Positions 1 to 64,000 of a DNA stretch of 64,000 bases are shown piece after piece (position 1 is the first letter of the stretch; each line of letters starts with the position of its first letter). The notes beneath the pieces are model-generated. The model was not told where the DNA came from. It saw only the letters and a list, made by a program, of their open reading frames with translations, and did no database searches. The DNA comes from Maribacter aquivivus (GTDB taxonomy: Bacteria > Bacteroidota > Bacteroidia > Flavobacteriales > Flavobacteriaceae), in contig NZ_FQZX01000004.1 in assembly GCF_900142175.1 (NCBI RefSeq), positions 47,012 to 111,011 on the forward strand. Direction: 5' to 3'. The position numbers were made by a program, and so were the translations under genes.

Positions 1-39
1 TTTTGGCTTTTGGCTTTTGGCTTTTGGCTTTTGGCTTTT
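1..39. repeat. Heptanucleotide tandem array (TTTTGGC)n, cut by window edge
   Basis: Five perfect copies of TTTTGGC are visible, followed by TTTT, and the array probably continues left of the window. The same unit occurs in 12 copies at 12861-12947. Seven is not a multiple of three and no plausible protein is encoded. It belongs to the family of 7-bp-period arrays listed below. Confidence 0.95.
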
Positions 40-105
40 ACTAATAAAAATTTAGCATAGCTAAATACTTGAAATCAAAAGAAGTCTATTTTCTTTATTC
101 CAACC

Positions 106-160
106 TTGTACCTCATACTTCAGAATTCATACTTACTACTTTATACTCTTTTCTTAATAC
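106..160. repeat. Degenerate 7-bp-period array
   Basis: Successive heptads read TTGTACC, TCATACT, TCAGAAT, TCATACT, TACTACT, TTATACT, CTTTTCT. The conserved core is TnnTACT in register every 7 bases. It lies upstream of the transglutaminase-like gene at 255. The rest of 40-254 holds nothing I recognise. Confidence 0.65.
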
Positions 161-254
161 AGAATTTATATTGACATGTCTGCCATTACCTAAGTGAGTA
201 TGCCAAATCTATTTCGTAAATTGAACATGAAATAATTCGCTAATTTTCAATACT

Positions 255-890
255 ATGGATTTCCTATCACCTACTTATTTTTTTGATTATGAAAGTGACG
301 AGATTCAAGACCTGGTTTCTGAATTCAAAAACACGACACTTTCTGAGAAAGAAATTTCTATTGCGCTATATAACAAAGTGCGTGATGCATGGCGATACGA
401 TCCATATAGCCTAAGTTTCAATAAAGAGAAATACCGAGCTAGTGAAATTGCAAAACGACCAAAAGGTCATTGTATAGATAAGTCCATCATCTTAATTGCA
501 GGACTTCGTGCCCTAGGTATACCTGCTAGAATTCACTTAGCGAAAGTTAAAAACCATATTGGCGTAGAACGATTAATAGAGAAATTCGGCTCTAACGAGC
601 TTACTCCCCATGGTATGGTAGATGCTTTTATAAATGACAAGTGGCTGAAGCTCTCTCCTACATTCAATGCATCGTTATGCGAAATGCTTAATGTTGCTCC
701 TTTAGATTTTGATGGAGAAAATGATGCCGTATTACAAGAATTCAGTACAGACGGAACACAGTTTATGGAGTACCTGGAAGACTACGGTCATTTTGAAGAT
801 GTACCTATGGAATTTATGGAACGGAATGCACGTGAGCATTATCCAAATATTTTTGATACCGGCACTAACCAAACGGAATTTCAGTTGTAG
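255..890 (+). CDS. Transglutaminase-like domain protein
   Basis: This 211-residue protein has the papain-like transglutaminase core. The nucleophile region is GHCIDK (Cys73) followed by the helix IILIAGLRALGIPARI, and a His-Gly motif follows at His119. The third position, usually Asp in the Asp-Pro-Thr segment, reads LSPTFN (Ser134 to Asn138), so the canonical Asp is absent. This matches a widespread cytosolic transglutaminase-like family whose segment reads PAFN, so it is more likely family-typical than a lesion. The substrate is unknown; members may act as proteases or amidases. There is no signal peptide. The gene is followed closely by the CPBP protease gene on the same strand, suggesting cotranscription. 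The family call is firm, the function is not. Confidence 0.8.
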   Translation: MDFLSPTYFFDYESDEIQDLVSEFKNTTLSEKEISIALYNKVRDAWRYDPYSLSFNKEKYRASEIAKRPKGHCIDKSIILIAGLRALGIPARIHLAKVKNHIGVERLIEKFGSNELTPHGMVDAFINDKWLKLSPTFNASLCEMLNVAPLDFDGENDAVLQEFSTDGTQFMEYLEDYGHFEDVPMEFMERNAREHYPNIFDTGTNQTEFQL

Positions 891-917
891 GTCAAAAACT
901 GTCATCATATTGTGTTT

Positions 918-1613
918 ATGAAAATATTAAAGGATATTGGAACGCTTCTAAAAACTGGATATATTGAGGGTGATAAACTATTATTAAAAGATCAGATCAG
1001 AATTTTCTTTAAACTGTTAGGTCTAATATTTCTTTTAAAACTTTTTTATTTGGGCATTTCATTGGGGCTAAATTCTATAGATGGCATTGATATTCCTTTA
1101 CCAAGTGAAACTCAAGATTTTGATTCGTATTCCGGTTTCTTAAAGTTTAGCATTCTTGCTATCGTCGCACCAATTTTAGAAGAACTTACTTTTAGATTAG
1201 GACTTAAATTTTCTAAAAGAAATTTTATCGTTATGATTTCTGGTATAATCTACGCCCTTTTAAAAATTGTTCTTGACTTTAGTGTATATATAGCATTAGT
1301 ATCAGCACTAGCGATAGCGACATTTTTGACCTTTACTCTTAGCCCAAAAATTATAATTTCTCTAACGAACTATTGGAAAAATCATCGTTTAATTATCTTC
1401 TATCTTTTAATCATTAGCTTTTCAATTTTACATATTGCTAACTATGATTTAAATTCTACTATAGTAGTTTATATTCCGCTAATAGCATTTTCCCATGTTT
1501 TAGGCGGTGTTGTTTTTAGTTATGCCAGATTAAAATATAATATCCTTTTGGCTATAGGTTTACATATGGCCCATAACGCCCTAATATCATTTCCTTATTT
1601 ATTTTTTAGTTAA
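918..1613 (+). CDS. CPBP (Abi/CAAX-like) intramembrane metalloprotease
   Basis: This is a hydrophobic integral membrane protein with about six to seven membrane segments. The glutamate-rich motif typical of CPBP proteases is present (LEELTFR, EE followed by R four residues on), and the C-terminal HMAHNAL motif supplies the His/Asn metal-site pair. Related proteins cleave prenylated or other membrane substrates, and in several bacteria they protect against self-made bacteriocins. The frame opens at a GTG (912), but the ATG at 918 gives the more natural N-terminus MKILKDIG, so I chose that. It sits 27 bases behind the transglutaminase-like gene. The substrate is unknown. Confidence 0.8.
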   Translation: MKILKDIGTLLKTGYIEGDKLLLKDQIRIFFKLLGLIFLLKLFYLGISLGLNSIDGIDIPLPSETQDFDSYSGFLKFSILAIVAPILEELTFRLGLKFSKRNFIVMISGIIYALLKIVLDFSVYIALVSALAIATFLTFTLSPKIIISLTNYWKNHRLIIFYLLIISFSILHIANYDLNSTIVVYIPLIAFSHVLGGVVFSYARLKYNILLAIGLHMAHNALISFPYLFFS

Positions 1614-1705
1614 TGATTTGATAAAGCTTGAATCTAAATAATTGAAATGTGTACCTTAACTTCTACATTATAACTCACATCTAAACTAATTTAACATTGA
1701 CTCAT

Positions 1706-2293
1706 TTGAAGAACATCTTTTTAATACTAGTCATAGCATTTACATCAGCCAATATTTTTGCACAAGAACCGATGGTATGGACTCCCGATTACGAGTTACA
1801 ACTGAGCGACTACCAATCGTCAGAATCGGAAATTAATGCTGCCCTTACCTCTTATTCTATTTATTCTGGCGCTAAAATTGATTTCGGCTTCAATATGAAT
1901 TCAGTCTCCTTCATGTTCACCAAAAACTTTAATAGTAAGGTAAAAGCCATTTTTCAAAAGAACCTGGCTGTTTTGGTTGCTCCAGATTCATTGACTGCAA
2001 ATCAGCTGCTACAATTCGGAAGGTATGATTTTGATTTGGTAGAACTATACTCCAGAAAAATACGCAAGAAAATATACGAGGAAAAAGGAGCTTTTAGCGA
2101 TTCTAGTTTATTTCAGCCTATTTTCAATGAGCTACAAGAAGAGATGAACACTGTAAGTGCCCAAGTTTTTAAAGCTACAGATTTTGGTAAAGATGCCGAG
2201 TTACTTCAAAAAGAACACAACAAAGTGATAAATGAAATCAATGCACTTTCTGATTTTTGTATGACGTGTAAGCCGAAGAAGAATAGGAAGTAG
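1706..2293 (+). CDS. Secreted protein of unknown function
   Basis: The protein begins with a clear Sec signal peptide (MKNIFLILVIAFTSANIFAQ), with cleavage expected after IFA. The mature part of about 175 residues is mixed alpha/beta, and its C-terminus carries a short CMTC motif and a lysine-rich tail. No ATG starts the frame. Two TTG codons are available, 1697 and 1706; the second gives a typical flavobacterial MKN signal peptide and was chosen. The sequence resembles unnamed flavobacterial periplasmic or cell-surface proteins, and I do not recognise a catalytic family. A short GC hairpin with a T-run just downstream (2309-2324) could terminate its transcript. Confidence 0.65.
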   Translation: MKNIFLILVIAFTSANIFAQEPMVWTPDYELQLSDYQSSESEINAALTSYSIYSGAKIDFGFNMNSVSFMFTKNFNSKVKAIFQKNLAVLVAPDSLTANQLLQFGRYDFDLVELYSRKIRKKIYEEKGAFSDSSLFQPIFNELQEEMNTVSAQVFKATDFGKDAELLQKEHNKVINEINALSDFCMTCKPKKNRK

Positions 2294-2308
2294 TTGTTGG
2301 TTGATTGC

Positions 2309-2324
2309 ACGCTTCGCGTTTTTT
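2309..2324 (+). terminator. Short hairpin plus T-run (ACGC-TTC-GCGT then T6)
   Basis: A 4-bp GC stem with a three-base loop is followed by six Ts, 16 bases after the stop of the secreted-protein gene. The identical 16-base block recurs at 12949-12964, in both cases followed directly by a TATTAA-type heptad array. It may therefore be part of a repeat scaffold rather than a dedicated terminator. Confidence 0.45.
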
Positions 2325-2352
2325 GTATTAAGTATTAAGTACAAAGTATTAA
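2325..2352. repeat. Heptad array (GTATTAA)n
   Basis: Four consecutive heptads: GTATTAA, GTATTAA, GTACAAA, GTATTAA. It follows the hairpin block at 2309-2324, as does the similar array at 12965-12987. Confidence 0.85.
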
Positions 2353-2402
2353 GCCGTTCGAGCTAACTCTTGATTTCTTTAATTGGTCATTTAAAATTGG
2401 TA

Positions 2403-2437
2403 TTACGTACTTTTTACTTAGTACTCTTTACTATAGC
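2403..2437. repeat. Degenerate heptad array (CTTnnTA)n
   Basis: Heptads TTACGTA, CTTTTTA, CTTAGTA, CTCTTTA, CTATAGC run in register up to the start of the palindromic element at 2447. Confidence 0.65.
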
Positions 2438-2446
2438 AAAACGAAA

Positions 2447-2573
2447 TGTCAGTTCGAGTGAATTTTTGAAGCATGAGAAAATTTGTATCGAGAACCTTTG
2501 CATGTTCCATACCTGTTCTCGACACAATTTTATGTCTCCGCTATGCTTCATCATAAAACCACTCGAAGTGACA
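2447..2573. repeat. Palindromic element, copy 1 (TGTCAGTTCGAGTG ends)
   Basis: A 127-bp element with 14-bp terminal inverted repeats (TGTCAGTTCGAGTG at 2447-2460; CACTCGAAGTGACA at 2560-2573) and an inner inverted pair (ATCGAGAAC / GTTCTCGA). It has no coding capacity. It looks like a REP- or MITE-type element common in flavobacteria. Further copies are at 2679-2804 and 30477-30600, with a partial copy near 51379-51432. Confidence 0.85.
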
Positions 2574-2627
2574 TTGATTATATTAATGCCACAGATTGCC
2601 ACGTCGCGGAATGCTCCTCGCAATGAC

Positions 2628-2669
2628 GTATACTTTTTATTTAATACTTAGTACTCTTTACTATAAGTA
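2628..2669. repeat. Heptad array (TAnTACT)n
   Basis: Heptads GTATACT, TTTTATT, TAATACT, TAGTACT, CTTTACT, ATAAGTA lie between the two palindromic elements. Confidence 0.65.
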
Positions 2670-2678
2670 AAACGAAAT

Positions 2679-2804
2679 GTCAGTTCGAGTGAATTTTTGA
2701 AGGATGAGAAAATTTGTATCGAGAACCTCTGCGTGTTCCATACCCGTTCTCGATACAATTTTATGACTCAGCTCTACTACATCATAAAACTACTCGAACT
2801 GACA
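2679..2804. repeat. Palindromic element, copy 2
   Basis: Same structure as the element at 2447-2573. The left end is TGTCAGTTCGAGTG (2679-2692), the right end TACTCGAACTGACA (2791-2804), and the inner pair is ATCGAGAAC/GTTCTCGAT. Confidence 0.85.
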
Positions 2805-2858
2805 TTGATTATATTAATGCCACAGATTGCTACGTCTCTAAATGCTCCTCGCAATGAC

Positions 2859-2914
2859 GTATACTTTTTACTTAAGACTTTGTATTTCGTACCTCGTACC
2901 TCGTACTTAAAACT
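2859..2914. repeat. Eight-copy heptad array (TCGTACC type)
   Basis: Eight heptads in strict register: GTATACT, TTTTACT, TAAGACT, TTGTATT, TCGTACC, TCGTACC, TCGTACT, TAAAACT. The array closes the duplicated repeat block. Confidence 0.8.
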
Positions 2915-3014
2915 TCCCCTAACAACTCAGCATCCAAAACCTACAATTCGGTTATATTGTTTAGTTTCATAATTATGATTACTCCATCTTTGAATAACAT
3001 AAAACCAACCAACC

Positions 3015-3674
3015 ATGGAAAACATCATTGAAATCTTCATTTATATTCATGCCTTTTTTGGTGGTGTGGGGCTAATTACTGGTATTGCTAGTATTGTTGT
3101 AAAAAAAGGAAGGTTAAACCACAAGCGTCTTGGTAAATGGTTTTCGTGGTCTATGATTATTAGTTCTGCGATTTCTTTGGTAATTGCGCGAATGCCCAAC
3201 CACATAAATACCTTTTTATTCTTAATAGGCATTTTTACTATTTATATGGTGCTGGCGGGTAATAGAGCGCTCACATTTAAATCAATAAAAAAAACAAAAG
3301 CAAATTTGACCGATAAATTGGTTTCGGGTAGCATGGCTTTTTCGGCTTTATTAATGATTGGGTTTGGCATCAACGGACTTATTAACGGTTATTCTCACAG
3401 CATTCTTTATCTGTTCTTTGGAATAATAGGTCTATTTCTACCTTACGGAGATTACAAACTATTTAAAAGCACATTAGAAAACAGGAAGCTTTGGCTCATA
3501 AATCATCTTAGTAGAATGTTAGGTGCCCTCATAGCCTCGGTTACCGCATTTATAGTTGCAGGTATGCACCAAGATACACTTTGGGCATGGATTACACCAT
3601 CCGTTATAGGAACTGCCTATATTATCTACTGGATTAAAAAAACGAAAGGAAAAAAGAAACTTAAAACAGCTTAA
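3015..3674 (+). CDS. Integral membrane protein, function unknown
   Basis: This 219-residue protein is mostly hydrophobic, with about six membrane segments and a lysine-rich C-terminal tail (KKTKGKKKLKTA), which is probably cytosolic. The first segment has His and Gly residues (YIHAFFGGVGLITG), and LNHKRLGKWF forms a conserved-looking loop. It resembles uncharacterised DUF2306-like bacterial membrane proteins, but I would not assign a function. The ATG at 3015 follows an AT-rich leader. Its stop codon overlaps the stop of the convergent gldC gene by four bases. Confidence 0.75.
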   Translation: MENIIEIFIYIHAFFGGVGLITGIASIVVKKGRLNHKRLGKWFSWSMIISSAISLVIARMPNHINTFLFLIGIFTIYMVLAGNRALTFKSIKKTKANLTDKLVSGSMAFSALLMIGFGINGLINGYSHSILYLFFGIIGLFLPYGDYKLFKSTLENRKLWLINHLSRMLGALIASVTAFIVAGMHQDTLWAWITPSVIGTAYIIYWIKKTKGKKKLKTA

Positions 3675-4012
3675 TCTTTTTCTTTAAGATTTAGGTTTTC
3701 TGCAAAGTAATCACAGAAATCTTTCATGGTAGCCGTCATTTTATCATCTTGTGTTGCCTTCAAAAAGGTATCGGTCAAAGAAACCAATGTCTGATGAAAA
3801 AATGTTTTCATCTCATCTACAGGCATATCTTTTGTCCACAGGTCAATTTTTAACGACTCTTGATTTTTACTATCCCAAACAGATAAAAGCATTGCTTTTG
3901 CTTCCTCGTTTTCAATACCACCGTCTTGTGCAGACCAGTTTAATGTTTCCGGAATTCTATTTTCATCTAATCCTACGCGCAGTGTAATTTCTGAAGTATG
4001 TAAATCTGCCAT
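3671..4012 (-). CDS. gldC: Gliding motility protein GldC
   Basis: This 113-residue protein without a signal peptide matches GldC, including the N-terminal MADLHTSEITLRVGLDENRIPE and the WSAQDGG segment. In Flavobacterium johnsoniae GldC is needed for full gliding and works with GldB; its biochemical role is still unclear. It starts on the base after the gldB stop codon, so the two are surely cotranscribed and probably translationally coupled. The gene order gldB-gldC matches other gliding Bacteroidetes. Length and sequence are intact. Confidence 0.93.
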   Translation of the reverse strand: MADLHTSEITLRVGLDENRIPETLNWSAQDGGIENEEAKAMLLSVWDSKNQESLKIDLWTKDMPVDEMKTFFHQTLVSLTDTFLKATQDDKMTATMKDFCDYFAENLNLKEKD

Positions 4013-5011
4013 CTAATTTCTCGGTTTGTAATTTGATTTCTTAAATATTTCTTCCGCAGGCATTGTCATTAGTTGCTTAATGCTTACGTCATTATTATTC
4101 ATAAAGGCACGCACAATTTGCCAACCCACGTAACGACCTAGTCTCCCCGGCGATTCGTTGTCCAATTCTAATCCGAATTTAGAAAACGGAGCTGGTTCTA
4201 AAAATCGCTGATTCAATTTATTATCGGTACTATATAAATATTCGTTTTCAATAAAATTTCTCCACATAGGCTCTTCATTGGCAACTGCCCAATCCATTTC
4301 CTCTTGTGAATATCCTATTTTTTTATCATCGCCCGCTTCTGGCATCAATTTATCCTTAAGGTATAATTCTTTTCCAAAATAAACCATTCGCGCAAGATAT
4401 GTACGGTCTCTAGGTTTTGGCACAACTTGCTTAGCAAATGAACTAGCGACATCACTCACTAAAAAATTACGATCTAAAGAGTGTGCTATGTAACGTTGAA
4501 AGCCGCCATAATATTTATGCTCAGATCCTAAGTAATTATCAAGACTGATAAATAACAAACTATCGGTTAGGATAATCCTATTATTGTAATCAACATCATT
4601 AGTTACCGTAAGTACTTTTGGGACCTTGTATTCTGGGAAATAATATTTGATGTGTTTGAATAATTGTACCAGTCCTTCTTCTTCAACTTCAAAACTACGA
4701 AAGGCATTACCCACCTCTTGAAACAATTCTATTTGTAGAGAATCCTCCATCTTGGCAATCCAAACACTATCTGGTGCCGGAAACAAGTACGGATACGTTT
4801 TACGCAATGCCGGTAACCCCTTCTCGCCAGAAGCGGCAAACTCACGATCAAATCGCGAAATTTTAAGGTCTATCGGTATAGCAGCAATCTCTTCGGCGAC
4901 CTTATCACTATCATTACAGCTAGAAAGAATGAAAAAAACTGATAATAGTATAAAAATAGGTTTGACCTTGGTAAGTATTTTACAATACATTTTATTATTC
5001 ACAGTGTTCAA
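4013..5011 (-). CDS. gldB: Gliding motility lipoprotein GldB
   Basis: This is a lipoprotein of about 332 residues. The hydrophobic signal ends in a lipobox (FFILSSC), so the mature protein is acylated at Cys. The segment with FDREFA and the region around HYYGGFQRYIAHSLDRNFLV are characteristic of GldB, an essential component for gliding in F. johnsoniae that interacts functionally with the type IX secretion/gliding apparatus. An in-frame ATG seven codons in (position 4990) gives a more usual signal peptide (MYCKILTKVKPIF) and may be the real start. It is transcribed divergently from nadE, with a possible promoter at 5025-5032, and is followed directly by gldC. Confidence 0.93.
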   Translation of the reverse strand: MNTVNNKMYCKILTKVKPIFILLSVFFILSSCNDSDKVAEEIAAIPIDLKISRFDREFAASGEKGLPALRKTYPYLFPAPDSVWIAKMEDSLQIELFQEVGNAFRSFEVEEEGLVQLFKHIKYYFPEYKVPKVLTVTNDVDYNNRIILTDSLLFISLDNYLGSEHKYYGGFQRYIAHSLDRNFLVSDVASSFAKQVVPKPRDRTYLARMVYFGKELYLKDKLMPEAGDDKKIGYSQEEMDWAVANEEPMWRNFIENEYLYSTDNKLNQRFLEPAPFSKFGLELDNESPGRLGRYVGWQIVRAFMNNNDVSIKQLMTMPAEEIFKKSNYKPRN

Positions 5012-5024
5012 CTTATTTTTATGG

Positions 5025-5032
5025 CAAAGTTA
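5025..5032 (-). promoter_or_regulatory. Possible -7 box (TAACTTTG) for gldBC
   Basis: This is an exact match to the Bacteroidetes -7 consensus TAnnTTTG, read on the minus strand 14 bases upstream of the annotated gldB start. No convincing -33 TTTG is visible at the usual distance. If real, it would favour the internal gldB start at 4990. Confidence 0.35.
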
Positions 5033-5060
5033 ATTGATTTTACTAAATAATTAGAGCGGT

Positions 5061-5849
5061 ATGCAAACGGAAAAGGTAATTGAGCACATTGTTAATTGGT
5101 TAAAGGATTATGCTACAAATGCAAAACAGAAAGGTTTTGTCATTGGTATATCTGGCGGAATAGATTCTGCAGTCACTTCAACCCTATGTGCAAAGACAGG
5201 TTTAGACCTTCTTTGTTTAGAAATGCCAATTCACCAAGCCGAGAATCAAAGTGACCGAGCATCTCGACATATTGAATGGTTACAAGAGAATTTTAAGAAT
5301 GTAAAAAGACAACCGGTAAACCTTACACCCGTGTTCGATAGTTTGGTAGCTGCCTTACCTACTGTTGACAATGAAGAGGACAGATTTATGTCTTTAGCAA
5401 ATACACGTGCACGTTTACGCATGACCAGTCTTTATTATTTTGCTGCTCTAGAACGCTACCTTGTAGCCGGAACCGGTAATAAGGTGGAGGATTTTGGAGT
5501 TGGCTTTTACACCAAATACGGAGATGGCGGCGTAGATTTGAGTCCGATAGCTGATTTAATGAAAACCGAAGTTTATGCCATTGCAAAGGTTTTAGGCATT
5601 AACGAAGAGATAATAGGTGCTGCACCAACTGATGGATTGTGGGGCGATGACAGAACAGATGAAGATCAAATAGGTGCTTCTTACCCTGAGCTAGAATGGG
5701 CAATGGACATGAAGGACGAGGGTAAAACAATTAATGACTTTGAAGGTAGAAAGAAAGAGGTCTTTACTATATTCATGAGACTGAATACAATGAACCAACA
5801 TAAAATGTTACCAATACCTGTTTGTGAGATTCCAAAACAGTTAAAATAA
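5061..5849 (+). CDS. nadE: NH3-dependent NAD+ synthetase
   Basis: This 262-residue enzyme converts deamido-NAD+ to NAD+ with ATP and ammonia, the last step of NAD biosynthesis. The PP-loop ATP pyrophosphatase motif GISGGIDSAVTS lies near the N-terminus. GTGNKVEDFGVGFYTKYGDGGVD forms the deamido-NAD/ammonia site, followed by the PTDGLW loop. There is no N-terminal glutaminase (nitrilase) domain, so free ammonia is expected to be the donor. The length is typical for the ammonia-dependent form. It is divergent from gldB. Confidence 0.93.
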   Translation: MQTEKVIEHIVNWLKDYATNAKQKGFVIGISGGIDSAVTSTLCAKTGLDLLCLEMPIHQAENQSDRASRHIEWLQENFKNVKRQPVNLTPVFDSLVAALPTVDNEEDRFMSLANTRARLRMTSLYYFAALERYLVAGTGNKVEDFGVGFYTKYGDGGVDLSPIADLMKTEVYAIAKVLGINEEIIGAAPTDGLWGDDRTDEDQIGASYPELEWAMDMKDEGKTINDFEGRKKEVFTIFMRLNTMNQHKMLPIPVCEIPKQLK

Positions 5850-6014
5850 CAACTCATCTAAGAATCAAGGTATTAAATCGAAAATAAAGTCTGAAATTAT
5901 ACGTTACTAATAAAATAATGCAACTTTGACTTCTAATTTAGAATTTTAAGCCTTACATTGCATGTAGTCTTTTCAGACAAAAAGGTTCCAAAATCTATAT
6001 AAAAAAAACAATTA

Positions 6015-6644
6015 ATGATCAAAGTTTTAATAGCGGATAACCACCCTATCATAAGAATGGGAGTTAGGAAGGTTCTAGAATCCGCTGAGGGATTTGAACT
6101 GATCGATGAGGTAGCTACTACCGAAGAACTTTTTGAAAAACTTAAAGACACAACCCCCGATGTAGTCATGCTAGAAATGGATATTCCTGATGTAAATGGA
6201 ATAGCGGCATTACGAAGAATTAAAAAAGATTACGCGGACGTAAAAGTCCTTATGTACAGCGGTCAATCTGAAGATGTTTACGCCTTAAGTGCCATTAGAG
6301 CTGGTGCATTCGGGTATTTATCGAAATCTTCTGGTGTAGAATACATTACTGCAGCAGTAACTAAAGTAAGTGAAGGTAGCATGTTTATTACAAACGAACT
6401 TGCACAGCGTCTTGCTTTCGATGAAGGAACTAAAAAACCAAGAAGGTTCTTTAGAAAACTATCTACTAGAGAAATAGAAGTATTAAAACTTTTAGCTAGT
6501 GGTAAACGTAACAAAGAAGTTGCATTAGGTTTGAACCTAAATGAAAAAACAGTTAGTACCTATAAAGCTCGTTTAATGAAAAAATTAAATGTAGATAATA
6601 TGGTAGATTTATTACAACAGGCAAAAGCCTTAGAATTGTACTAA
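6015..6644 (+). CDS. NarL/LuxR-type response regulator with Glu at the phospho-acceptor site
   Basis: This 209-residue protein has an N-terminal receiver domain (about 1-120) and a C-terminal LuxR helix-turn-helix (about 145-205: LSTREIEVLKLLASGKRNKEVALGLNLNEKTVSTYKARLMKKL). The phospho-acceptor aspartate, normally in a VVLLDIRMP context, reads VVMLEMDIP, placing Glu54 where Asp is expected. The acidic pair is Asp8/Asn9, and Lys is retained in GYLSKSS. A Glu at this place often mimics phosphorylation, so the protein may be constitutively active or atypically regulated. Asp56, two residues on, is an alternative acceptor. No kinase gene is nearby. It is a singleton ended by a strong terminator. 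Confidence 0.88.
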   Translation: MIKVLIADNHPIIRMGVRKVLESAEGFELIDEVATTEELFEKLKDTTPDVVMLEMDIPDVNGIAALRRIKKDYADVKVLMYSGQSEDVYALSAIRAGAFGYLSKSSGVEYITAAVTKVSEGSMFITNELAQRLAFDEGTKKPRRFFRKLSTREIEVLKLLASGKRNKEVALGLNLNEKTVSTYKARLMKKLNVDNMVDLLQQAKALELY

Positions 6645-6668
6645 ATTCTTACAACTGAATAAAATATA

Positions 6669-6696
6669 AAAAGACCTGCTTTGCGGGTCTTTTTTA
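6669..6696 (+). terminator. Intrinsic terminator between response regulator and dnaG
   Basis: The stem AAGACCTGC/GCGGGTCTT (one G-T pair, TTT loop) is followed by a T-run. The A-run on the other side makes it usable in both directions, for the convergent response regulator and dnaG genes. Confidence 0.85.
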
Positions 6697-6716
6697 TTTA
6701 TGATACTTTCTAAAAA

Positions 6717-8702
6717 TCAAGACAATACCCTATTTAATTTTTTATTTAGCAATTTATTCAACTGAATGTAATTCATAATCTCTTCAAGAACTTCTCTATG
6801 ATCTGTAGCAGAATCTTGAGTAGTGTTTTGCAATGTTGTCATTCTTTTTTTAATTAAAAAACAACGTAATGTCAGTATCGTCTCACTTACCAACTGCGCA
6901 ACACCTATTTCTTTACTCTTTGGAAAAATTTCTTTACGCTCCCAGTCATCTAACTTATACCGTTCCTCTTCCATTAAAATAGAAGATATCTGGTTTGCCA
7001 TTTCTTGCTCTAAACCATTAACAAAATTGGTGATCGAAAACTCCTCTTTTTCATTTAAGGCTTCAATCAATCTAGCGTACATTTTACGGAAATCTTCATT
7101 GGCCAATTCTATTTCATCTTCTTGCAGATCCAAATAGATTTTCTCGTATACCTTAATTTCAGATAACTCTGGCTCCAACACCAAATCTCCGGCATCATTT
7201 TCCTTTAATACCAAATCTTCAAACTGCTCTTTGAGATTACCATACAGCATAAGCGATTCAATAATTTTTCGCTCTAGCAAATACTGTACATCAACTTTTT
7301 CTTCTTTTTCCTGATCTGTATTACGAACAACATCAAAAGCTTTCTGCTCCTCCTTTTGTGTTGCTTGTATATTCTTTTCTTCTTTCTTACCTATCTGAGC
7401 AAGGGTATTATACAAAACTGCTTCAGATATGTTCATGATCTGCGCACACTCTTGAATATATATCTCTTGCTGTATGCGATCGGGAATCTTAGCAATACTG
7501 TTCACGATATCCCTAACTGTATCTGCTCTCTTTATGGGATCGTTATCTGCCTCTTTTACCAGAAGCGACGCCTTAAACTGAATAAAATCTTTAGAGTTGT
7601 CATTAAGATAGGTCATGACATCTTCTAACTCATTATTCTTGGCAAAACTGTCTGGATCTTCACCCTCTGGAAATGTACAAACGCGCACATTCATACCTTG
7701 TTCCAAAATAAGATCTATACCACGAAGCGATGCTCGTAAACCTGCCGCATCACCATCAAATAATACCGTGATATTTTTGGTCAATCTATTTATTAACCTA
7801 ATCTGTTCTGGCGTCAAAGCCGTACCACTAGAAGATACCACGTTATCAATACCGCGTTGTACAAATTGAATAACATCCGTATACCCTTCTACCAAATAAC
7901 AATTATCTTCTTTAGCAATAGATTGCTTTGCATGGTAAATACCGTACAACACCTTACTCTTATGGTAGATGTCACTTTCAGGAGAATTCAGATACTTGGC
8001 CGCCTTTTTATCGTTCGTTAAAATACGACCACCAAAACCCAATACACGACCACTTAAAGAGTGGATAGGAAACATCACCCTACCTTTGAACCTGTCAAAT
8101 TTTCTAGACCCATTTGGGTTATTAGAATCTTCTTTAACTATGGTTAATCCTGTTTTTGAAAGGTATTCTAGTTTATATCCTTTATCTAAAGCTGCAGTTG
8201 TAAATCCGTCCCATTGATCTAGGCAATATCCTAACTCAAATTTCTTGATGATTTCATCAGTAAAGCCACGCTCCTTAAAATAACTAAGCCCTATTGCTTT
8301 ACCCAACTCTGATTCCCACAACATTTCTTTAAAATGCGTTTGGGCAAATTCTGACACCAAGTACATGCTCTCACGTTCGCTAGCTTGTTCTTTTTGTTCG
8401 TTAGATTGTTCGGTTTCCTCTACTTCAACATTATATTTCTTTGCTAAGTATTTTATAGCCTCAGGATACGTAAAATGCTCATGCTCCATTAAAAAAGCAA
8501 CCACATTACCACCTTTACCACTACTAAAATCTTTCCAAATCTGCTTTACCGGCGATACCATAAAACTTGGTGATCGCTCATCAGAAAAAGGGCTAAGTCC
8601 TTTAAAGTTGGACCCTGATTTTTTTAGCTGTACAAAATCACCAATAACCTCTTCTAGTCGAGCGGTTTCATATACTTTATCTATGGTAATTTTTGAAATC
8701 AT
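6717..8702 (-). CDS. dnaG: DNA primase DnaG with degenerate zinc-binding module
   Basis: This 661-residue primase makes RNA primers at the replication fork. The N-terminal CHC2-type domain, the catalytic TOPRIM core (YLVEGYTDVIQ with the later DGDAAG acidic motif) and a C-terminal helicase-binding region are all present. The zinc ligands of the N-terminal ribbon are gone: the CPFH motif reads SPFS (Ser37, Ser40) and the CxxC motif reads DFSS (Asp58, Ser61), while surrounding residues (RSPSFMVSP, GKGGN) are kept. The fold seems preserved without the metal. I believe other flavobacterial primases share this, but that needs an alignment. The C-terminal third is divergent, as usual. It converges on the response regulator. 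Confidence 0.94.
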   Translation of the reverse strand: MISKITIDKVYETARLEEVIGDFVQLKKSGSNFKGLSPFSDERSPSFMVSPVKQIWKDFSSGKGGNVVAFLMEHEHFTYPEAIKYLAKKYNVEVEETEQSNEQKEQASERESMYLVSEFAQTHFKEMLWESELGKAIGLSYFKERGFTDEIIKKFELGYCLDQWDGFTTAALDKGYKLEYLSKTGLTIVKEDSNNPNGSRKFDRFKGRVMFPIHSLSGRVLGFGGRILTNDKKAAKYLNSPESDIYHKSKVLYGIYHAKQSIAKEDNCYLVEGYTDVIQFVQRGIDNVVSSSGTALTPEQIRLINRLTKNITVLFDGDAAGLRASLRGIDLILEQGMNVRVCTFPEGEDPDSFAKNNELEDVMTYLNDNSKDFIQFKASLLVKEADNDPIKRADTVRDIVNSIAKIPDRIQQEIYIQECAQIMNISEAVLYNTLAQIGKKEEKNIQATQKEEQKAFDVVRNTDQEKEEKVDVQYLLERKIIESLMLYGNLKEQFEDLVLKENDAGDLVLEPELSEIKVYEKIYLDLQEDEIELANEDFRKMYARLIEALNEKEEFSITNFVNGLEQEMANQISSILMEEERYKLDDWERKEIFPKSKEIGVAQLVSETILTLRCFLIKKRMTTLQNTTQDSATDHREVLEEIMNYIQLNKLLNKKLNRVLS

Positions 8703-8772
8703 ATTTCGACCTTAATCCCTCTGAAGGAGGAAAATAATTTTGTGTAAATTAGAACTATCAAAAATAGTAATA

Positions 8773-9024
8773 ATGATTCTATTCTTTGGCACTAGATCAG
8801 GAAAGCCAGAAACTAAAAAGCTTTTTAACAGTACATGTCCGTATTGCCAGCAACGCGGAACTTTAACAGCTATTACCCAAAAGAACTATTTTCATATCTT
8901 TTGGATCAAGCTTTTTAAAATATCTAGTACGACTACGATAGAATGTAGCCACTGTAAACGTGGTTATTATGAGACTGAGTTTACCGAAGAGATGAATCAA
9001 GAATTATCTAAAACAATGAATTAG
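8773..9024 (+). CDS. Small zinc-ribbon protein
   Basis: This protein of about 83 residues carries two CxxC knuckles (CPYCQQ and CSHCKR) about 35 residues apart, separated by the hydrophobic stretch FHIFWIKLFKI, a layout found in small flavobacterial zinc-ribbon proteins starting MILFFGTR. A longer frame opens at a TTG (8740), but the family start and the sequence favour the ATG at 8773. It is divergent from dnaG. The metal is probably one structural zinc. No partner or process is known. Confidence 0.72.
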   Translation: MILFFGTRSGKPETKKLFNSTCPYCQQRGTLTAITQKNYFHIFWIKLFKISSTTTIECSHCKRGYYETEFTEEMNQELSKTMN

Positions 9025-9064
9025 CTGTAGTAACCGGTTTTTACGCACGGCACCACAGCTAATT
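9019..9064. terminator. Inverted repeat between convergent genes
   Basis: AATTAGCTGT (9019-9028) and ACAGCTAATT (9055-9064) are perfectly complementary with a 26-base loop. The left arm overlaps the stop of the zinc-ribbon gene. It sits between convergent genes but has only a weak T-run (positions 9070-9077). Confidence 0.4.
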
Positions 9065-9082
9065 TGATTGATGAATATTTTT

Positions 9083-10165
9083 TTAAAGGTCGAAACGGAG
9101 ACCTAGTGAAATGTTGTGCTGCTCTACAAGGGCATCTTTAAATATAGGGTTCAAATCATATTTCACATATAATAAAAAACCGTCAACACCTGCATAAGCA
9201 CTTAAACCGTAAATTAAATCATTGGTATTATAACTACGTTTTAGTTTGTCTTTTACATTATCACCGTCAAGGTTGTATTTCAATTTTTGGCGTGTGCCTA
9301 TATTAAATCCGCCATAACCTCCTACCCCTACTCTAAATTGATTCTTTAAAGAATACCTCATCTTTTTTTCGCTTGTACTCAGTTTTGATGGTCCAAACTC
9401 AAAATGCATAGGAAAAACTAGGTTATCCATTCTAAATTTCGACTTATCTAGCTCATAATCGAACTCCTGAAGTTCTGATTGCCCATTATCCAGCGACACT
9501 AAATACTGATTATCCTTAGGTTTTAATCCGTTAAACTGAAATGAGAATCCGTAATTGAATCTTAAGAAATTCGTATTTTTAAATACTCGGGTACGCCATT
9601 GCCATCCCATTTCAAAAAATCTACTACCTCCTATTTTATACGGTGAATCATTTAAAGATTGCCCGTCTACAATAGCATTATTGAGACCTACTGCAAGAAC
9701 CAAATCTGAATATGTTCTTCTGTCATAAATTGGCTCTCTTCTATTCGGATTTTCATTTAGTCGAATTCCAAAAAGTTTTGCATCGTCACCGTCATCATCG
9801 CCAAAACCGATTTGAAAAGCAAATTTATAATTCAAGGTATCCAATTCTTTCACCACTCCATTATTACGTTCTAACAAAGCTATTCTGTTATTAATTATGG
9901 CTATTCTATCCTCTATATTCAGAGCTCGCTTTTCAGCCGCTTCCATTTTTAAATTATCAGCCTCTTCTTGTGTGATTTCAGCATTAGCTAACTTTTTAGC
10001 AATAGCTGCTATCTCAAATTTCAAAGCTTCTTTTTCCTGTCTAGTTACGCTTAGCTTTTGCTCTTTTAAAATATCCACTTTTTTTTGGTAATCTTCTTGC
10101 GCTACTGAATTTTGCACCATAAACAGGGTCAGTAACACTACTAAATACATTGTAATTGTTCTCAT
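9083..10165 (-). CDS. Outer-membrane beta-barrel protein with N-terminal coiled coil
   Basis: This 360-residue protein has a Sec signal peptide (to NSVAQ). Residues about 25-105 are charged and heptad-like (long runs of K/E/A/L such as KEALKFEIAAIAKKLANAEITQEEADNLK), predicting a periplasmic coiled coil. The rest is a beta-rich domain of alternating hydrophobic and polar residues ending in LGLRFDL, a typical outer-membrane barrel terminus. It follows the sigma/anti-sigma pair by about 90 bases on the same strand, so it may be a target or sensor of that ECF system. The function is not recognised. Confidence 0.7.
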   Translation of the reverse strand: MRTITMYLVVLLTLFMVQNSVAQEDYQKKVDILKEQKLSVTRQEKEALKFEIAAIAKKLANAEITQEEADNLKMEAAEKRALNIEDRIAIINNRIALLERNNGVVKELDTLNYKFAFQIGFGDDDGDDAKLFGIRLNENPNRREPIYDRRTYSDLVLAVGLNNAIVDGQSLNDSPYKIGGSRFFEMGWQWRTRVFKNTNFLRFNYGFSFQFNGLKPKDNQYLVSLDNGQSELQEFDYELDKSKFRMDNLVFPMHFEFGPSKLSTSEKKMRYSLKNQFRVGVGGYGGFNIGTRQKLKYNLDGDNVKDKLKRSYNTNDLIYGLSAYAGVDGFLLYVKYDLNPIFKDALVEQHNISLGLRFDL

Positions 10166-10253
10166 TTCGATTTTGATTTTTTGATGAATAAAACTCCGTT
10201 CCCTGTCCCCATAGCATTTTATAGAGATTTAGGATAAAACGATTTGTGTTTGA

Positions 10254-11003
10254 TTAATTATTGCGGTCTGCCACTGCAGTTCGCACTTTTATAAAACCGG
10301 CTTTTAAAGAATTAAAAATTTGGTCTCTGAAAGATTGATCAAGTTCTTCTTCAACCTCTGTCAACAAAGCCATTGCATCGACAGTATTATCTTTATTAAA
10401 TATTCGTTCTCTTAAAATTTCGTCTTGTGCTCGTTTTAACAACGAATCTACTTCTGCATCTGTAACCGTACTATACTGCTCTAAAACATCTATTTGAGCC
10501 ACTATATCTGCCACTTTAGAATTTATAATTTCATCTGACACCTCTAATTTAGAAGTAGATTGGTCTGCAGATACATGCTCTACAACCGCTACTTTAATAG
10601 CATCATCTAAAATGATACTCTCTTTTTCATTTGGCATATCAATTTCTACCTCTTCTACAGCTATATTCTTCCTTTTTGTTTCTGTTTGCACAACAACCAC
10701 TTGTTCTTCTATAACCTTATTTGGATTTTTAGTGATTACTTCTTCAACCTTATTTTCGTTTTCGGTATCTACCAACTCTATTGATGATTCATTCAACTCA
10801 TTTGTACCATTAAAATAAAATAAAGCTACACCTAACAACACTACAATGCTAGCGGCAACGCCCAACCATAAATACACTGGTTTCTTTTTTATTTTATCAT
10901 TTTTTAACTCTGATGAAATTTTTGACCAAGCATTTTCTGACGGATTAATCTCCCGCTCTTGCAACTTGGCTTTTATATGTTTTTCAAATTTATCGGTTTC
11001 CAT
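10254..11003 (-). CDS. Membrane-anchored probable anti-sigma factor
   Basis: This 249-residue protein has a charged N-terminal cytosolic part (about 1-40), one membrane helix (about 43-64, YLWLGVAASIVVLLGVALFYF) and an acidic, Glu-rich periplasmic part. It overlaps the upstream ECF sigma gene by 14 bases, the usual arrangement of a sigma/anti-sigma pair. The N-terminus has no Zn-binding HxxxCxxC anti-sigma motif. The role rests mainly on context and topology. The periplasmic part resembles no enzyme I know. Confidence 0.65.
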   Translation of the reverse strand: METDKFEKHIKAKLQEREINPSENAWSKISSELKNDKIKKKPVYLWLGVAASIVVLLGVALFYFNGTNELNESSIELVDTENENKVEEVITKNPNKVIEEQVVVVQTETKRKNIAVEEVEIDMPNEKESIILDDAIKVAVVEHVSADQSTSKLEVSDEIINSKVADIVAQIDVLEQYSTVTDAEVDSLLKRAQDEILRERIFNKDNTVDAMALLTEVEEELDQSFRDQIFNSLKAGFIKVRTAVADRNN

Positions 11004-11580
11004 ACCCTATAATATTTTGTTGCCTTAATTGGTCTTGAAGCAATTTTCGGGCTTTTAATAACTGTGTTTTTGAAGTGCTTTCGGTTATCGAAAGCATTTC
11101 TGCGATTTCTTTATGCTTATACCCTTCTACGGTATACAGTACAAACACCATTTTATAGCCTTGAGGTAAAGCATCTATCAATTGTTGAATATGCTCGGTA
11201 TCCAAATCGGTACTTTGCGATATTTCTTCAGTTTGATTCTTTTCGTACACCTCATCATCGTACACCACAAACTGCTGCTTTCTTAAATAAGAGATACTTT
11301 CCCGTATCATGATTCGCCTTAACCATCCTTCAAAACTACCTTCGAACTTAAATGTATCTAGCTTATTGAACATTTTCAGAAAACCCTGTACCATTACATC
11401 CTCCGCAAAATGAATATCCTTTATATACTGACGGCAGACACTCAACATTTTTGGAGCATGTTTTTTATACAAACGCTCTTGCGCATCGCGGTTACCCGAT
11501 GTTGCTTTTTTAATGAGCTGCTTCTCGTTTTTATAAAAAGGTATAATTTTCAAAATATTGGTTTGGTCTTCTATTAGCAT
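10990..11580 (-). CDS. ECF-family RNA polymerase sigma factor
   Basis: This 196-residue sigma-70 family protein has only regions 2 and 4. Region 2 includes the segment FAEDVMVQGFLKMFNKLDTF and FEGSFEGWLRRIMIRESISYLRK. Region 4 is the helix-turn-helix near QGYKMVFVLYTVEGYKHKEIAEMLSITESTSKTQLLKARKLL. ECF factors direct polymerase to envelope or stress regulons and are held by a membrane partner, here most likely the overlapping gene at 10254-11003. The length is typical. Targets cannot be read from the sequence. Confidence 0.9.
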   Translation of the reverse strand: MLIEDQTNILKIIPFYKNEKQLIKKATSGNRDAQERLYKKHAPKMLSVCRQYIKDIHFAEDVMVQGFLKMFNKLDTFKFEGSFEGWLRRIMIRESISYLRKQQFVVYDDEVYEKNQTEEISQSTDLDTEHIQQLIDALPQGYKMVFVLYTVEGYKHKEIAEMLSITESTSKTQLLKARKLLQDQLRQQNIIGYGNR

Positions 11581-11697
11581 AGACGCAGAAGAAGTAGCTA
11601 TAGTTGCCTGAAGATAAACAAAAATTAAAATTAATTTTTAAACCGCTGAAATACAGTTATTTAAAATTAATAAAATGAAGAATATTTTTTTACGAAT

Positions 11698-12675
11698 TTA
11701 CTTTTTACGATCTACCACGTAATTTACCATCAATTCTAGAGCACTTTTATACTCAGAATCAGGATACGTACTTAACAGTTCTAATGCCTCATCTCTATAC
11801 TGTAACATTTTAGTTACCGCATAATCCAATCCGCCCTTATCTTTTACAAAGGCAATGACTTCTTTGACGCGTTTTTTATCCTTATTGTGGTTTTTGATAG
11901 AATTAATAGTCCAACTTTTCTCTTTTTTGGTACAGTGATTTAGTGCATATATTAATGGCAACGTCATTTTTTGCTCTTTAATATCTATACCGGTTGGCTT
12001 TCCTATTTTCTGTCCGCCATAATCAAAAAGGTCATCTTTGATCTGAAATGCCATTCCGCATAGTTCTCCAAATTTCCTGAAGGTTTCTACATCTGCGCTT
12101 TCTGGCTTTACAGAACAAGCACCAAGCGAACAGCATGCCGCAATCAACGTTGCCGTTTTTTGCCTGATAATATCGTAATAGACATCTTCGGTAATATCTA
12201 AACGCCTTGCTTTTTCTATCTGTAATAATTCGCCTTCGCTCATTTCGCGAACGGCAACAGAGATAATTTTAAGTAAATCGAAATCTTCGTTATCTATGGA
12301 TAATAAAAGACCTTTAGACAGCAAATAATCGCCAACCAAAACGGCAATCTTATTTTTCCAAAGGGCATTTATAGAGAAGAACCCCCTGCGTTTATTGCTT
12401 TCATCAACAACATCATCATGAACCAATGTTGCCGTATGTATCAATTCTATAACCGAAGCACCACGATAAGTACGCTCGTTCACCTCACCGTCATTCAACA
12501 ATTTGGCTGTTAGAAAAACGAACATAGGGCGCATTTGTTTTCCCTTGCGATTTACGATGTAATGGGTAATTCTATTGAGTAGCGCAACCTTAGAGGTCAT
12601 TGAATCTCTAAACTTAGATTCAAACAGCTCCATTTCCTGATAGACAGGTTCCTTTATTTGTGCTACTATTTTCAG
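11698..12675 (-). CDS. Polyprenyl (octa/heptaprenyl) diphosphate synthase
   Basis: This trans-prenyltransferase makes the long isoprenoid side chain of menaquinone. The first Asp-rich motif is LVHDDVVDE (DDxxD), the second is QIKDDLFDY (DDxxD), and GKQMRPMFVFL is the substrate-binding GKxxRP loop. The first ATG (12633) begins at MELFESKF and appears truncated. The 14 codons upstream, with no stop, read KIVAQIKEPVYQE, which matches what I recall of the family N-terminus. The only start-like codon there is CTG at 12675, which I used. Starting at 12633 is the alternative. The upstream region holds heptad arrays. Confidence 0.85.
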   Translation of the reverse strand: MKIVAQIKEPVYQEMELFESKFRDSMTSKVALLNRITHYIVNRKGKQMRPMFVFLTAKLLNDGEVNERTYRGASVIELIHTATLVHDDVVDESNKRRGFFSINALWKNKIAVLVGDYLLSKGLLLSIDNEDFDLLKIISVAVREMSEGELLQIEKARRLDITEDVYYDIIRQKTATLIAACCSLGACSVKPESADVETFRKFGELCGMAFQIKDDLFDYGGQKIGKPTGIDIKEQKMTLPLIYALNHCTKKEKSWTINSIKNHNKDKKRVKEVIAFVKDKGGLDYAVTKMLQYRDEALELLSTYPDSEYKSALELMVNYVVDRKK

Positions 12676-12757
12676 TTGCTCTTTATTAGAACGGCAAAAT
12701 TAGTCAAAAGCAAGCAGTTAACAGTACTCAGCAAGGAGATAATGGATTAAAGGGATT

Positions 12758-12794
12758 GGTTGTTGGTTGTTGGTTGTTGGTTGTTGGTTGTTGG
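12758..12794. repeat. Heptad array (GGTTGTT)5
   Basis: Five perfect GGTTGTT copies are followed by GG. The plus strand is G-rich with GG pairs at regular spacing, which could form a two-tetrad G-quadruplex. A short relic (GTTGTTGGTTGATTG) stands in the equivalent place before the hairpin at 2309. Confidence 0.95.
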
Positions 12795-12802
12795 AAAAAA
12801 TA

Positions 12803-12855
12803 AGTTCAAGTTCAAAACTCAAGTTCAAATACAAATACAAAAAACAAGCTCAAAA
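12803..12855. repeat. Degenerate TTCAA-type heptad array
   Basis: Units containing TTCAA/CTCAA/CAAAT recur at about 7-base spacing (TTCAAGT, TCAAAAC, TCAAGTT, CAAATAC, AAATACA). It bridges the GGTTGTT and TTTTGGC arrays. The period is less strict here. Confidence 0.5.
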
Positions 12856-12860
12856 ATGAA

Positions 12861-12947
12861 TTTTGGCTTTTGGCTTTTGGCTTTTGGCTTTTGGCTTTTG
12901 GCTTTTGGCTTTTGGCTTTTGGCTTTTGGCTTTTGGCTTTTGGCTTT
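12861..12947. repeat. Heptad array (TTTTGGC)12
   Basis: Twelve perfect, uninterrupted TTTTGGC copies plus TTT. The perfection suggests recent expansion or ongoing length change. It lies upstream of the polyprenyl synthase gene. The open frame 12760-12966 across it encodes only low-complexity FGFWLLA repeats and is not a gene. Confidence 0.97.
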
Positions 12948-12948
12948 A

Positions 12949-12987
12949 ACGCTTCGCGTTTTTTAGTATTAAGTATAAAGTACTAAG
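12949..12987. repeat. Hairpin block plus AGTATTA-type heptads
   Basis: The 16-base block ACGCTTCGCGTTTTTT (12949-12964), identical to 2309-2324, is followed by heptads AGTATTA, AGTATAA, AGTACTA. The order of parts (G-rich heptads, hairpin block, TATTAA heptads) is the same as at 2295-2352. Confidence 0.8.
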
Positions 12988-13070
12988 ATATTACGTTAGT
13001 ATTTGCTCTAGTAATTCGTTTTACTGAATACTATATTCTCTCTTTTGCAACCTAGTATTACTGATTTTGG

Positions 13071-13098
13071 ACTTCGTACTTAATACTTTGTACTTCCC
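13071..13098. repeat. Heptad array (ACTTnnT)4 touching the rlmN stop
   Basis: Heptads ACTTCGT, ACTTAAT, ACTTTGT, ACTTCCC end at the base next to the rlmN stop codon. The array belongs to the GTAC-rich subfamily. Confidence 0.75.
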
Positions 13099-14142
13099 TT
13101 AAGACTTATTCGCCAACTGACCACATGCGGCATCAATATCCTTTCCTCTAGAACGACGAACGGTTACTACAATATTATTCTTTTCTAATGTATTAACGTA
13201 GCGATCTATGGCTGCGTTAGAGGCTTGTTTGAACTCGCCATCATCAATTGGGTTATATTCTATTAAATTTACTTTAGAGGGCGCGAAACGGCAGAATTCT
13301 ACCAAGGCATCAACATCTTTTTGAGCGTCGTTTATTCCGTCCCAAACTACATATTCGTAAGTAATTCTACTTCTTGTTTTCTCATACCAATACACTAAGG
13401 ACTCTCGCAAATCGCTTAAAGTAAACTTGGCATTAAACGGCATAATTGAAGTTCTGATTTCATCTATTGCGGAATGTAACGAAACAGCCAATTTAAATTT
13501 CACTTCATCATCTGCCATTTTCTTAATTAACTTAGGCACACCAGAAGTTGAAACTGTAATTCGCTTTGGAGACATCCCCAATCCGTCAGGAGAAGTAATC
13601 TTATCAATTGCCTTCAAGACATTGTTATAATTCATTAAAGGTTCTCCCATCCCCATAAAAACAATATTGCTCAATGGTCTTTCAAAATACAAGCGACTTT
13701 CATTGTCTATAGCAACTACTTGATCGTAAATTTCATCAGGATTCAGATTTCGCATACGTTTTAAACGAGACGTTGCACAGAACCTACAGTCTAAACTACA
13801 ACCTACCTGACTAGATACACAGGCAGTAGTTCTTGATTTAGTTGGAATCAATACCGATTCTACAATTAAATCGTCATGCAAGCGAACGGCATTTTTAATA
13901 GTACCATCACTACTACGCTGCATAAGATCCACCTTAATATGGTTGATTACAAAATTAGCTTCTAGCATTTCTCTAGTTTCTTTTGATAGATTCGTCATCA
14001 CATCAAAAGAATAAGCTGCTTTTTGCCATAACCATTCATACACCTGGTTACCACGAAAAGCTTTGTCACCGTTAGAAACAAAGAATTCTCTAAGCTGCTC
14101 TCGCGTTAGTGCCCGAATATCTTTTTTCTTTATTTCTTCCAT
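13099..14142 (-). CDS. rlmN: Dual-specificity 23S rRNA/tRNA adenine-C2 methyltransferase RlmN
   Basis: This 347-residue radical-SAM enzyme methylates C2 of adenine 2503 in 23S rRNA and adenine 37 in some tRNAs. The radical-SAM cluster motif CSLDCRFCATSRLKR is clear, the GGEP-like segment reads VFMGMGEPLMNY, and the C-terminal catalytic Cys is in DIDAACGQLA. The length is typical. It is separated from the upstream queA gene by a terminator, so it is probably transcribed from its own promoter. The 3' end abuts a heptad array. Confidence 0.95.
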   Translation of the reverse strand: MEEIKKKDIRALTREQLREFFVSNGDKAFRGNQVYEWLWQKAAYSFDVMTNLSKETREMLEANFVINHIKVDLMQRSSDGTIKNAVRLHDDLIVESVLIPTKSRTTACVSSQVGCSLDCRFCATSRLKRMRNLNPDEIYDQVVAIDNESRLYFERPLSNIVFMGMGEPLMNYNNVLKAIDKITSPDGLGMSPKRITVSTSGVPKLIKKMADDEVKFKLAVSLHSAIDEIRTSIMPFNAKFTLSDLRESLVYWYEKTRSRITYEYVVWDGINDAQKDVDALVEFCRFAPSKVNLIEYNPIDDGEFKQASNAAIDRYVNTLEKNNIVVTVRRSRGKDIDAACGQLANKS

Positions 14143-14171
14143 CTTTTTAAAGGTAGGTATTACTAGTGATA

Positions 14172-14210
14172 AAAATCCCGCTTTCTCAATATGTGATAAA
14201 GCGGGATTTT
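14172..14210. terminator. Strong bidirectional-type terminator after queA
   Basis: AAAATCCCGCTTT and AAAGCGGGATTTT form a 13-bp perfect stem with a 13-base loop. On the minus strand it closes the queA transcript upstream of rlmN. Confidence 0.88.
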
Positions 14211-14247
14211 ATTATTTTTTCCTTTTTAGAAAGGATATTTTTTGAAC

Positions 14248-15297
14248 TTATATAATCAACATGGCATCACCATAAGAATAGAACTTATAGTTTTCCAATA
14301 TTGCTTCTTTATATGCTTTGTTCATTAAATCATGACCCATAAATGCAGATACCATCATCAATAATGTAGATTTTGGTAAATGGAAATTAGTAATCATTGC
14401 ATTCGCAATACTAAAATCATATGGAGGGAAAATGAACTTATTCGTCCAACCTTCATACGTATTTAACATATGCTTAGATGAAACAGCACTTTCTAAACCT
14501 CTCATTGCTGTAGTACCTACTGCACAAATACGACGCTTTTCTCTCTTAGCATTATTTACAATATCTGTAGCTTTCTCATCAATAAATAGCTCTTCGCTAT
14601 CCATTTTATGCTTAGAAAGATCTTCAACTTCTACTGGGTTAAAAGTACCTAACCCAACATGTAAAGTTAATTCAGCAAAATCAACACCTTTAATTTCTAA
14701 ACGCTTTAATAAGTGTTTAGAGAAGTGAAGACCAGCAGTAGGGGCAGCAACTGCGCCTTCATGCTTTGCATAAATAGTCTGGTAACGACCTTCATCTTCT
14801 GGCTCAACATCTCTTTTAATATACTTAGGTAACGGCGTTTCACCTAGCTCTCTTAGTTTTCTTCTGAAATCTACGTAAGCACCATCATATAAAAAACGTA
14901 ATGTTCTACCTCTAGAAGTAGTGTTATCAATAACCTCAGCTACCAACGTTTCATCGTCACCAAAATATAACTTGTTACCAATACGAATTTTACGTGCTGG
15001 ATCCACAAGAACATCCCATAGACGTTGCTCTTCATTCAACTCACGTAAAAGAAAAACCTCAATACGCGCACCAGTTTTCTCCTTGTTACCGTATAAACGA
15101 GCAGGAAAAACTTTAGTGTTATTAAGAACCATAACATCACCTTCATCAAAATAGTCGATCATGTCTTTGAACATCTTGTGTTCAATTTTTCCGGTCTCTC
15201 TATGGATAACCATTAATTTAGACTCATCTCTATTTTCAGATGGATGCTCCGCCAATAATTCGTCTGGAAGCTCAAAACTAAAATTTGATAATTTCAT
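14248..15297 (-). CDS. queA: S-adenosylmethionine:tRNA ribosyltransferase-isomerase
   Basis: This 349-residue QueA transfers the ribosyl part of SAM to preQ1-modified tRNA to form epoxyqueuosine. Family landmarks include the N-terminal [16 protein letters not shown], the segment [15 protein letters not shown], and [14 protein letters not shown]. The length is typical. It lies about 80 bases downstream of aroA and is closed by the terminator at 14172-14210. It is one of several SAM users in a window rich in SAM synthesis genes, with no sign of shared control. Confidence 0.95.
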
Positions 15298-15376
15298 GTA
15301 GCTGTTATATTTATTGTAGCAAATTGCGGCTGCAAATATACAATCTGCAGATAGGCCTTGTCAAGTAAAACGTTAA

Positions 15377-16606
15377 TTATAATTCTTTTATGCTGAAATC
15401 TAGTTGTTTTAGGTCATTCCAAAAATCAGGATATGATTTAGAAACCACCTCTGCATCATTCACAAAAAGAGTAGTTTTCATTGCCAACGGTGCAAAAGCC
15501 ATTGCCATTCTATGATCGTTATAAGTATCTATAGCTACATCTGCGTTAATTTCTGACGTTGGCACTATAGTAAGTGTTTTATCTGTTACAGAAATATTTG
15601 CCCCCAATTTAGAAAGCTCTGTATGTAAAGCTTCTAAACGATCCGTTTCTTTAATTTTTAGGGTGTGTAAACCAATTAAATGACAACCAACCCCTAATCC
15701 GAAACAAGTAACTGCAATTGTTTGTGCAATATCTGGTGCATTGGCTAAATCAAATTCATTGGCGGCCAATACTTTTTTATCGGTCTTTCTTAATGTGACT
15801 TTATTTTCACCAAAGGTAGTTTCAACTCCGAATGCCGTATAAATATCGGCAAGCACACTATCACCTTGAAGGCTTTTCTTTTTATATGCAGATAAAGTAA
15901 TTTCAGTACCTGGTGCCGCAAGTGCACAAATACCATAAAAATAAGATGCTGAACTCCAGTCAGACTCCACAACTAATGTCGTAGGTACTACTTTTGCTTT
16001 CGGCGAAACTTTAATCATATTACCTTCAAAAGAGGTTTCTACACCAATTTCTTCAAGCAAAGCCAAAGTCATTTTAATATAAGGTACCGAAGTAATTTTA
16101 CCTACCAGCTCTAATTCTAGTCCGTTATCTAAACTTGGTGCTATTAACAATAATGAAGAAATGTACTGACTACTGACATTTGCGGGCAAACTTACTTTAT
16201 CTTTTACGATACGTTGCCCTTTAATTTTTATAGGTGGATACCCTTCATCTTGCACATAAGAGATTTCTGCCCCTAATGTCCTTAAAGCTTCTACAAGAAT
16301 TTTAATAGGTCTTTCTGTCATTCTTTTAGATCCGGTAAGAATTACATCCTTACCTTCTTGAGAAGAAAAATATCCCGTTAAAAAGCGCATTGCCGTACCA
16401 GCATGATGAATATCTACCGTACCCTCTGAAATTTTTAAGCCTTTTGCCATAACCTGGGCATCATCAGAATTTGAAATATTCTCAATTTTAATATCTGGAA
16501 ATAATGCAGCCAATAATAAACTACGGTTAGATTCACTTTTAGAACCTGTTATAGTTATGGTATCTTTTAATTGATGATTTGACGGACCAGTTAGGTGAAG
16601 TTTCAA
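15377..16606 (-). CDS. aroA: 5-enolpyruvylshikimate-3-phosphate synthase
   Basis: This 409-residue enzyme catalyses the sixth shikimate step, joining PEP to shikimate-3-phosphate. Recognisable motifs are TGSKSESNRSLLLAALF, the PEP-binding region HHAGTAMRFLTGYFSSQEG, and DTYNDHRMAMAFAPLA near the C-terminus. The TGSKSESNR and AGTAMRF segments differ from the classical LPGSKSxSNR and NAGTAMR forms but fit the Bacteroidetes branch. It is part of a minus-strand run from rsgA to queA and is separate from the main aromatic operon at 21.6-25.8 kb. Confidence 0.93.
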   Translation of the reverse strand: MKLHLTGPSNHQLKDTITITGSKSESNRSLLLAALFPDIKIENISNSDDAQVMAKGLKISEGTVDIHHAGTAMRFLTGYFSSQEGKDVILTGSKRMTERPIKILVEALRTLGAEISYVQDEGYPPIKIKGQRIVKDKVSLPANVSSQYISSLLLIAPSLDNGLELELVGKITSVPYIKMTLALLEEIGVETSFEGNMIKVSPKAKVVPTTLVVESDWSSASYFYGICALAAPGTEITLSAYKKKSLQGDSVLADIYTAFGVETTFGENKVTLRKTDKKVLAANEFDLANAPDIAQTIAVTCFGLGVGCHLIGLHTLKIKETDRLEALHTELSKLGANISVTDKTLTIVPTSEINADVAIDTYNDHRMAMAFAPLAMKTTLFVNDAEVVSKSYPDFWNDLKQLDFSIKEL

Positions 16607-16643
16607 AGCGTATGGTTTTAAAAATAGAACGCCAAATATACGC

Positions 16644-16970
16644 CTATTTCAACTTTTTATTGTTGTGATGACGGTCATGATCACGCTTTGTTTTCAAATC
16701 TAACTTTTTATCAAAAGCTTGTTGTAAATCAATACCTGTCTGGTTCGCCAAACATAATACTACAAACATTACATCTGCCAGCTCTTCGCCTAAATCTTTA
16801 TTCTTATCAGACTCCTTTTCACTCTGTTCACCGTAGCGTCTAGCAATAATTCTAGCGACCTCCCCTACTTCTTCTGTCAACTGTGCCATATTGGTAAGCT
16901 CGTTAAAATAACGAACGCCATGTTCCTTGATCCAGTTATCTACTTCTAATTGTGCGTTTTCGATGTTCAT
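16644..16970 (-). CDS. MazG-like nucleotide pyrophosphohydrolase
   Basis: This 108-residue all-alpha NTP pyrophosphatase of the MazG/dCTPase superfamily has the metal site visible as EEVGEVARIIARR (ExxE) and DLGEELADVMFVVLCLA (ExxxD). It probably cleans up non-canonical nucleotides. Its start codon overlaps the dtd stop by one base, and aroA follows 37 bases on, so it is within an operon. The sequence and size are typical of flavobacterial homologues. The exact substrate is unknown. Confidence 0.88.
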   Translation of the reverse strand: MNIENAQLEVDNWIKEHGVRYFNELTNMAQLTEEVGEVARIIARRYGEQSEKESDKNKDLGEELADVMFVVLCLANQTGIDLQQAFDKKLDLKTKRDHDRHHNNKKLK

Positions 16971-17422
16971 TAATCTTTATTTTTTGTGTCAATAAGTATA
17001 GTCACCGGCCCATCATTCAACAATTCTACCTTCATATCTGCCCCAAATATACCTGTACCAACTTTCTTATCCATTTTAGATTCCATGGTAGCAATAAAAG
17101 CTTCGTATAGTGGAATAGCTACTTCTGGTCGTGCAGCTTTTATATAAGATGGGCGATTTCCTTTTTTAGTACTTGCGTGTAGCGTAAATTGACTAACCAC
17201 AATTGCATCGCCTTTTGTAGCTAAAAGTGACATATTCATTACTCCTTCGTCGTCATTAAAAATACGAAGGTTGACTATTTTATTTGTTAGCCAATCTATA
17301 TCGTCTTGTGTATCTTCATTTTCTATGCCGACAAGTATTAAAACACCTTGTTCAATGGCGCATAACTGTTTGCCATCAACCGTTACACTAGCTTTGGAAA
17401 CGCGCTGTATTACTGCTCTCAT
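16970..17422 (-). CDS. dtd: D-aminoacyl-tRNA deacylase
   Basis: This 150-residue DTD-fold enzyme frees tRNA from wrongly attached D-amino acids or glycine. It begins MRAVIQRVSKASVTVDG. The SQFTLHAS active-site motif with catalytic Thr and the NDGPVTI motif carrying the Gly-Pro pair are present. It overlaps rsgA by four bases and the MazG-like gene by one, showing translational coupling. The gene is intact and typical. Confidence 0.94.
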   Translation of the reverse strand: MRAVIQRVSKASVTVDGKQLCAIEQGVLILVGIENEDTQDDIDWLTNKIVNLRIFNDDEGVMNMSLLATKGDAIVVSQFTLHASTKKGNRPSYIKAARPEVAIPLYEAFIATMESKMDKKVGTGIFGADMKVELLNDGPVTILIDTKNKD

Positions 17423-18372
17423 TTTTTCTCGTCATGTATATCTACCCTATAATTCTCGTCTTCGCCTTTTATCATCTGTAAATAACTGTTATATCTACTC
17501 CATGCAATATCGCCAGTTTCTAAAGCGTCTTTTACAGCACATTTAGGCTCGTCTACATGAATACAATTATTAAACTTGCATTCTTGTTTCAGCTTAAAGA
17601 ACTCTGGAAAATAGTTCCCTATTTCTTCTTTTTCCATATCAACGATACCAAATCCTTTTATACCGGGTGTATCTATAATACGGGCATCAAAGCTTAAATC
17701 GTACATTTCTGCAAATGTGGTTGTGTGCTGACCTTGTGCATGCTGCTGAGAAATCTGTTTTGTCTTTATATCTAAATTAGGCTCTATAGCATTTACCAAT
17801 GTCGATTTACCTACCCCAGAATGACCAGAAAACATAGAGGTCTTACCTAACATCATTTCTTTGACTTTATCAACATTTTTACCTGTTGCAGCCGAGATGC
17901 CTAAACATGTATAACCGATATTACGATATAATGCTGCCAAAAATTTGATTTCATCTAACTCTTCAGGTGAATAAGTATCTATTTTATTGAATAATAATAC
18001 TGCAGGAATTTCGTATGCCTCGGCCGTAATTAAAAATCGATCTATAAAAACTGGATAGGTTGGTGGATTGTTCAATGTTACCAATAAAAATACTTGATCT
18101 AAATTGGCTGCTATTATATGGGTCTGCTTAGATAGATTAACAGACTTACGAATGATGTAATTTTTACGTTTCTCGATTTCGTTAATAATACCAAAGGTAT
18201 CATCGCCAGTAGTCTCAGTTTCAAAACGTACATAGTCACCAACCGCAACAGGATTTGTACTTTTTATACCCTTTATTCTAAATTTTCCTTTTATTCTACA
18301 TTCATAGAAATCACCATTACCTGCCTTAACAGTGTACCAACTTCCCGTAGATTTATAAACAATTCCTACCAT
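17419..18372 (-). CDS. rsgA: Small ribosomal subunit biogenesis GTPase RsgA
   Basis: This 317-residue circularly permuted GTPase assists late 30S assembly. It has an N-terminal OB fold, then the permuted G motifs: FNKIDTY (G4), GISAATGKN (G5), GHSGVGKSTLVNAI (G1, P-loop), and DTPGIKGFG (G3). The C-terminal zinc site is CKFNNCIHVDEPKCAV. It is the first gene of the rsgA-dtd-MazG-like run. The length and all motifs are normal. Confidence 0.95.
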   Translation of the reverse strand: MVGIVYKSTGSWYTVKAGNGDFYECRIKGKFRIKGIKSTNPVAVGDYVRFETETTGDDTFGIINEIEKRKNYIIRKSVNLSKQTHIIAANLDQVFLLVTLNNPPTYPVFIDRFLITAEAYEIPAVLLFNKIDTYSPEELDEIKFLAALYRNIGYTCLGISAATGKNVDKVKEMMLGKTSMFSGHSGVGKSTLVNAIEPNLDIKTKQISQQHAQGQHTTTFAEMYDLSFDARIIDTPGIKGFGIVDMEKEEIGNYFPEFFKLKQECKFNNCIHVDEPKCAVKDALETGDIAWSRYNSYLQMIKGEDENYRVDIHDEKK

Positions 18373-18429
18373 TTATCCAAAATACCTTCCTTTTATACAA
18401 AGTAACTGCTTTAAATATAAAAATTAACA

Positions 18430-18437
18430 TAAATTTG
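18430..18437 (+). promoter_or_regulatory. Possible -7 box (TAAATTTG)
   Basis: This is an exact match to TAnnTTTG, 43 bases upstream of the secreted-protein gene at 18480. No clear -33 element is visible, so this is tentative. Confidence 0.35.
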
Positions 18438-18479
18438 AAATTAGAACTATAACATTAAATAATAACCAAATACACGAAA

Positions 18480-19292
18480 ATGAAATTCATTCAAAAATCA
18501 TTGCTGATGCTGACATTATCAGTATTCACTTTTGGGGCTGCCCAAGAAACTATCACTAACGAATCTGTAGTACAAATGGTTGAACTTGGTTTTGACGACT
18601 ACATGATCATCGATAAGATAAATACTTCTGACGTTAAGTTCGACGCCTCTATCACAGCTCTTGGACAAATGAAAAATGCAGGTGTTTCTTCTGAAGTATT
18701 GTCTTTAATTATGGACAAGTCTAAGCAAAACACCATGTCTAAAACGGGTATTTATTATACTGATGCTAGTGGTGAAGATAAATTAGTACAACCAAGTGTA
18801 TTCTCTGGTTCTAATTCTAACCAAGTTGCACAGAAATTGGTTTCTGGTTTAATCAACGCTAAGAAAAAAGCACAATTACCAAAAACACAATCTAACAACG
18901 TTATTCGTCAAAGTCAACCTGAGTTTACTTTCATCTTTGACCCAAGTGTAACTCAAGTTGATAACATGCAAAACAACCAAGGTGGCGATACAGGTATCTT
19001 TAACTGGTGGTTTAGAATGGCAAGTAACCCAAATGAGTTTGTTTTGGTAAAACTTACCGTAAAAGAGAAAAAGAATCTTAGAGAGGTAATTACAGGAAAA
19101 AGTAGTTGGATTACTAGTAGTACTGGTATTGACCCTAAATACGCACTTAATTTTGCCATTGAAGAAATTGAAGGTCACAAATTCAAAGTAACTCCAGATG
19201 CTTTAGAGCCAGGTGAGTATTGCTTTATCTATCAAGGTCAAGTACCTCAAGGTAGAGAAAACCAATCGGTTTTTGATTTCTCTGTTCAATAG
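18480..19292 (+). CDS. Secreted protein, function unknown
   Basis: This 270-residue protein has a Sec signal peptide (MKFIQKSLLMLTLSVFTFGAAQ). A short helical domain follows (about 22-75: VVQMVELGFDDYMIIDKINTS...LGQMKNAGVSSEVLSLIM), resembling the small helical repeat found in periplasmic lipoproteins. Then comes a beta-rich domain of about 150 residues (FIFDPSVTQVDNM... to VFDFSVQ). It is monocistronic, with a probable promoter and a strong terminator, and is likely well expressed. I do not recognise a biochemical function. Confidence 0.7.
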   Translation: MKFIQKSLLMLTLSVFTFGAAQETITNESVVQMVELGFDDYMIIDKINTSDVKFDASITALGQMKNAGVSSEVLSLIMDKSKQNTMSKTGIYYTDASGEDKLVQPSVFSGSNSNQVAQKLVSGLINAKKKAQLPKTQSNNVIRQSQPEFTFIFDPSVTQVDNMQNNQGGDTGIFNWWFRMASNPNEFVLVKLTVKEKKNLREVITGKSSWITSSTGIDPKYALNFAIEEIEGHKFKVTPDALEPGEYCFIYQGQVPQGRENQSVFDFSVQ

Positions 19293-19310
19293 AACATAAC
19301 ATACTTTATA

Positions 19311-19341
19311 AAAAAAGCCCGGTTTGTACCGGGCTTTTTTT
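19311..19341. terminator. Strong terminator between convergent genes
   Basis: AAAAAAGCCCGGT-TTGT-ACCGGGCTTTTTT is a perfect 13-bp stem with a four-base loop and T-run, shared by the convergent genes at 18480 and 19358. Confidence 0.93.
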
Positions 19342-19357
19342 ATTTATCTATTTAAGA

Positions 19358-21448
19358 CTATTGCGCTAAGTTAATTTCAACACGTCTATTTTTTTGTCTA
19401 CCATCTTTATACATATTGGTAGCAATTGGTTTACTTTCTCCATAACCTACAGATGTTAATCTAGAAGGAGAGACACCACCATCTATTAAGAATTGTAATA
19501 CTGCCTTAGCTCTTTTCTCTGATAATTGTTGATTAGTTGCTTCAGAACCCACACTATCTGTATGACCTTCAATGGTGAAATTAGCATTTGGGTATTCATT
19601 CAAAATACTAATAATATCAACTAAAACAGGTGTAGATTCATCTTTAAGCGTAGATTTACCTGTCGTAAACAAAATTGTTTTTGCATACTCGTTCAATGAC
19701 TTTTGAACCTCAGCGGTAACTACCGGCTCTGGACAACCTTTATTTGCAACCGTACCCATTTCATTAGGGCATTCATCATCTTTATCAAGTACAGAATCTC
19801 CATCAGAATCTGCCCAAGGACAACCATTATTCTCTACTGGACCTGCCTCATCTGGACATTGATCTTCATTGTCCATTATTGTATCACCATCAGTATCTAC
19901 CCATGGGCATCCGTTGTTTTCTACTGGTCCTGCTTCTTCTGGACATTTATCTTCATTATCCATTACAGTATCACCATCAATATCTCCCCAAGGGCAACCG
20001 TTGTTTTCAATTGGACCTGCTTTTTTAGGACAACCGTCTTCTTTATTTGGTATACCATCACCATCAGAATCCTTAGGCTGACCATAATAAACAGGCACTT
20101 TTAAACCTGCATATATATCTGCACCTTGAATTTCATTTTTTGTGAATGTAGAAATCAATGACCCTGAACCAATATATAATGGTCCGGCACGTAAACCTGC
20201 ACCTACTTGCAAGCCACTATACTGATAGCTACTTACCGGCAAATAGAAACTAAACCACTTACTTTCAAAACGAGGGGTCAATGAAAATACATTTGCTGTT
20301 CTTAGATTATTTTCACCCGCAGAACGCATTGACAAATCGGTATTAAAGTTTAAATAAAAATTATTCTTAATATTCCAATCTGCGTTAAAATGAAGTGCAG
20401 TTGGTAAACCCGCTTTCATATCTTCTGTTGCCTGAGTAAACGTATACAAGTTCTGTAAATCATCAGAATCTTCAATATTATCATAATCATCTTGGGTAAT
20501 AGTATTGTTGATATTGTAAGTATCCATTAAACTACCCTTATAATTAACCGACCCAACATCTGTAAGTGACAAGCCAAATTTAAGCTTGTACTTGTTTTTG
20601 TCTTTCATTACGGTTTTCTCACCATCAGCACCCGTAACCTCATAATCTTTATAGTCCGGTCTCCACTCATAAACGAAACCTAAATCTAATCCGAATCCGT
20701 TTGCATCTGGCACTTCATAGTCATAGTTGTCATCATCATAATCATCTGCACGACCATAGATTAAATCGCCCGTAGATTCCAATGTTCCAATAGTAGAGCT
20801 ATTTGGCAATGTTGCCCCATCTGCATCATAATCTATAGTTACATTTCTACCGGCAACATACGCGTTACCAAATCCTTTTAAATATTTTAACGAAAGACCA
20901 CCTTTTAAAAAGTGCTCTTCTTTGTTCATTAATTCTTGAGCGTAAGTAATACCTACTTCTGCCCAACCGTGACCAGCTGCAAAGAAATCTCCTTCATCTA
21001 CCAAGAAGTCTTGACTTTCATCAATACTATCATCTAGGTCATCAATACTTTCGCCGTTAAATTCATTACCGGTAACAAAACTTCTTGCCCTTGTAAAAAC
21101 GGCTATAGATGATGTTCTACCTACGTTAAACATAAATGACGGACCTAACACATCTACATTACCCGAAAAATTGTTATTGTCTGAAAGCGATAATATAGCG
21201 TCATCATCATACTCAAAATCACTCGATATTAAATCTGAATATCCTACGCCAACATAGTCATTGGCAAGAAAACCACTTACACCAACTAAATTGATGTCTG
21301 TTTTAAAACGGGAATCTGCAATATTCGCGGGGTTGGAAATGACTCCGTTTACCCCACTATAATTATCGGTTAAATAGCCAATATAGGATTGTGCTTTTAC
21401 TGATAGTGAAGCAACGAACATAATGGCAAATAATACTACTTTCTTCAT
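19358..21448 (-). CDS. OmpA-family outer-membrane protein with TSP3 repeats
   Basis: This 696-residue protein has, in order, a signal peptide (to VKAQ), a large beta-barrel-like domain of the DUF5723 type (about 20-460), four thrombospondin type-3 calcium-binding repeats (about 463-580, pattern [15 protein letters not shown] and ENNGCPW), and a C-terminal OmpA peptidoglycan-binding domain (about 595-696, GHTDSVG and LSEKRAKAV). It probably tethers the outer membrane to peptidoglycan. The TSP3 repeats are also near-identical at DNA level (about 90-bp units), a possible site of repeat-number change. The gene is followed by no partner on its strand. Confidence 0.88.
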
Positions 21449-21553
21449 ACTCTAGGTTTGGTTAAATTGGTTCTATACATGCCTAACGACACACAATTAA
21501 GGATATTGCAAAAACGTACTATTTTTCTTACTAACTAAAAATTAGACATAAAA

Positions 21554-21580
21554 AAAACATCCGCATAATACGGATGTTTT
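21554..21580 (-). terminator. Terminator of the aromatic operon
   Basis: AAAACATCCG and CGGATGTTTT form a 10-bp stem with a seven-base loop. On the minus strand it is followed by a T-run, just after the DAHP synthase gene. Confidence 0.9.
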
Positions 21581-21603
21581 ATTTTTATAACGTTAAGCTA
21601 ATC

Positions 21604-22686
21604 TTAAGCGTTTACTATCTTCTCTTGGTGATTGATAGACTCTTGGTGAATTGCTTTGAACATTCGAAGAACAAACTCTTCACTTAGTCCTTTACTTTCC
21701 CCTTCTAAAATCATTGCACCTAGAATTTGATTCCATCTGTTAGACTGAAGAACCGCAACGTTTTTTTGCTTTTTAAGTGCTCCAATACCGTCAGATACTT
21801 TCATTCTTTTACCTAATGTCTCTATTATTTGATTGTCAATAACATCAATCTGAGCTCTTAGGTTACTTAATTGAGAATTGTACTCTGCTTCTGGATCACT
21901 TTCTTTTCTAATTTTAAGATCTCTCATGATCTGTACTAATTTATCTGGGGTAACTTGTTGTGCAGCATCACTCCATGCGTTATCTGGATCATGGTGAGTT
22001 TCAATCATCAATCCGTCAAAATTCAAATCTAAAGCTGTTTGCGATACATCAAAAATCATATCACGCTTACCTGTAATATGCGATGGATCATTGATCAATG
22101 GTAAATCTGGAAATTTATTTTTAAAATCAATCGCCATTTGCCACTCTGGTATATTTCTATACTTTGTTTTCTCATACGTTGAGAACCCTCTGTGTATTGC
22201 GCCTAATTTCTTTATGCCTGCAGTATGCAATCTTTCGATACCACCTAACCATAAAGCCAAATCTGGATTTACCGGATTCTTCACTAATACAATCTTATCT
22301 GTACCTTTTAAGGCATCTGCCAATTCTTGCATGATAAACGGACTAACAGTTGATCTTGCACCGATCCATAATAAATCAATATCATGTTCTAATGCTAACT
22401 CAACATGCGCACGGTTTGCAACCTCTGTTGCAGTTTTCATACCTGTTTCAGCCTTTACCTTTTGAAGCCATTTAAGACCTAAAGCGCCTACACCTTCAAA
22501 ATTTCCTGGGCGAGTACGAGGTTTCCAAATACCTGCTCTGTAATAATTTACATCGGTATCTTTAAGAGAATGTGCTATACCTAACACTTGTTCCTCTGTT
22601 TCCGCACTACATGGCCCTGCTATTACTAGTGGATGGTCTAGGTGTAAATCATCCAACCATGTTCTCATTTGTTTTGAATTTTCCAT
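21604..22686 (-). CDS. Bifunctional DAHP synthase / chorismate mutase
   Basis: This 360-residue fusion has a KDO8P-synthase-like type I DAHP synthase at about 1-260 (AGPCSAE, GIWKPRTRP, DPSHITGKR) and an AroQ-type chorismate mutase at about 275-350 (LRAQIDVIDNQIIETLGKRMKVSDGIGALKK). It catalyses both the first shikimate step (PEP plus erythrose-4-phosphate) and the chorismate-to-prephenate step. This fusion order is common in Bacteroidetes. The mutase domain may double as the allosteric sensor for prephenate. It is the last gene of the pheA-aminotransferase-tyrA operon and is closed by a terminator. Confidence 0.93.
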   Translation of the reverse strand: MENSKQMRTWLDDLHLDHPLVIAGPCSAETEEQVLGIAHSLKDTDVNYYRAGIWKPRTRPGNFEGVGALGLKWLQKVKAETGMKTATEVANRAHVELALEHDIDLLWIGARSTVSPFIMQELADALKGTDKIVLVKNPVNPDLALWLGGIERLHTAGIKKLGAIHRGFSTYEKTKYRNIPEWQMAIDFKNKFPDLPLINDPSHITGKRDMIFDVSQTALDLNFDGLMIETHHDPDNAWSDAAQQVTPDKLVQIMRDLKIRKESDPEAEYNSQLSNLRAQIDVIDNQIIETLGKRMKVSDGIGALKKQKNVAVLQSNRWNQILGAMILEGESKGLSEEFVLRMFKAIHQESINHQEKIVNA

Positions 22687-22692
22687 TTTTAC

Positions 22693-23559
22693 TTATTCTA
22701 TTTCTTGTTTAACGGTATTTCTTTTTAATATTCCTTTAATCTTATTCGTATTGTTCATTTCATTATAAATGCCCTCGTAATCATCTTTCTGTAACATTTC
22801 TTTAAATGCCGTAAGATTTTGAATGTACTCTTCTAATGTCTCGACTACATTCTCTTTATTCTGTTTAAAAATTGGTGTCCACATGGCTGGCGAACTTTTT
22901 GCCAAACGCACTGTACTTTCAAATCCACTACCCGCCATATCAAAAATATCACGCTCGTTCTTCTCTTTTTCAATCACTGTTTTACCCAACATAAATGAAC
23001 TTATGTGAGATAAATGAGAAACGTAAGCAATGTGCTTATCATGAGCCACAGGGTTCATATATCGTATTCTCATACCAACTGCTTGAAAAACTTTCAAAGC
23101 GCTTTCTTGTAGCTTAAATGCAGTTAATTCTACTTCGCAAATAATATTCGTTTTGTCTTTGAACAAATTATTTATTGCTGCAGACGGACCTGAAAATTCT
23201 GTTCCTGCAATGGGATGGCATGCTAAAAAGTTTCTTCTCTTAGGATGATTTTCTAAAACCTTACAGATCAAAGATTTGGTTGATCCTACATCAAAAACTA
23301 CACAGTCTTCATGAACAGCATCTAATATTACCGGAAGCTCTGTAACCATAACATCAACAGGTATACTTACAATGACCATGTCTGCTAATTGTAAATCTTG
23401 ATAGGTTGCCGTCTTATCGATTATACCCAAAGACAATGCCTCAGCTAAATTTGCTTCATTAGATTCTATACCATAAACAGTAACATTGTCCACTGCCGAC
23501 TTTATGTCTTTCGCTAAAGAACCTCCTATTAAACCGATACCTATTACAAATACATTCAT
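22693..23559 (-). CDS. tyrA: Prephenate dehydrogenase
   Basis: This 288-residue enzyme makes 4-hydroxyphenylpyruvate, the tyrosine branch. The Rossmann motif is at the very N-terminus (VIGIGLIGGSLAKDI). The catalytic His region is CHPIAGTEFSGPSAA, and HIAYVSHLSHISS follows. There is no chorismate mutase or ACT domain, so feedback control, if any, must act elsewhere. It is six bases from the DAHP synthase gene and 34 bases from the aminotransferase gene, clearly within the operon. Confidence 0.93.
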   Translation of the reverse strand: MNVFVIGIGLIGGSLAKDIKSAVDNVTVYGIESNEANLAEALSLGIIDKTATYQDLQLADMVIVSIPVDVMVTELPVILDAVHEDCVVFDVGSTKSLICKVLENHPKRRNFLACHPIAGTEFSGPSAAINNLFKDKTNIICEVELTAFKLQESALKVFQAVGMRIRYMNPVAHDKHIAYVSHLSHISSFMLGKTVIEKEKNERDIFDMAGSGFESTVRLAKSSPAMWTPIFKQNKENVVETLEEYIQNLTAFKEMLQKDDYEGIYNEMNNTNKIKGILKRNTVKQEIE

Positions 23560-23593
23560 TATTAAAGCTACGCTTTAGTTATTTTTCTTTTAA

Positions 23594-24742
23594 CTAATCA
23601 AATCTTTTAATTGCTTCTTTTATTTTGTCTTTTGTTATACAAAGCGAAAAGCGAATATAGCCTTCACCATTACTACCAAATATAGTACCTGGGGTAATGA
23701 ACAAATCTTTTGTATACAATACATTATCTATAAATTCTTCTGATGACACACTACCTTCTGGTAATTTTGCCCATACGAACAAGCCAACGGCATTTCTATC
23801 ATATGTACACCCAAGCGTTTCTGCCAATTCAAAAATCAACTCTCTACGCTCACTATATACGGCATTCAAATCCCGGAACCATTCATCGGTACTTTCTAAT
23901 GCTGCTATGGCTCCTTTCTGAATTCCGTAGAACATACCAGAGTCCATATTACTCTTCACCTTTAAAATAGCATTGATATGCTCTTCGCTTCCTAATACAA
24001 AACCTACACGCCAACCGGCCATATTAAAGGTTTTGCTCAATGAATTCAATTCTAAACATACCTCTTTTGCATTCGGTATACTTAAAATACTCGCTGGTTC
24101 ATCATTTAAAACAAAACTGTACGGATTGTCGTTTACTAACAGAATATCATGCTGCTTTGCAAAGTCTACTATTTTTACAAACTGCTCTTTAGTTGCCGAA
24201 GCACCTGTTGGCATATGCGGGTAACTCAACCACATGATCTTTACCTTAGACAAATCTTGCTTTGCCAATGCTTCTAAATCTGGAAACCAGCCATTTTCTT
24301 CAGTCAAGTCATAGTACGTAGGCACTGCGCCTACCAAATTAGTAACAGAAGTGTAGGTTGGGTATCCCGGATTAGGGATTAAAACCTCATCACCTTCGTT
24401 TAAAAAAGAAAGGCTAATATGCATTATACCTTCCTTTGAGCCCATTAATGGTAAAATCTCAGTATCAGGATTGGCGTCAACATTAAACCTCTTCTTATAA
24501 AAATTAGCAATTGCACCTCTTAACTGAGGTAACCCTTGGTAACTTTGATATTGATGCGCACCGTTTTCTAATACCGCGCTCTGTATTGCATTCAACACTT
24601 CTTGAGACGGAGTCAAATCTGGACTTCCAATACCCATATTTATGATTGGTTTACCTTGGGCCATTAAGCCGCGTACCTCTCTCAACTTTTTTGAGAAGTA
24701 GTATTCCTGTATGGTATTTAACCTGTCGGCAGTACGTATCAT
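23594..24742 (-). CDS. Class I/II aminotransferase, probably for aromatic amino acids
   Basis: This 382-residue fold-type I PLP enzyme carries the PLP lysine in SLSKTFNMAGWRVGF. Other landmarks are YQSYQGLPQLRGAIANFYKKRF and NPGYPTYTS. Its place between pheA and tyrA points to transamination of phenylpyruvate and 4-hydroxyphenylpyruvate, or of prephenate, to finish Phe and Tyr. By sequence it also resembles LL-diaminopimelate aminotransferases, so substrate choice is inferred from context. It overlaps pheA by four bases. Confidence 0.87.
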   Translation of the reverse strand: MIRTADRLNTIQEYYFSKKLREVRGLMAQGKPIINMGIGSPDLTPSQEVLNAIQSAVLENGAHQYQSYQGLPQLRGAIANFYKKRFNVDANPDTEILPLMGSKEGIMHISLSFLNEGDEVLIPNPGYPTYTSVTNLVGAVPTYYDLTEENGWFPDLEALAKQDLSKVKIMWLSYPHMPTGASATKEQFVKIVDFAKQHDILLVNDNPYSFVLNDEPASILSIPNAKEVCLELNSLSKTFNMAGWRVGFVLGSEEHINAILKVKSNMDSGMFYGIQKGAIAALESTDEWFRDLNAVYSERRELIFELAETLGCTYDRNAVGLFVWAKLPEGSVSSEEFIDNVLYTKDLFITPGTIFGSNGEGYIRFSLCITKDKIKEAIKRFD

Positions 24743-25566
24743 TGTCTTACATTTTTATATTCGCCCAAAACCTTAAAGTCTTCTGCCATGATGTTCAAAA
24801 GACTTTTAGCCTTAGTAAAATCTGCATAATCAGTAAAGGTGACATCCACAAAAAATGCATATTTCCATGGTGTTTCTATTACCGGTAACGACTGTATTTT
24901 TGTCAAATTCAATCTACAATCGCTCATAACATTAAGCACAGCCGCTAAACTCCCCCTTTTATGGTCGGTTATAAACCGTAGTGAAGCCTTTGTAATTTCA
25001 GCCTCTGGCAACACATTATTTTTTGTCTTTACAATGATAAAACGAGTAGCGTTATTTCGTATCGTCTGTATGTCGTTCGCTACGATGTCCAACCCATATA
25101 ATTCTGCCGCTACATTAGGTGCAATAGCTGCAACGTGCTTTAATTTTTGCTCTTGTATACGTTTTGCCGTCTCTGCCGTATCTACATCTTCTACCAATCT
25201 TATTTGCGGGTATTGTCTAAAATATTCTTTACACTGCAACAATGCCATGGGGTGAGAACTGACCTCTGTAATATCTTCAATTTTCTGCCCCTTCAACATC
25301 ATTAAATTATGATGGATATTTAAATAATACTCACCTATAATGTGCAAATTATTATGATTGACCAATGCGTAATTTGGTATTATTGAACCTGCAATGCTAT
25401 TCTCGATAGCCATAACCCCTTGATCCGCTTCATTAGACAATAACTTGTCTACCAAAGCATCAAAAGAAAGACATTCTACTAACTCAATATCATCACCAAA
25501 ACAATCTTTTGCAACTTGATGATGGTTGCTTCCTTTAATTCCCTGTATGGCTATTTTTAAACTCAT
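24739..25566 (-). CDS. pheA: Prephenate dehydratase
   Basis: This 275-residue enzyme converts prephenate to phenylpyruvate. The catalytic domain (about 1-185) has the AIENSIAGSI loop and the NNATRF motif with catalytic Thr. An ACT regulatory domain follows (about 198-275). The usual Phe-binding ESRP motif of that domain reads QSLP in LTKIQSLP, suggesting weak or altered feedback by Phe. There is no fused chorismate mutase; that activity is at the other end of the operon. It is the first structural gene behind a Phe/Tyr/Trp-rich leader peptide and terminator. Confidence 0.93.
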   Translation of the reverse strand: MSLKIAIQGIKGSNHHQVAKDCFGDDIELVECLSFDALVDKLLSNEADQGVMAIENSIAGSIIPNYALVNHNNLHIIGEYYLNIHHNLMMLKGQKIEDITEVSSHPMALLQCKEYFRQYPQIRLVEDVDTAETAKRIQEQKLKHVAAIAPNVAAELYGLDIVANDIQTIRNNATRFIIVKTKNNVLPEAEITKASLRFITDHKRGSLAAVLNVMSDCRLNLTKIQSLPVIETPWKYAFFVDVTFTDYADFTKAKSLLNIMAEDFKVLGEYKNVRQ

Positions 25567-25630
25567 AATTCACATTTCAACTTACTGCAAAACCCTTCTA
25601 CTACGTTCAGGGAGATTTCAATTTTTGAAC

Positions 25631-25660
25631 AAAAAAAAAGTTCCGATATATATCGGAACT
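25631..25660 (-). terminator. Attenuator terminator upstream of pheA
   Basis: An 11-bp stem (agttccgatat / atatcggaact) is followed on the minus strand by nine or more Ts. It lies between the aromatic leader peptide stop (25688) and the pheA start (25566), the position of an attenuator. The arm GTTCC is complementary to GGAAC in leader codons 7-8 (25736-25740), only a weak antiterminator candidate. Confidence 0.8.
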
Positions 25661-25687
25661 TAGATTCTATTTTATATTTAAAATATA

Positions 25688-25759
25688 CTACAACAGTCCC
25701 GTACCTCTCTTAAAAAAGAAGTAAAAATAAAAACCGTTCCAGAAATATTGTTTTGTCAT
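25688..25759 (-). CDS. Aromatic leader peptide of the pheA operon
   Basis: This 23-residue ORF starts at ATG and stops at TAG. It begins MTKQYFWNGFYFYFFF and ends KRGTGLL. Ten of the 23 residues are aromatic (six Phe, three Tyr, one Trp), including a run of seven (FYFYFFF), far beyond chance. About 30 bases after its stop is a perfect hairpin with a T-run, then pheA. This is the classical layout of ribosome-mediated attenuation, where scarcity of charged tRNA-Phe/Tyr stalls the ribosome and blocks terminator formation. The mixed composition suggests sensing of both Phe and Tyr for an operon that makes both. No expression data are available. Confidence 0.82.
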   Translation of the reverse strand: MTKQYFWNGFYFYFFFKRGTGLL

Positions 25760-25906
25760 TGTGCTTGTAAACTTTGGCTAATGTAGTAATTATATTTAAA
25801 AATGGTCGTTTTCCGTTTTATTTTTTTAAAAAATTCAATTTCTATCTCAAAAAGTGAAGGTTTTGTGTTAAAAATTAAATTAAACATGAATTACTTATTA
25901 AAATAA

Positions 25907-25932
25907 AAAAGACCTCTAATTAGAGGTCTTTT
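25907..25932. terminator. Perfect palindromic terminator
   Basis: A 26-base perfect palindrome centred on CTAATTAG (arms AAAAGACCTCT and AGAGGTCTTTT) lies downstream of the lipoprotein gene at 25955 on the minus strand. The rest of 25760-25954 is AT-rich leader and promoter DNA of the aromatic operon, with no other gene. Confidence 0.85.
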
Positions 25933-25954
25933 AAATACTTTATAGATTTAACCC

Positions 25955-27064
25955 TTATTTTTTACTGAAAAAATATTCGTAAAGTTCTGTTTCACCATTA
26001 AAAGTATCTGATTCTGAAATAATTAATTCATTATTCGAAAGACTTATTTCACCATCTAGCAATAAATAACCATCTGGCTCTACATCTGTGTAAGTTTCTC
26101 CATCACTAGTTTCGGTATACTCAAACTCAACTAAAGTCAAAATATTTTCCTCTTCGTTAAAAGCCCAGTTACCTGAGGATGTATAAGCCTCACCACCATC
26201 TTCTTCATATATTACATCGCAAGCTGCATTCGATGCACTATAATCTAAACTTTTATATTCAGATTCTTGACTAAAAAAATAAGTGCCATTTTCATTAAAT
26301 GTAATTACCAGGTCGTTAAGTGTGTAACATTCATCTAATTCAACATCTACTTGATTTCCATTGTCACAATATAATGTTGAATCGTAGCTCTCACAAGACT
26401 CCTCACCTACTTCAATAAGCTCACCGTTATCAATTTGTTTTGTAAAATCCCAATCACCTAAAAGATTTACATTACCACCCCAAGATTCAACTGTTACGCA
26501 AACCTCTACTGGTTGACTAATGTTACCTTGGCTGTCATAAACACAAATTGCATAACAGAATGTTCCGGCAGGTACAGTATTAGAAAAATTGACATCAATT
26601 ACAGTATCCTCATCTTTTTGAGTCGACGCACCTTTTTTTGTAAAAACATCTTTTCTTTCTTTTGATAAAAATTTACCTCCATAATAATTATCTGTAGCAC
26701 TTGATGGCACATCAATATAACTATCAGCCATACCATTTTCATCAAATAACTGAATATAGGCTCCGGCAAAATCTGTTGGTGCATCAAATATGATTTCAAA
26801 ACCATAGTCTTGAAATGCGGTTTGTTTGGTATAATCTAAACTGAAGTCTATACCTCCGGTTGGCGTTACACCCCCATCATTTAGTGTGGCACCATCAATA
26901 GCAATGCCTGCCGATGTAGCATTAACATTTAATAACTCTTCTTCTACTATATTAACTCCGTCTGGATCAATATCGTCGGATAGACTTTCATTAGCATCAT
27001 CACTAGAACAAGAAAAAATGATTATACTTAAAAAGAACAGAATAAATAAATTGGTTTTTTTCAT
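25955..27064 (-). CDS. Surface lipoprotein with Ig-like and lipocalin-like regions
   Basis: This 369-residue protein has a lipoprotein signal peptide (MKKTNLFILFFLSIIIFSC, lipobox FSC) followed by an acidic SSDDANE linker. Residues about 45-195 look like a beta-sandwich domain (GFEIIFDAPTDFAGAYIQLFD, FCYAICVYDSQGN). The C-terminal 170 residues resemble the lipocalin-like domain common in flavobacterial lipoproteins (LLGDWDFTKQ... SSGNWAFNEEENILTL). Several Cys pairs may form disulfides. It is probably surface or periplasmic. The function is unknown. Confidence 0.75.
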   Translation of the reverse strand: MKKTNLFILFFLSIIIFSCSSDDANESLSDDIDPDGVNIVEEELLNVNATSAGIAIDGATLNDGGVTPTGGIDFSLDYTKQTAFQDYGFEIIFDAPTDFAGAYIQLFDENGMADSYIDVPSSATDNYYGGKFLSKERKDVFTKKGASTQKDEDTVIDVNFSNTVPAGTFCYAICVYDSQGNISQPVEVCVTVESWGGNVNLLGDWDFTKQIDNGELIEVGEESCESYDSTLYCDNGNQVDVELDECYTLNDLVITFNENGTYFFSQESEYKSLDYSASNAACDVIYEEDGGEAYTSSGNWAFNEEENILTLVEFEYTETSDGETYTDVEPDGYLLLDGEISLSNNELIISESDTFNGETELYEYFFSKK

Positions 27065-27354
27065 AATTAAAATTGGTTAATATTTAATATTTACTAAACG
27101 AATATTAAGTACTAACTAAAAACTTAAATGAAAATTGTAAAAAACGAAGTAATATGTACCGAAGACGACTTTATAGTGTTGAATTTAGATTTGACGAATA
27201 CTTAGACAACATAAGCCTTAATTTAGGTCTAACCTAGTTCAATGTGCTCCTATTAGGACCCGACTGAAAGTAAAATGGTATAGTCCACGTGAACTCTTTT
27301 ACATCGCCTAAAGTATTGTTGCCTTTCTTTAAAACTTAAAAAATAATTAGACCA
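27065..27354. other. Intergenic region without a convincing gene
   Basis: It is AT-rich at the left (probable promoter of the lipoprotein gene) and more mixed at 27150-27300. Only a 27-codon open frame (27153-27236, plus strand) begins with ATG. I see no repeat, hairpin or heptad array to support a feature. Confidence 0.5.
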
Positions 27355-28503
27355 CTAAGCCTTACTCTCGTTGAAAAAACAATCTACAATTGCATCTAGC
27401 TCTTCTTGAATTCTTGGGTCGGTACAATTAATGAGAATCGAAAAAACAAGCTGCTCTTTAGGGTAGACAAAAAAATTAGAATACCCTCCTACTCCATTAC
27501 CAACATGCCCAAAGAACTTTCTACCTTTTGCATCTTCGCTTACTTGCCAACCAAAACTGTAGTACGTAGAATTACCATCTACTTGCTGAGCTGTTAAAAA
27601 TTGATTTAAAATTGCTTCTTCGATCTTAACTTTCTTATCTAAAAATGCTTGTCCGAATTTTGCGATATCTTCAGAGGTGGACAAATATCCGCCGCCTGCT
27701 AATTTGTAAAAATTATCTACAGGTATCGCCTTTCTAAATCCTGAAATGCTCTTTGTGTAAAATGTAGCAACGTTGTTTTGTTCTTTGGATATAAAAATAT
27801 CATTTACTTCAAGAGCATCAGTATTTTCACTACTGCTCTGTGAGTCTGACTCATAATGACATTCGGGACAAAAAGTAGAATTCATCCCTAGCGGATTCAG
27901 CACCTTCCCTTGCACATATTCTTCAAACGGGATTCCGCTTGCTTCTTGCATTGCGGCAGAAATCATTGCCCAATCAAAACTATTGTACAAATATTCGCTA
28001 CCTGGTTTGTATACCAAAGGATCATCTTTAAATATCTTAAGACCTTCTTTTATGGACAAAGGTTTGTTTAATCCGTACTCCTTGCCTTTGTATACTCTAA
28101 TTCCTGCCGTATGACTAGCTAATTGGCGAATAGTAAAATCCCATTCTTTCTTTGGATAATCTGGAAGATAGGTATAGAAAGATTCATCTAAATCAATAAG
28201 TTCTTCTTGTACCATATGTGCCAAAGCTATAGCTGCAATAGGCTTTGAGACACTAGCAATTCTAAAAATAGATTTTTTAGGGTCTATATACTGTTTCTCG
28301 CCAATGTTGGCATACCCATACCCTTTTTGGAAAACTGACTTTCCCTCTTTTAAAACAGTAATTGCAATTCCGGGTACTTTATCTTCTATTATTAATTGTT
28401 GAAGTAAATAATCTACTTTTACCAATCCTGTTAACTCAGTATCATCCGCCAAAATACGTTTAGCAGCAAACACGTTTTTCAGATATTTGAGTATAGGATT
28501 CAT
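27355..28503 (-). CDS. Serine hydrolase of the beta-lactamase/DD-peptidase (class C-like) family
   Basis: This 382-residue protein has the penicillin-binding fold. The SxxK motif is Ser84-Val-Ser-Lys87 (RIASVSKPIAAIAL), the Tyr motif lies in SEYLYNSFDW, and the third motif is FGHVGNGVGG (HVG in place of KTG). Such enzymes act as esterases, peptidases or beta-lactamases, and the natural substrate is unknown. No obvious signal peptide is seen; the N-terminus MNPILKYLKNVFAAKRILA is only weakly hydrophobic. It overlaps the upstream DUF2807 lipoprotein gene by four bases, so the two are coupled. Confidence 0.82.
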   Translation of the reverse strand: MNPILKYLKNVFAAKRILADDTELTGLVKVDYLLQQLIIEDKVPGIAITVLKEGKSVFQKGYGYANIGEKQYIDPKKSIFRIASVSKPIAAIALAHMVQEELIDLDESFYTYLPDYPKKEWDFTIRQLASHTAGIRVYKGKEYGLNKPLSIKEGLKIFKDDPLVYKPGSEYLYNSFDWAMISAAMQEASGIPFEEYVQGKVLNPLGMNSTFCPECHYESDSQSSSENTDALEVNDIFISKEQNNVATFYTKSISGFRKAIPVDNFYKLAGGGYLSTSEDIAKFGQAFLDKKVKIEEAILNQFLTAQQVDGNSTYYSFGWQVSEDAKGRKFFGHVGNGVGGYSNFFVYPKEQLVFSILINCTDPRIQEELDAIVDCFFNESKA

Positions 28504-29303
28504 TCCACAAAGATCAAGCGTCCGTTATACAATTCTTCAACATCCACTGTTGCCGGTCGGTTAAAACTCTGCAGGTCTCCTGTACCTCTTAAAACTCCGG
28601 TTAAACTTTCTTGCGGATTTACTAAAATATCATTTGAACCTCTATGGTTAAAATTTACCCGCTGGGTTATTAGTTCTTCTGCCTCTACCCTAGAATCGCC
28701 TGCTGCAATACTTATATTAAAGCTTTTTGCGCTGCCCTTTAACTTGAAATATGATATTCCGTTGCTTGTCATACTTAAACTAGAAACGTTTAATTCTAAA
28801 ATGAATTCCCCATCTGTAGTTTCTGCTTCTGGATCTGTAAAACTTTCTGACAGCAAGCTTAAACTTTCAAAAGCCAACACTCCGTCACTTTGAATAGGAA
28901 AACCGGTACTGCTTCTAATACTTGTTAAATTGGGAGTAGTAACATAAACCACTGTTGTACCATAATCACGAACGTAATTACAATCGTTGGTATCTGTTAG
29001 TAACAAATTACCATCCTCAACCACAGCATCTACCTCGTTACGTAAATTTTCTCCGGTTTCAATTTCAACTTTTTGGGTATCGCCCTGTTTAATAACTAAG
29101 GCTACATTTTCAAATACAGTTATGGCACTAAATGCATCTACATTAACTTCTTCCTTGACAATAGCTCCAGTTTCCTGAAAACAATCAGATGCATTTTCCG
29201 AATCGCATGAAATAAATAAAAATAATAGTATCCCAGACAAGACTAAAAGACCTCGACTGCCCTCTACCAGATTACTTTTTAATTTATATATCATTTCTAT
29301 CAT
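28500..29303 (-). CDS. GIN-domain (DUF2807) lipoprotein
   Basis: This 267-residue protein has a lipobox FISC after a hydrophobic stretch (LLVLSGILLFLFISC), predicting a lipid anchor. The rest is a right-handed beta-helix-like GIN/DUF2807 domain with repeating short strands (FSAITVFENVALVIKQGD, VEIETGENL, LTSIRSSTGFPIQSDG). The family may sense or bind polymers at the envelope, but no function is established. The start is uncertain; Met4 (MIYKLKSN) is equally plausible. It lies between a PagL-like gene (two bases upstream) and a serine hydrolase gene (overlap), forming a three-gene envelope operon. Confidence 0.78.
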   Translation of the reverse strand: MIEMIYKLKSNLVEGSRGLLVLSGILLFLFISCDSENASDCFQETGAIVKEEVNVDAFSAITVFENVALVIKQGDTQKVEIETGENLRNEVDAVVEDGNLLLTDTNDCNYVRDYGTTVVYVTTPNLTSIRSSTGFPIQSDGVLAFESLSLLSESFTDPEAETTDGEFILELNVSSLSMTSNGISYFKLKGSAKSFNISIAAGDSRVEAEELITQRVNFNHRGSNDILVNPQESLTGVLRGTGDLQSFNRPATVDVEELYNGRLIFVE

Positions 29304-29304
29304 C

Positions 29305-30402
29305 TTACAATCTTATTCCTATTCCAAATTCTACAGCTTCCGCTTTTGCCCCATGAGACTTTAAGGTTACCGCGCCATACAGTTTGTCGCCAAAATAACG
29401 TTTTAAACCAACACGCAGATACGTACGCCCTTCAAAATCAAAAGGATAATAGACATAATAACCGAACTGAGAAATTACCGACATGCTATTAATGAACAAT
29501 TCATGCCCCATAAATACACCCACTCTTTTATAATCGTCATCTGCTTCAACACCATTTTCAGGAAAAGCGATACTTTGATAGCGAATCAACTCCTTTAAAA
29601 AATTAGAGAAATAAGCATCTACCCCAAATTGTAACGCACTTTTTCTTCCTACCCTTTTATCGGCATAGGCAGAGAGTACAACAAACCCGTACTGACCAGA
29701 ATCAATAACATCACTTTCATTTATACCTGTTCTTAACGCAAAGTTGTAACGTAATGGCTCGGTTACTTTTTCTTTTTCACGATGCACATATTCTATTTCT
29801 TTTCCTCCATCTAAATCATACACAAAACCGGCATTAAACGCCAATGTATTAGTAGATGTATTTGGAGCTCTAAAATTCGCATTTGAATAATGAATGATAG
29901 AAGCGCCAGCTTTAAACCCTAATCCCTTAAAAATATTTTCTTTGTGATAATTGAACATTAAATAGGTAGAACTCAATATGTCAGACCCGTAGGCATTATT
30001 CCTAAAATTGGTTTCCTTATCATATGGGTTAGAGGCATAAGACACACCTTGCCCCACACGAAACTGTACATTACGTTTAAAAAAATAGAAATTATAGTGG
30101 GCATAAAGTCCGTAATTATCACCCAAAGTACTGTTGTTGCCATTCTGGTATATGAAAGAATATCCTAAATCAGGATAATTATATAATTCCTCCCATTCCT
30201 CTGCACCATACGTTTTACGATTATAGCTCAAAATCACGCCTTCTGGATGCGAAGTAATTAAATGCGAAATATCTGGATTATGTAAAATAATAGACCCGTA
30301 AAACTGACTTGCATCAAGGGTATACTTTTTAAGCTCAGTAGATTCCTGTGCAAAACAAAAAGAAACTGATAACAGTAAAATAGAAAAAAACTTGAAATTC
30401 AT
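29305..30402 (-). CDS. PagL-like lipid A deacylase / acyloxyacyl hydrolase family protein
   Basis: This is a 365-residue outer-membrane barrel with a signal peptide (MNFKFFSILLLSVSFCFAQ). The segment IIHYSNANFRAPN carries the His-x-Ser-Asn-Ala motif of PagL-type lipid A 3-O-deacylases. The C-terminus VEFGIGIRL is a typical barrel end. It likely trims an acyl chain from lipid A or a related lipid. The open frame runs further upstream to 30552, but that extension is encoded by heptad and palindromic repeats, so the ATG at 30402 is chosen. It heads the small envelope operon. Confidence 0.78.
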   Translation of the reverse strand: MNFKFFSILLLSVSFCFAQESTELKKYTLDASQFYGSIILHNPDISHLITSHPEGVILSYNRKTYGAEEWEELYNYPDLGYSFIYQNGNNSTLGDNYGLYAHYNFYFFKRNVQFRVGQGVSYASNPYDKETNFRNNAYGSDILSSTYLMFNYHKENIFKGLGFKAGASIIHYSNANFRAPNTSTNTLAFNAGFVYDLDGGKEIEYVHREKEKVTEPLRYNFALRTGINESDVIDSGQYGFVVLSAYADKRVGRKSALQFGVDAYFSNFLKELIRYQSIAFPENGVEADDDYKRVGVFMGHELFINSMSVISQFGYYVYYPFDFEGRTYLRVGLKRYFGDKLYGAVTLKSHGAKAEAVEFGIGIRL

Positions 30403-30414
30403 TGAGGGCAAAAA

Positions 30415-30442
30415 TAAGTAGTAAGTACGAAGTACCAAGTTC
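30415..30442. repeat. Heptad array (TAAGTAC)4
   Basis: Units TAAGTAG, TAAGTAC, GAAGTAC, CAAGTTC lie 13 bases upstream of the PagL-like start codon, between it and the palindromic element at 30477. Confidence 0.75.
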
Positions 30443-30476
30443 TTTCTTACAAATATTGTAATTACAAAAGTAATAA

Positions 30477-30600
30477 TATCACTTCGAGTGAGTTTTTGAG
30501 GCACCAAGAAATTTTTATCGAAAAACCCCCTCGTAACAAAGGTTATCGACACATTTTCATATCTCCGTTACTCTACGATATAAAAACACTCGAACTGACA
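30477..30600. repeat. Palindromic element, copy 3
   Basis: The right end CACTCGAACTGACA (30587-30600) is a perfect match to the family end. The left end TATCACTTCGAGTG (30477-30490) differs at two bases. The inner part has drifted (TATCGA... GGTTATCGACACA). It lies between metF and the PagL-like gene. Confidence 0.8.
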
Positions 30601-30617
30601 AACTAGCTTCCTAAAAA

Positions 30618-31571
30618 CTAAAAAAGTGCTTCTGCTATTGCCTTTATATTATCAGATTTACCCATAGAGTAGTAATGTAAAACAGGTACTCCCGCAGCTT
30701 TCAATTCTTTAGATTGTTGAATTGCCCATTCAATACCTACCGCACGTACATCTTTGTTGGTAGCGCAACTATCAACAGCTTCTATTAAATCTTGTGGCAT
30801 ATCTATTCTAAACACTTGTGGCAACAACTGCATATGTCGCTTTACCGCAATTGGTTTAATACCTGGTATGATCGGTACTGTAATTCCAATATTCTTGGCT
30901 GCTTCAACAAACTCAAAATACTTTTTATTATCGAAGAACATTTGTGTTACCACATAATCGGCGCCTGCATCTACTTTTTCTTTTAAACGCTTTAAATCTG
31001 ATTGTAGGGAAGGTGATTCTAAATGCTTTTCAGGATATCCGGCTACGCCAATACAAAATTCACTGCAATGCTCACTTTCTATAGATTCATGTAAATACTT
31101 ACCACAATTTAAATCTTGAATCTGTTTTACCAAGTTTATAGCAAACGGATGCCCACCATCGGTAGGTTCAAAATATTTTTGCTCGCTACGAGCATCGCCA
31201 CGCAACGCCATTACATTTTGTATGCCTAAATAATGACAATCTACCAACATGTATTCAGTCTCCTCTTTGGTAAATCCGCCGCAGATTACATGAGGTACTG
31301 TATCAACATTATATTTATGTTGAATAGAGGCACAAATACCTACTGTACCTGGTCGCATACGAGTAGTTCTCTTATCTAGAAGTCCTTCTTTTTTTACATA
31401 GATGGTCTCCTCTCGTGAAGTCGTTACATCAATAAACGGAGGATTAAACTCCATTAAAGGGTCTATATTCTTATATAATTCTTGAATATTGCGCCCTTTT
31501 ACCGGAGGCACAATTTCAAATGAAAAAAGCGTTTTTCCTTTAGCGTTTGTAATATGATCTGTTACTTTCAT
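30618..31571 (-). CDS. metF: 5,10-methylenetetrahydrofolate reductase
   Basis: This 317-residue FAD-dependent TIM-barrel enzyme makes 5-methyl-THF, the methyl donor for MetH. Motifs are FSFEIVPP at the N-terminus, VTTSREET, the FAD-contacting ALRGD, and CIGVAGYPEKH. It lies 176 bases downstream of metH-C on the same strand and completes the methyl-supply step. The SAM-I riboswitch ahead of metH-N could control it by read-through, although the intervening palindromic repeat may interrupt that. The length is normal. Confidence 0.95.
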   Translation of the reverse strand: MKVTDHITNAKGKTLFSFEIVPPVKGRNIQELYKNIDPLMEFNPPFIDVTTSREETIYVKKEGLLDKRTTRMRPGTVGICASIQHKYNVDTVPHVICGGFTKEETEYMLVDCHYLGIQNVMALRGDARSEQKYFEPTDGGHPFAINLVKQIQDLNCGKYLHESIESEHCSEFCIGVAGYPEKHLESPSLQSDLKRLKEKVDAGADYVVTQMFFDNKKYFEFVEAAKNIGITVPIIPGIKPIAVKRHMQLLPQVFRIDMPQDLIEAVDSCATNKDVRAVGIEWAIQQSKELKAAGVPVLHYYSMGKSDNIKAIAEALF

Positions 31572-31637
31572 GTCCTATACTATTCCCCTTTTAAGAGCAA
31601 CCTCCACAGAGGTATTATTACTTATACTTTATTCTTT

Positions 31638-31746
31638 TGGGCGTTCGGGCGGGCTTTCAGCTCTATTTTTTCTATTTATAATTCACTCTTTCATCTTAGT
31701 GAACATCAATTTAAATAGAAAAATATGCCGCTTCTATCCCTAACGC
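31638..31746. repeat. Probable Bacteroidetes dispersed palindromic repeat
   Basis: It begins TTGGGCGTTCGGGCGGGC and ends CTTCTATCCCTAACGC. The middle is a long hairpin (TTTTTCTATTTA at 31667-31678 pairs with TAAATAGAAAAA at 31712-31723; inner TTCAC/GTGAA). I recall similar GGGCGTT...CCCTAACGC repeats in many flavobacterial genomes, but only one copy is in this window. It lies between metH-C and metF. Confidence 0.55.
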
Positions 31747-31747
31747 A

Positions 31748-34477
31748 CTAATCAACTATGTTCGGCGCTAGCCATCTTTCTGCCTTCTCCAGAGATATAT
31801 CTTTACGTTCTGCAAAATCTTTAACCTGATCATCTTTTATTTTTCCTAATCCAAAATAACGTGCTTCTGGATTTCCAAAATAATACCCACTAACCGATGC
31901 TGCTGGCCACATTGCCAAACTATCCGTTAATTCTACCCCTATAGTTTCATTAACTTTTAAAATATCCCAAATGGTCAATTTCTCTAAGTGATCAGGACAA
32001 GCAGGATAACCTGGTGCAGGACGAATACCTTTGTATGATTCTTTAATTAAATCTTCATTGCTCAAATCTTCATTTGCAGCATAACCCCAATGTTTCATAC
32101 GCACTTCTTTATGCAAATATTCCGCAAAAGCCTCTGCCAAACGATCTGCTAAGGCTTTTACCATTATAGAATTATAATCATCTAAATCCTTTTCATATTT
32201 AGCCGCTAATTCTGCCGTACCAAACCCTGTAGACACGCAAAAACAACCCATATAATCTTGCCTACCAGATTCTTTAGGTGCTATAAAATCTGCCAATGCA
32301 TAATCTGCAACACCCTCTCTTTTCTGTAATTGTTGGCGAAGTGTTCTAAATGTAAAATGCTCTTCATCTCGCCCTTCAACTTCACTTAAAGTGATATCAA
32401 TATCATCCTCATTAATTGAGTTTGCCGGGAACAATCCAAAAATACCTTTTGCCTTCAATTTCTTTTCAGAAATAATTTTGTTCAGCATTGCTTTAGCATC
32501 TGCAAATAATTCGGTCGCTTGTTCTCCAACTACCTCATCGGTAAGTATAGCAGGGTATTTACCATGTAATTCCCAACTTCTAAAAAACGGAGTCCAATCA
32601 ATAAATGGTACTAGTATATTTAAATCTAAATCTTCAATAACCTGAATACCTAATTTGTTTGGTTTAACTATCTCAGAGGTTTTCCAATCGATCTTAAATT
32701 TATTTCTACGTGCAGCAGAAATAGGCTTGTAGGTTTTACTTGAAGAACGATTTAAGAACTTTTCCCTAAAAACATCATAATCATCCTTAATGCTCTTTTT
32801 ATAGCCTTTTGAAGTATCTTTTTGAAGCAAATCTCCCACAACGGTTACCGCCCTAGACGCATCATTTACATGCACTACAGCTTCATTGTATTGCGTATCA
32901 ATTTTTACTGCCGTATGTGCTTTACTTGTGGTTGCACCACCAATTAACAACGGAATCTTGAAGTCTTTACGTTCCATTTCCTTCGCTAAATGCACCATTT
33001 CATCTAATGACGGCGTAATCAATCCGCTAAGTCCTATAATATCTACATTGTGCTCAATGGCGGCTGCAATTATTTTTTCTGGTGGCACCATGACTCCTAA
33101 GTCAACAATCTCATAATTGTTACATGCCAAAACAACACCAACAATATTCTTACCAATATCATGCACATCACCTTTAACGGTTGCCATCAATATTTTACCT
33201 GCATTATCAGAATCTCCTTCTTGCGGATTCAATAACTTTTCTTCTTCTATGTATGGTAATAGATAAGCTACCGCCTTCTTCATTACTCGGGCAGATTTCA
33301 CTACTTGTGGCAAGAACATCTTTCCGCTTCCAAATAAATCACCAACCACATTCATACCGGTCATTAGATTTCCTTCAATAACCTGAATTGGCTTATCGGC
33401 AGCTAATCTGGCTTCTTCTACATCTTCTACTATGTATTGATCAATACCTTTTACCAAGGCACGTGTAATTCTATCTTGTAATGGCTCTTCTCTCCAAGAT
33501 AAATCTATCTTACTTTCTTTTGTTTTACCAACTACAGACTCTGCAAAATCTAGTAAACGCTCTGTTGCATCATCTCTTCTATTAAGAATAACATCTTCTA
33601 CACGTTCTAATAAATCTTTAGGAATATCATCGTAAACCTCTAGCATACTTGGGTTAACGATACCCATATTCATACCTGCTTTAATAGCATGGTACAAGAA
33701 AACAGAATGCATTGCCTCACGCACAGGATTGTTTCCCCTAAACGAAAACGAAACATTACTGACACCTCCACTAACACTTGCATGTGGTAAGTTTTCACGA
33801 ACCCATTTTGTAGCTCTGATAAAATCGAGAGCATTCAATTTATGCTCGTCCATACCTGTAGCAACAGGGAAAATATTTAAATCAAAAATGATATCTTCTG
33901 GTGCAAAATTGACTTTATTTACCAAAACATCATAAGAACGCTTTGCTATTTCAATACGTCGGTTATAATTATCTGCTTGTCCAACCTCATCAAATGCCAT
34001 CACGATTACCGCAGCACCATATCTTTTAATCAATTTTGCATGATGCAAAAATTGCACTTCACCTTCCTTTAAACTAATAGAGTTTACTACACACTTACCC
34101 TGCACTACTTGTAAACCAGCCTCAATGATTTCCCATTTAGAACTATCTATCATAATAGGAACACGAGAAATATCTGGCTCGGCAATGACCAAATTCAAAA
34201 ATTTGACCATGGCCTCTTTTCCATCAATCAGACCATCATCCATATTAATGTCGATAACCTGCGCTCCATTTTCTACCTGCTCCCTTGCAACCGCCAGTGC
34301 CTCTTCAAATTTCTCCTCCTTTACAAGACGAAGAAACTTTTTAGAACCTGCAACATTTGTTCGTTCACCAACATTGATAAAGTTAGTCTCGGGGGTAACA
34401 ATCAAGGGTTCTAATCCGCTTAGTTTTAAAAAGCGTTGCTCGTTGCTCGTTGCTCGTTGTTCGTTTTTTGTACTCAT
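31748..34477 (-). CDS. metH: Cobalamin-dependent methionine synthase, C-terminal part (pterin, B12 and activation domains)
   Basis: This 909-residue protein carries the last three MetH modules: methyl-THF (pterin)-binding barrel (about 25-290, [14 protein letters not shown]), B12-binding region with the axial His motif DVHDIGKN near residue 435, and the SAM-dependent reactivation domain (about 580-909, [20 protein letters not shown]). The homocysteine-binding module is the separate gene at 34870-35874. The first 15 residues ([15 protein letters not shown]) are encoded by a four-copy heptad repeat (34435-34465), so a change of one unit would shift the frame. Its ATG overlaps the stop of the inserted S23-family gene by four bases. 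Confidence 0.93.
34435..34465 (-). repeat. Heptad array (AACGAGC/GTTGCTC)4 inside the metH-C start
   Basis: On the plus strand the units are GTTGCTC three times, then GTTGTTC and GTT. On the minus strand the core is AACGAGC. It occupies codons 4-15 of metH-C. The AACGA core also occurs in the opposite orientation at 34848-34868, on the other side of the S23-family gene. Confidence 0.92.
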
Positions 34478-34821
34478 AATTTCTTGTGATAGTTTATGAA
34501 TCCGTTCAACAACTTTTTAACTCTTTCTATTTCTTTCAAAACGTTATCTATATCTGAAATGTAATTTAAATCTCCGGCTAAAATCAACTGCGTTTCCAGC
34601 TCATATAAAGAACCTCTCGCTATATGTAAAAAATGAATAGTCTCCTTATTGGATTGCCTTCCACAACCTTCTGCAATATTTGATGGTACAGAAATAACAC
34701 ATCGTCTAACCTGCGAGGTTAAAGAAAATTGTTCGTCTTTTGGAAAGGACTTTGTCAAAACATAAACTGTTTTAACAAGTACTCTAGCCTGCACCCAAAT
34801 GTCTAAATCTTTATAATCCAT
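34474..34821 (-). CDS. Four-helix-bundle protein, S23/23S-rRNA intervening-sequence (IVP) family
   Basis: This 115-residue all-alpha protein has the family signature: [51 protein letters not shown] and, near the end, [12 protein letters not shown]. Founding members are encoded in intervening sequences of split 23S rRNAs. Related Avd proteins assist diversity-generating retroelement reverse transcriptases. No rRNA is near here. Instead it sits between the two halves of metH, its stop overlapping the metH-C start (ATGA). It is flanked by heptad arrays of the same AACGA core in inverted orientation, which suggests arrival as a mobile unit. The function is unknown. Confidence 0.87.
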
Positions 34822-34847
34822 TTAATTTTTATAACTACGATAAACCA

Positions 34848-34868
34848 TTAACGAGAAACGAAAAACGA
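34848..34868 (+). repeat. Heptad array (nAAACGA)3 touching the metH-N stop
   Basis: Heptads TTAACGA, GAAACGA, AAAACGA end one base before the metH-N stop codon. The AACGA core is the same as in 34435-34465 but on the opposite strand, so the two arrays bracket the S23-family gene as inverted repeats. Confidence 0.8.
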
Positions 34869-34869
34869 T

Positions 34870-35874
34870 TTATTTACTAACAACTGTCAACTTTCTAGGT
34901 TCATATTTAGCCACCATATTTGCTATCGCCGTAATATGCTCTGGTGTTGTTCCACAACAACCTCCTACAATATTTACTAATCCTTTTTCTGCGTATTCTT
35001 TTATTTGTGCTGCCATTTGCTCTGGAGTCTCATCATATTCCCCAAACGCATTTGGTAAACCTGCATTAGGGTGTGCAGAAACTGCATGCTCACTTTTTTT
35101 AGATAATACTTCTAAATGAGGTACCAGCTGACTTGCGCCTAAAGCGCAATTAAACCCTACCGATAAAATTGGAATATGTGAAATGGATATTAAAAAAGCT
35201 TCCGCTGTTTGTCCGGACAATGTTCTACCCGAAGCATCGGTAATTGTACCGCTCACCATAATTGGCACATCAATATTTCTTTCCTCTTTTACTTCTTCTA
35301 TAGCAAATAAAGCTGCTTTTGCATTTAAGGTATCAAATATGGTTTCTACCAATAATAAATCTGAACCACCATCTAACAAAGCTTCAACTTGTTGTTTATA
35401 GGCTATTCTTAATTCATCAAAAGACACGGCTCTATATCCTGGGTCATTTACATCTGGAGACATGCTTGCCGTCTTATTTGTGGGTCCTATACTACCAGCT
35501 ACAAATCGTGGTTTATTAGGTTCTTTCGCAGTGAATTCATCAGCTACTTTTTTCGCAATACGTGCAGATTCATAGTTAAGCTCATACACCAAATCTTCCA
35601 TGTAATAATCTGCCATGGCAATTGTTGTACCCGAAAATGTATTGGTCTCCACAATATCTGCCCCTGCAGCAAAGTATTTACGATGAACCTCAGCAATTGC
35701 CTCAGGTTGGGTTAGCGATAATAAATCATTATTGCCTTGTAAAGGGTGTTCCCATTCTTTAAAACGTTCTCCCCTAAAATCTTCCTCAGTAAATTTATAG
35801 CGTTGTAGCATCGTACCCATGGCACCATCTAATATGAGAATTCGCTCTTTTAAAATTTCTTTTATATCCTTCAT
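34870..35874 (-). CDS. metH: Methionine synthase homocysteine-binding module (homocysteine S-methyltransferase domain)
   Basis: This 334-residue zinc-dependent homocysteine-binding barrel corresponds to the first module of MetH. It begins [15 protein letters not shown]. The zinc ligands are in VGFNCALGA and [14 protein letters not shown]. It must act together with the separately encoded pterin/B12/activation protein (31748-34477). Splitting of MetH at this point is known in Bacteroidetes. Upstream is a SAM-I riboswitch, so synthesis should fall when SAM is plentiful. Immediately downstream are a heptad array and the S23-family gene. Confidence 0.93.
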
Positions 35875-35958
35875 TTTACGTTGTAAAAAGATTCTACATC
35901 CAATAAAAAACTAATTCGAAATCAAGTAAGGAAAGTTAGGCTAGATGCCTTTTCTTAA

Positions 35959-36103
35959 GTTATCTGTCTTTTGTAATGCTATTTTAAATAACACATTCTG
36001 CAGAAGTAAGCAGAATAAAGATAGAATGTAGCACCTTCTTTTCCATATTGGAAAGGGTTGCCAAGGTTTCAATGGGTCTAGTCCCTCCACCTTTCTTGAT
36101 AAC
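35959..36103 (-). promoter_or_regulatory. SAM-I (S-box) riboswitch upstream of split metH
   Basis: Read on the minus strand, the conserved S-box core is present: GTTATCAAGAAAGGTGGAGG, then ACTAGACCCATTGAAACC, TTGGCAACCC and AAGGTGCTACATTCT. P1 can close between GTTATC (36098-36103) and GATAAC (35959-35964). The P4 arm (CATTCT/AGAATG) is longer than usual. The leader ends about 85 bases before metH-N. Binding of SAM should switch off metH and probably the genes behind it. The open frame 35941-36168 is only this RNA. Confidence 0.92.
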
Positions 36104-36129
36104 GTTTCAATATATTTATGAACTAATTG

Positions 36130-36160
36130 CAAAGTAACGGCACAGTATGCTCTTATCCAA
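36130..36160 (-). promoter_or_regulatory. Promoter of the metH transcript (TTG-N20-TTACTTTG)
   Basis: On the minus strand a -33-like TTG (36158-36160) is followed after 20 bases by TTACTTTG (36130-36137), one base from the TAnnTTTG consensus. Transcription would begin about 20 bases before the riboswitch aptamer, a sensible position. Confidence 0.5.
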
Positions 36161-36210
36161 AACTTCAATAGGTTATTTAGTTAACGAAATTCTGGGGAAT
36201 TGTCATAAAA

Positions 36211-36242
36211 AAACCTCTGAATCATTAAAGAATCAGAGGTTT
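36211..36242 (-). terminator. Terminator after the ferredoxin-NADP reductase-like gene
   Basis: AAACCTCTGA and TCAGAGGTTT form a 10-bp stem. On the minus strand it is followed by TTTTT (36206-36210). It separates the fpr-like gene from the metH promoter. Confidence 0.85.
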
Positions 36243-36263
36243 CTGCCATATTACTTAAGTATT

Positions 36264-37325
36264 TTAGGCTATACTTTGTACTACTTCTTTCTTAGCTTCT
36301 TTCTTAGAACCATCAAATCCTTCGACTCCGCCAACGGTAGTATACTTCATTACATATCGTTTACCCGGATTGATTTGTTGGTATGCATACTGACACATTA
36401 CTGCAGCTTCATGGAAACCTGACAATATCAATTTCAGTTTACCTTCGTATGTATTTACATCGCCAATTGCATATACTCCCGGTATGTTTGTTTGATAATC
36501 TTTTGCGTTGTTTACCTTAATCGCATTCTTATGAATATCTAAGCCCCAATCACCTATAGGACCTAATTTAGGTGATAAACCAAAAAGCGGAATAAAATTA
36601 TCAACTTCTAAATAGGTATCTTCTTTCTCTTTATCTGTATGTTTTATAACTACAGCCTCAAGTTGATTTTTACCATGTAATTCTTTAACCTCAGCTTTAG
36701 TAATCAATTTTATTTTACCAAGCTTAGCCAATTCAGCTGCTTTTTCAACAGAATCCAAAGCGCCCCTAAATTCATCTCTTCTATGTACCAAAGTCACCTC
36801 TGAAGCCACATCTGTTAAAAATATAGCCCAGTCTAAAGCAGAATCTCCACCACCAGAAATTACGACCTTTTTATCGCGATATACTTCTGGATCTTTAATC
36901 ATATAAGCAACACCGGTATCCTCAAAATTTACAATGTTCTCGATAGGTGGTTTTCTTGGTTCAAAAGAACCTAAACCACCAGCAATAACTACTACTGGCG
37001 CATTATGCTGCGTTCCTTTATTTGTCGTTACTACAAAAGAACCATCTTCCAATTTATCTAAAGTTTCCGCTCTTTCGCCTAACGTAAATCCTGGCTCAAA
37101 AGGTTTTATTTGTTCCATTAGATTATCTACCAAAGTACCCGCAAGGATTTCTGGAAATGCCGGAATATCATAAATAGGCTTCTTTGGATATATCTCTGAA
37201 CATTGTCCACCTGGTTGTGGCAACGCATCTATTAAATGTGTTTTTAATTTTAACAATCCTGCTTCAAACACCGTAAACAATCCGGTTGGTCCCGCTCCTA
37301 TAATGAGCATATCTGTTTTAATCAT
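36264..37325 (-). CDS. Thioredoxin-reductase-like ferredoxin-NADP+ reductase
   Basis: This 353-residue flavoprotein has two Rossmann sites: FAD at the N-terminus (IIGAGPTGLFTVFEAG) and NADPH mid-protein (VVISGGGDSALDWAIFL). There is no CxxC redox pair, which separates it from thioredoxin reductase and fits the TrxR-like FNR group. It lies downstream of the sulfite reductase and cobA, so it may feed electrons from NADPH through ferredoxin to siroheme sulfite reductase. That link is inferred from position. The length is typical. Confidence 0.87.
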   Translation of the reverse strand: MIKTDMLIIGAGPTGLFTVFEAGLLKLKTHLIDALPQPGGQCSEIYPKKPIYDIPAFPEILAGTLVDNLMEQIKPFEPGFTLGERAETLDKLEDGSFVVTTNKGTQHNAPVVVIAGGLGSFEPRKPPIENIVNFEDTGVAYMIKDPEVYRDKKVVISGGGDSALDWAIFLTDVASEVTLVHRRDEFRGALDSVEKAAELAKLGKIKLITKAEVKELHGKNQLEAVVIKHTDKEKEDTYLEVDNFIPLFGLSPKLGPIGDWGLDIHKNAIKVNNAKDYQTNIPGVYAIGDVNTYEGKLKLILSGFHEAAVMCQYAYQQINPGKRYVMKYTTVGGVEGFDGSKKEAKKEVVQSIA

Positions 37326-37404
37326 AACTATTTATTGATATAGAGCAGCTAGTATTGAGTCTTCACTCCCTATGCTACTTCTTTAAATTCTACTTTATAT
37401 TTAA

Positions 37405-37432
37405 ACTACTTACTTATTACTATTTACTCAAT
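37405..37432. repeat. Heptad array (ACTnnTT)4 overlapping the cobA stop
   Basis: Units ACTACTT, ACTTATT, ACTATTT, ACTCAAT run across the 3' end of cobA (stop at 37420-37422). They are degenerate but in register. Confidence 0.55.
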
Positions 37433-38238
37433 GAGGTTTCTACTGGACTCAACCTGACATTCTCATTACTTGAATATTCAAGCTTTGCCTTCATCAGTGA
37501 TTCTCTATGCCTTACAACTTCCCCTATTATAATAATAGCAGGATTAGATAACTCTTCTTTTTCCACTACATCAACAATAGTTTCTATAGTGCCTATACCT
37601 ACCTTTTCATTTTCACGAGTTCCATTCTGAATAATTGCAACAGGCATGTCTGACTTACCTTCGCCTTTAAACAATGCTACTATCTGTGGTAGTTTGGACA
37701 TCCCCATAAGTATTACTACAGTAGCACTACTTTTAGCTGCTAAGGCAACATCTGTTGATAGTTTATGTTCTTTTGTTGTTCCCGTAATTACCCAAAAACT
37801 TTCTGACGCTCCTCTTTTTGTTACTGGAATATTTTGATATGCCGGTACACTTAAACTAGAGGAAATACCAGGAACCATGGCAACTTCTAAACCATGCGAT
37901 GCTGCATATTCCATTTCCTCAGAACCACGACCAAATACAAACGGATCTCCACCTTTTAAACGAACTACATGTCCGTGCGATTTTGCCCTACTTATAATGA
38001 GCTGATTAATCTGCTCTTGCTGATAGGCATAGCATCCTTTGCGTTTACCAACAAAAATTAATTCTGCATTTTTAGCGTAGTCTAGCAAATCTTCATTTAC
38101 CAAAGCATCGTACAACACAACATCGGCATTTTCCAGCGCCTTAATCGCTTTTAAAGTGATCAATTCTATATCACCAGGTCCTGCACCTACTACGGTTAAT
38201 TTTGCCTGTCTATTTTTATGTAAATTACTATCTGCCAT
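37420..38238 (-). CDS. cobA: Uroporphyrinogen-III C-methyltransferase
   Basis: This 272-residue SAM-dependent enzyme makes precorrin-2 by adding methyl groups to uroporphyrinogen III, the branch to siroheme and B12. Motifs are VVGAGPGDIELITLKAIKAL at the N-terminus, VLYDALV, and KGGDPFVFGRGSEE. It follows sulfite reductase by three bases, and siroheme is the cofactor of that enzyme. The C-terminus runs into a heptad array, so the last few residues (VETSLSK) may be repeat-derived. No CysG-type oxidase/chelatase domain is fused. Confidence 0.94.
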   Translation of the reverse strand: MADSNLHKNRQAKLTVVGAGPGDIELITLKAIKALENADVVLYDALVNEDLLDYAKNAELIFVGKRKGCYAYQQEQINQLIISRAKSHGHVVRLKGGDPFVFGRGSEEMEYAASHGLEVAMVPGISSSLSVPAYQNIPVTKRGASESFWVITGTTKEHKLSTDVALAAKSSATVVILMGMSKLPQIVALFKGEGKSDMPVAIIQNGTRENEKVGIGTIETIVDVVEKEELSNPAIIIIGEVVRHRESLMKAKLEYSSNENVRLSPVETSLSK

Positions 38239-38241
38239 GAT

Positions 38242-40332
38242 TTATGCTTCTGCTAATTCCTGTTCTCTAAATTTCGCAACAATCTCTAAAAACGCTTTAG
38301 CATCTTTAATATACGATGCTGCAAAAGCTTTTGATGGCTCATTTTGATTCAATTGAAGAACCAATTTCTCGAATCCGCCTGCAACAGCAATTCTTCCATC
38401 GGCTACAAATTTCTCATCGAAATCTTTAATGATACTTACATGCGTATTTACTTTCGTATTCTCTGACGTTAACATTGCTTTCGCTGAATTTACCATTGAA
38501 GAATATGCGTGGTAGATACTTGCCGACCATTTTTCGGCATCGAACATATCTTGTGCATTCTGTATTTTCTCTTCACTTTCAAAAAGTAGCGTCGCAATTA
38601 AATCAATTACAACTCCGGCACACTCACCTACTCCAATAGCTTTTTCATAACGCTCCGTATTTCCCCAGTCTATAAAGTCTTCCGGTGTTAAATCATCTAT
38701 TGATGAAAGTGGCGTAAGAAAATCATAGAAATACATTTGTCCTTTTTCTGCATAATAATCAGGGAACGATAAATCGCCACCATTTGCATCAAAATCATTT
38801 AGTATTAAACGTAATGCTTCCGGACCTCTTTTACTTGGTACTTTTACCACCTTATCAGCAAAACGTCCTTGACCGTTACCATCTGTACTTCCTCCCAACA
38901 GAACCTGAAGTGCAGGTGCAACTAATTTATCTTTTGTACGAACAGACATTCCTTGAAAACCAATATTTGCCATATTGTGTTGTCCGCAGGCATTCATACA
39001 TCCACTAATTTTTATAACAACATCTTCGTTATTAATATAATCTGGATATTCTGTTTTAATTACTCTTTCTAATTCTTCTGCAATACCTGTACTACTAGCA
39101 ATACCTAAGTTACACGTATCTGTACCTGGGCAAGCAGTAATATCTAATGCCTTGTTATAGCCAGCATCGGTAAAGCCTAATTCTTTTAATTCAGTATAGA
39201 AAAATTCAATATTTTCTTCTTTTACAAAAGGAATTAAAATATTCTGACGTAGCGACAACCTTAATTCTCCTGCAGCATATTTCTGTACCAAATTCGCCAA
39301 TAAGCGTGCTTTATCAGTATAAAAATCACCTAATAAAACTTTGATACCAATAGCAACATAACCTGGTTGTTTCTGTGGTACTACATTCGTTGATTTCCAC
39401 TGCTCAAATTCTTTCTGATTAGAAATTTCTACTTTAGGAACTTCTAATTGTGAAACTTTTATCTTCGGATATTCTTCTGGATTAATTGGAAAAGTATCAA
39501 AAGGAACAGCTGTTTTCTCTGCTGCCAATAATTCTTTGAATCCGTCAAGACCTAAATCCTTCAGTAAAAACTTCATTCTAGCCTTTGCTCTACTCTTACG
39601 CTCACCGTAACGGTCAAAAACTCTAATAACCGTTTCCATTAAAGGAATAATTTGATCCGCTGGTAAAAAGCTATACAACTCATCTGCATGTCTTGGCTGA
39701 GAACCTAATCCGCCACCAAGCATTACTTTAAAACCTGGCTCTCCATTTTCAAGCTTAGCAATAAAACCTAAATCGTGCATGTATGAAAGTCCGGTATCGG
39801 CATCACTTGCAGAGAAAGAAACCTTGAACTTACGTCCCATTTCTTGACTCACAGGATTTCTTAAGAAATACTGGAATAATGCATGTGCATAAGGCGAAAC
39901 ATCAAAAGGTTCATCTACATCTATACCTGCAGTTTCACTAGCCGTTACATTACGTACCGTGTTACCACATGCTTCTCTTAATGTAATATCATCCTTTTCT
40001 AATTCTGACCATAACTCTGGAGTCCTGTTCAAATCCACATAGTGAATTTGTATATCTTGCCGCGTAGTAATGTGTAACCTACCTGTAGAATACTCGTCTG
40101 ATACATCACAAATACGAAGCAATTGATTAGAAGTTACCTTACCGTATGGTAATTTTATACGAATCATTTGAACCCCTTCTTGACGCTGACCGTATACTCC
40201 ACGAGCCAAACGTAGGCTTCTAAATTTCTCCTCATCTAATTTGCCGCCATGGAACTCATGAATCTTGCGTTCCAATTCTAAAATATCATTCGCAACTACT
40301 TGATTCTCTATTTCTGTTCTAAAACTCTGCAT
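38242..40332 (-). CDS. Siroheme sulfite (nitrite) reductase with C-terminal HEPN-like domain
   Basis: This 696-residue protein has two nitrite/sulfite reductase ferredoxin-like halves. The coupled [4Fe-4S]/siroheme site is TACPGTDTCNLGIA followed by ISGCMNACGQH (C-x5-C and C-x3-C). The last 130 residues are helical and resemble the HEPN-like extension seen in Bacteroidetes homologues. With CysDN, CysH and CobA around it, sulfite to sulfide is the likely reaction; nitrite is possible. A candidate Rrf2 operator (40389-40406) and a heptad array (40338-40368) precede the start. Confidence 0.92.
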   Translation of the reverse strand: MQSFRTEIENQVVANDILELERKIHEFHGGKLDEEKFRSLRLARGVYGQRQEGVQMIRIKLPYGKVTSNQLLRICDVSDEYSTGRLHITTRQDIQIHYVDLNRTPELWSELEKDDITLREACGNTVRNVTASETAGIDVDEPFDVSPYAHALFQYFLRNPVSQEMGRKFKVSFSASDADTGLSYMHDLGFIAKLENGEPGFKVMLGGGLGSQPRHADELYSFLPADQIIPLMETVIRVFDRYGERKSRAKARMKFLLKDLGLDGFKELLAAEKTAVPFDTFPINPEEYPKIKVSQLEVPKVEISNQKEFEQWKSTNVVPQKQPGYVAIGIKVLLGDFYTDKARLLANLVQKYAAGELRLSLRQNILIPFVKEENIEFFYTELKELGFTDAGYNKALDITACPGTDTCNLGIASSTGIAEELERVIKTEYPDYINNEDVVIKISGCMNACGQHNMANIGFQGMSVRTKDKLVAPALQVLLGGSTDGNGQGRFADKVVKVPSKRGPEALRLILNDFDANGGDLSFPDYYAEKGQMYFYDFLTPLSSIDDLTPEDFIDWGNTERYEKAIGVGECAGVVIDLIATLLFESEEKIQNAQDMFDAEKWSASIYHAYSSMVNSAKAMLTSENTKVNTHVSIIKDFDEKFVADGRIAVAGGFEKLVLQLNQNEPSKAFAASYIKDAKAFLEIVAKFREQELAEA

Positions 40333-40337
40333 TGCTC

Positions 40338-40368
40338 GGTATTAAGTATTCAGCACTACGTACTGAGA
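40338..40368. repeat. Heptad array just upstream of sulfite reductase
   Basis: Units GGTATTA, AGTATTC, AGCACTA, CGTACTG (then AGAT) begin five bases from the ATG, inside the presumed 5' leader. Confidence 0.65.
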
Positions 40369-40388
40369 TAAATTATTACTATATTTTG

Positions 40389-40406
40389 CCTATAGATTTT
40401 ATAGAC
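40389..40406. promoter_or_regulatory. Candidate sulfur-regulon operator, site 3 (sulfite reductase)
   Basis: CCTATAGATTTTATAGAC, with inner dyad CTATA-GATTT-TATAG. It matches sites at 43720-43737 and 43799-43816 (consensus CCTAYWRATTTWRTAGA) and lies 57 bases upstream of the sulfite reductase start. It is a likely target of the neighbouring Rrf2 regulator. Confidence 0.6.
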
Positions 40407-40445
40407 TTATTAAAAACAGTCAATATTAAAATTGACCTTTTATAT

Positions 40446-41693
40446 TTAACTAATGAATCCCGCTCCTACGGTACTATTAGATTTGGTGTCTATTAAAATA
40501 AACGAACCGTTAGTTCTGTGATTCTTAAATTGATCATAGAAGATTGGTTTATTTAAACGAAAGCTAACCTGGGCTATATCATTCATACCCAAAGAATCTG
40601 CTTCTGTATCGATACCCGAATAATCCGGAGCAATTTTATGATGTACTTGTTCTACTTTTGCCAATACTTTGTTGACACCGTGTTGTACTATATATTTATT
40701 TCCTGTTGCTAAAGGCAATGAATCCATCCAAGAAATTGTAGCTGTAAATTGCTTATCTACTGTTGGTAAATCATTGGCTTTCACTAACATGTCTCCACGG
40801 CTTAAGTTGATTTCATCATCTAATGTGATTGTTACCGATGAACGTCTAGAAGCTGTTTTGTATTTTTTATCGTGAAAATAAATGTCCTTTATCTTAGAAC
40901 GTGTTTGCGAAGGCAGTGCTACTACCTCATCACCTACACTTAACTCGCCACCATATACCTTACCTGCAAATCCTCTAAAATCATGATGCTCATCTGTCTT
41001 AGGGCGAATAACATATTGTACTGGAAAACGTGGTGTACCTACATTAAAAATATCTTTTCTATCTAAGGCTTCAAAATGTTCTAACAAAGTAGGACCTGTA
41101 TACCAAGGTGTCTTGTCCGTTTTATTTACTACGTTATCTCCTTTTAATGCACTTACTGGAATGAAGGTGATTTTCTGGTCTTGGTAATCGCGTTTTGCCA
41201 TCAATTCTTGAAAATCGGCTTTAATAGCGTTATACGTTTCCTCAGAATAATCAACCAAATCCATCTTATTAATTGCCACTACAACATCTTTAATGCGCAG
41301 TAAATTATTAATAAAGAAATGTCTGTTTGTTTGTTCAATTACACCTTTTCTAGCATCGATCAATATAATCGCCGCCTGTGAAGTAGATGCACCAGTAACC
41401 ATGTTACGTGTATATTCTACATGCCCAGGGGTATCTGCAATAATGTAACTTTTCTTTGCTGTAGAGAAATAAATATGGGCAACATCTATAGTGATTCCTT
41501 GCTCACGTTCCGCTACCAAACCATCTGTTGCCAAAGAGAAATCTAAATAATCATATCCCTTTTGCTTACTGGTCTTTTCAATTGCCTCTAACTTATCGCT
41601 GGTCAATGATTTTGTATCATACAGTATTCTACCGATCAAGGTACTTTTACCGTCATCTACACTACCTGCTGTTGCTATTTTTAGTACTTCCAT
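40446..41693 (-). CDS. cysN: Sulfate adenylyltransferase subunit 1 (GTPase)
   Basis: This 415-residue translation-factor-type GTPase drives ATP sulfurylase. The P-loop is GSVDDGKSTLIGRILYDTK, G3 is DTPGHVEYTRNM, and G4 is NKMD. Beta-barrel domains follow. It lacks a fused APS kinase (CysC) domain, so APS kinase must be elsewhere if PAPS is the CysH substrate. It is paired with cysD upstream (gap of 105 bases filled with heptad arrays). The length is normal for the single-function form. Confidence 0.94.
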   Translation of the reverse strand: MEVLKIATAGSVDDGKSTLIGRILYDTKSLTSDKLEAIEKTSKQKGYDYLDFSLATDGLVAEREQGITIDVAHIYFSTAKKSYIIADTPGHVEYTRNMVTGASTSQAAIILIDARKGVIEQTNRHFFINNLLRIKDVVVAINKMDLVDYSEETYNAIKADFQELMAKRDYQDQKITFIPVSALKGDNVVNKTDKTPWYTGPTLLEHFEALDRKDIFNVGTPRFPVQYVIRPKTDEHHDFRGFAGKVYGGELSVGDEVVALPSQTRSKIKDIYFHDKKYKTASRRSSVTITLDDEINLSRGDMLVKANDLPTVDKQFTATISWMDSLPLATGNKYIVQHGVNKVLAKVEQVHHKIAPDYSGIDTEADSLGMNDIAQVSFRLNKPIFYDQFKNHRTNGSFILIDTKSNSTVGAGFIS

Positions 41694-41702
41694 TTTAATG
41701 CT

Positions 41703-41778
41703 GTTAGCCTTTAGCTTTAAGCTTCTGGCTATTAAATTATTAATTAAGGCTATTAGCCGATAGCTAAGGGCTAAGGGC
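41703..41778. repeat. Two opposed heptad arrays between cysN and cysD
   Basis: Left array (41703-41730): GTTAGCC, TTTAGCT, TTAAGCT, TCTGGCT. Right array (41749-41778): GCTATTA, GCCGATA, GCTAAGG, GCTAAGG. TTAGC on the left is the complement of GCTAA on the right, so the pair can fold into a long imperfect hairpin in the cysD-cysN mRNA. Confidence 0.8.
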
Positions 41779-41800
41779 AGAATTTTCTTAAGAAAATTCT
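41779..41800. other. 22-bp perfect palindrome at the end of cysD
   Basis: AGAATTTTCTT followed by its exact complement AAGAAAATTCT, overlapping the cysD stop codon. It has no T-run typical of a terminator. It may be an RNA-processing or protein-binding site, or simply the closing hairpin of cysD. Confidence 0.6.
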
Positions 41801-42749
41801 AAAAATATCCTTGTTGTTTTCTCTTCTCCATTGCTGCCTCAGAACGCTTGTCATCTATACGTGCGCCTCGTTCCGAAATAGAAGAATCTCTAATTTCCTC
41901 TACTACTTTATCTATAGTTTCAGCATCTGAAAGTACTGCGGCAGTACATGACATATCACCTACTGTACGGAAACGAATTAAACGTTCTTCTACAACCTCA
42001 TCTTCTTCTCTAAATACAATACCGTCTTCTGCAGACCAGATCATACCGTCTCTTAAAAATGTTTTACGCTTGTGTGCAAAGTAGATTGATGGAATTTCAA
42101 TTTGCTCTTCTTTGATATAAGACCAAACATCTAATTCTGTCCAGTTAGATATTGGAAAAACCCTCACGTTCTGACCCAATTCTATTTGTCCGTTCAACAT
42201 ATCAAATAACTCCGGACGTTGGTTACGTTCATCCCATTGACCAAAATCATCTCTTACGGAGAAAATACGTTCTTTAGCACGTGCTTTTTCTTCATCTCTA
42301 CGGGCACCACCAATACAAGCATCGAATTTAAATTCCTCTATTGCATCTAACAACGTAGTTGTCTGCAAGCTATTTCTACTAGAATATCTACCAGACTCTT
42401 CTTTTACTTTACCTTGATCGATGGAATCTTGCACATTGCGTACAATTAACTCTAAACCTAATTCTTCTACCAATCTATCTCTAAATTCAATAGTCTCAGG
42501 AAAGTTATGTCCCGTATCAATATGCATTAATGGGAAAGGTATTTTTGATGGCCAAAATGCTTTTTGCGCCAAACGAACCAATGTAATTGAATCTTTTCCT
42601 CCTGAAAACAAAAGAACAGGCTTCTCGAACTGAGCCGCTACTTCTCTAATGATATAAATTGCTTCATTCTCAAGAGCATTTATACTAGAGGTATCTTTTA
42701 AAAGTTCTAGGGATGGTGTTACTTCCAATTCCGTGCTTGTATTACTCAT
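41799..42749 (-). CDS. cysD: Sulfate adenylyltransferase subunit 2
   Basis: This 316-residue catalytic subunit of ATP sulfurylase (sulfate plus ATP to APS) has the PP-loop motif LFSGGKDSITLVRLA, the PFPLMHIDTGHNFPETI segment, and CIGGARRDEEKARAKERIFSVRD. It forms a complex with CysN. It lies 47 bases downstream of cysH. The sequence is complete and typical. Confidence 0.95.
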   Translation of the reverse strand: MSNTSTELEVTPSLELLKDTSSINALENEAIYIIREVAAQFEKPVLLFSGGKDSITLVRLAQKAFWPSKIPFPLMHIDTGHNFPETIEFRDRLVEELGLELIVRNVQDSIDQGKVKEESGRYSSRNSLQTTTLLDAIEEFKFDACIGGARRDEEKARAKERIFSVRDDFGQWDERNQRPELFDMLNGQIELGQNVRVFPISNWTELDVWSYIKEEQIEIPSIYFAHKRKTFLRDGMIWSAEDGIVFREEDEVVEERLIRFRTVGDMSCTAAVLSDAETIDKVVEEIRDSSISERGARIDDKRSEAAMEKRKQQGYF

Positions 42750-42796
42750 TATAATTTTTTAGATAAATTATCTTTATTCTTTTCTACTACCTAGAT

Positions 42797-43420
42797 TTAA
42801 CTATGTAACCCGCATTCTCTATTTTCCAAAACTTTGGTTGGATCAAAATAGTTATGCTCATTAGGTAGATTATATTTTTTTAAATAGGTATCTAGCTGCG
42901 TATCGTTCCAGTGATAAAAAGGACTCACCTTTAAAACCCCGTCTTTACTTAGACTTAAAATATCTAAACTGTCCCTATGTGCAGTCTGTCCTTTTCTTAG
43001 ATTCGTAAACCAAACATCTGGCTTAAATTCTGCCATTGCCCTTTTAAAAGGCTCCAACTTTACTTGTTCCGTAAACACTGCATGTCTTGGATCATCAATT
43101 TGCGGAATACCCATAACAGCATCTCTATGTGCTGTAGTTTGCTTAGGCACAAACAATTTCACATTCAAATTCAACTTGCCAATTATCTCATCTGCATGTT
43201 TGTACGTTTTAGGCGTATTGTAACCCGTATCGCACCAAACAACAGCAATATCTTTTTTTACACCAGATACAGCATGTAAAATAGCTACTTCATATGGTCT
43301 AAAGTTTGTAGTTACTACTGGAGCTTTTGCATGCTTTACTGCCCAAGAAATAATTTCTTCTGGCGGTATACCTTTAAATTGAATGTTCAACTTCTGAACT
43401 TGTGCTTCTGTCAATGCCAT
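42797..43420 (-). CDS. cysH: Phosphoadenylylsulfate (PAPS) reductase
   Basis: This 207-residue thioredoxin-dependent reductase converts PAPS (or APS) to sulfite. The C-terminal catalytic motif ECGLHS is present. The paired CC motifs that hold the [4Fe-4S] cluster of APS reductases are absent, which favours PAPS as the substrate. The nucleotide-binding part includes VVWCDTGYNTPKTYKHADEI. APS kinase, which this enzyme would need, is not in the window. It lies 14 bases downstream of the DUF2061 gene. Confidence 0.93.
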   Translation of the reverse strand: MALTEAQVQKLNIQFKGIPPEEIISWAVKHAKAPVVTTNFRPYEVAILHAVSGVKKDIAVVWCDTGYNTPKTYKHADEIIGKLNLNVKLFVPKQTTAHRDAVMGIPQIDDPRHAVFTEQVKLEPFKRAMAEFKPDVWFTNLRKGQTAHRDSLDILSLSKDGVLKVSPFYHWNDTQLDTYLKKYNLPNEHNYFDPTKVLENRECGLHS

Positions 43421-43434
43421 AATCCTATTCTTTA

Positions 43435-43698
43435 TTATTTACCCCACTTTACTAAATTCCAAAAACGTTCGTGAAAGAAATATAAAATCATTTTTGTCAC
43501 GAAGTCAATAGAGGCAATTGATGCTGCTACCGAAAACTCACCTGTAAGTATATAAGATATGATTAACGTATCTACGGTACCTATCACCCTCCAACTGAAA
43601 GCCTTGGCAATACTACGAATTGGTTTTTCAGATGTTTTATCATCTTGATACGTAGTTTTGTTTTCTTTTTTATTTAATATAAGTTGATCTGCAATCAT
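43435..43698 (-). CDS. DUF2061 membrane protein
   Basis: This 87-residue protein has an N-terminal hydrophilic part and two membrane helices (RVIGTVDTLIISYILTGEF and SIASIDFVTKMILYFFHERFW), the DUF2061 signature. The family is repeatedly found at the head of sulfate assimilation operons in Bacteroidetes, but its role is unknown; sulfate or sulfite handling is only a guess. It is the first gene of the DUF2061-cysH-cysD-cysN run, behind two candidate operators and a TATTTTTG promoter box. Confidence 0.85.
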   Translation of the reverse strand: MIADQLILNKKENKTTYQDDKTSEKPIRSIAKAFSWRVIGTVDTLIISYILTGEFSVAASIASIDFVTKMILYFFHERFWNLVKWGK

Positions 43699-43719
43699 CT
43701 TTTACTCAATTTTTATTAC

Positions 43720-43737
43720 CCTACTAATTTAATAGAG
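43720..43737. promoter_or_regulatory. Candidate sulfur-regulon operator, site 1
   Basis: CCTACTAATTTAATAGAG, 22 bases upstream of the DUF2061 start and just downstream of the -7 box at 43742-43749. That position over the transcription start suits a repressor. Confidence 0.6.
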
Positions 43738-43741
43738 TTTT

Positions 43742-43749
43742 CAAAAATA
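43742..43749 (-). promoter_or_regulatory. -7 box (TATTTTTG) of the cysH operon
   Basis: This is an exact TAnnTTTG match on the minus strand, 44 bases upstream of the DUF2061 start and flanked by the two candidate operators. No clear -33 element is seen. Confidence 0.5.
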
Positions 43750-43798
43750 GAATTATTTTTTAAAGTAGTCGCTCTAATTTTAAATAAATTTCATTTAC

Positions 43799-43816
43799 CC
43801 TATAGATTTAGTAGAT
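43799..43816. promoter_or_regulatory. Candidate sulfur-regulon operator, site 2
   Basis: CCTATAGATTTAGTAGAT, about 100 bases upstream of the DUF2061 start. It is nearly identical to site 3 at 40389 over more than 20 bases, allowing one gap (both continue into TTATTAA). Confidence 0.6.
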
Positions 43817-43898
43817 TATTAACAAAAGAGCATGAAAAATTAATATTTCACAATGTATTGGCTTACTGCAAAATGAAGATTTATTAAAATGATGGGAT

Positions 43899-44309
43899 TT
43901 ACGAGATGATATCCTTTAGTGTATTGTTTCGATAAACATCTAAAGCACTATCACGTACCTGCAGCATTAGCTTATGAACGGAACAGGTGTTTTCATCAGG
44001 ACAATCATCACAGGTTTCGTAGAAATTAAGACTTACACAAGGTACCATGGCAATTGGTCCTTCTAAAACCCTCATAATATCGGTCATAGATATTTCTTCG
44101 GGAGATTTTATTAAATAATAACCACCTCCTTTGCCTTTTTTAGAGCCTAAGAATCCTGTTTTTCTTAAACTCAAGAGTATACTCTCCAAGAATTTCTGAG
44201 AGATGTTCTCTTTCTCAGCAATTTCTGAAATTTGAACTGGTTTCTTATCGGGTTGTGCGGCTAAATACGCCAGTGCTTTCAACCCATATTTTGTCTTTTT
44301 CGAGAGCAT
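43899..44309 (-). CDS. Rrf2-family transcription regulator with Fe-S-type cysteines
   Basis: This 136-residue winged-helix regulator begins MLSKKTKYGLKALAYLAAQ, the family N-terminus. The frame extends 17 codons upstream, but that part is unlike the family, so Met at 44309 is used. The recognition helix region is ISEIAEKENISQKFLESILLSLRK. Four cysteines (Cys91, Cys100, Cys103, Cys109) fit an IscR-like [Fe-S] site. Directly downstream on the same strand is the cysH operon, and three matching candidate operators lie in that cluster, so control of sulfate assimilation is the likely job. Confidence 0.9.
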   Translation of the reverse strand: MLSKKTKYGLKALAYLAAQPDKKPVQISEIAEKENISQKFLESILLSLRKTGFLGSKKGKGGGYYLIKSPEEISMTDIMRVLEGPIAMVPCVSLNFYETCDDCPDENTCSVHKLMLQVRDSALDVYRNNTLKDIIS

Positions 44310-44395
44310 ATTGCTAAGATAGCCAAATAAAAAATATGTGTTAAATACTTGAACCAACAAAACGTCGTTATACAGTCACAACCATTAAATTAATT

Positions 44396-44923
44396 ATGAA
44401 AAAAGTATTCTTATTATCGATTATCACAGTTTTTACTTTAGTCTTCACATCTTGTTCAAATGATGATGACGCCGTATCTAACGCAACTGAAGAAGAAGTT
44501 GTAGGTACATGGAACCTAACAGCACTTGAAGCTACCGATGGTAGATCAGACACTACTATTGAAGGAACCACAATTCCTGCTACTTTTAAAGCAGTAGGTA
44601 AAGATTTCCAAACTATTGTCACTTTTTCTGAAGACCCACAGGTAGTAACTAGCGAAGGTTCTTATACTACAGTATTAAGTACTACTATAGCAGGAGAAAA
44701 TGACACACAAGAGCAAGAAGGCGAAGACTTTTTTGCATCTGAAAAATGGAGATTAGATGGCAGTACGTTATACTTCGGTTCTGGTGAGGAAGAAGTTGGC
44801 TACACTATTGTAGAACTTAATGATTCTAAAATGTCTCTTCGTTACGAGCTAAATGAAACTGTTGAATCGTTCTTTGGAACTTCTACCGTTAGTGCTACTT
44901 ACAATATGACGTTAAGTAAATAA
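44396..44923 (+). CDS. Lipocalin-like lipoprotein
   Basis: This 175-residue protein has a lipoprotein signal (MKKVFLLSIITVFTLVFTSC) and an SNDDDA linker. The mature domain starts VVGTWNLTALEATDG, the usual opening of lipocalin-like beta-barrels in flavobacteria, and continues with short strands to YNMTLSK. It is divergent from the Rrf2 gene and convergent with metZ. The ligand is unknown. Confidence 0.78.
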   Translation: MKKVFLLSIITVFTLVFTSCSNDDDAVSNATEEEVVGTWNLTALEATDGRSDTTIEGTTIPATFKAVGKDFQTIVTFSEDPQVVTSEGSYTTVLSTTIAGENDTQEQEGEDFFASEKWRLDGSTLYFGSGEEEVGYTIVELNDSKMSLRYELNETVESFFGTSTVSATYNMTLSK

Positions 44924-44943
44924 TTACAACATTATTATATATA

Positions 44944-44973
44944 AAAATGCCCGGTACATACCGGGCATTTTTT
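44944..44973. terminator. Strong terminator between convergent genes
   Basis: AAAATGCCCGGT-ACAT-ACCGGGCATTTT, a perfect 12-bp stem with T-run, serves the lipoprotein gene and the metY-metX/thrA-metZ operon. Confidence 0.93.
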
Positions 44974-44992
44974 ATTTCTGCTAGTTAGATAT

Positions 44993-46165
44993 TTATCCTA
45001 ACGCTTGCGCTATATCTGCGATGATATCATCTATATGTTCTAGACCTACAGAAATTCTAACTGTTCCGTCAGAGATACCAACAGCTGCACGTTCTTCAAC
45101 ACTTAATTTACTATGCGTAGTTGATGCCGGGTGCGTTACTATTGTTCTTGAATCTCCCAAATTGGCAGAAAGGGACAACAGTTTAATAGAATCAAAAAAC
45201 TCCCTACCTGCGTTTAATCCTCCTTTTACCTCAAAAGCTACTACACAACCACCAGCTTTCATTTGCTTAATGGCTATCTCATATTTTGGATGCGATTTTA
45301 AGAACGGATATTTCACCCAATTTATGTTTTCATGTGCTTCTAAATACTCCGCCAGTTTTAAAGCATTTTCACAATGCCTATCTACTCGTATTGCCAAAGT
45401 CTCCAAACTTTTCGATAACACCCATGCATTGAACGGTGATAAAGCGGGACCAGTTATTCTTGAAAAACGATATACCTTGTCCATCAATTCTGCACTACCC
45501 ACAGTAATACCTGCTAATACTCTACCTTGACCATCCATTAGTTTTGTACCTGAATGAATGACCAAATCTGCACCAAACTTTATAGGCTGCTGCAAATAAG
45601 GCGATGCAAAACAATTATCTATTACCAGAATTAAATTATTCTTTTTCGCAATCTTACCCAACTCCTCTAAATCTAATACATCTACCCCAGGATTCGTAGG
45701 CGTCTCTGCATAGATGATTTTTGTTTTCGGAGTGATTAAACTTTCTATTTCCTCTAATGCATCTATCTTGAAATAGGTGTGGTCAATATTCCACTTTGGA
45801 AAGAAGTTGGTAAATAATGAATGTGTTGAACCAAATATACTTCTTGCTGAAAGCACATGATCACCACTATCTAACAATGCCGCTAAAGTAGAAAACACAG
45901 CCGCCATACCAGATGCAAATGCAAAGCCACTCTCTGCACCTTCCATTTGGCAAACTTTATCTATAAATTCAGTTGAATTTGGGTTCGAGTAACGTGAATA
46001 TATATTCCGCTCTTTCTCCTCCGCAAAGGATGCACGCATATCTTCTGCATCTTCAAATACAAAACTAGATGTCAAATACAACGGTACAGAATGTTCCAAG
46101 TTCTCTGTTCGCTTTAATTGCGTACGTATCGCGTTGGTTTCAAATTTATTATTGTTCTTTTTCAT
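44993..46165 (-). CDS. metZ: PLP trans-sulfuration enzyme, probable O-succinylhomoserine sulfhydrylase
   Basis: This 390-residue Cys/Met-metabolism PLP enzyme has the PLP lysine in VIHSGTKLMDGQGRVLAG, and SRYSNPNSTEFIDKVCQMEGAESGFAFASGMAA as the family core. It joins sulfide (or cysteine) to an acylated homoserine. By sequence it is closer to the MetZ type than to cystathionine beta-lyase. It is the last gene in a run with metY and the metX-thrA fusion, and why two sulfhydrylases are kept is unclear. It could instead be cystathionine gamma-synthase. Confidence 0.85.
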   Translation of the reverse strand: MKKNNNKFETNAIRTQLKRTENLEHSVPLYLTSSFVFEDAEDMRASFAEEKERNIYSRYSNPNSTEFIDKVCQMEGAESGFAFASGMAAVFSTLAALLDSGDHVLSARSIFGSTHSLFTNFFPKWNIDHTYFKIDALEEIESLITPKTKIIYAETPTNPGVDVLDLEELGKIAKKNNLILVIDNCFASPYLQQPIKFGADLVIHSGTKLMDGQGRVLAGITVGSAELMDKVYRFSRITGPALSPFNAWVLSKSLETLAIRVDRHCENALKLAEYLEAHENINWVKYPFLKSHPKYEIAIKQMKAGGCVVAFEVKGGLNAGREFFDSIKLLSLSANLGDSRTIVTHPASTTHSKLSVEERAAVGISDGTVRISVGLEHIDDIIADIAQALG

Positions 46166-46201
46166 TTCTTATTTTTTTTGGCGTTTGCTTCAACCAAACG
46201 A

Positions 46202-49200
46202 TTACCCTTTTTCCGCTATTCTTAGAATATCTCCAAATACTCCTCTAGCTGTAACAGCTGCTCCTGCACCTGCTCCTTGAATTACTAACGGATTTTCACC
46301 GTAAGATTCCGTATAGATTTCTATGATAGAATCTGACCCTTTTACTTGCCCTAAAGCACTTTCTTTTGGAACGGATATCAATTTCACATCTAATACACCT
46401 TTTTCCTTTTGAAGATTTCCATGCAAGTCACCTACATAACGTAAAACGTGGTTAGGTTTCTGATTCTTTTTAATTTCATTGAATTTAGCATCCAACACAT
46501 CTAAATTTTCTAAAAAGAAATCAACCGCTCCTTCTTGTAATTTCTTAGGGATAAGATTATCAATATTAATATCTCCAAACTCATTATGCAAATCTAGCTC
46601 ACGTGCTAAAATCAACAACTTTCTACCTACATCATTGCCAGATAAATCTTCTCGTGGATCTGGCTCTGTAAAGCCTTGCTCCATTGCATCTTTTAAAATA
46701 GATGAGAATGGTAGGTCGCTTTCTGAAAAAGTATTAAAAATATAACTTAAAGAACCAGAGAACACTCCTTTAATTCTGGTTATATTTTCGCCTGATAAAT
46801 GCAATAACTTAATGGTATCTATTAGTGGTAACCCTGCACCTACATTGGTTTCATACAAATATTGCTTTTGATTCTTTTGCAACTCTTCTCGTAGCAACTG
46901 ATAAAAGTCGTACCGTAAGGTATTGGCTATTTTATTTGAAGACACGATATCAAAACCATGTTCTACAAACTCAAAATAGTTTGCTACAAAGTCTTTACTT
47001 GCCGTATTATCAATAACAATCAGGTTCTCTAAATGATGACGTTTTGCAAAATCAAAGACATCTTCAACTTTATACGCCTTTCCTTTTTGCTTTAGATTCG
47101 TTTTCCAGCTTTTGGTAATTCCCTTTTCATTTAACAAAATCTTTTTAGAATTCGCGATTCCAAAAACCCGTAAATCTAACTTTTTGCGATCCTTGATTGA
47201 TTTGGCAGATTTCAGAATTTGGTCTATCAAAGTTCCACCAACATTTCCATGTCCAAAAACAAGAATATTTATTTTTTTACTGATTCCAAAAACCTGCCCA
47301 TGCATAACGTTTACCGCCTTATGCAAATCAGATTTTTTCACCACCAAACTCACATTCTTACCTGATACCGTATTATTGAATAATAATGGCACTATCTGGT
47401 TTTTAATCAATGCATTAAATGGATTATGGAACGTACTTAAATCTTGACCTACAATCGAAATAATAGACACATCATCTATCACCGTAATCATATTCACATC
47501 TTTAGATTCAAAATCATTACTGAATTCGTTCTCTAAGGCCAATTTTGCTCTCTTAGCCTTGTCTTTCTTAACCACAAGTCCAATGCCTCTTTCCGAAGAA
47601 CCTTGAGATATTATACTTACACTAATATTACTTGATTCCAGCGCCTTAAAAATTCTGGCATCTACACCTACTTTACCTAACAAGCCGCGACCTTCAATAT
47701 TGATCATGGCAACATCTTCAATTACAGAAAGTGATTTAATGCCTTCTTTGCTAGATTTGGCACTTATTAATGTTCCTTCATTATCATCATTATACGTATT
47801 TAAAATACGCAGCGGAATGTTCTTTTCAATTAGCGGAATTATCGTTTTTGCATGTAGTATGGTAGCTCCAAAATTCGCTAATTCATTTGCCTCTTCATAA
47901 GAAAGATTTTCTAACTTTTTAGCTTCTGGCACATAATCAGGATTTGCAGTATATATTCCGTCAACATGTGTATAATTCTGCAATTCTTCAGCATCTAAAA
48001 AATTTGCTAAAAGTGCTGCTGAATAATTACTCCCATTTCTACCTAAAGTAGTTGTCTCTCCATCTAACGTAGATGAGATAAAACCGGTGACCACTGCTAC
48101 AGTATTTTTGGGAATTTCAGCAAACTTGAGTAAAACCTGCTCTTTTGATTCTGCTTCCAATACTTTGGCATCACCAAATGTATTATCGGTCTTTATCACC
48201 TTACGGGTATCTACCAGCGCTGCATTGATACCTTTTCCTATTAATAATTTAGTAACCAACTTGGCAGAAATCAATTCACCATAAGCTAGTACCTCATCTT
48301 TAATTTTAGCACTGTAATCACCCAACAAAGAAACGCCTTCATACAACTTCGCCAAGCCTTTAAACTCTGCCGATAAATTGATATTCTTATAGGTATGCTT
48401 TTGATATTTTTCTAGAGCTACAAAGTCCGACTTATAGTCTTTTCCCTTTGCAGCTTTCTCCAACATTTCTTCTAACTGATCTGTAGCTTTTTCCCTAGCG
48501 GATAAAACAATGGCAATGTTCTCATCATTCTTTACCTTATTGGCAACAATATCTAATACACGCTCTAGCCCTTCTCCGTTGCTCAAGGACTTACCTCCAA
48601 ACTTTAGAATCTTTATTTTCTTGACATTTCCGTTGGTGTTGAAAATACCACCTAGCAGTTTCTCCATTTGATCGAACTCGATCAAAAACGCATCATGACC
48701 ATGTAATGACTGAACCTCTCCATAGGTAACGTTACTCTTAGCTTGCGCCAATTGCTTAAACGTATCTTTATTTTCTTGTGCGGTAAAGAACATATCAGAA
48801 TCGACACCAATAATATGAATGTTGGTATCGCTATTTTGCAATTTAATGAAATTCTCATCTCCACCTCTAGTAACATCAATGGTCTTCAACAACTGGTTCA
48901 TCAACTTGTAAGCCGATAATTGAAAACGCTCTTGTAGTTTATCGCCATGATGCATTAACCAGCTTTCTACATTAAAAACCTTTAGCTCTTCATTTGTACT
49001 TCTTTTGAAGCGCTCTTTGAAGGAAGCGGGAGTTCTATAGCATAACATTGCATGCATACGCGCATCATGTACAGGCTGCTTGGAGTTCACTAAAAACTGC
49101 TCTTGAATCTGACAATTGGCAATTAACCAATCGGTCGATTTCCAGTCAGATGCCACAGGTATTAAATGCTCTGTCAGTGTTGGGTGTAATGCTGCCATTT

Positions 49201-49588
49201 CCCAAGCAATACCGCCACCTAAAGACCCACCAATTAAAGCAAACAAACGTTCTACTTTCAACTGCTGTAATCCTAATAAGAACATTCTTGCTACATCTCC
49301 GGCAACAAAATCTTTATAGTTTTCAATAACGAATTTATCATGACCATTCCCTGGAATGTTGAATGCCAAAATGGTATATTTTTGGGTATCAATACATTTT
49401 TCATCACCAATAAGTGCAGACCACCAACCATCATCTCCGGTAACATTAGAGTTTCCCGTTAATGCATGGTTCACCAAAATAATAGGCGCTGTATGTAACT
49501 TTTTACCGAATACCTGATAAGACAATTGAATGTCTTGAGAGATCCCGCTTAAGGTCTTGTATTTTTTAATCTGTAATTGATGTAACAT
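46202..49588 (-). CDS. Trifunctional fusion: homoserine O-acyltransferase-like + aspartate kinase + homoserine dehydrogenase
   Basis: This 1128-residue protein has three parts. Residues about 1-320 form a MetX-type alpha/beta hydrolase with nucleophile elbow GGSLGGG (Ser122), VDSDMFF Asp and SLHGHDAF His. Residues about 325-780 form an aspartate kinase with KILKFGGKSL and two ACT domains. Residues about 785-1128 form a homoserine dehydrogenase (ILVFGHGNVGGTLID). One chain thus phosphorylates aspartate, makes homoserine and acylates it for methionine. The natural end product of this copy is probably methionine, since it lies between metY and metZ behind a SAM riboswitch. No stop or frameshift is seen at either junction. 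Confidence 0.9.
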   Translation of the reverse strand: MLHQLQIKKYKTLSGISQDIQLSYQVFGKKLHTAPIILVNHALTGNSNVTGDDGWWSALIGDEKCIDTQKYTILAFNIPGNGHDKFVIENYKDFVAGDVARMFLLGLQQLKVERLFALIGGSLGGGIAWEMAALHPTLTEHLIPVASDWKSTDWLIANCQIQEQFLVNSKQPVHDARMHAMLCYRTPASFKERFKRSTNEELKVFNVESWLMHHGDKLQERFQLSAYKLMNQLLKTIDVTRGGDENFIKLQNSDTNIHIIGVDSDMFFTAQENKDTFKQLAQAKSNVTYGEVQSLHGHDAFLIEFDQMEKLLGGIFNTNGNVKKIKILKFGGKSLSNGEGLERVLDIVANKVKNDENIAIVLSAREKATDQLEEMLEKAAKGKDYKSDFVALEKYQKHTYKNINLSAEFKGLAKLYEGVSLLGDYSAKIKDEVLAYGELISAKLVTKLLIGKGINAALVDTRKVIKTDNTFGDAKVLEAESKEQVLLKFAEIPKNTVAVVTGFISSTLDGETTTLGRNGSNYSAALLANFLDAEELQNYTHVDGIYTANPDYVPEAKKLENLSYEEANELANFGATILHAKTIIPLIEKNIPLRILNTYNDDNEGTLISAKSSKEGIKSLSVIEDVAMINIEGRGLLGKVGVDARIFKALESSNISVSIISQGSSERGIGLVVKKDKAKRAKLALENEFSNDFESKDVNMITVIDDVSIISIVGQDLSTFHNPFNALIKNQIVPLLFNNTVSGKNVSLVVKKSDLHKAVNVMHGQVFGISKKINILVFGHGNVGGTLIDQILKSAKSIKDRKKLDLRVFGIANSKKILLNEKGITKSWKTNLKQKGKAYKVEDVFDFAKRHHLENLIVIDNTASKDFVANYFEFVEHGFDIVSSNKIANTLRYDFYQLLREELQKNQKQYLYETNVGAGLPLIDTIKLLHLSGENITRIKGVFSGSLSYIFNTFSESDLPFSSILKDAMEQGFTEPDPREDLSGNDVGRKLLILARELDLHNEFGDINIDNLIPKKLQEGAVDFFLENLDVLDAKFNEIKKNQKPNHVLRYVGDLHGNLQKEKGVLDVKLISVPKESALGQVKGSDSIIEIYTESYGENPLVIQGAGAGAAVTARGVFGDILRIAEKG

Positions 49589-49734
49589 CTATTTCAAAAT
49601 CAATTTATGGCTTGGCTTCGACTTTGCTCAGCCACCAGCACTAGTATTTTATTATCAAATAATCGGTCACTTGAGCTTTACTCAGCAACCGATTGTTTAG
49701 TCTTTTTTGCTTATACCTTGTTCAGTAATCTAAA

Positions 49735-51009
49735 TTAAAGACTAGCAAATGCCTGTTCTAAATCGGCTTTTAAATCTTCAATATCTTCTAGACCAACAGA
49801 CAAACGAATTAAATCTTGACCTACACCTGCACTTTCTTGCTGCTCTGCAGTTAATTGTTGGTGCGTTGTACTTGCTGGGTGAATGATTAATGACTTCGTA
49901 TCTCCAATATTAGCTAACAAAGAAAATATCTTCGTAGCATCGGTTACTTTTTTAGCAGCTTCAAATCCGCCATTAACGCCAAAGGTAACTAATCCGCTTT
50001 GTCCTTTTGGCAAGTATTCTTTAGCTAATGCGTTGTACTTGTTGCTCTTAAGCCCTGGATAGTTTACCCATTCCACTTCTTTTCTACCCTCTAACCAAGT
50101 TGCTAATTCTAATGCGTTTGCACTGTGTTGCTTAATACGAACTGGCAAGGTTTCTAAACCTTGTATAATTTGAAATGCGTTAAACGGACTCAATGCTCCG
50201 CCAAAATCACGTAAGCCTTCTAAAATTAATCTAAAGGTAAACGCTGCAGCTCCTAATGCTTCGCTATATACTAGACCGTGGTAACCTGCAGATGGCTCCG
50301 TAAATTCCGGGAATTTTCCGTTAGTCCAGTCAAACGTACCTGCGTCAATAATAGCACCTCCTAAAGAAGTTCCTTGTCCGCCAATGTACTTTGTCAATGA
50401 ATGAATTACCAAGTTTGCTCCGTGCTCAATTGGGTTTAACAATGACGGAGTAGCAACTGTATTATCCACTATAAATGGAACACCTGCCGCTTTAGATTCT
50501 TTTGAAATTCCTTTCAAATCCAACACATCTAATTTCGGATTCCCTAAAGACTCCACAAAGAATGCTCTTGTATTGTCTTGTACCGCTTTTCCAAAATTTT
50601 CAGGATCTGATGCATCTACGAATGTTGTTGTGATTCCGAATCTTGGTAAGGTTACGTTCAATAAGTTAAACGTACCACCATACAAACTGCTTGATGCCAC
50701 AATGTGATCACCTGCTTTTAATAATGTCAATAAACCAGTTGAGATTGCAGCTGTACCCGATGCAAATACTACCGCACCAATACCACCCTCTACAGCAGCT
50801 AATCTATCTTGTAAAATTTGATTCGTCGGATTGTTTAAACGTGTGTAAATAAAACCTAGTTCTTTTAAAGAAAATAAGTTTGCCGCATGGTCTGTATCGT
50901 TAAATACATACGATGATGTCTGATAAATAGGCACTGCCCTTGTACCACCGTTGGTAGTTGTGTCGTGACCTGCGTGTAATGCGTTTGTTGCTAATTTGTA
51001 GTTACTCAT
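49735..51009 (-). CDS. metY: O-acetylhomoserine aminocarboxypropyltransferase (sulfhydrylase)
   Basis: This 424-residue PLP enzyme makes homocysteine directly from O-acetylhomoserine and sulfide. The PLP lysine lies in VIHSLTKYIGGQGTSLGG. Other landmarks are YTRLNNPTNQILQDRLAAVEGG and VFASGTAA. The length of about 425 fits MetY rather than MetB/MetC (about 390). It is the first gene behind a SAM-I riboswitch and is followed by the metX-thrA fusion and metZ, so the whole operon should be repressed by SAM. Confidence 0.93.
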   Translation of the reverse strand: MSNYKLATNALHAGHDTTTNGGTRAVPIYQTSSYVFNDTDHAANLFSLKELGFIYTRLNNPTNQILQDRLAAVEGGIGAVVFASGTAAISTGLLTLLKAGDHIVASSSLYGGTFNLLNVTLPRFGITTTFVDASDPENFGKAVQDNTRAFFVESLGNPKLDVLDLKGISKESKAAGVPFIVDNTVATPSLLNPIEHGANLVIHSLTKYIGGQGTSLGGAIIDAGTFDWTNGKFPEFTEPSAGYHGLVYSEALGAAAFTFRLILEGLRDFGGALSPFNAFQIIQGLETLPVRIKQHSANALELATWLEGRKEVEWVNYPGLKSNKYNALAKEYLPKGQSGLVTFGVNGGFEAAKKVTDATKIFSLLANIGDTKSLIIHPASTTHQQLTAEQQESAGVGQDLIRLSVGLEDIEDLKADLEQAFASL

Positions 51010-51130
51010 GATTTTGTTGTTTTTAAAAATTGTTTAAATAATTAAAAAGCTCAACCTCGACCTGCAAAAATTGCGGGTAGGTAAAATCAAAAAGTTATAA
51101 GAAAGTAATATCGATAAAAAATCGATTACT

Positions 51131-51230
51131 GTTATCCATCCCCTAAGGGTAGAATGTAGCACCTTCTTTGTATGGAACAAAGGGTTGCTAAGGTTTCAAA
51201 GGGTCTAATCCCTCCACCTTTCTTGATAAC
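51131..51230 (-). promoter_or_regulatory. SAM-I (S-box) riboswitch upstream of metY
   Basis: On the minus strand: GTTATCAAGAAAGGTGGAGG, GATTAGACCCTTTGAAACC, TTAGCAACCC, AAGGTGCTACATTCT, closed by GATAAC (P1: 51225-51230 with 51131-51136). It is a compact version with a short P4. Downstream, ATCGATTTTTTATCGAT (about 51110-51126) could serve as the switching hairpin. The leader is 121 bases long before metY. The rest of 51010-51130 holds no gene. Confidence 0.93.
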
Positions 51231-51378
51231 TATTCAATAAGTGTGTGAACTTTGAGCTACAAATATTGGGCAGAAGATTTTAAAAACCTAGTATTTTATG
51301 AAAAATATATAATTTGAGGTTTTGTTGTTAGTTTTCTGTGGGATTTCAGGTTGATAAAAAATGTTTACCTAAAAGGTT

Positions 51379-51432
51379 CTCGATACACTCTTGACCTACG
51401 AAAAATAGGTCAAAAGCACTCGAACTAGCAAT
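51379..51432. repeat. Partial palindromic element (right half)
   Basis: It contains the inner arm GTTCTCGATACA and the outer end CACTCGAACT of the TGTCAGTTCGAGTG element family, with an 8-bp inner hairpin (TTGACCTA/TAGGTCAA). The left half is missing or too diverged to see. The surrounding 51241-51474 has no gene. Confidence 0.6.
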
Positions 51433-51474
51433 ACGTTAATATACTTTTTAATAAATTATTACTTTGATGCCCCG

Positions 51475-53418
51475 CTACTCCAACACAGAAAACTCAATAC
51501 TAGAATCTGTAAATACCGTATGGGTTTGAGTTTTAAAATCTGATTCATCTGCTTCAAAGATATTATCTACATAAGTCTGAGGATTTAAATCTATCAACGG
51601 AAACCACGTGCTCTGTAATTGCACCTGTAACTTGTGCCCTTTTTTAATAGTATGAAAAACATCTTGCAGCTTTATGTTTACTTCTGTCTTTTGATTCGCT
51701 ACAAATGGCTCTGGATTGGCAAAGCTATTTCTAAATCTACCTCTAAGCACCTCACTACGTACCATTAAATGGTAGTTGCTCATTTTTAAGTGGTCTTGCA
51801 TACCTTCATAGGCTGGTTCATCTGCCGGGTGTACGTCAATAATTTTTACAATCCAATCTGCCGCGGTACCCGTAGTGGCTACTTTTAGTTTTGCTAGAAT
51901 ATCTCCGGCTAGGGTCATATCATTTTCCATCACTTCGGTTTCAAAAACCAAAACATCACCACGGCGAGCAGCAAAACGCTGATCATCTGTCATGTATTTT
52001 CTTGGTGTAAATACCGTTTTAATATCTTCTGAATACGGGACTGGTTTTTTAATATCACTAATGAATTTTACTTCCTCTATTGCTTTTGGCTCGGTAGTCA
52101 GTTCTTGATTTGCAGATAAGTACATATCTTTTTTAACTACACCTTCTGGTGGCCAAGTATCATAGGTCTTCCAATCTTTACGACCAGTATCAAAAACATA
52201 AGCTTCCGGAAGTCCGCTATTTTTATCTCCGTTTCCTTTTAAGAAATGATCAAAGAATTTAGTTTCTATATTCTCTTGAAAAAACTCAGAAATTCCATCC
52301 CCAAAGTAATAGTTACCAACAATGTTCTGCCCCTTTCTTCTTGCCCATCCGCCGTGATCCCACGGTCCAAAAACCAAAGTGTTGTAATTATCGGCATTGT
52401 ACTTTTCAATATTCTTGTAGGTTTCTAAGGGTCCGTATAAATCTTCGGCATCGAACTCTCCAGCAACAACCATTGTTGCCACGCTAGACTTTACATTTTT
52501 TAAATGCTGAATTAATCCCTTACTCTGCCACATTTCATCATAATTAGGATGCTCTTTTAGCTCGTTCCAGAAATAATCATCGGTTACACCTTCTTTTGCC
52601 ATACGTGGCGTATCTGTAGTTTCATATTCAAAGAAGCGATCTAAATTTTTCAACGGACCTTCATCTAAAAAGAATTGGTATTGATCTTCTGTAGGTAAAT
52701 CTGGTAGTGTATACCATGCCGTATCTATAGGTTTATCACCATCGGGTCTAGGAGTACCAAATAATGACGTTGCTCTAAAATAGCTTAACAAATACGCTCC
52801 GTTATGGTGAAAATCATCAAAAAAGAAATCGGCTATACTCGCCTGTGGCGATGCTGCCTTTAATGCTGGGTGTGCATCTACAACGGCATAGGTTGAATAG
52901 TACCCAGGATACGAAATTCCCCAAATACCTACATTACCGTTATTGTTTTCTACATTGTTTACCAGCCAGTCTATCGTATCATACGTATCTGAACTTTCGT
53001 CGATATCTTGATCTGTTTTTTTATTGGGCTTGTAAGCACGCATATTTTCATAATGCCCTTCGCTTAACCAACGACCACGAACATCTTGGTATACCACAAT
53101 GTAGCCATCTTGCATCATGTGAATATTGGGTGCTATTTTAGTTTTGAAATTACCTTCTCCGTAGGGCTGCGAACTATAGGGAGTTCGTTGCATGATGATC
53201 GGGTATTCTGTTGAAGTATCTTTTGGCGAATACACCGTAGTGTGCAATTTGATGCCGTCTCGCATGGTGATATCGACTTCTTTCTTCGTGTAGTTATCCG
53301 CTACATAAGTTTCGGAGACTTCGGCATCTGCCACTTTAGGTGCTGTTTTTCTACAGGAAATAATTAGTGTAGAAAGAAAAATTAGGGTAAAAAGGTGTTT
53401 GATGGTAAACTTTGGCAT
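51475..53418 (-). CDS. CocE/NonD-family (X-Pro dipeptidyl-peptidase-like) hydrolase, lipoprotein
   Basis: This 647-residue protein has a lipobox signal (LIFLSTLIISC). The alpha/beta-hydrolase part (about 45-380) has the nucleophile GISYPGYY in VGIWGISYPGYYSTY and the His in FGPWDHGGWARR. A C-terminal beta-sandwich (about 400-640) matches the X-Pro dipeptidyl-peptidase C-terminal domain. Family members cleave acyl or peptide bonds, such as glutaryl-7-ACA or cocaine esters, and the natural substrate here is unknown. It is probably periplasmic or surface exposed. It stands alone. Confidence 0.88.
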   Translation of the reverse strand: MPKFTIKHLFTLIFLSTLIISCRKTAPKVADAEVSETYVADNYTKKEVDITMRDGIKLHTTVYSPKDTSTEYPIIMQRTPYSSQPYGEGNFKTKIAPNIHMMQDGYIVVYQDVRGRWLSEGHYENMRAYKPNKKTDQDIDESSDTYDTIDWLVNNVENNNGNVGIWGISYPGYYSTYAVVDAHPALKAASPQASIADFFFDDFHHNGAYLLSYFRATSLFGTPRPDGDKPIDTAWYTLPDLPTEDQYQFFLDEGPLKNLDRFFEYETTDTPRMAKEGVTDDYFWNELKEHPNYDEMWQSKGLIQHLKNVKSSVATMVVAGEFDAEDLYGPLETYKNIEKYNADNYNTLVFGPWDHGGWARRKGQNIVGNYYFGDGISEFFQENIETKFFDHFLKGNGDKNSGLPEAYVFDTGRKDWKTYDTWPPEGVVKKDMYLSANQELTTEPKAIEEVKFISDIKKPVPYSEDIKTVFTPRKYMTDDQRFAARRGDVLVFETEVMENDMTLAGDILAKLKVATTGTAADWIVKIIDVHPADEPAYEGMQDHLKMSNYHLMVRSEVLRGRFRNSFANPEPFVANQKTEVNIKLQDVFHTIKKGHKLQVQLQSTWFPLIDLNPQTYVDNIFEADESDFKTQTHTVFTDSSIEFSVLE

Positions 53419-53628
53419 GTCTTAAGAGTTTGAAGTCTTAAATCTAAGAAAGTTTACTCGATTTTTGAAGGTTTATAGATAGGTAGACACAGGAAAATGT
53501 TGTCTTATTTGAATACCTGTGTAGAAGTGTGCCAAATTGCGTTATAGCACAGTAACTTTGCATTACCAATTAATAGGCAGGCTCAATAGAATTTAAAAAT
53601 AAATGGTGTAGTGTAGAAAGGAAAAATA
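53419..53628. other. Intergenic DNA without a gene
   Basis: It holds one inverted pair (CACAGG at 53488-53493 with CCTGTG at 53516-53521) and a TAACTTTG box on the plus strand (53553-53560) with no gene behind it. Nothing else was recognised. Confidence 0.45.
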
Positions 53629-53664
53629 CTTCATAAATGCTATCAGAAGCAAGCATTTATGAAG
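53629..53664 (-). terminator. 12-bp inverted repeat, probable terminator of small genes
   Basis: CTTCATAAATGC (53629-53640) and GCATTTATGAAG (53653-53664) are exact complements with a 12-base loop. On the minus strand ATTTTT follows shortly. It closes the region with the 32-codon ORF and the small lipoprotein gene. Confidence 0.6.
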
Positions 53665-53679
53665 CAATTGCGAACAAGA

Positions 53680-53778
53680 TTATATCATGAACAACTTTCT
53701 TACAAGCATAAGTATGCCCGTAAAAAAATCACCTTTATATTCTTGAACAGTAGTTTCTTGGAGTAGTTGTTTTTTCAT
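53680..53778 (-). CDS. Possible 32-residue small protein
   Basis: An ATG-TAA frame starts MKKQLLQETTVQEY and ends LMLVRKLFMI. The N-terminal half is polar and the C-terminal half hydrophobic/basic, so it could be a short membrane-active or membrane-associated peptide. It lies 26 bases behind the small lipoprotein gene and ahead of a good hairpin. No homologue is known to me, and it may not be translated. Confidence 0.3.
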   Translation of the reverse strand: MKKQLLQETTVQEYKGDFFTGILMLVRKLFMI

Positions 53779-53804
53779 ATGGTTAGTGTTTAGCGGGATG
53801 GAAT

Positions 53805-54002
53805 TTAATCAGAAAAAGGAATTAATGCAACTGTTTTTTCAGATTTTTCCAAATCTAAGTCCGCGCTGATTTCTACGGCACGGCACTCTTTTTTAGATGC
53901 ATCAAGAACAACAAATTCAGAGATAAGATCTGTATCTTTTGAGCAAGATTGTAATACTATGCAAGCTAAAATGACTAGCACAATTCTGTGGGGTAATGAC
54001 AT
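53805..54002 (-). CDS. Small lipoprotein, function unknown
   Basis: This 65-residue protein has a convincing lipoprotein signal peptide (MSLPHRIVLVILACIVLQSC, lipobox LQSC) and a mature part of only 46 residues, acidic, with one further Cys. Such short lipoproteins are easy to miss. It may form a small transcript with the 32-codon ORF behind it and the inverted repeat at 53629-53664. There is no recognised family. Confidence 0.55.
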   Translation of the reverse strand: MSLPHRIVLVILACIVLQSCSKDTDLISEFVVLDASKKECRAVEISADLDLEKSEKTVALIPFSD

Positions 54003-54460
54003 GGCATTCGTAGGTTAAGTTATTACTTTAATAGGTTTTTTATAGATGTTATACCTTTAAACAGTGTTGATAACAAGCTGACATTTGGGACTTCAACCTG
54101 TACTTGACGATGTGCGTATTTCGTTTGCACTACAACTATGTATTTCATCTTTTGTAGGTGGCGAGATTTGGGATTCTCTAATTATTACATTATAAATATA
54201 TGTAATCTTTTTCCTACAAAATAGATTTTGTGGTCAAAACAGACTTTCTTGTTGTGAAGAGGTGTTAATTGGCTTGTGAGGTAATTATAAGGCAAAAAAA
54301 ATGCCCCGTGAAACACGAAGCATTTTATATACTTAATTCTATTTGAGAAAACATATTAATTTGATTTCACCCTTTAAGTAGTTGATAATCAAAATGTAAA
54401 CAATAACAAAGTATTCATCTCCATTATAAATACATAGCTTCGTTGCAGTAGCAGTAACGT
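54003..54460. other. Gene-free region between metK and the small lipoprotein gene
   Basis: It contains the metK terminator (54294-54328) and, at 54003-54240, AT-rich DNA that probably includes the promoter of the small lipoprotein gene. No RNA gene, repeat or heptad array was found. Confidence 0.5.
54294..54328 (-). terminator. Terminator downstream of metK
   Basis: AAAATGC (54298-54304) pairs with GCATTTT (54320-54326), with an inner CGTG/CACG helix. On the minus strand a run of Ts (54294-54300) follows. It lies about 130 bases after the metK stop. Confidence 0.75.
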
Positions 54461-55717
54461 CTATAAATTAAATGCTGTCTTTATCTCTGCTACTTTATCT
54501 AACTTCTCCCAAGTAAATAATTCCACTTCTTTTTCAATACGACCGTTATATGGTGATTCAAAAACTTTAGTAACAGTTATTGGCTGCTTACCCATGTGTC
54601 CGTATGCAGCGGTTTCTAAGTAAATTGGGTTTCTTAATTTTAAGCGATCTTCAATAGCAAAAGGTCTCATATCAAATAACTGCGCTACTTTCTTTGCAAT
54701 GTCACCATCGCTCAATCCTACTTTTGATGTACCGTAGGTATCTACATAAATAGATGTAGGTTCTACAACACCAATAGCATAACTAACTTGTACCAAAATT
54801 TCAGTTGCCACACCTGCAGCTACCAAATTCTTTGCTGCATGACGCGCTGCATAAGCTGCACTACGGTCTACTTTACTTGGATCTTTACCACTAAAAGCAC
54901 CACCACCGTGAGCTCCTTTACCACCGTAAGTATCAACAATAATCTTTCTACCTGTTAAACCGGTATCGCCATGCGGACCACCTATTACAAACTTACCTGT
55001 TGGGTTAATATGATACTTGATCTGATCATCAAACAATTTCTGAGTATCTGCTGGTAATTGTGCCTTTACTCTAGGAATTAAAATGGAAATAATATCAGAC
55101 TTAATCTTCGCCAACATCTTTTCATCATCTGCATCAAAAGCATCGTGCTGTGTAGAAACTACAATAGTATCTATACGTATTGGCTCATTGGCATCTGAAT
55201 ATTCTATAGTAACCTGTGCTTTAGCATCTGGTCTTAGATAATCAATCTCTTTATTTTCTCGACGCATTTCTGCTAATGTATGCAGAATTTTGTGCGAGAT
55301 ATCTAAAGCTAAAGGCATGTAGTTTTCTGTCTCACTAGTTGCGTAACCAAACATCATACCTTGATCACCGGCACCCTGCTCTTCTTTTGAACCACGGTCT
55401 ACACCTTGGCTAATATCTTGAGACTGCTCATGTATCAAAGAAATAACACCGCAAGAATCTCCGCTGAACTGGTATTCTCCTTTTGTATATCCTATTTTAT
55501 TAATGACTTCACGGGCAATGTTCTGAACATCTAAATAGGTATCACTTTTAACTTCTCCTGCTAATACTACTTGACCAGTAGTTACTAATGTCTCACAAGC
55601 AACTTTACTTTCTGGATCAAAGGCAAGAAAATTATCTAATAACGCGTCACTGATTTGATCCGCAACTTTGTCCGGATGTCCTTCACTAACAGATTCTGAT
55701 GTAAATAAATATGGCAT
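54461..55717 (-). CDS. metK: S-adenosylmethionine synthetase
   Basis: This 418-residue enzyme makes SAM from methionine and ATP. Motifs are [22 protein letters not shown] at the N-terminus, [31 protein letters not shown], and [22 protein letters not shown]. The length is somewhat longer than the E. coli enzyme, as usual in Bacteroidetes. It is monocistronic, with its own promoter, a SAM-II-type riboswitch in the leader and a terminator, so its product should repress it. Confidence 0.96.
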
Positions 55718-55788
55718 AACAATCTTTTTTTTTCAAAGGATTTGAAGGAATGCCGAAAAGAAGTGTGATGCGAAGCGATATCAACATC

Positions 55789-55863
55789 AACTGCTTTAGC
55801 ATTTTTTTCGCTTTATACCCTAAGGCTAAAACAGAGGTTGCAATCAGTCAAATCCCTCCTCAC
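55789..55863 (-). promoter_or_regulatory. SAM-II-type riboswitch upstream of metK
   Basis: On the minus strand: GAGG stem, then GATTTGACTGATTGCAA, CCTC closing P1, an AT-rich middle, and ATGCTAAAGCAG. This is the H-type pseudoknot pattern of SAM-II (classical core GATTTAACCGTATTGCA ... GCTAAA). It starts about 15 bases after a TATTTTTG promoter box. It is a different class from the two SAM-I elements in the same window. Confidence 0.78.
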
Positions 55864-55879
55864 TTTTTTAATTCAGATG

Positions 55880-55906
55880 CAAAAATAGAAAAAATGTTCT
55901 GTTCAA
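55880..55906 (-). promoter_or_regulatory. metK promoter (TTG-N16-TATTTTTG)
   Basis: It has an exact TAnnTTTG -7 box (55880-55887) and a -33-like TTG (55904-55906). Spacing is slightly short, but the box sits directly ahead of the riboswitch, which supports it. Confidence 0.55.
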
Positions 55907-55975
55907 TTCTTAATATGATGTTATTTATTGACTCAATTAAAAGATTTGATAATTCTAACCCTTAATTTTCAATTT

Positions 55976-58654
55976 TTAAAGATCATATTTTACAGATAAC
56001 AACACATAGCGCGGCTGCACAAAATAGGCTTGTGTGCTAAAAAATAGTTCATTTGTACTGTCTCTATTTAATGTTGTGGTGTTCAGTAAATTGGTTCCTT
56101 TTATACCATATTCCCAACGACTATCTTTTTGCTGATACGTGAGGGTAGCTTCTAGAAAACTATAGCTATTTGATATGGTATCTTCCTCATCCGAATAATT
56201 ATAATAATCATATTCTACGTTGAAAATAAAGCTCTTTAAAAAACTGGTATCAAAACGAGCGTATGGCCTACTCGTGAAAAATGTTGTTTCTAAATCGCCA
56301 TTTTCATAATTATTTACGGTGTACCTATACCCTAATTCTAAATTTGGTGCATCTTTAAAATTGGTAGATAAAGCAGTTGTATAATTCTGTGTCAATGAAT
56401 TTGAGGTTCGCTGCACATTATCTACAAGGTTGTTGGTAGTAGACCAACCTAAATTACCTTGTACAGATGCTTTTATCTTACCAAATGTACGTTCGTATTT
56501 TCCGCTTGCCGTTAACGACTCATCTTCAAAATTAGAATTGATGGTACTACTTACTCTATTAATACCAATGATATCAACGCCACTTTTTAAAGCATCTATT
56601 CTTTTGGTGTACGCTATGTTAGCAAAAATGTTAGTGAAATTGAACATATTAAAGCTGAAGAAATTTAGCGAAACATTATGGTTGAGCGCACTCTCTAAAT
56701 CGCGATTTCCACTATACAGCGAATTGTAATTGTTTAACACATAACCTTGCGCAAAATTACTTACATCTGTAAACGAACGTGTTACACGATAATTAAAACG
56801 AAGGTTCTCTGATTTCTTTAGTTGTGCGTTTATATATAGGTCAGGCAACAACGAAGTCAAATTATCTTCTACTACAGTACCTAACTGCTCATTCTTTACA
56901 TTAAACTGATGCAAGGTAACTCCCGGATTGAAAGTAAAAATCCCTGAAATAACTTTATAATGTAAGCCCGCATAAACATCAGACACATGAAAGCCAACTT
57001 CATTATCAAACTCATCGCCGTTCATATTTAAAACATCATCATTATCTAATATCTGAAAAATGTTAGAATTGAAATTTTGATTGCTTTGTGTAGTACCTAA
57101 GGTTAGATTAAGGTTACTCTTTGTGCCAAGAACTCTGTAATAATCTACTTTGGCATCGACCTTATTGGTTACCACATTTTTAGCCTGATTGATATTATAT
57201 AAATTCTGATTTTCATCTACTGGAAAAATATCTACAAAGGCAAACTCGTTACGGATCGCTTCATAGAAAGGATCCTCATCTTGATATAAATATTGCGCTT
57301 CTACCGCAAAAATGTTCTTCTCATTTAAGGTGTAATAGATATTTAAATTCTGATTTATAGATAACGGCTTCTGCTTTTTTACCTCTGCAATTTGATCGGT
57401 AATAGAAGATATAGAAAGTACATCTACCTCTTCATTATCATCTGACTGTTTTAGTAGTGCATCAAAATCTAATTGAAAATCTTCATTAGGCTTATACTTG
57501 GCACTCAATTTTGCCAAACCTAAATGTATTGTCTGATCTGTATTCGTGGTAGTACTTTCCACATCATTACTGGCAATATATGATGTGGTTCCTTCAGATT
57601 TCATGAGCGTACCGGTGTATGAGTAAATTCCGAATCCGCTTAGATCCAAACCATCCATAGGGGCATAACTAAAATTAGCTGCTGCGAATTTGGTATCAAT
57701 ATCATTTGCCCTATTATTCTGTGCCGAAGAAAGTCCCAACGCATCTGCACCTGTAGAAATGGAGCTTCCTCCTCTAGAATTCAAATTTCGGAACCCGCCT
57801 GTAAAATTTCTATAATCGTTACGTGTAAAAGGAACTTCACCTATATTATTTAGATCGGTGATAATATTTATGCTGTATTTAGGACTGTAGTAAAATAACT
57901 TCGGGTGCGCTAAATACCTATCTTCAGGACCATAACCTGCTGTTAACTCTCCGAACCAAAAATTCTTTTTACCTTCTTTCAGCTTTATATTCAAAGCCAC
58001 ATTGTCATCGTCATTAGTAAGTCCTTTCATTTGCGACACCTCATTGAAATTACGCAATACCTCTACTTTACTTAAGGCATTTGCTGGAATATTCTCTACC
58101 GCCAACTTCGTATCACCATCGAAAAAATCTTTACCTTCTACCATAATCTTACTTACGGTCTTACCCTCTACCTCTATTTGGCCATCATCGTTTATTTCAA
58201 TTCCCGGTAGGTTTTCTAACACATCTTTTAGTTTCTTTTCAGTACCCGATACAAACGAATCGGTATCGTAAACTATAGTATCTCCTTTTACAGAAACGGG
58301 CATTTCATAAGTAACATCTACTTCATCTAATTGCGCCGCTTGCTCTTGCATTACAATATCTTTGACAGCATCATTTTCACCAGCTGTAAATGTGAACGAT
58401 TCTGGTTTAAAACCGAGATAACTTATTTTAACCGTGTATTGCTGACCAGATTTTAGCTTCAGCTTAAATAGCCCCGCATGATTGGTTATTCCATAAGATT
58501 CTAACCCTTGCGTAGCAGTATTTATAGCAATTACATTAGCCATATCAACACCAATACCTAGGCTGTCTTTGACAGTACCTGATAATGATATTTCTTGAGC
58601 TGAGCTGATGGCAACCACCAATAATAGCAGGGTTATAAGTACTTTATTTTTCAT
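55976..58654 (-). CDS. TonB-dependent outer-membrane receptor-like protein with carboxypeptidase-regulatory-like domain
   Basis: This 892-residue protein has a signal peptide (to ISSAQ), an N-terminal carboxypeptidase-D regulatory-like beta-sandwich (about 20-110, LSGTVKDSLGIGVDMANVIAI), a plug domain (about 125-230, LPGIEINDDGQIEVEGKTVSKIMVEGKDFF), and a long barrel ending in FVQPRYVLLSVKYDL. It is of the OMP_b-brl_3 type. Such proteins import substrates or interact with surface structures. The GLPGLI gene just upstream on the same strand is its usual companion. No SusD partner is present, and the substrate is unknown. Confidence 0.87.
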   Translation of the reverse strand: MKNKVLITLLLLVVAISSAQEISLSGTVKDSLGIGVDMANVIAINTATQGLESYGITNHAGLFKLKLKSGQQYTVKISYLGFKPESFTFTAGENDAVKDIVMQEQAAQLDEVDVTYEMPVSVKGDTIVYDTDSFVSGTEKKLKDVLENLPGIEINDDGQIEVEGKTVSKIMVEGKDFFDGDTKLAVENIPANALSKVEVLRNFNEVSQMKGLTNDDDNVALNIKLKEGKKNFWFGELTAGYGPEDRYLAHPKLFYYSPKYSINIITDLNNIGEVPFTRNDYRNFTGGFRNLNSRGGSSISTGADALGLSSAQNNRANDIDTKFAAANFSYAPMDGLDLSGFGIYSYTGTLMKSEGTTSYIASNDVESTTTNTDQTIHLGLAKLSAKYKPNEDFQLDFDALLKQSDDNEEVDVLSISSITDQIAEVKKQKPLSINQNLNIYYTLNEKNIFAVEAQYLYQDEDPFYEAIRNEFAFVDIFPVDENQNLYNINQAKNVVTNKVDAKVDYYRVLGTKSNLNLTLGTTQSNQNFNSNIFQILDNDDVLNMNGDEFDNEVGFHVSDVYAGLHYKVISGIFTFNPGVTLHQFNVKNEQLGTVVEDNLTSLLPDLYINAQLKKSENLRFNYRVTRSFTDVSNFAQGYVLNNYNSLYSGNRDLESALNHNVSLNFFSFNMFNFTNIFANIAYTKRIDALKSGVDIIGINRVSSTINSNFEDESLTASGKYERTFGKIKASVQGNLGWSTTNNLVDNVQRTSNSLTQNYTTALSTNFKDAPNLELGYRYTVNNYENGDLETTFFTSRPYARFDTSFLKSFIFNVEYDYYNYSDEEDTISNSYSFLEATLTYQQKDSRWEYGIKGTNLLNTTTLNRDSTNELFFSTQAYFVQPRYVLLSVKYDL

Positions 58655-58693
58655 GTGATAACTATAAAAAAGAATGAATTATGAAGTACTATT

Positions 58694-59554
58694 TTAGTTT
58701 GGTCTACCGCCACCACGACCACCTCTGTTTCTGAAATTCTCTCGCATTTCTTTCATCTTCTCTTGAGAGATTTCATCATACTCAGCTTGCGTTACCTTTT
58801 TACCTTTGCTGGGTGCTTTTATTTCTATTTTCTCTGACGGATTCATGGTAATTTCAGAGCAAACAATAGTCGTTATATCATCGTTCACAGCTAATATTAA
58901 TCCTGGAAGCCCCCAGTATAATCCCGGACCTTGATTTATTGGAATTTCAGGTGTATACCATGCTACAATTTCAACTTCTTTTATAACAAACTCTTCTCCT
59001 TTTTTCTCGTCATCATTATTGTCTTCTCCCCTGCCCGGTCTTCTGAAAATCGCACTCATATTAGGGCGCTTTATCGTTTTTGTAGCAGTTGCTTTGAATG
59101 CGGTATAATTACCAATTTTCTTAGATTCGCTACCCATTTTCCACTCTAATGACTCTAATTCATCATCTATCAAGAAAATTTTACCTAACAGCTCATTCTT
59201 GACCAAATACCGCTGATCTTTTATATTTTTATATAAATCGCCATCTGTACCCGTCATTGCACCAAATCTAGGACCACGACCTCCACCACCTCTTTCACCT
59301 GGCTGCTCCAGTTTTTCTTCTTCCTCATAAATAGATGCTGTTTGATTGAAGTTGAGAACAAAGGTCTTCTCATTTGCCCTTTTTATTCGCTCCATCATTT
59401 CTTTTTTTCTATCCTCAGGAATGTTTCTGTTCCCAAAATCGAAATTCACCTGTGTTTTACTCTGGTATACTGCTTTACCTTGAAAATCTTGCGCTTGCAT
59501 GGTAACGCCCATAAAAACCATTATAAAACCTATAAACCAATAATATTTTCCCAT
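58694..59554 (-). CDS. GLPGLI family protein
   Basis: This 286-residue secreted protein has a signal peptide (to MQAQ). The family-defining motif is present as GLYWGLPGLILAVNDD. The C-terminal tail is rich in Arg/Gly (RNRGGRGGGRPN). GLPGLI proteins are Bacteroidetes-specific, periplasmic, of unknown function, and usually sit next to a TonB-receptor-like gene, as here (40 bases apart). They may act together in surface assembly or uptake. Confidence 0.85.
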   Translation of the reverse strand: MGKYYWFIGFIMVFMGVTMQAQDFQGKAVYQSKTQVNFDFGNRNIPEDRKKEMMERIKRANEKTFVLNFNQTASIYEEEEKLEQPGERGGGGRGPRFGAMTGTDGDLYKNIKDQRYLVKNELLGKIFLIDDELESLEWKMGSESKKIGNYTAFKATATKTIKRPNMSAIFRRPGRGEDNNDDEKKGEEFVIKEVEIVAWYTPEIPINQGPGLYWGLPGLILAVNDDITTIVCSEITMNPSEKIEIKAPSKGKKVTQAEYDEISQEKMKEMRENFRNRGGRGGGRPN

Positions 59555-59680
59555 GTCCCAAAATTAAATTCCGTAGTATGACACCTTTTTTTGCTTTTGG
59601 TTTAATCAATTTCTGTTAATAAATGAATTGAGGCAATTATTTTTATACCATACAACAAATATGTTTTTACTTCCTATAGT

Positions 59681-59701
59681 TATCTTGTATCTTGTACCAT
59701 C
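59681..59701. repeat. Short heptad array (TATCTTG)2
   Basis: TATCTTG, TATCTTG, then TACCATC. This is a minimal array in the promoter region of the deoxynucleoside kinase gene and could be chance. Confidence 0.4.
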
Positions 59702-59748
59702 GAACTTTGTTTGAAAAAAAGAACACAACCATTAATTAATTTAATTCT

Positions 59749-60363
59749 ATGCACATAGCAGTTGCCGGAAATATCGGTGCCGGAAAAACAACCCTAACTA
59801 GATTACTTTCAAAACATTATAAATGGGAAGCTCATTATGAAGATGTTGTTGAGAACCCATATTTAGATGATTTTTACAATCAGATGGAACGCTGGAGTTT
59901 TAACCTTCAGATATACTTTTTAAATAGTAGATACAGACAAATTCTTCAAATTAAAGAAAGTGGTAAAGAAATAATTCAGGATAGAACTATTTATGAGGAT
60001 GCACATATTTTTGCACCCAATTTACATGCTATGGGTCTTATGACCAATAGAGATTTTCAAAACTATTCTAGTTTATTTGATTTGATGGAGACCTTAGTTG
60101 ACCCGCCAGATCTTTTAATTTACTTACGTAGCTCTATCCCTAATTTAGTGAAGCAAATTCATAAGAGAGGTAGAGAATATGAAAATACGATTTCAATTGA
60201 CTATTTAAGCCGATTGAATGAACGTTACGAAGCTTGGATTCATGGATATGAAAAAGGAAACTTATTGATCATAGATGTAGACGATTTAGATTTTGTAGAC
60301 AACCCTGAAGATTTAGGTAGTATACTTAACAAAATTGACGCTCAAATTAACGGTCTATTTTAG
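59749..60363 (+). CDS. Deoxynucleoside kinase
   Basis: This 204-residue enzyme of the dCK/dGK/dNK family phosphorylates deoxynucleosides for salvage. The P-loop is GNIGAGKTTLTRLL at the N-terminus, the ERWSFNLQIYFL segment binds the substrate, and DRTIYEDAHIFA is the DRS-like catalytic motif. The lid is near KRGREYEN. The preferred base cannot be told from sequence. It is followed by pabB after 26 bases and may be cotranscribed with it. Confidence 0.9.
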   Translation: MHIAVAGNIGAGKTTLTRLLSKHYKWEAHYEDVVENPYLDDFYNQMERWSFNLQIYFLNSRYRQILQIKESGKEIIQDRTIYEDAHIFAPNLHAMGLMTNRDFQNYSSLFDLMETLVDPPDLLIYLRSSIPNLVKQIHKRGREYENTISIDYLSRLNERYEAWIHGYEKGNLLIIDVDDLDFVDNPEDLGSILNKIDAQINGLF

Positions 60364-60389
60364 GTTCACTTTCGAAAAGCCCGAAACCA

Positions 60390-61364
60390 ATGGAAAATTT
60401 TGAAAAAAAAGCGACTCGCTTTCTTCAAGATGGAATTCCGTTTTTATTCATCATCGATTTTGAAAAATCAATAAAACAGGTTTTTACGTTTGAAGAAGCT
60501 GCAAACCAAAATATCTTCTTCAATATCAAAGGCAACGGTAATGATGAAAATTTTGCTAAAACTAATCTTGAAGGTGTCGATTTTAATTTAAAACCAACAA
60601 TGGTTTCTAAAGAAATTTATGAGAATGCCTTCAACACCGTTAAACAAGAACTAAATAATGGCAATAGCTTTTTGCTAAATCTTACTTTCCCTACCGCACT
60701 TAACACAACGGTAGATTTAAATGAGATCTATCAAAAAGCCCATGCGCCATATAAGCTTCTTTACAAAGATAAATTCGTTGTTTTTTCACCAGAATGTTAT
60801 CTCAAAATTAAAGACGGAAGCATCTTCTCTTACCCAATGAAAGGCACTATCAACAGCAATGTGCCAAATGCAGAAGACCTACTATTATCGAATAAAAAAG
60901 AACTGTACGAGCATAACACTATAGTAGACCTTATACGAAATGACCTTTCCATGATTGCCAAAAAAGTAAGGGTCAATAAATTTAGGTTCGTAGATAAAAT
61001 TAAAAAAGGAAATCAAGAATTATTACAGACTAGTACTGAAATTCAAGGAGAATTACCTGAGAACTGGAAAGATAATTTCGCTTCTTTATTGCTAAAAACA
61101 TTACCGGCAGGATCTATAAGCGGAGCACCTAAAAAGAAAACTTTAGAAATTATATCTACCGCAGAAATTGAACCACGTGGTTTCTATACAGGAATCTTTG
61201 GCGTATTTGACGGAGAGCAAATAGATAGTGCCGTAAGCATACGGTTTATAGAAAAAATTAATAAAAAGCTTTTTTACAAAAGTGGCGGTGGCATTACTCA
61301 CTTGAGCGAGATGGAAGAGGAATACCAAGAACTTTTAGAAAAAATATATGTACCCATTATTTGA
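60390..61364 (+). CDS. pabB: Aminodeoxychorismate synthase component I
   Basis: This 324-residue chorismate-binding enzyme makes 4-amino-4-deoxychorismate for folate. The motif YPMKGTI carries the Lys typical of PabB (anthranilate synthase has PIAGT). GSISGAPKKKTLEII and FYTGIFGVFDG complete the chorismate site. It is shorter than E. coli PabB because the N-terminal tryptophan-binding part is reduced. No amidotransferase (PabA) gene is nearby. It overlaps pabC by 17 bases. Confidence 0.9.
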   Translation: MENFEKKATRFLQDGIPFLFIIDFEKSIKQVFTFEEAANQNIFFNIKGNGNDENFAKTNLEGVDFNLKPTMVSKEIYENAFNTVKQELNNGNSFLLNLTFPTALNTTVDLNEIYQKAHAPYKLLYKDKFVVFSPECYLKIKDGSIFSYPMKGTINSNVPNAEDLLLSNKKELYEHNTIVDLIRNDLSMIAKKVRVNKFRFVDKIKKGNQELLQTSTEIQGELPENWKDNFASLLLKTLPAGSISGAPKKKTLEIISTAEIEPRGFYTGIFGVFDGEQIDSAVSIRFIEKINKKLFYKSGGGITHLSEMEEEYQELLEKIYVPII

Positions 61365-61950
61365 ATCTGTTTGTATTGAAAATAGCCAAATTAAGAATGA
61401 AGAATACCATGAAGCTAGATTCAATAAGTCTTATATTCAACAATATAAAACCCACCCAACCTACACCTTGTTCGATGGCATACATCTAACTAATTTAGAC
61501 AACAACTTTAAATATAAGTTGCGTATTGGTTACAAACAACATGGTACTCGCTATTCTATTTCCTTATATGAAAACAGCATACCTAAATCACTTAAGCTAG
61601 TAAATGATGATACTATAAGTTATTCCTTAAAAAGGAATAATCGTAAAAAACTAAATCAACTGTTTAATCAAAAAGGAAATTTTGACGATGTGCTTATTCT
61701 AAAAAACGGATTGATTACCGATGCCTCATACTCAAATATTCTTTTTACAGATGGTAAGCTAATAACTACGCCTTCTACCCCATTGCTTCAAGGCACATGT
61801 AGAGCTAGACTTTTAGAAGAAAACAAAATTACCGAAGCTCACATTCTAGAAAGTGATATTCAAAATTTTAAAAGTTTTCAATTAGTAAATGCTTTAAATG
61901 ATTTTGATGATACTAGATGGGTGCCAATTTCAAATATACAAAAAGGGTAA
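61348..61950 (+). CDS. pabC: Aminodeoxychorismate lyase (class IV aminotransferase)
   Basis: This 200-residue PLP enzyme of the class IV fold eliminates pyruvate from aminodeoxychorismate to give p-aminobenzoate. The segment DDVLILKNGLITDASYSNILFTDGKLITTPSTPLLQGTCRARLL matches the family C-terminal half. The length is short compared with E. coli PabC (about 270) but common in Bacteroidetes. The overlap with pabB supports the assignment. A branched-chain-type aminotransferase is less likely. Confidence 0.85.
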   Translation: MYPLFESVCIENSQIKNEEYHEARFNKSYIQQYKTHPTYTLFDGIHLTNLDNNFKYKLRIGYKQHGTRYSISLYENSIPKSLKLVNDDTISYSLKRNNRKKLNQLFNQKGNFDDVLILKNGLITDASYSNILFTDGKLITTPSTPLLQGTCRARLLEENKITEAHILESDIQNFKSFQLVNALNDFDDTRWVPISNIQKG

Positions 61951-61953
61951 TTT

Positions 61954-62955
61954 CTAAATAAATCCGTTTTTCTTAGCGTGTTCAATGGCTTCCTCTGTTT
62001 TATTCACCATTAAAAAAGGAATATCCTTAAAGTCAGAAAATAGATTTTCAATTCGTTTCATTCGTTTAGAATGGTTAACGCTACGTAAATAAATAGCTTT
62101 GACCCTACCAGGAAACAATGTAGATACCTCTTGATAAATATCACCATCTTTTTCGCCGCTATCACCAATTAAAATAAACGGTAGATTAGGATATGCTTTT
62201 AATAAATTATTTATTTCTTTTTGCTTTTGCGGCTTTTCATCGCTTTTGGACCTCCTTTTAAAACTTGCCATGCTTCGCAATAAAATGGGTCCTTTAGGAA
62301 AATTATTGGTCTTTAAAAAAAGCTCAAGATATCTATATAAATTCCACGGACTATGACTAACATAAAATATGGGGTTAGCTTCTTGACCACTTTTCCCTTG
62401 GTGAAGTTTAGTATAAAAATCAGACGCCCCTTCTAATTGTAAGCGCTTGGTAGCCCTTTTAAACATGGTATTAATAATTACCTTCCATTTTAAAGAAGAC
62501 ACTACACCTGTATGTAAAATGGTATCATCTATATCACTAATTACTCCAAACTTGGCATTACTACTAGGTATTAACATTTCACCTGGAAAACGATTTTGAA
62601 GTAATATCTCTCTATTTAATTTGGTATTCGCAAAAGACAGCTCAAAATTCACCCAGCCCTCTTCATTTGCCAGACTTTGGAGTCCTTCTACATGCTCATC
62701 AATTAAATAATAACCATCATTATCGGTTGTACCTTGTACCGTATGACCATTGGAAAACGTAATCTTAACTGGGGAGTTTTTTATTTCATCAGTTTCAAAC
62801 CGTTTCCATGTATTCTGCATTAAATTAAAAATACCTTTTTGGTCTAAATCGATATTTTCATCTTCAATAGCCCTACCTCTCGCATACAGTCGAGTAGCAT
62901 TACCGTATGATTGAAAGTTGATGATTTGAAGTTTATCTTTTTTAAAAATACCCAT
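61954..62955 (-). CDS. App1-type phosphatase (DUF2183) protein
   Basis: This 333-residue HAD-like protein resembles the catalytic domain of yeast App1 phosphatidate phosphatase. The DxDxT motif is in GVISDIDDTILHTGV, and ILIGDSGEKDGDIY supplies the distal acidic motif. An N-terminal beta domain (about 1-125) precedes it. The frame extends nine codons further up (62982), but the ATG at 62955 gives the family-like MGIFKKDKLQI. It converges on pabC. The substrate in bacteria is unknown; phosphatidate is a guess. Confidence 0.85.
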   Translation of the reverse strand: MGIFKKDKLQIINFQSYGNATRLYARGRAIEDENIDLDQKGIFNLMQNTWKRFETDEIKNSPVKITFSNGHTVQGTTDNDGYYLIDEHVEGLQSLANEEGWVNFELSFANTKLNREILLQNRFPGEMLIPSSNAKFGVISDIDDTILHTGVVSSLKWKVIINTMFKRATKRLQLEGASDFYTKLHQGKSGQEANPIFYVSHSPWNLYRYLELFLKTNNFPKGPILLRSMASFKRRSKSDEKPQKQKEINNLLKAYPNLPFILIGDSGEKDGDIYQEVSTLFPGRVKAIYLRSVNHSKRMKRIENLFSDFKDIPFLMVNKTEEAIEHAKKNGFI

Positions 62956-63189
62956 GGCCTTAAAATTACGGTCTTTCAACAACCTTTAAAATTTTTATTT
63001 CAAGAATTATTGATTTTACCACCAACAAGCAATCATTCTCTGCGTCTGTTTTAAATGAATGTCTCTTTCACTCATTCAAAAGCAGCGTTAACTCATTACT
63101 CATTTCACAGCCTTTAGGTTTATTATAGTTTTAGATAAGCAAATAAATAATAACCCTACTTGTTTATGCAAGTCTAAAATTCAAATATT

Positions 63190-63894
63190 ATGAGACCAAA
63201 AAAAAATCCACAGAAAGACCTTAACAAAAAGAGCGGAATGTTCTTTGTAATCGGACTACTATTAGTATTAGGTATGGTGTACACCGCGTTAGAATGGAAA
63301 TCATTTGAATCATTTAAGGAGTATGAAGTAGCTTTTAACAAAACTGACGAATCGATAGATGAAGAAATTCCGGTTTTCGAACTAGAAGTTACTCCTCCAC
63401 CAAAACCACCAGTTCTACCAACTGAGATAGAAATTATTGAAGATGATGATCCTATTGAAGAAACTGAAGTTATCGCTATTGAGGTAAATACGGAAACCGA
63501 GGTTGTAGACGCATCAGATTTTGAGGTTATCGAAGAAGAGGAAGAGGTGAAAGTTATCTGGAGTACAATTGAAGAGGTGCCCGTATTCCCAGGTTGTGAA
63601 AATGAAAAAGACAAAAGGGCTTGTTTTAATGAGATGATGCAAAAGCATATTCGCAAAAACTTTCGCTACCCAAAATTAGCCCAAGAAATGAACATTGAAG
63701 GTAGAGTCAATACTACATTTATGATCAACAATGATGGTACTATCGGTACTATTCGAAAAAGAGGTCCGCATGATGTACTAGAAAAAGAAGCCGTAAGAAT
63801 TTTATCTAAATTACCAAAAATGACTCCTGGTAAACAAAGAGGTTCTGCTGTAAAAGTTTCATTTGCAATTCCAATTACATTCAAACTACAATAG
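63190..63894 (+). CDS. TonB-family energy transducer
   Basis: This 234-residue protein has an N-terminal cytosolic tail, one membrane helix (about 17-36, MFFVIGLLLVLGMVYTAL), a Pro/Glu-rich periplasmic linker (about 50-125), and a C-terminal TonB domain (about 140-234, FRYPKLAQEMNIEGRVNTTFMINNDGTIGTIRKRGPHDVLEKEAVRIL). It transmits the proton-motive force from ExbBD to TonB-dependent receptors. No exbBD is in view. The gene is closed by a good terminator. Confidence 0.9.
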   Translation: MRPKKNPQKDLNKKSGMFFVIGLLLVLGMVYTALEWKSFESFKEYEVAFNKTDESIDEEIPVFELEVTPPPKPPVLPTEIEIIEDDDPIEETEVIAIEVNTETEVVDASDFEVIEEEEEVKVIWSTIEEVPVFPGCENEKDKRACFNEMMQKHIRKNFRYPKLAQEMNIEGRVNTTFMINNDGTIGTIRKRGPHDVLEKEAVRILSKLPKMTPGKQRGSAVKVSFAIPITFKLQ

Positions 63895-63905
63895 TTCTAA
63901 AAACA

Positions 63906-63934
63906 AAAAACCATCAGCAAAGCTGATGGTTTTT
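63906..63934. terminator. Terminator between convergent genes
   Basis: AAAAACCATCAGC-AAA-GCTGATGGTTTTT, a perfect 13-bp stem, shared with the gene entering from the right edge. Confidence 0.92.
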
Positions 63935-63951
63935 ATATTTCAAGTGAAAAA

Positions 63952-64000
63952 TTACTGTTTATTAATCTCCACTTTTTCTATAGTAATTTCCGTAGCAGTT
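63952..64000 (-). CDS. C-terminal fragment of a gene cut by the window edge
   Basis: On the minus strand an open frame enters from the right edge and ends TATEITIEKVEINKQ-stop (stop codon at 63952-63954), directly before the shared terminator. It is too short to identify. Confidence 0.5.
   Translation of the reverse strand, partial: TATEITIEKVEINKQ

Follow-up and report, generated by a model that had tools for sequence, protein, structure and literature searches.

The S23/IVP (four helix bundle) gene lying between the two methionine synthase genes of Maribacter aquivivus is best explained, with a probability of about 0.6, as the cargo of an exchangeable, homing-like cassette that is kin to the intervening sequences (IVS) of 23S rRNA and occupies junctions between protein-coding genes. 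The architecture of the cassette, its spread over loci and phyla, the family-specific repeat words and the prevailing sense orientation were observed directly. To our knowledge, S23/IVP proteins have no known function. In the window, that is, the whole stretch of 64,000 nucleotides analysed, the following features were located:

31748..34477, minus strand: metH-C (methionine synthase without the homocysteine domain; PF00809, PF02607, PF02310, PF02965; NF007024), the downstream neighbour
34425..34885, minus strand: the whole cassette as RNA, with the arms predicted to close a stem and the S23 frame in the loop
34434..34465, minus strand: arm downstream of the S23 stop, AACGAGC x4.6 on the gene strand, arm score 30
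34474..34821, minus strand: S23/IVP (four helix bundle) gene, 115 aa, the putative cassette cargo (PF05635, TIGR02436)
34850..34868, minus strand: arm on the upstream side of the S23 start, composed of three degenerate heptads with an AACGA core on the plus strand
34870..35874, minus strand: metH-N (homocysteine S-methyltransferase; PF02574, 342.5 bits), the upstream neighbour
34877..34891, minus strand: possible remnant of an older arm with another word, GTTGACAGTTGTTAG on the gene strand

The product of 34474-34821 belongs to the S23/IVP family, as the first-pass annotation had proposed, with 132.5 bits against PF05635 (curated cut-off 33.8) and 129.4 bits against TIGR02436 (cut-off 24) in profile searches. 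The gene stands in sense orientation at an operon junction within a cassette of roughly 0.5 kb, with a 4-bp overlap between its stop and the metH-C start. The sequence and Tandem Repeats Finder also confirmed the matched inverted 7-bp arrays (AACGAGC/AACGAAA) said to enclose it: the downstream arm, located within the 5' coding part of the metH-C reading frame, has a period of 7, 4.6 copies and 96% matches (CGTTGCT on the plus strand), and the upstream arm has a period of 7 and 2.7 copies (AACGAAA on the plus strand, CGTTTNT when read inward on the gene strand) and can pair with 34454-34471 (18 nt, 83%). The segment at 34877-34891, which now forms part of the last codons of metH-N, is possibly the leftover of an older arm, judging from the GTTGNNG-type arms present there in some relatives. 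No transposase was detected in the cassette by Pfam, the 115-aa protein giving only PF05635 and a bAvd-like match, and none of the Pfam matches of this protein was to a nuclease family. The Rfam search over 33800-35400 gave zero matches up to E 0.1, and the element is located between metH-N and metH-C, not in 23S rRNA.

The association of S23 genes with mirrored arms, first suggested for this locus, holds far beyond metH, in genus, same-phylum and named loci. The named loci come from many phyla and are the best 80 of at least 583 confirmed matches, chosen by conserved peptide; S23 ORFs were found in 76 of them (all but L072, L073, L097 and L134), giving 84 ORFs, 81 with enough flank. For the genus and the phylum, the loci used were the top-scoring matches, in most cases one from each genome, and S23 genes were present in 232 of 296 same-phylum genomes searched. 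The ORF caller takes the first ATG, GTG or TTG, so some flanks are shifted. Inverted arms scoring at least 24 were found at 14/22 genus S23 genes vs 11/261 control ORFs, at 56/81 S23 genes in the named loci (best 80 of at least 583 matches) vs 27/430 controls, and at 15/29 S23 genes of the same-phylum draw vs 6/58 controls, so that 4-10% of control genes carry arms across the three samples. A score of at least 30, the value of the S23 gene at metH, was reached by none of the 261 control ORFs of the window and 20 genus stretches vs 9 of 22 S23 genes. Under a strict lag-7 test of 56 genus S23 genes, some loci being counted twice, 27 had a strong array on one side or both, 13 of these on both sides; strong arrays were about 18 to 32 times as dense next to S23 genes as in the rest of those stretches, the enrichment that the first-pass annotation had suggested looking for. 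In the reverse direction, all five matched arm pairs in the genus stretches enclosed an S23 gene. Scores below 24 were obtained for 8/22 genus, 14/29 same-phylum and 25/81 named S23 genes (the last from the best 80 of at least 583 matches); an rRNA location of the low-scoring genes was rejected, as Rfam on 18 loci, mostly low-scoring, gave no rRNA.

A mutational or chance by-product, in which heptad arrays are common in intergenic gaps and S23 genes merely lie in array-rich ones, would fit the arrays without an S23 gene at window positions 2321-2915 and 12751-12951 and in the L126 record, where another gene has mirrored arrays (score 73) and no adjoining S23 gene. However, strong arrays are rare in the organism's own genome (1 per 400 kb of evenly spaced stretches, 2 at a laxer threshold; the window has 7, or 9 at the laxer threshold), and S23 genes have matched arms far more often than controls do, each arm matching its own partner. 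A chance origin is disfavoured by the comparison with controls, by the own-partner matching and by the reverse test in the genus stretches, and its probability is close to negligible. The S23 gene of L126 itself has arrays on both sides that run in the same direction and are not inverted.

The period of the arms is mostly 7 bp across S23 loci, with a best lag of 7 or 14 for 62/81 S23 genes in the named loci (best 80 of at least 583 matches) vs 49/283 controls, and the median arm length there is 28 bp (56 arms). The repeat word varies from locus to locus yet is common to both arms of one locus: for the same 81 genes, again from the best 80 of at least 583 matches, the mean score with the own arm was 31.8 vs 16.4 with right arms permuted (sd 0.45; maximum of 10,000 permutations 18.3). 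Words also follow the enclosed protein, being GTTGT/TTAGT/TGAGA in the S23 family, TCAAT/TTGAA/TCGAA in the L005-like family and CAGAG in the GxxExxY family; the arms of the divergent S23 subfamily and of the GxxExxY family are each written in words of their own. The suspected link between the S23 family and 7-bp arrays is upheld by the enrichment at S23 genes and is incomplete in that the word is not constant and arrays also occur without S23. Within the main S23 family, arm similarity and protein similarity are weakly correlated (Spearman 0.17, 1540 pairs). Concerted change of the two arms was not significant in the CAAT group (p 0.18), one of four groups, and the test at metH pools three word types and is thereby inflated.

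These arms also recall REP/RAYT systems, in which a gene is surrounded by inverted repeat units and solo units occur elsewhere. A DNA-hairpin element of this kind would have its arms moved in trans by a transposase of the host or of another element, with S23 as passenger or accessory. Solo arms and arm pairs without S23 do exist, and the arm score also picks two genes that presumably are RAYT-like, as judged by a motif. At leuA-leuB, three genomes (G008, G002 and G016) lack an S23 gene and have two arrays whose words differ. However, arms at different sites within a genome do not share one sequence, as the ends recognised by a single transposase would, the words follow the enclosed protein family, and the S23 cassette has no transposase and consists of short-period arrays with a site-dependent word, not of single hairpins. 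We therefore regard this reading as decidedly unlikely.

Across the genus, the cassette at metH, ruvC-hemW and leuA-leuB is present, absent, one-armed or exchanged for another S23 cassette. Loci in which the expected peptide motif was missing were left out (3/30 at metH, 5/30 at hemW and 1/30 at leuB). At metH, 19 of the 30 genus loci are occupied, 8 are empty and 3 are not readable; relatives with empty sites, which the first-pass annotation had proposed as a check, were thus found. The description of the gene as splitting metH was not borne out, as metH-N and metH-C are separate frames in these eight empty sites too. By eye, arrays lie on both sides of the gene in 18/19 occupied loci, so relatives with the gene and no arrays, which would have spoken against the link, were not seen; in the remaining locus (G028) the left arm has about one unit.

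At metH and hemW, the type of cassette is nearly random with respect to the tree of the 22 genomes with all three genes, to which the type-change and dS comparisons are also confined: across 22 genomes, metH showed 10 changes, against a minimum of 3 and an average of 11.7 after shuffling, and across 21 genomes (G005 being dropped), hemW showed 8, against a minimum of 2 and an average of 7.5. The genes behind the tree lie next to the cassettes, and the metH count is unchanged when metH-N is left out. In addition, the dS of S23 was far below that of three housekeeping genes in the pairs G030/G034 (0.014 vs 0.959), G007/G015 (0.044 vs 1.156), G005/G021 (0.029 vs 0.884) and G030/G031 (0.058 vs 0.836); for hemW-CAGT, 51/55 pairs were usable. 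By both the type changes and the dS contrast, presence at the fixed sites is incongruent with the host tree, as for a homing-like element. In 3/4 profiled near-identical pairs the tract common to both genomes spans roughly the distance between the two arms, and in G007/G015 it continues into metH-C; G007 and G009 have flanks that are 0.90-1.00 identical around unlike cassettes. Whole cassettes are exchanged between species at metH and hemW, and this exchange could be ordinary homologous recombination. The suggestion of a mobile unit is supported to this extent, and no move to a new site was seen. Recent transposition was looked for and not seen in 20 stretches of eight multi-copy genomes (28 genes), which had no near-identical S23 copies at different sites of one genome, the best within-genome identity being 0.67 among the 25 closest pairs listed.

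The empty metH sites of G026, G011, G014, G004 and G019 bear about 1.5-2.5 AACGAAC units, and those at hemW in G001, G022 and G020 have no seed heptad. Arms may be amplified from a heptad already at the target, the AACGAAC units being seeds or remnants; G026, G011 and G019 nest among occupied genomes, so their units may be remnants. Strict addiction, under which arms are never kept without an intact S23 gene, was rejected, as S23 genes with a stop codon in G003 (L034) and G031 (L171) keep both arms.

The S23 protein is under purifying selection at fixed sites. The median dN/dS was 0.04-0.13 in the five site groups having two or more usable pairs (a pair was kept if its dS lay within 0.05-1.5, and the metH-AACTGTC group, with a single usable pair and dN 0, was excluded), and one S23 pair reached 0.97. 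Such constraint and the fixed operon sites would also suit a host regulator, an ordinary operon gene whose product binds to its own arrays as mRNA or DNA and tunes the neighbours in a TRAP-like manner, with no selfish cassette; the heptad spacing is as for a multimeric binder, and the stop-start overlap at metH points the same way. However, presence is patchy with many empty sites, unlike S23 cassettes are swapped at one site with arm-to-arm transfer, and the S23 genes of the named loci (best 80 of at least 583 matches) lie in varied operons, which makes a host regulator quite unlikely.

Both neighbours were codirectional with S23 in 64/78 cases and both opposed in none in the named loci (best 80 of at least 583 matches), vs 210 and 30, respectively, among 338 controls; of 25 S23 genes examined in the multi-copy genome set, one (L289) had both neighbours opposed. 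This prevailing sense orientation, the S23 frame in the loop and the median arm length would agree with an mRNA intervening sequence, in which the RNA stem of the arms is cut from the operon transcript by RNase III and S23 is incidental or protects RNA. At metH the arrangement is IVS-like, with inverted repeats at both ends, the S23 ORF looped between them and a predicted closing stem: the RNA of 34425-34885 has a predicted MFE of -99.5 kcal/mol and z = -2.41, with none of 100 shuffles as low. The Coxiella IVS is reported to have a 28-bp stem cut by RNase III (PMC4990558). However, mismatches between arms are not enriched for G-U (56 G-U vs 77 A-C in the named loci, best 80 of at least 583 matches; 49 vs 62 in the genus loci), so that selection on an RNA stem was not supported by this test, and the protein is under purifying selection. 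Moreover, at metH and several named loci the downstream gene starts within the cassette, its start codon overlapping or adjoining the S23 stop, and rRNA-style excision would therefore behead that gene. Excision from mRNA is accordingly considered unlikely.

Under the preferred reading of an exchangeable, homing-like cassette, expression would occur by read-through. The S23 protein probably recognises its own arms by their heptads, perhaps with one heptad per subunit; the solved relatives 2gsc and 2rld have five chains each. The pairing of protein and arms would enable a copy of the cassette to enter the same junction in a different genome, for which host recombination via flanks and arms may suffice, in a homing-like cycle in which the cassette is gained, becomes fixed, decays and is lost. 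Homing elements such as group I introns, inteins and homing endonuclease genes likewise occupy fixed sites in a patchy, tree-incongruent manner, with a protein under constraint and with decayed and empty states. However, S23 matches no nuclease family, and no splicing is known for the cassette.

The IVS of 23S rRNA in Coxiella and Leptospira share with these cassettes the protein family and an ORF in sense orientation in the loop of terminal inverted repeats. In the Coxiella IVS, three GACAGAT heptads stand in tandem immediately before the S23p start, the S23p ORF is reported to be in reductive evolution, and it is called unclear what S23-carrying intervening sequences do and where they come from (PMC4990558). 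In contrast, the cassettes described here lie at protein-operon junctions, have heptad arrays as both arms, occur several per genome with different words, and encode a protein under purifying selection. A broader class of small mobile cassettes, in which S23, divergent S23 subfamily and GxxExxY genes each lie between matched inverted arrays of short period in a family-typical word that the protein reads, and which would home as units from species to species into fixed operon junctions, the IVS that landed in rRNA being a special case, is put forward tentatively, with the balance tilting somewhat against it. These results give the S23 family a partner in DNA that recurs, mark the boundary of an element and provide evidence of between-species movement, and they make binding, excision and transfer testable with defined pieces.

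A weak homology links the S23 protein to Avd of diversity-generating retroelements (bAvd PF22296, 24.3 bits, below the 40-bit cut-off; Avd NF033474, 26.4 bits, below the 80-bit cut-off), and homology of 4DWL and 2GSC has been suggested (PMC10053308). A reverse-transcriptase partner was rejected, as the organism's own genome has no PF00078 match; at least one is present in 20/36 genus genomes. Finally, TAACTGA heptamer repeats reported from Beggiatoaceae, Cyanobacteria and some Bacteroidetes are similarly intergenic 7-bp direct repeats, many of them near start codons, and that paper, in a text search, gave no mention of 'four helix bundle', 'S23' or 'intervening' (PMC4679880). S23 cassettes may explain part of these intergenic heptamer repeats in bacteria.

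The first-pass annotation had described a small S23 gene flanked by 7-bp arrays between the two halves of metH, and this description was correct, as the gene, its coordinates and both arrays were found:

31748-34477, minus strand: metH-C, the remaining half of methionine synthase
34434-34465: CGTTGCT array, 4.6 copies, flanking the S23 gene
34474-34821, minus strand: S23/IVP gene, 115 aa (PF05635, 132.5 bits; TIGR02436, 129.4 bits)
34850-34868: AACGAAA array, 2.7 copies, flanking the S23 gene
34870-35874, minus strand: metH-N, the homocysteine-methyltransferase half

The S23 stop and the metH-C start overlap by 4 bp. The further claim that the gene splits metH was not borne out, metH being two separate frames also at sites without an S23 gene. 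The Maribacter aquivivus genome holds five PF05635 genes, and all five are surrounded by inverted short-period arms (arm scores 28-71) whose word differs at each: AACGA at metH, CGCTNNN between a leuA-like gene and leuB, GCTTTTA in record L003, CAGTNNN between ruvC and hemW, and AAGTTC, with period 6, at recJ. The names leuA, leuB, ruvC, hemW and recJ were read off translations rather than taken from a family search. A strict lag-7 test was passed by only one of the five.

Arms were scored as the best local match between the 150 bp upstream of a gene and the reverse complement of the 150 bp downstream. In the window and 20 stretches from the genus, S23 genes had a median score of 27.5 (at least 24 in 14/22, at least 30 in 9/22), compared with 17 for control ORFs of the same stretches (11/261 and 0/261). 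Among the named loci, the best 80 of 583 confirmed matches across many phyla, 76 yielded 81 S23 ORFs with a median of 30 (at least 24 in 56, at least 30 in 41); their controls reached these scores in 27/430 and 10/430, with a maximum of 73. In a same-phylum draw of best-scoring matches, 15/29 S23 genes scored at least 24 against 6/58 controls, and most of the 14 low-scoring S23 genes appear by eye to have heptad-like arrays. The 81 named genes had a mean score of 31.8 with their own arms and of 16.4 (sd 0.45) once right arms were permuted among them, with no more than 18.3 in any of 10,000 permutations; left arms therefore match their own right arms. Of the ten high-scoring controls, four (L119, L131, L073, L072) either have an arm in common with an S23 match or overlap one on the opposite strand, two (L067, L064) resemble RAYT transposases judging by a motif, one (L066) is a GxxExxY gene judging by its first residues, and three (L126, L084, L077) have no explanation. 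At L126, 414-3020, TACAACAATACATTA arrays in mirror orientation enclose a metabolic gene (460-2850) that has no adjoining S23 gene; the sole S23 frame of that record lies near 3992, more than 1 kb away, and its own two flanking arrays run in the same direction.

The best period of the named S23 arms was 7 in 54/81 and 14 in 8/81, while the best lag of controls was scattered over 3-15 (7 or 14 in 49/283). An arm comprises roughly four units, with a median length of 28 bp over 56 arms. On the gene strand the upstream arm is G-rich (G>C in 51/56 arms scoring at least 24) and the downstream flank C-rich (61/81 named genes), controls being about balanced in both. Both neighbours were codirectional with S23 in 64/78 named cases and both opposed in none, against 210/338 and 30/338 for controls; in the genus set of multi-copy genomes, 24 of 25 S23 genes with both neighbours called had both codirectional and one (L289) had both opposed. 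At L275, about 1489-1845, each arm also resembles a heptad hairpin (AAGCTTTAAGC type), besides pairing with the opposite arm.

In the reverse direction, pairs of matched inverted short-period arrays, spaced 150-900 bp from each other, were examined for an S23 gene inside. Such a gene was enclosed by 5/5 pairs in the genus stretches and 56/76 in the named loci, shares that are not genome-wide rates since these stretches were picked for S23, and by 1/2 pairs in the window and 0/1 in 400 kb sampled as evenly spaced stretches from the M. aquivivus genome. The 20 named exceptions include 11 from one array-rich record (L123), two of which lie over its S23 gene, two (L072, L134) overlying an S23 match missed by the ORF or profile step, and four (L078, L105, L131, L132) starting or ending at an S23 arm. 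In record L123 (Candidatus Chloroploca), the region 3178-7833 surrounding the S23 gene is crowded with GGTGTCA heptad arrays of either orientation. Beside S23 genes, the density of strong arrays per 100 kb was 182, 118 and 261 in three sets, compared with 5.7, 6.7 and 9.6 elsewhere in those sets; under the strict test, 27/56 S23 genes, some loci being in two sets, had one on at least one side and 13/56 on both. The 64-kb window holds seven strong heptad regions, against a single one in the 400 kb of evenly spaced stretches. At window positions 2317-2654, inverted heptad arrays of the word AGTATTA match each other with a score of 35; they enclose no S23 gene and are overlapped by a 231-bp unit in 2.1 copies (2408-2884). 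An intergenic mosaic at 12751-13095 (TTGGTTG x5.6, AAGTTC, CAAATA, TTTTGGC x12.4, AGTATTA) has no S23 gene seen, a TTTTGGC array of 5.6 copies lies at the window edge (1-39), and an 87-bp tandem repeat of about three copies at 19770-20066.

The words track the enclosed protein family, suggesting that a protein and its array go together. Enriched words are GTTGT, TTAGT, TGAGA and AGTGA in main S23 arms, and TCAAT, TTGAA and TCGAA in the arms of a divergent S23 subfamily, which includes the M. aquivivus gene of record L005; the latter arms score at least 24 in 22/30 loci, with a best lag of 7 or 14 in 20/30. GxxExxY genes (TIGR04256) have matched inverted arms scoring at least 24 in 23/28 usable loci (L299-L328), with lags mostly of 8-12 (7 or 14 in 0/28), CAGAG enriched 19.7-fold and the words CACAGAG/CGCAAAG. 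A GxxExxY gene also lies between matched inverted arrays at L066, 4630-5040. There is a fair chance that S23 and GxxExxY array cassettes form a wider class.

Among known systems, 23S rRNA intervening sequences come nearest to the S23 cassette. According to PMC4990558, RNase III cuts the 28-bp terminal stem of the Coxiella element, and three GACAGAT heptads stand immediately upstream of the S23p start, so one S23-heptad case is already in print there. Other papers describe TAACTGA heptamers (MacGregor 2015, PMC4679880, where a text search did not find S23), Chloroflexus heptamer satellites (PMC6749651) and, in a figure legend, the 23S rRNA IVP family alongside CRISPR-linked candidates (PMC10910872). 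A literature search, with subscription journals mostly outside its coverage, found, among the papers listed, none linking S23 or GxxExxY genes generally to such arrays.

The arms could be read as an RNA stem, and a folding prediction does pair the two arms of the window cassette (z -2.41); this reading is weakened, however, by arm mismatches without G-U enrichment and by start codons falling inside cassettes. As to recognition by the protein, TRAP is a ring with one repeat unit per subunit, and by analogy one heptad per subunit of an S23 ring may be envisaged. Five chains are present in each of the solved relatives, 2gsc and 2rld, and the Xanthomonas protein is a toroidal homopentamer according to work cited in PMC4990558.

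PF05635 genes are present in 34/36 genus genomes, at sites of varying state. The metH site has an S23 gene in 19/30 loci, 8 being empty and 3 unreadable. Among 30 ruvC-hemW loci, 13 have S23 with CAGTNNN arms, 8 S23 of another subfamily with CAATNNN arms and 1 a broken S23 with AGTA-type arms; of the others, 3 are empty and 5 unreadable. At leuA-leuB (L195-L224), S23 occurs in 6, two arrays of unlike words without S23 in 3, no clear arm in 11, and solo arms without the gene in seven genomes (right only in 3, left only in 4), with 3 incompletely readable. Arms vary in copy number and order within one site. Own arms fitted better than orthologues' arms at metH (0/20,000 permutations, three word types pooled), hemW-CAGT (p 0.0018) and leuB (p 0.044); the advantage at hemW-CAAT was not significant (p 0.18, permutation).

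On a host tree of three genes and 22 genomes (21 for hemW), the number of changes in cassette type was 10 at metH (minimum 3, mean of shuffles 11.7), 8 at hemW (minimum 2, mean 7.5) and 9 at leuB (minimum 3, mean 11.4, with 4.6% of shuffles giving so low a count); the metH count was identical on a tree built without metH-N. Synonymous divergence of S23 versus three housekeeping genes was 0.014 vs 0.959 (genomes G030/G034), 0.029 vs 0.884 (G005/G021), 0.044 vs 1.156 (G007/G015) and 0.058 vs 0.836 (G030/G031). It was below half the housekeeping value in 15/21, 11/15, 36/51 and 16/28 pairs of four groups, and above it in 0, 0, 4 and 5. S23 sequences show protein conservation, with a median dN/dS of 0.04-0.13 in the five site groups that offered two or more usable pairs and values of up to 0.97 in individual pairs. 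Protein constraint alone does not explain the low divergence, which is seen at synonymous sites and is not shared by other pairs. The G030/G031 pair is 0.97-1.00 identical across the stretch from one arm to the other, compared with 0.77-0.98 ahead of it and 0.82-0.93 behind it; G030/G034 and G005/G021 had a similar profile with slightly shifted ends, and in G007/G015 the common tract continues into metH-C. The inverse case, G007/G009, has a 0.63-0.82 stretch over the cassette and the adjoining metH-N end, with 0.90-1.00 outside. The exchanged unit roughly corresponds to the cassette. A putative homing-like cycle would agree with the fixed sites, the empty and decayed states and the tree incongruence. 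At three metH loci (L025, L022, L140), AACGA arms lie within GTTGATG-type arm remnants that are confined to the left side, a pattern suggestive of recombination between cassettes.
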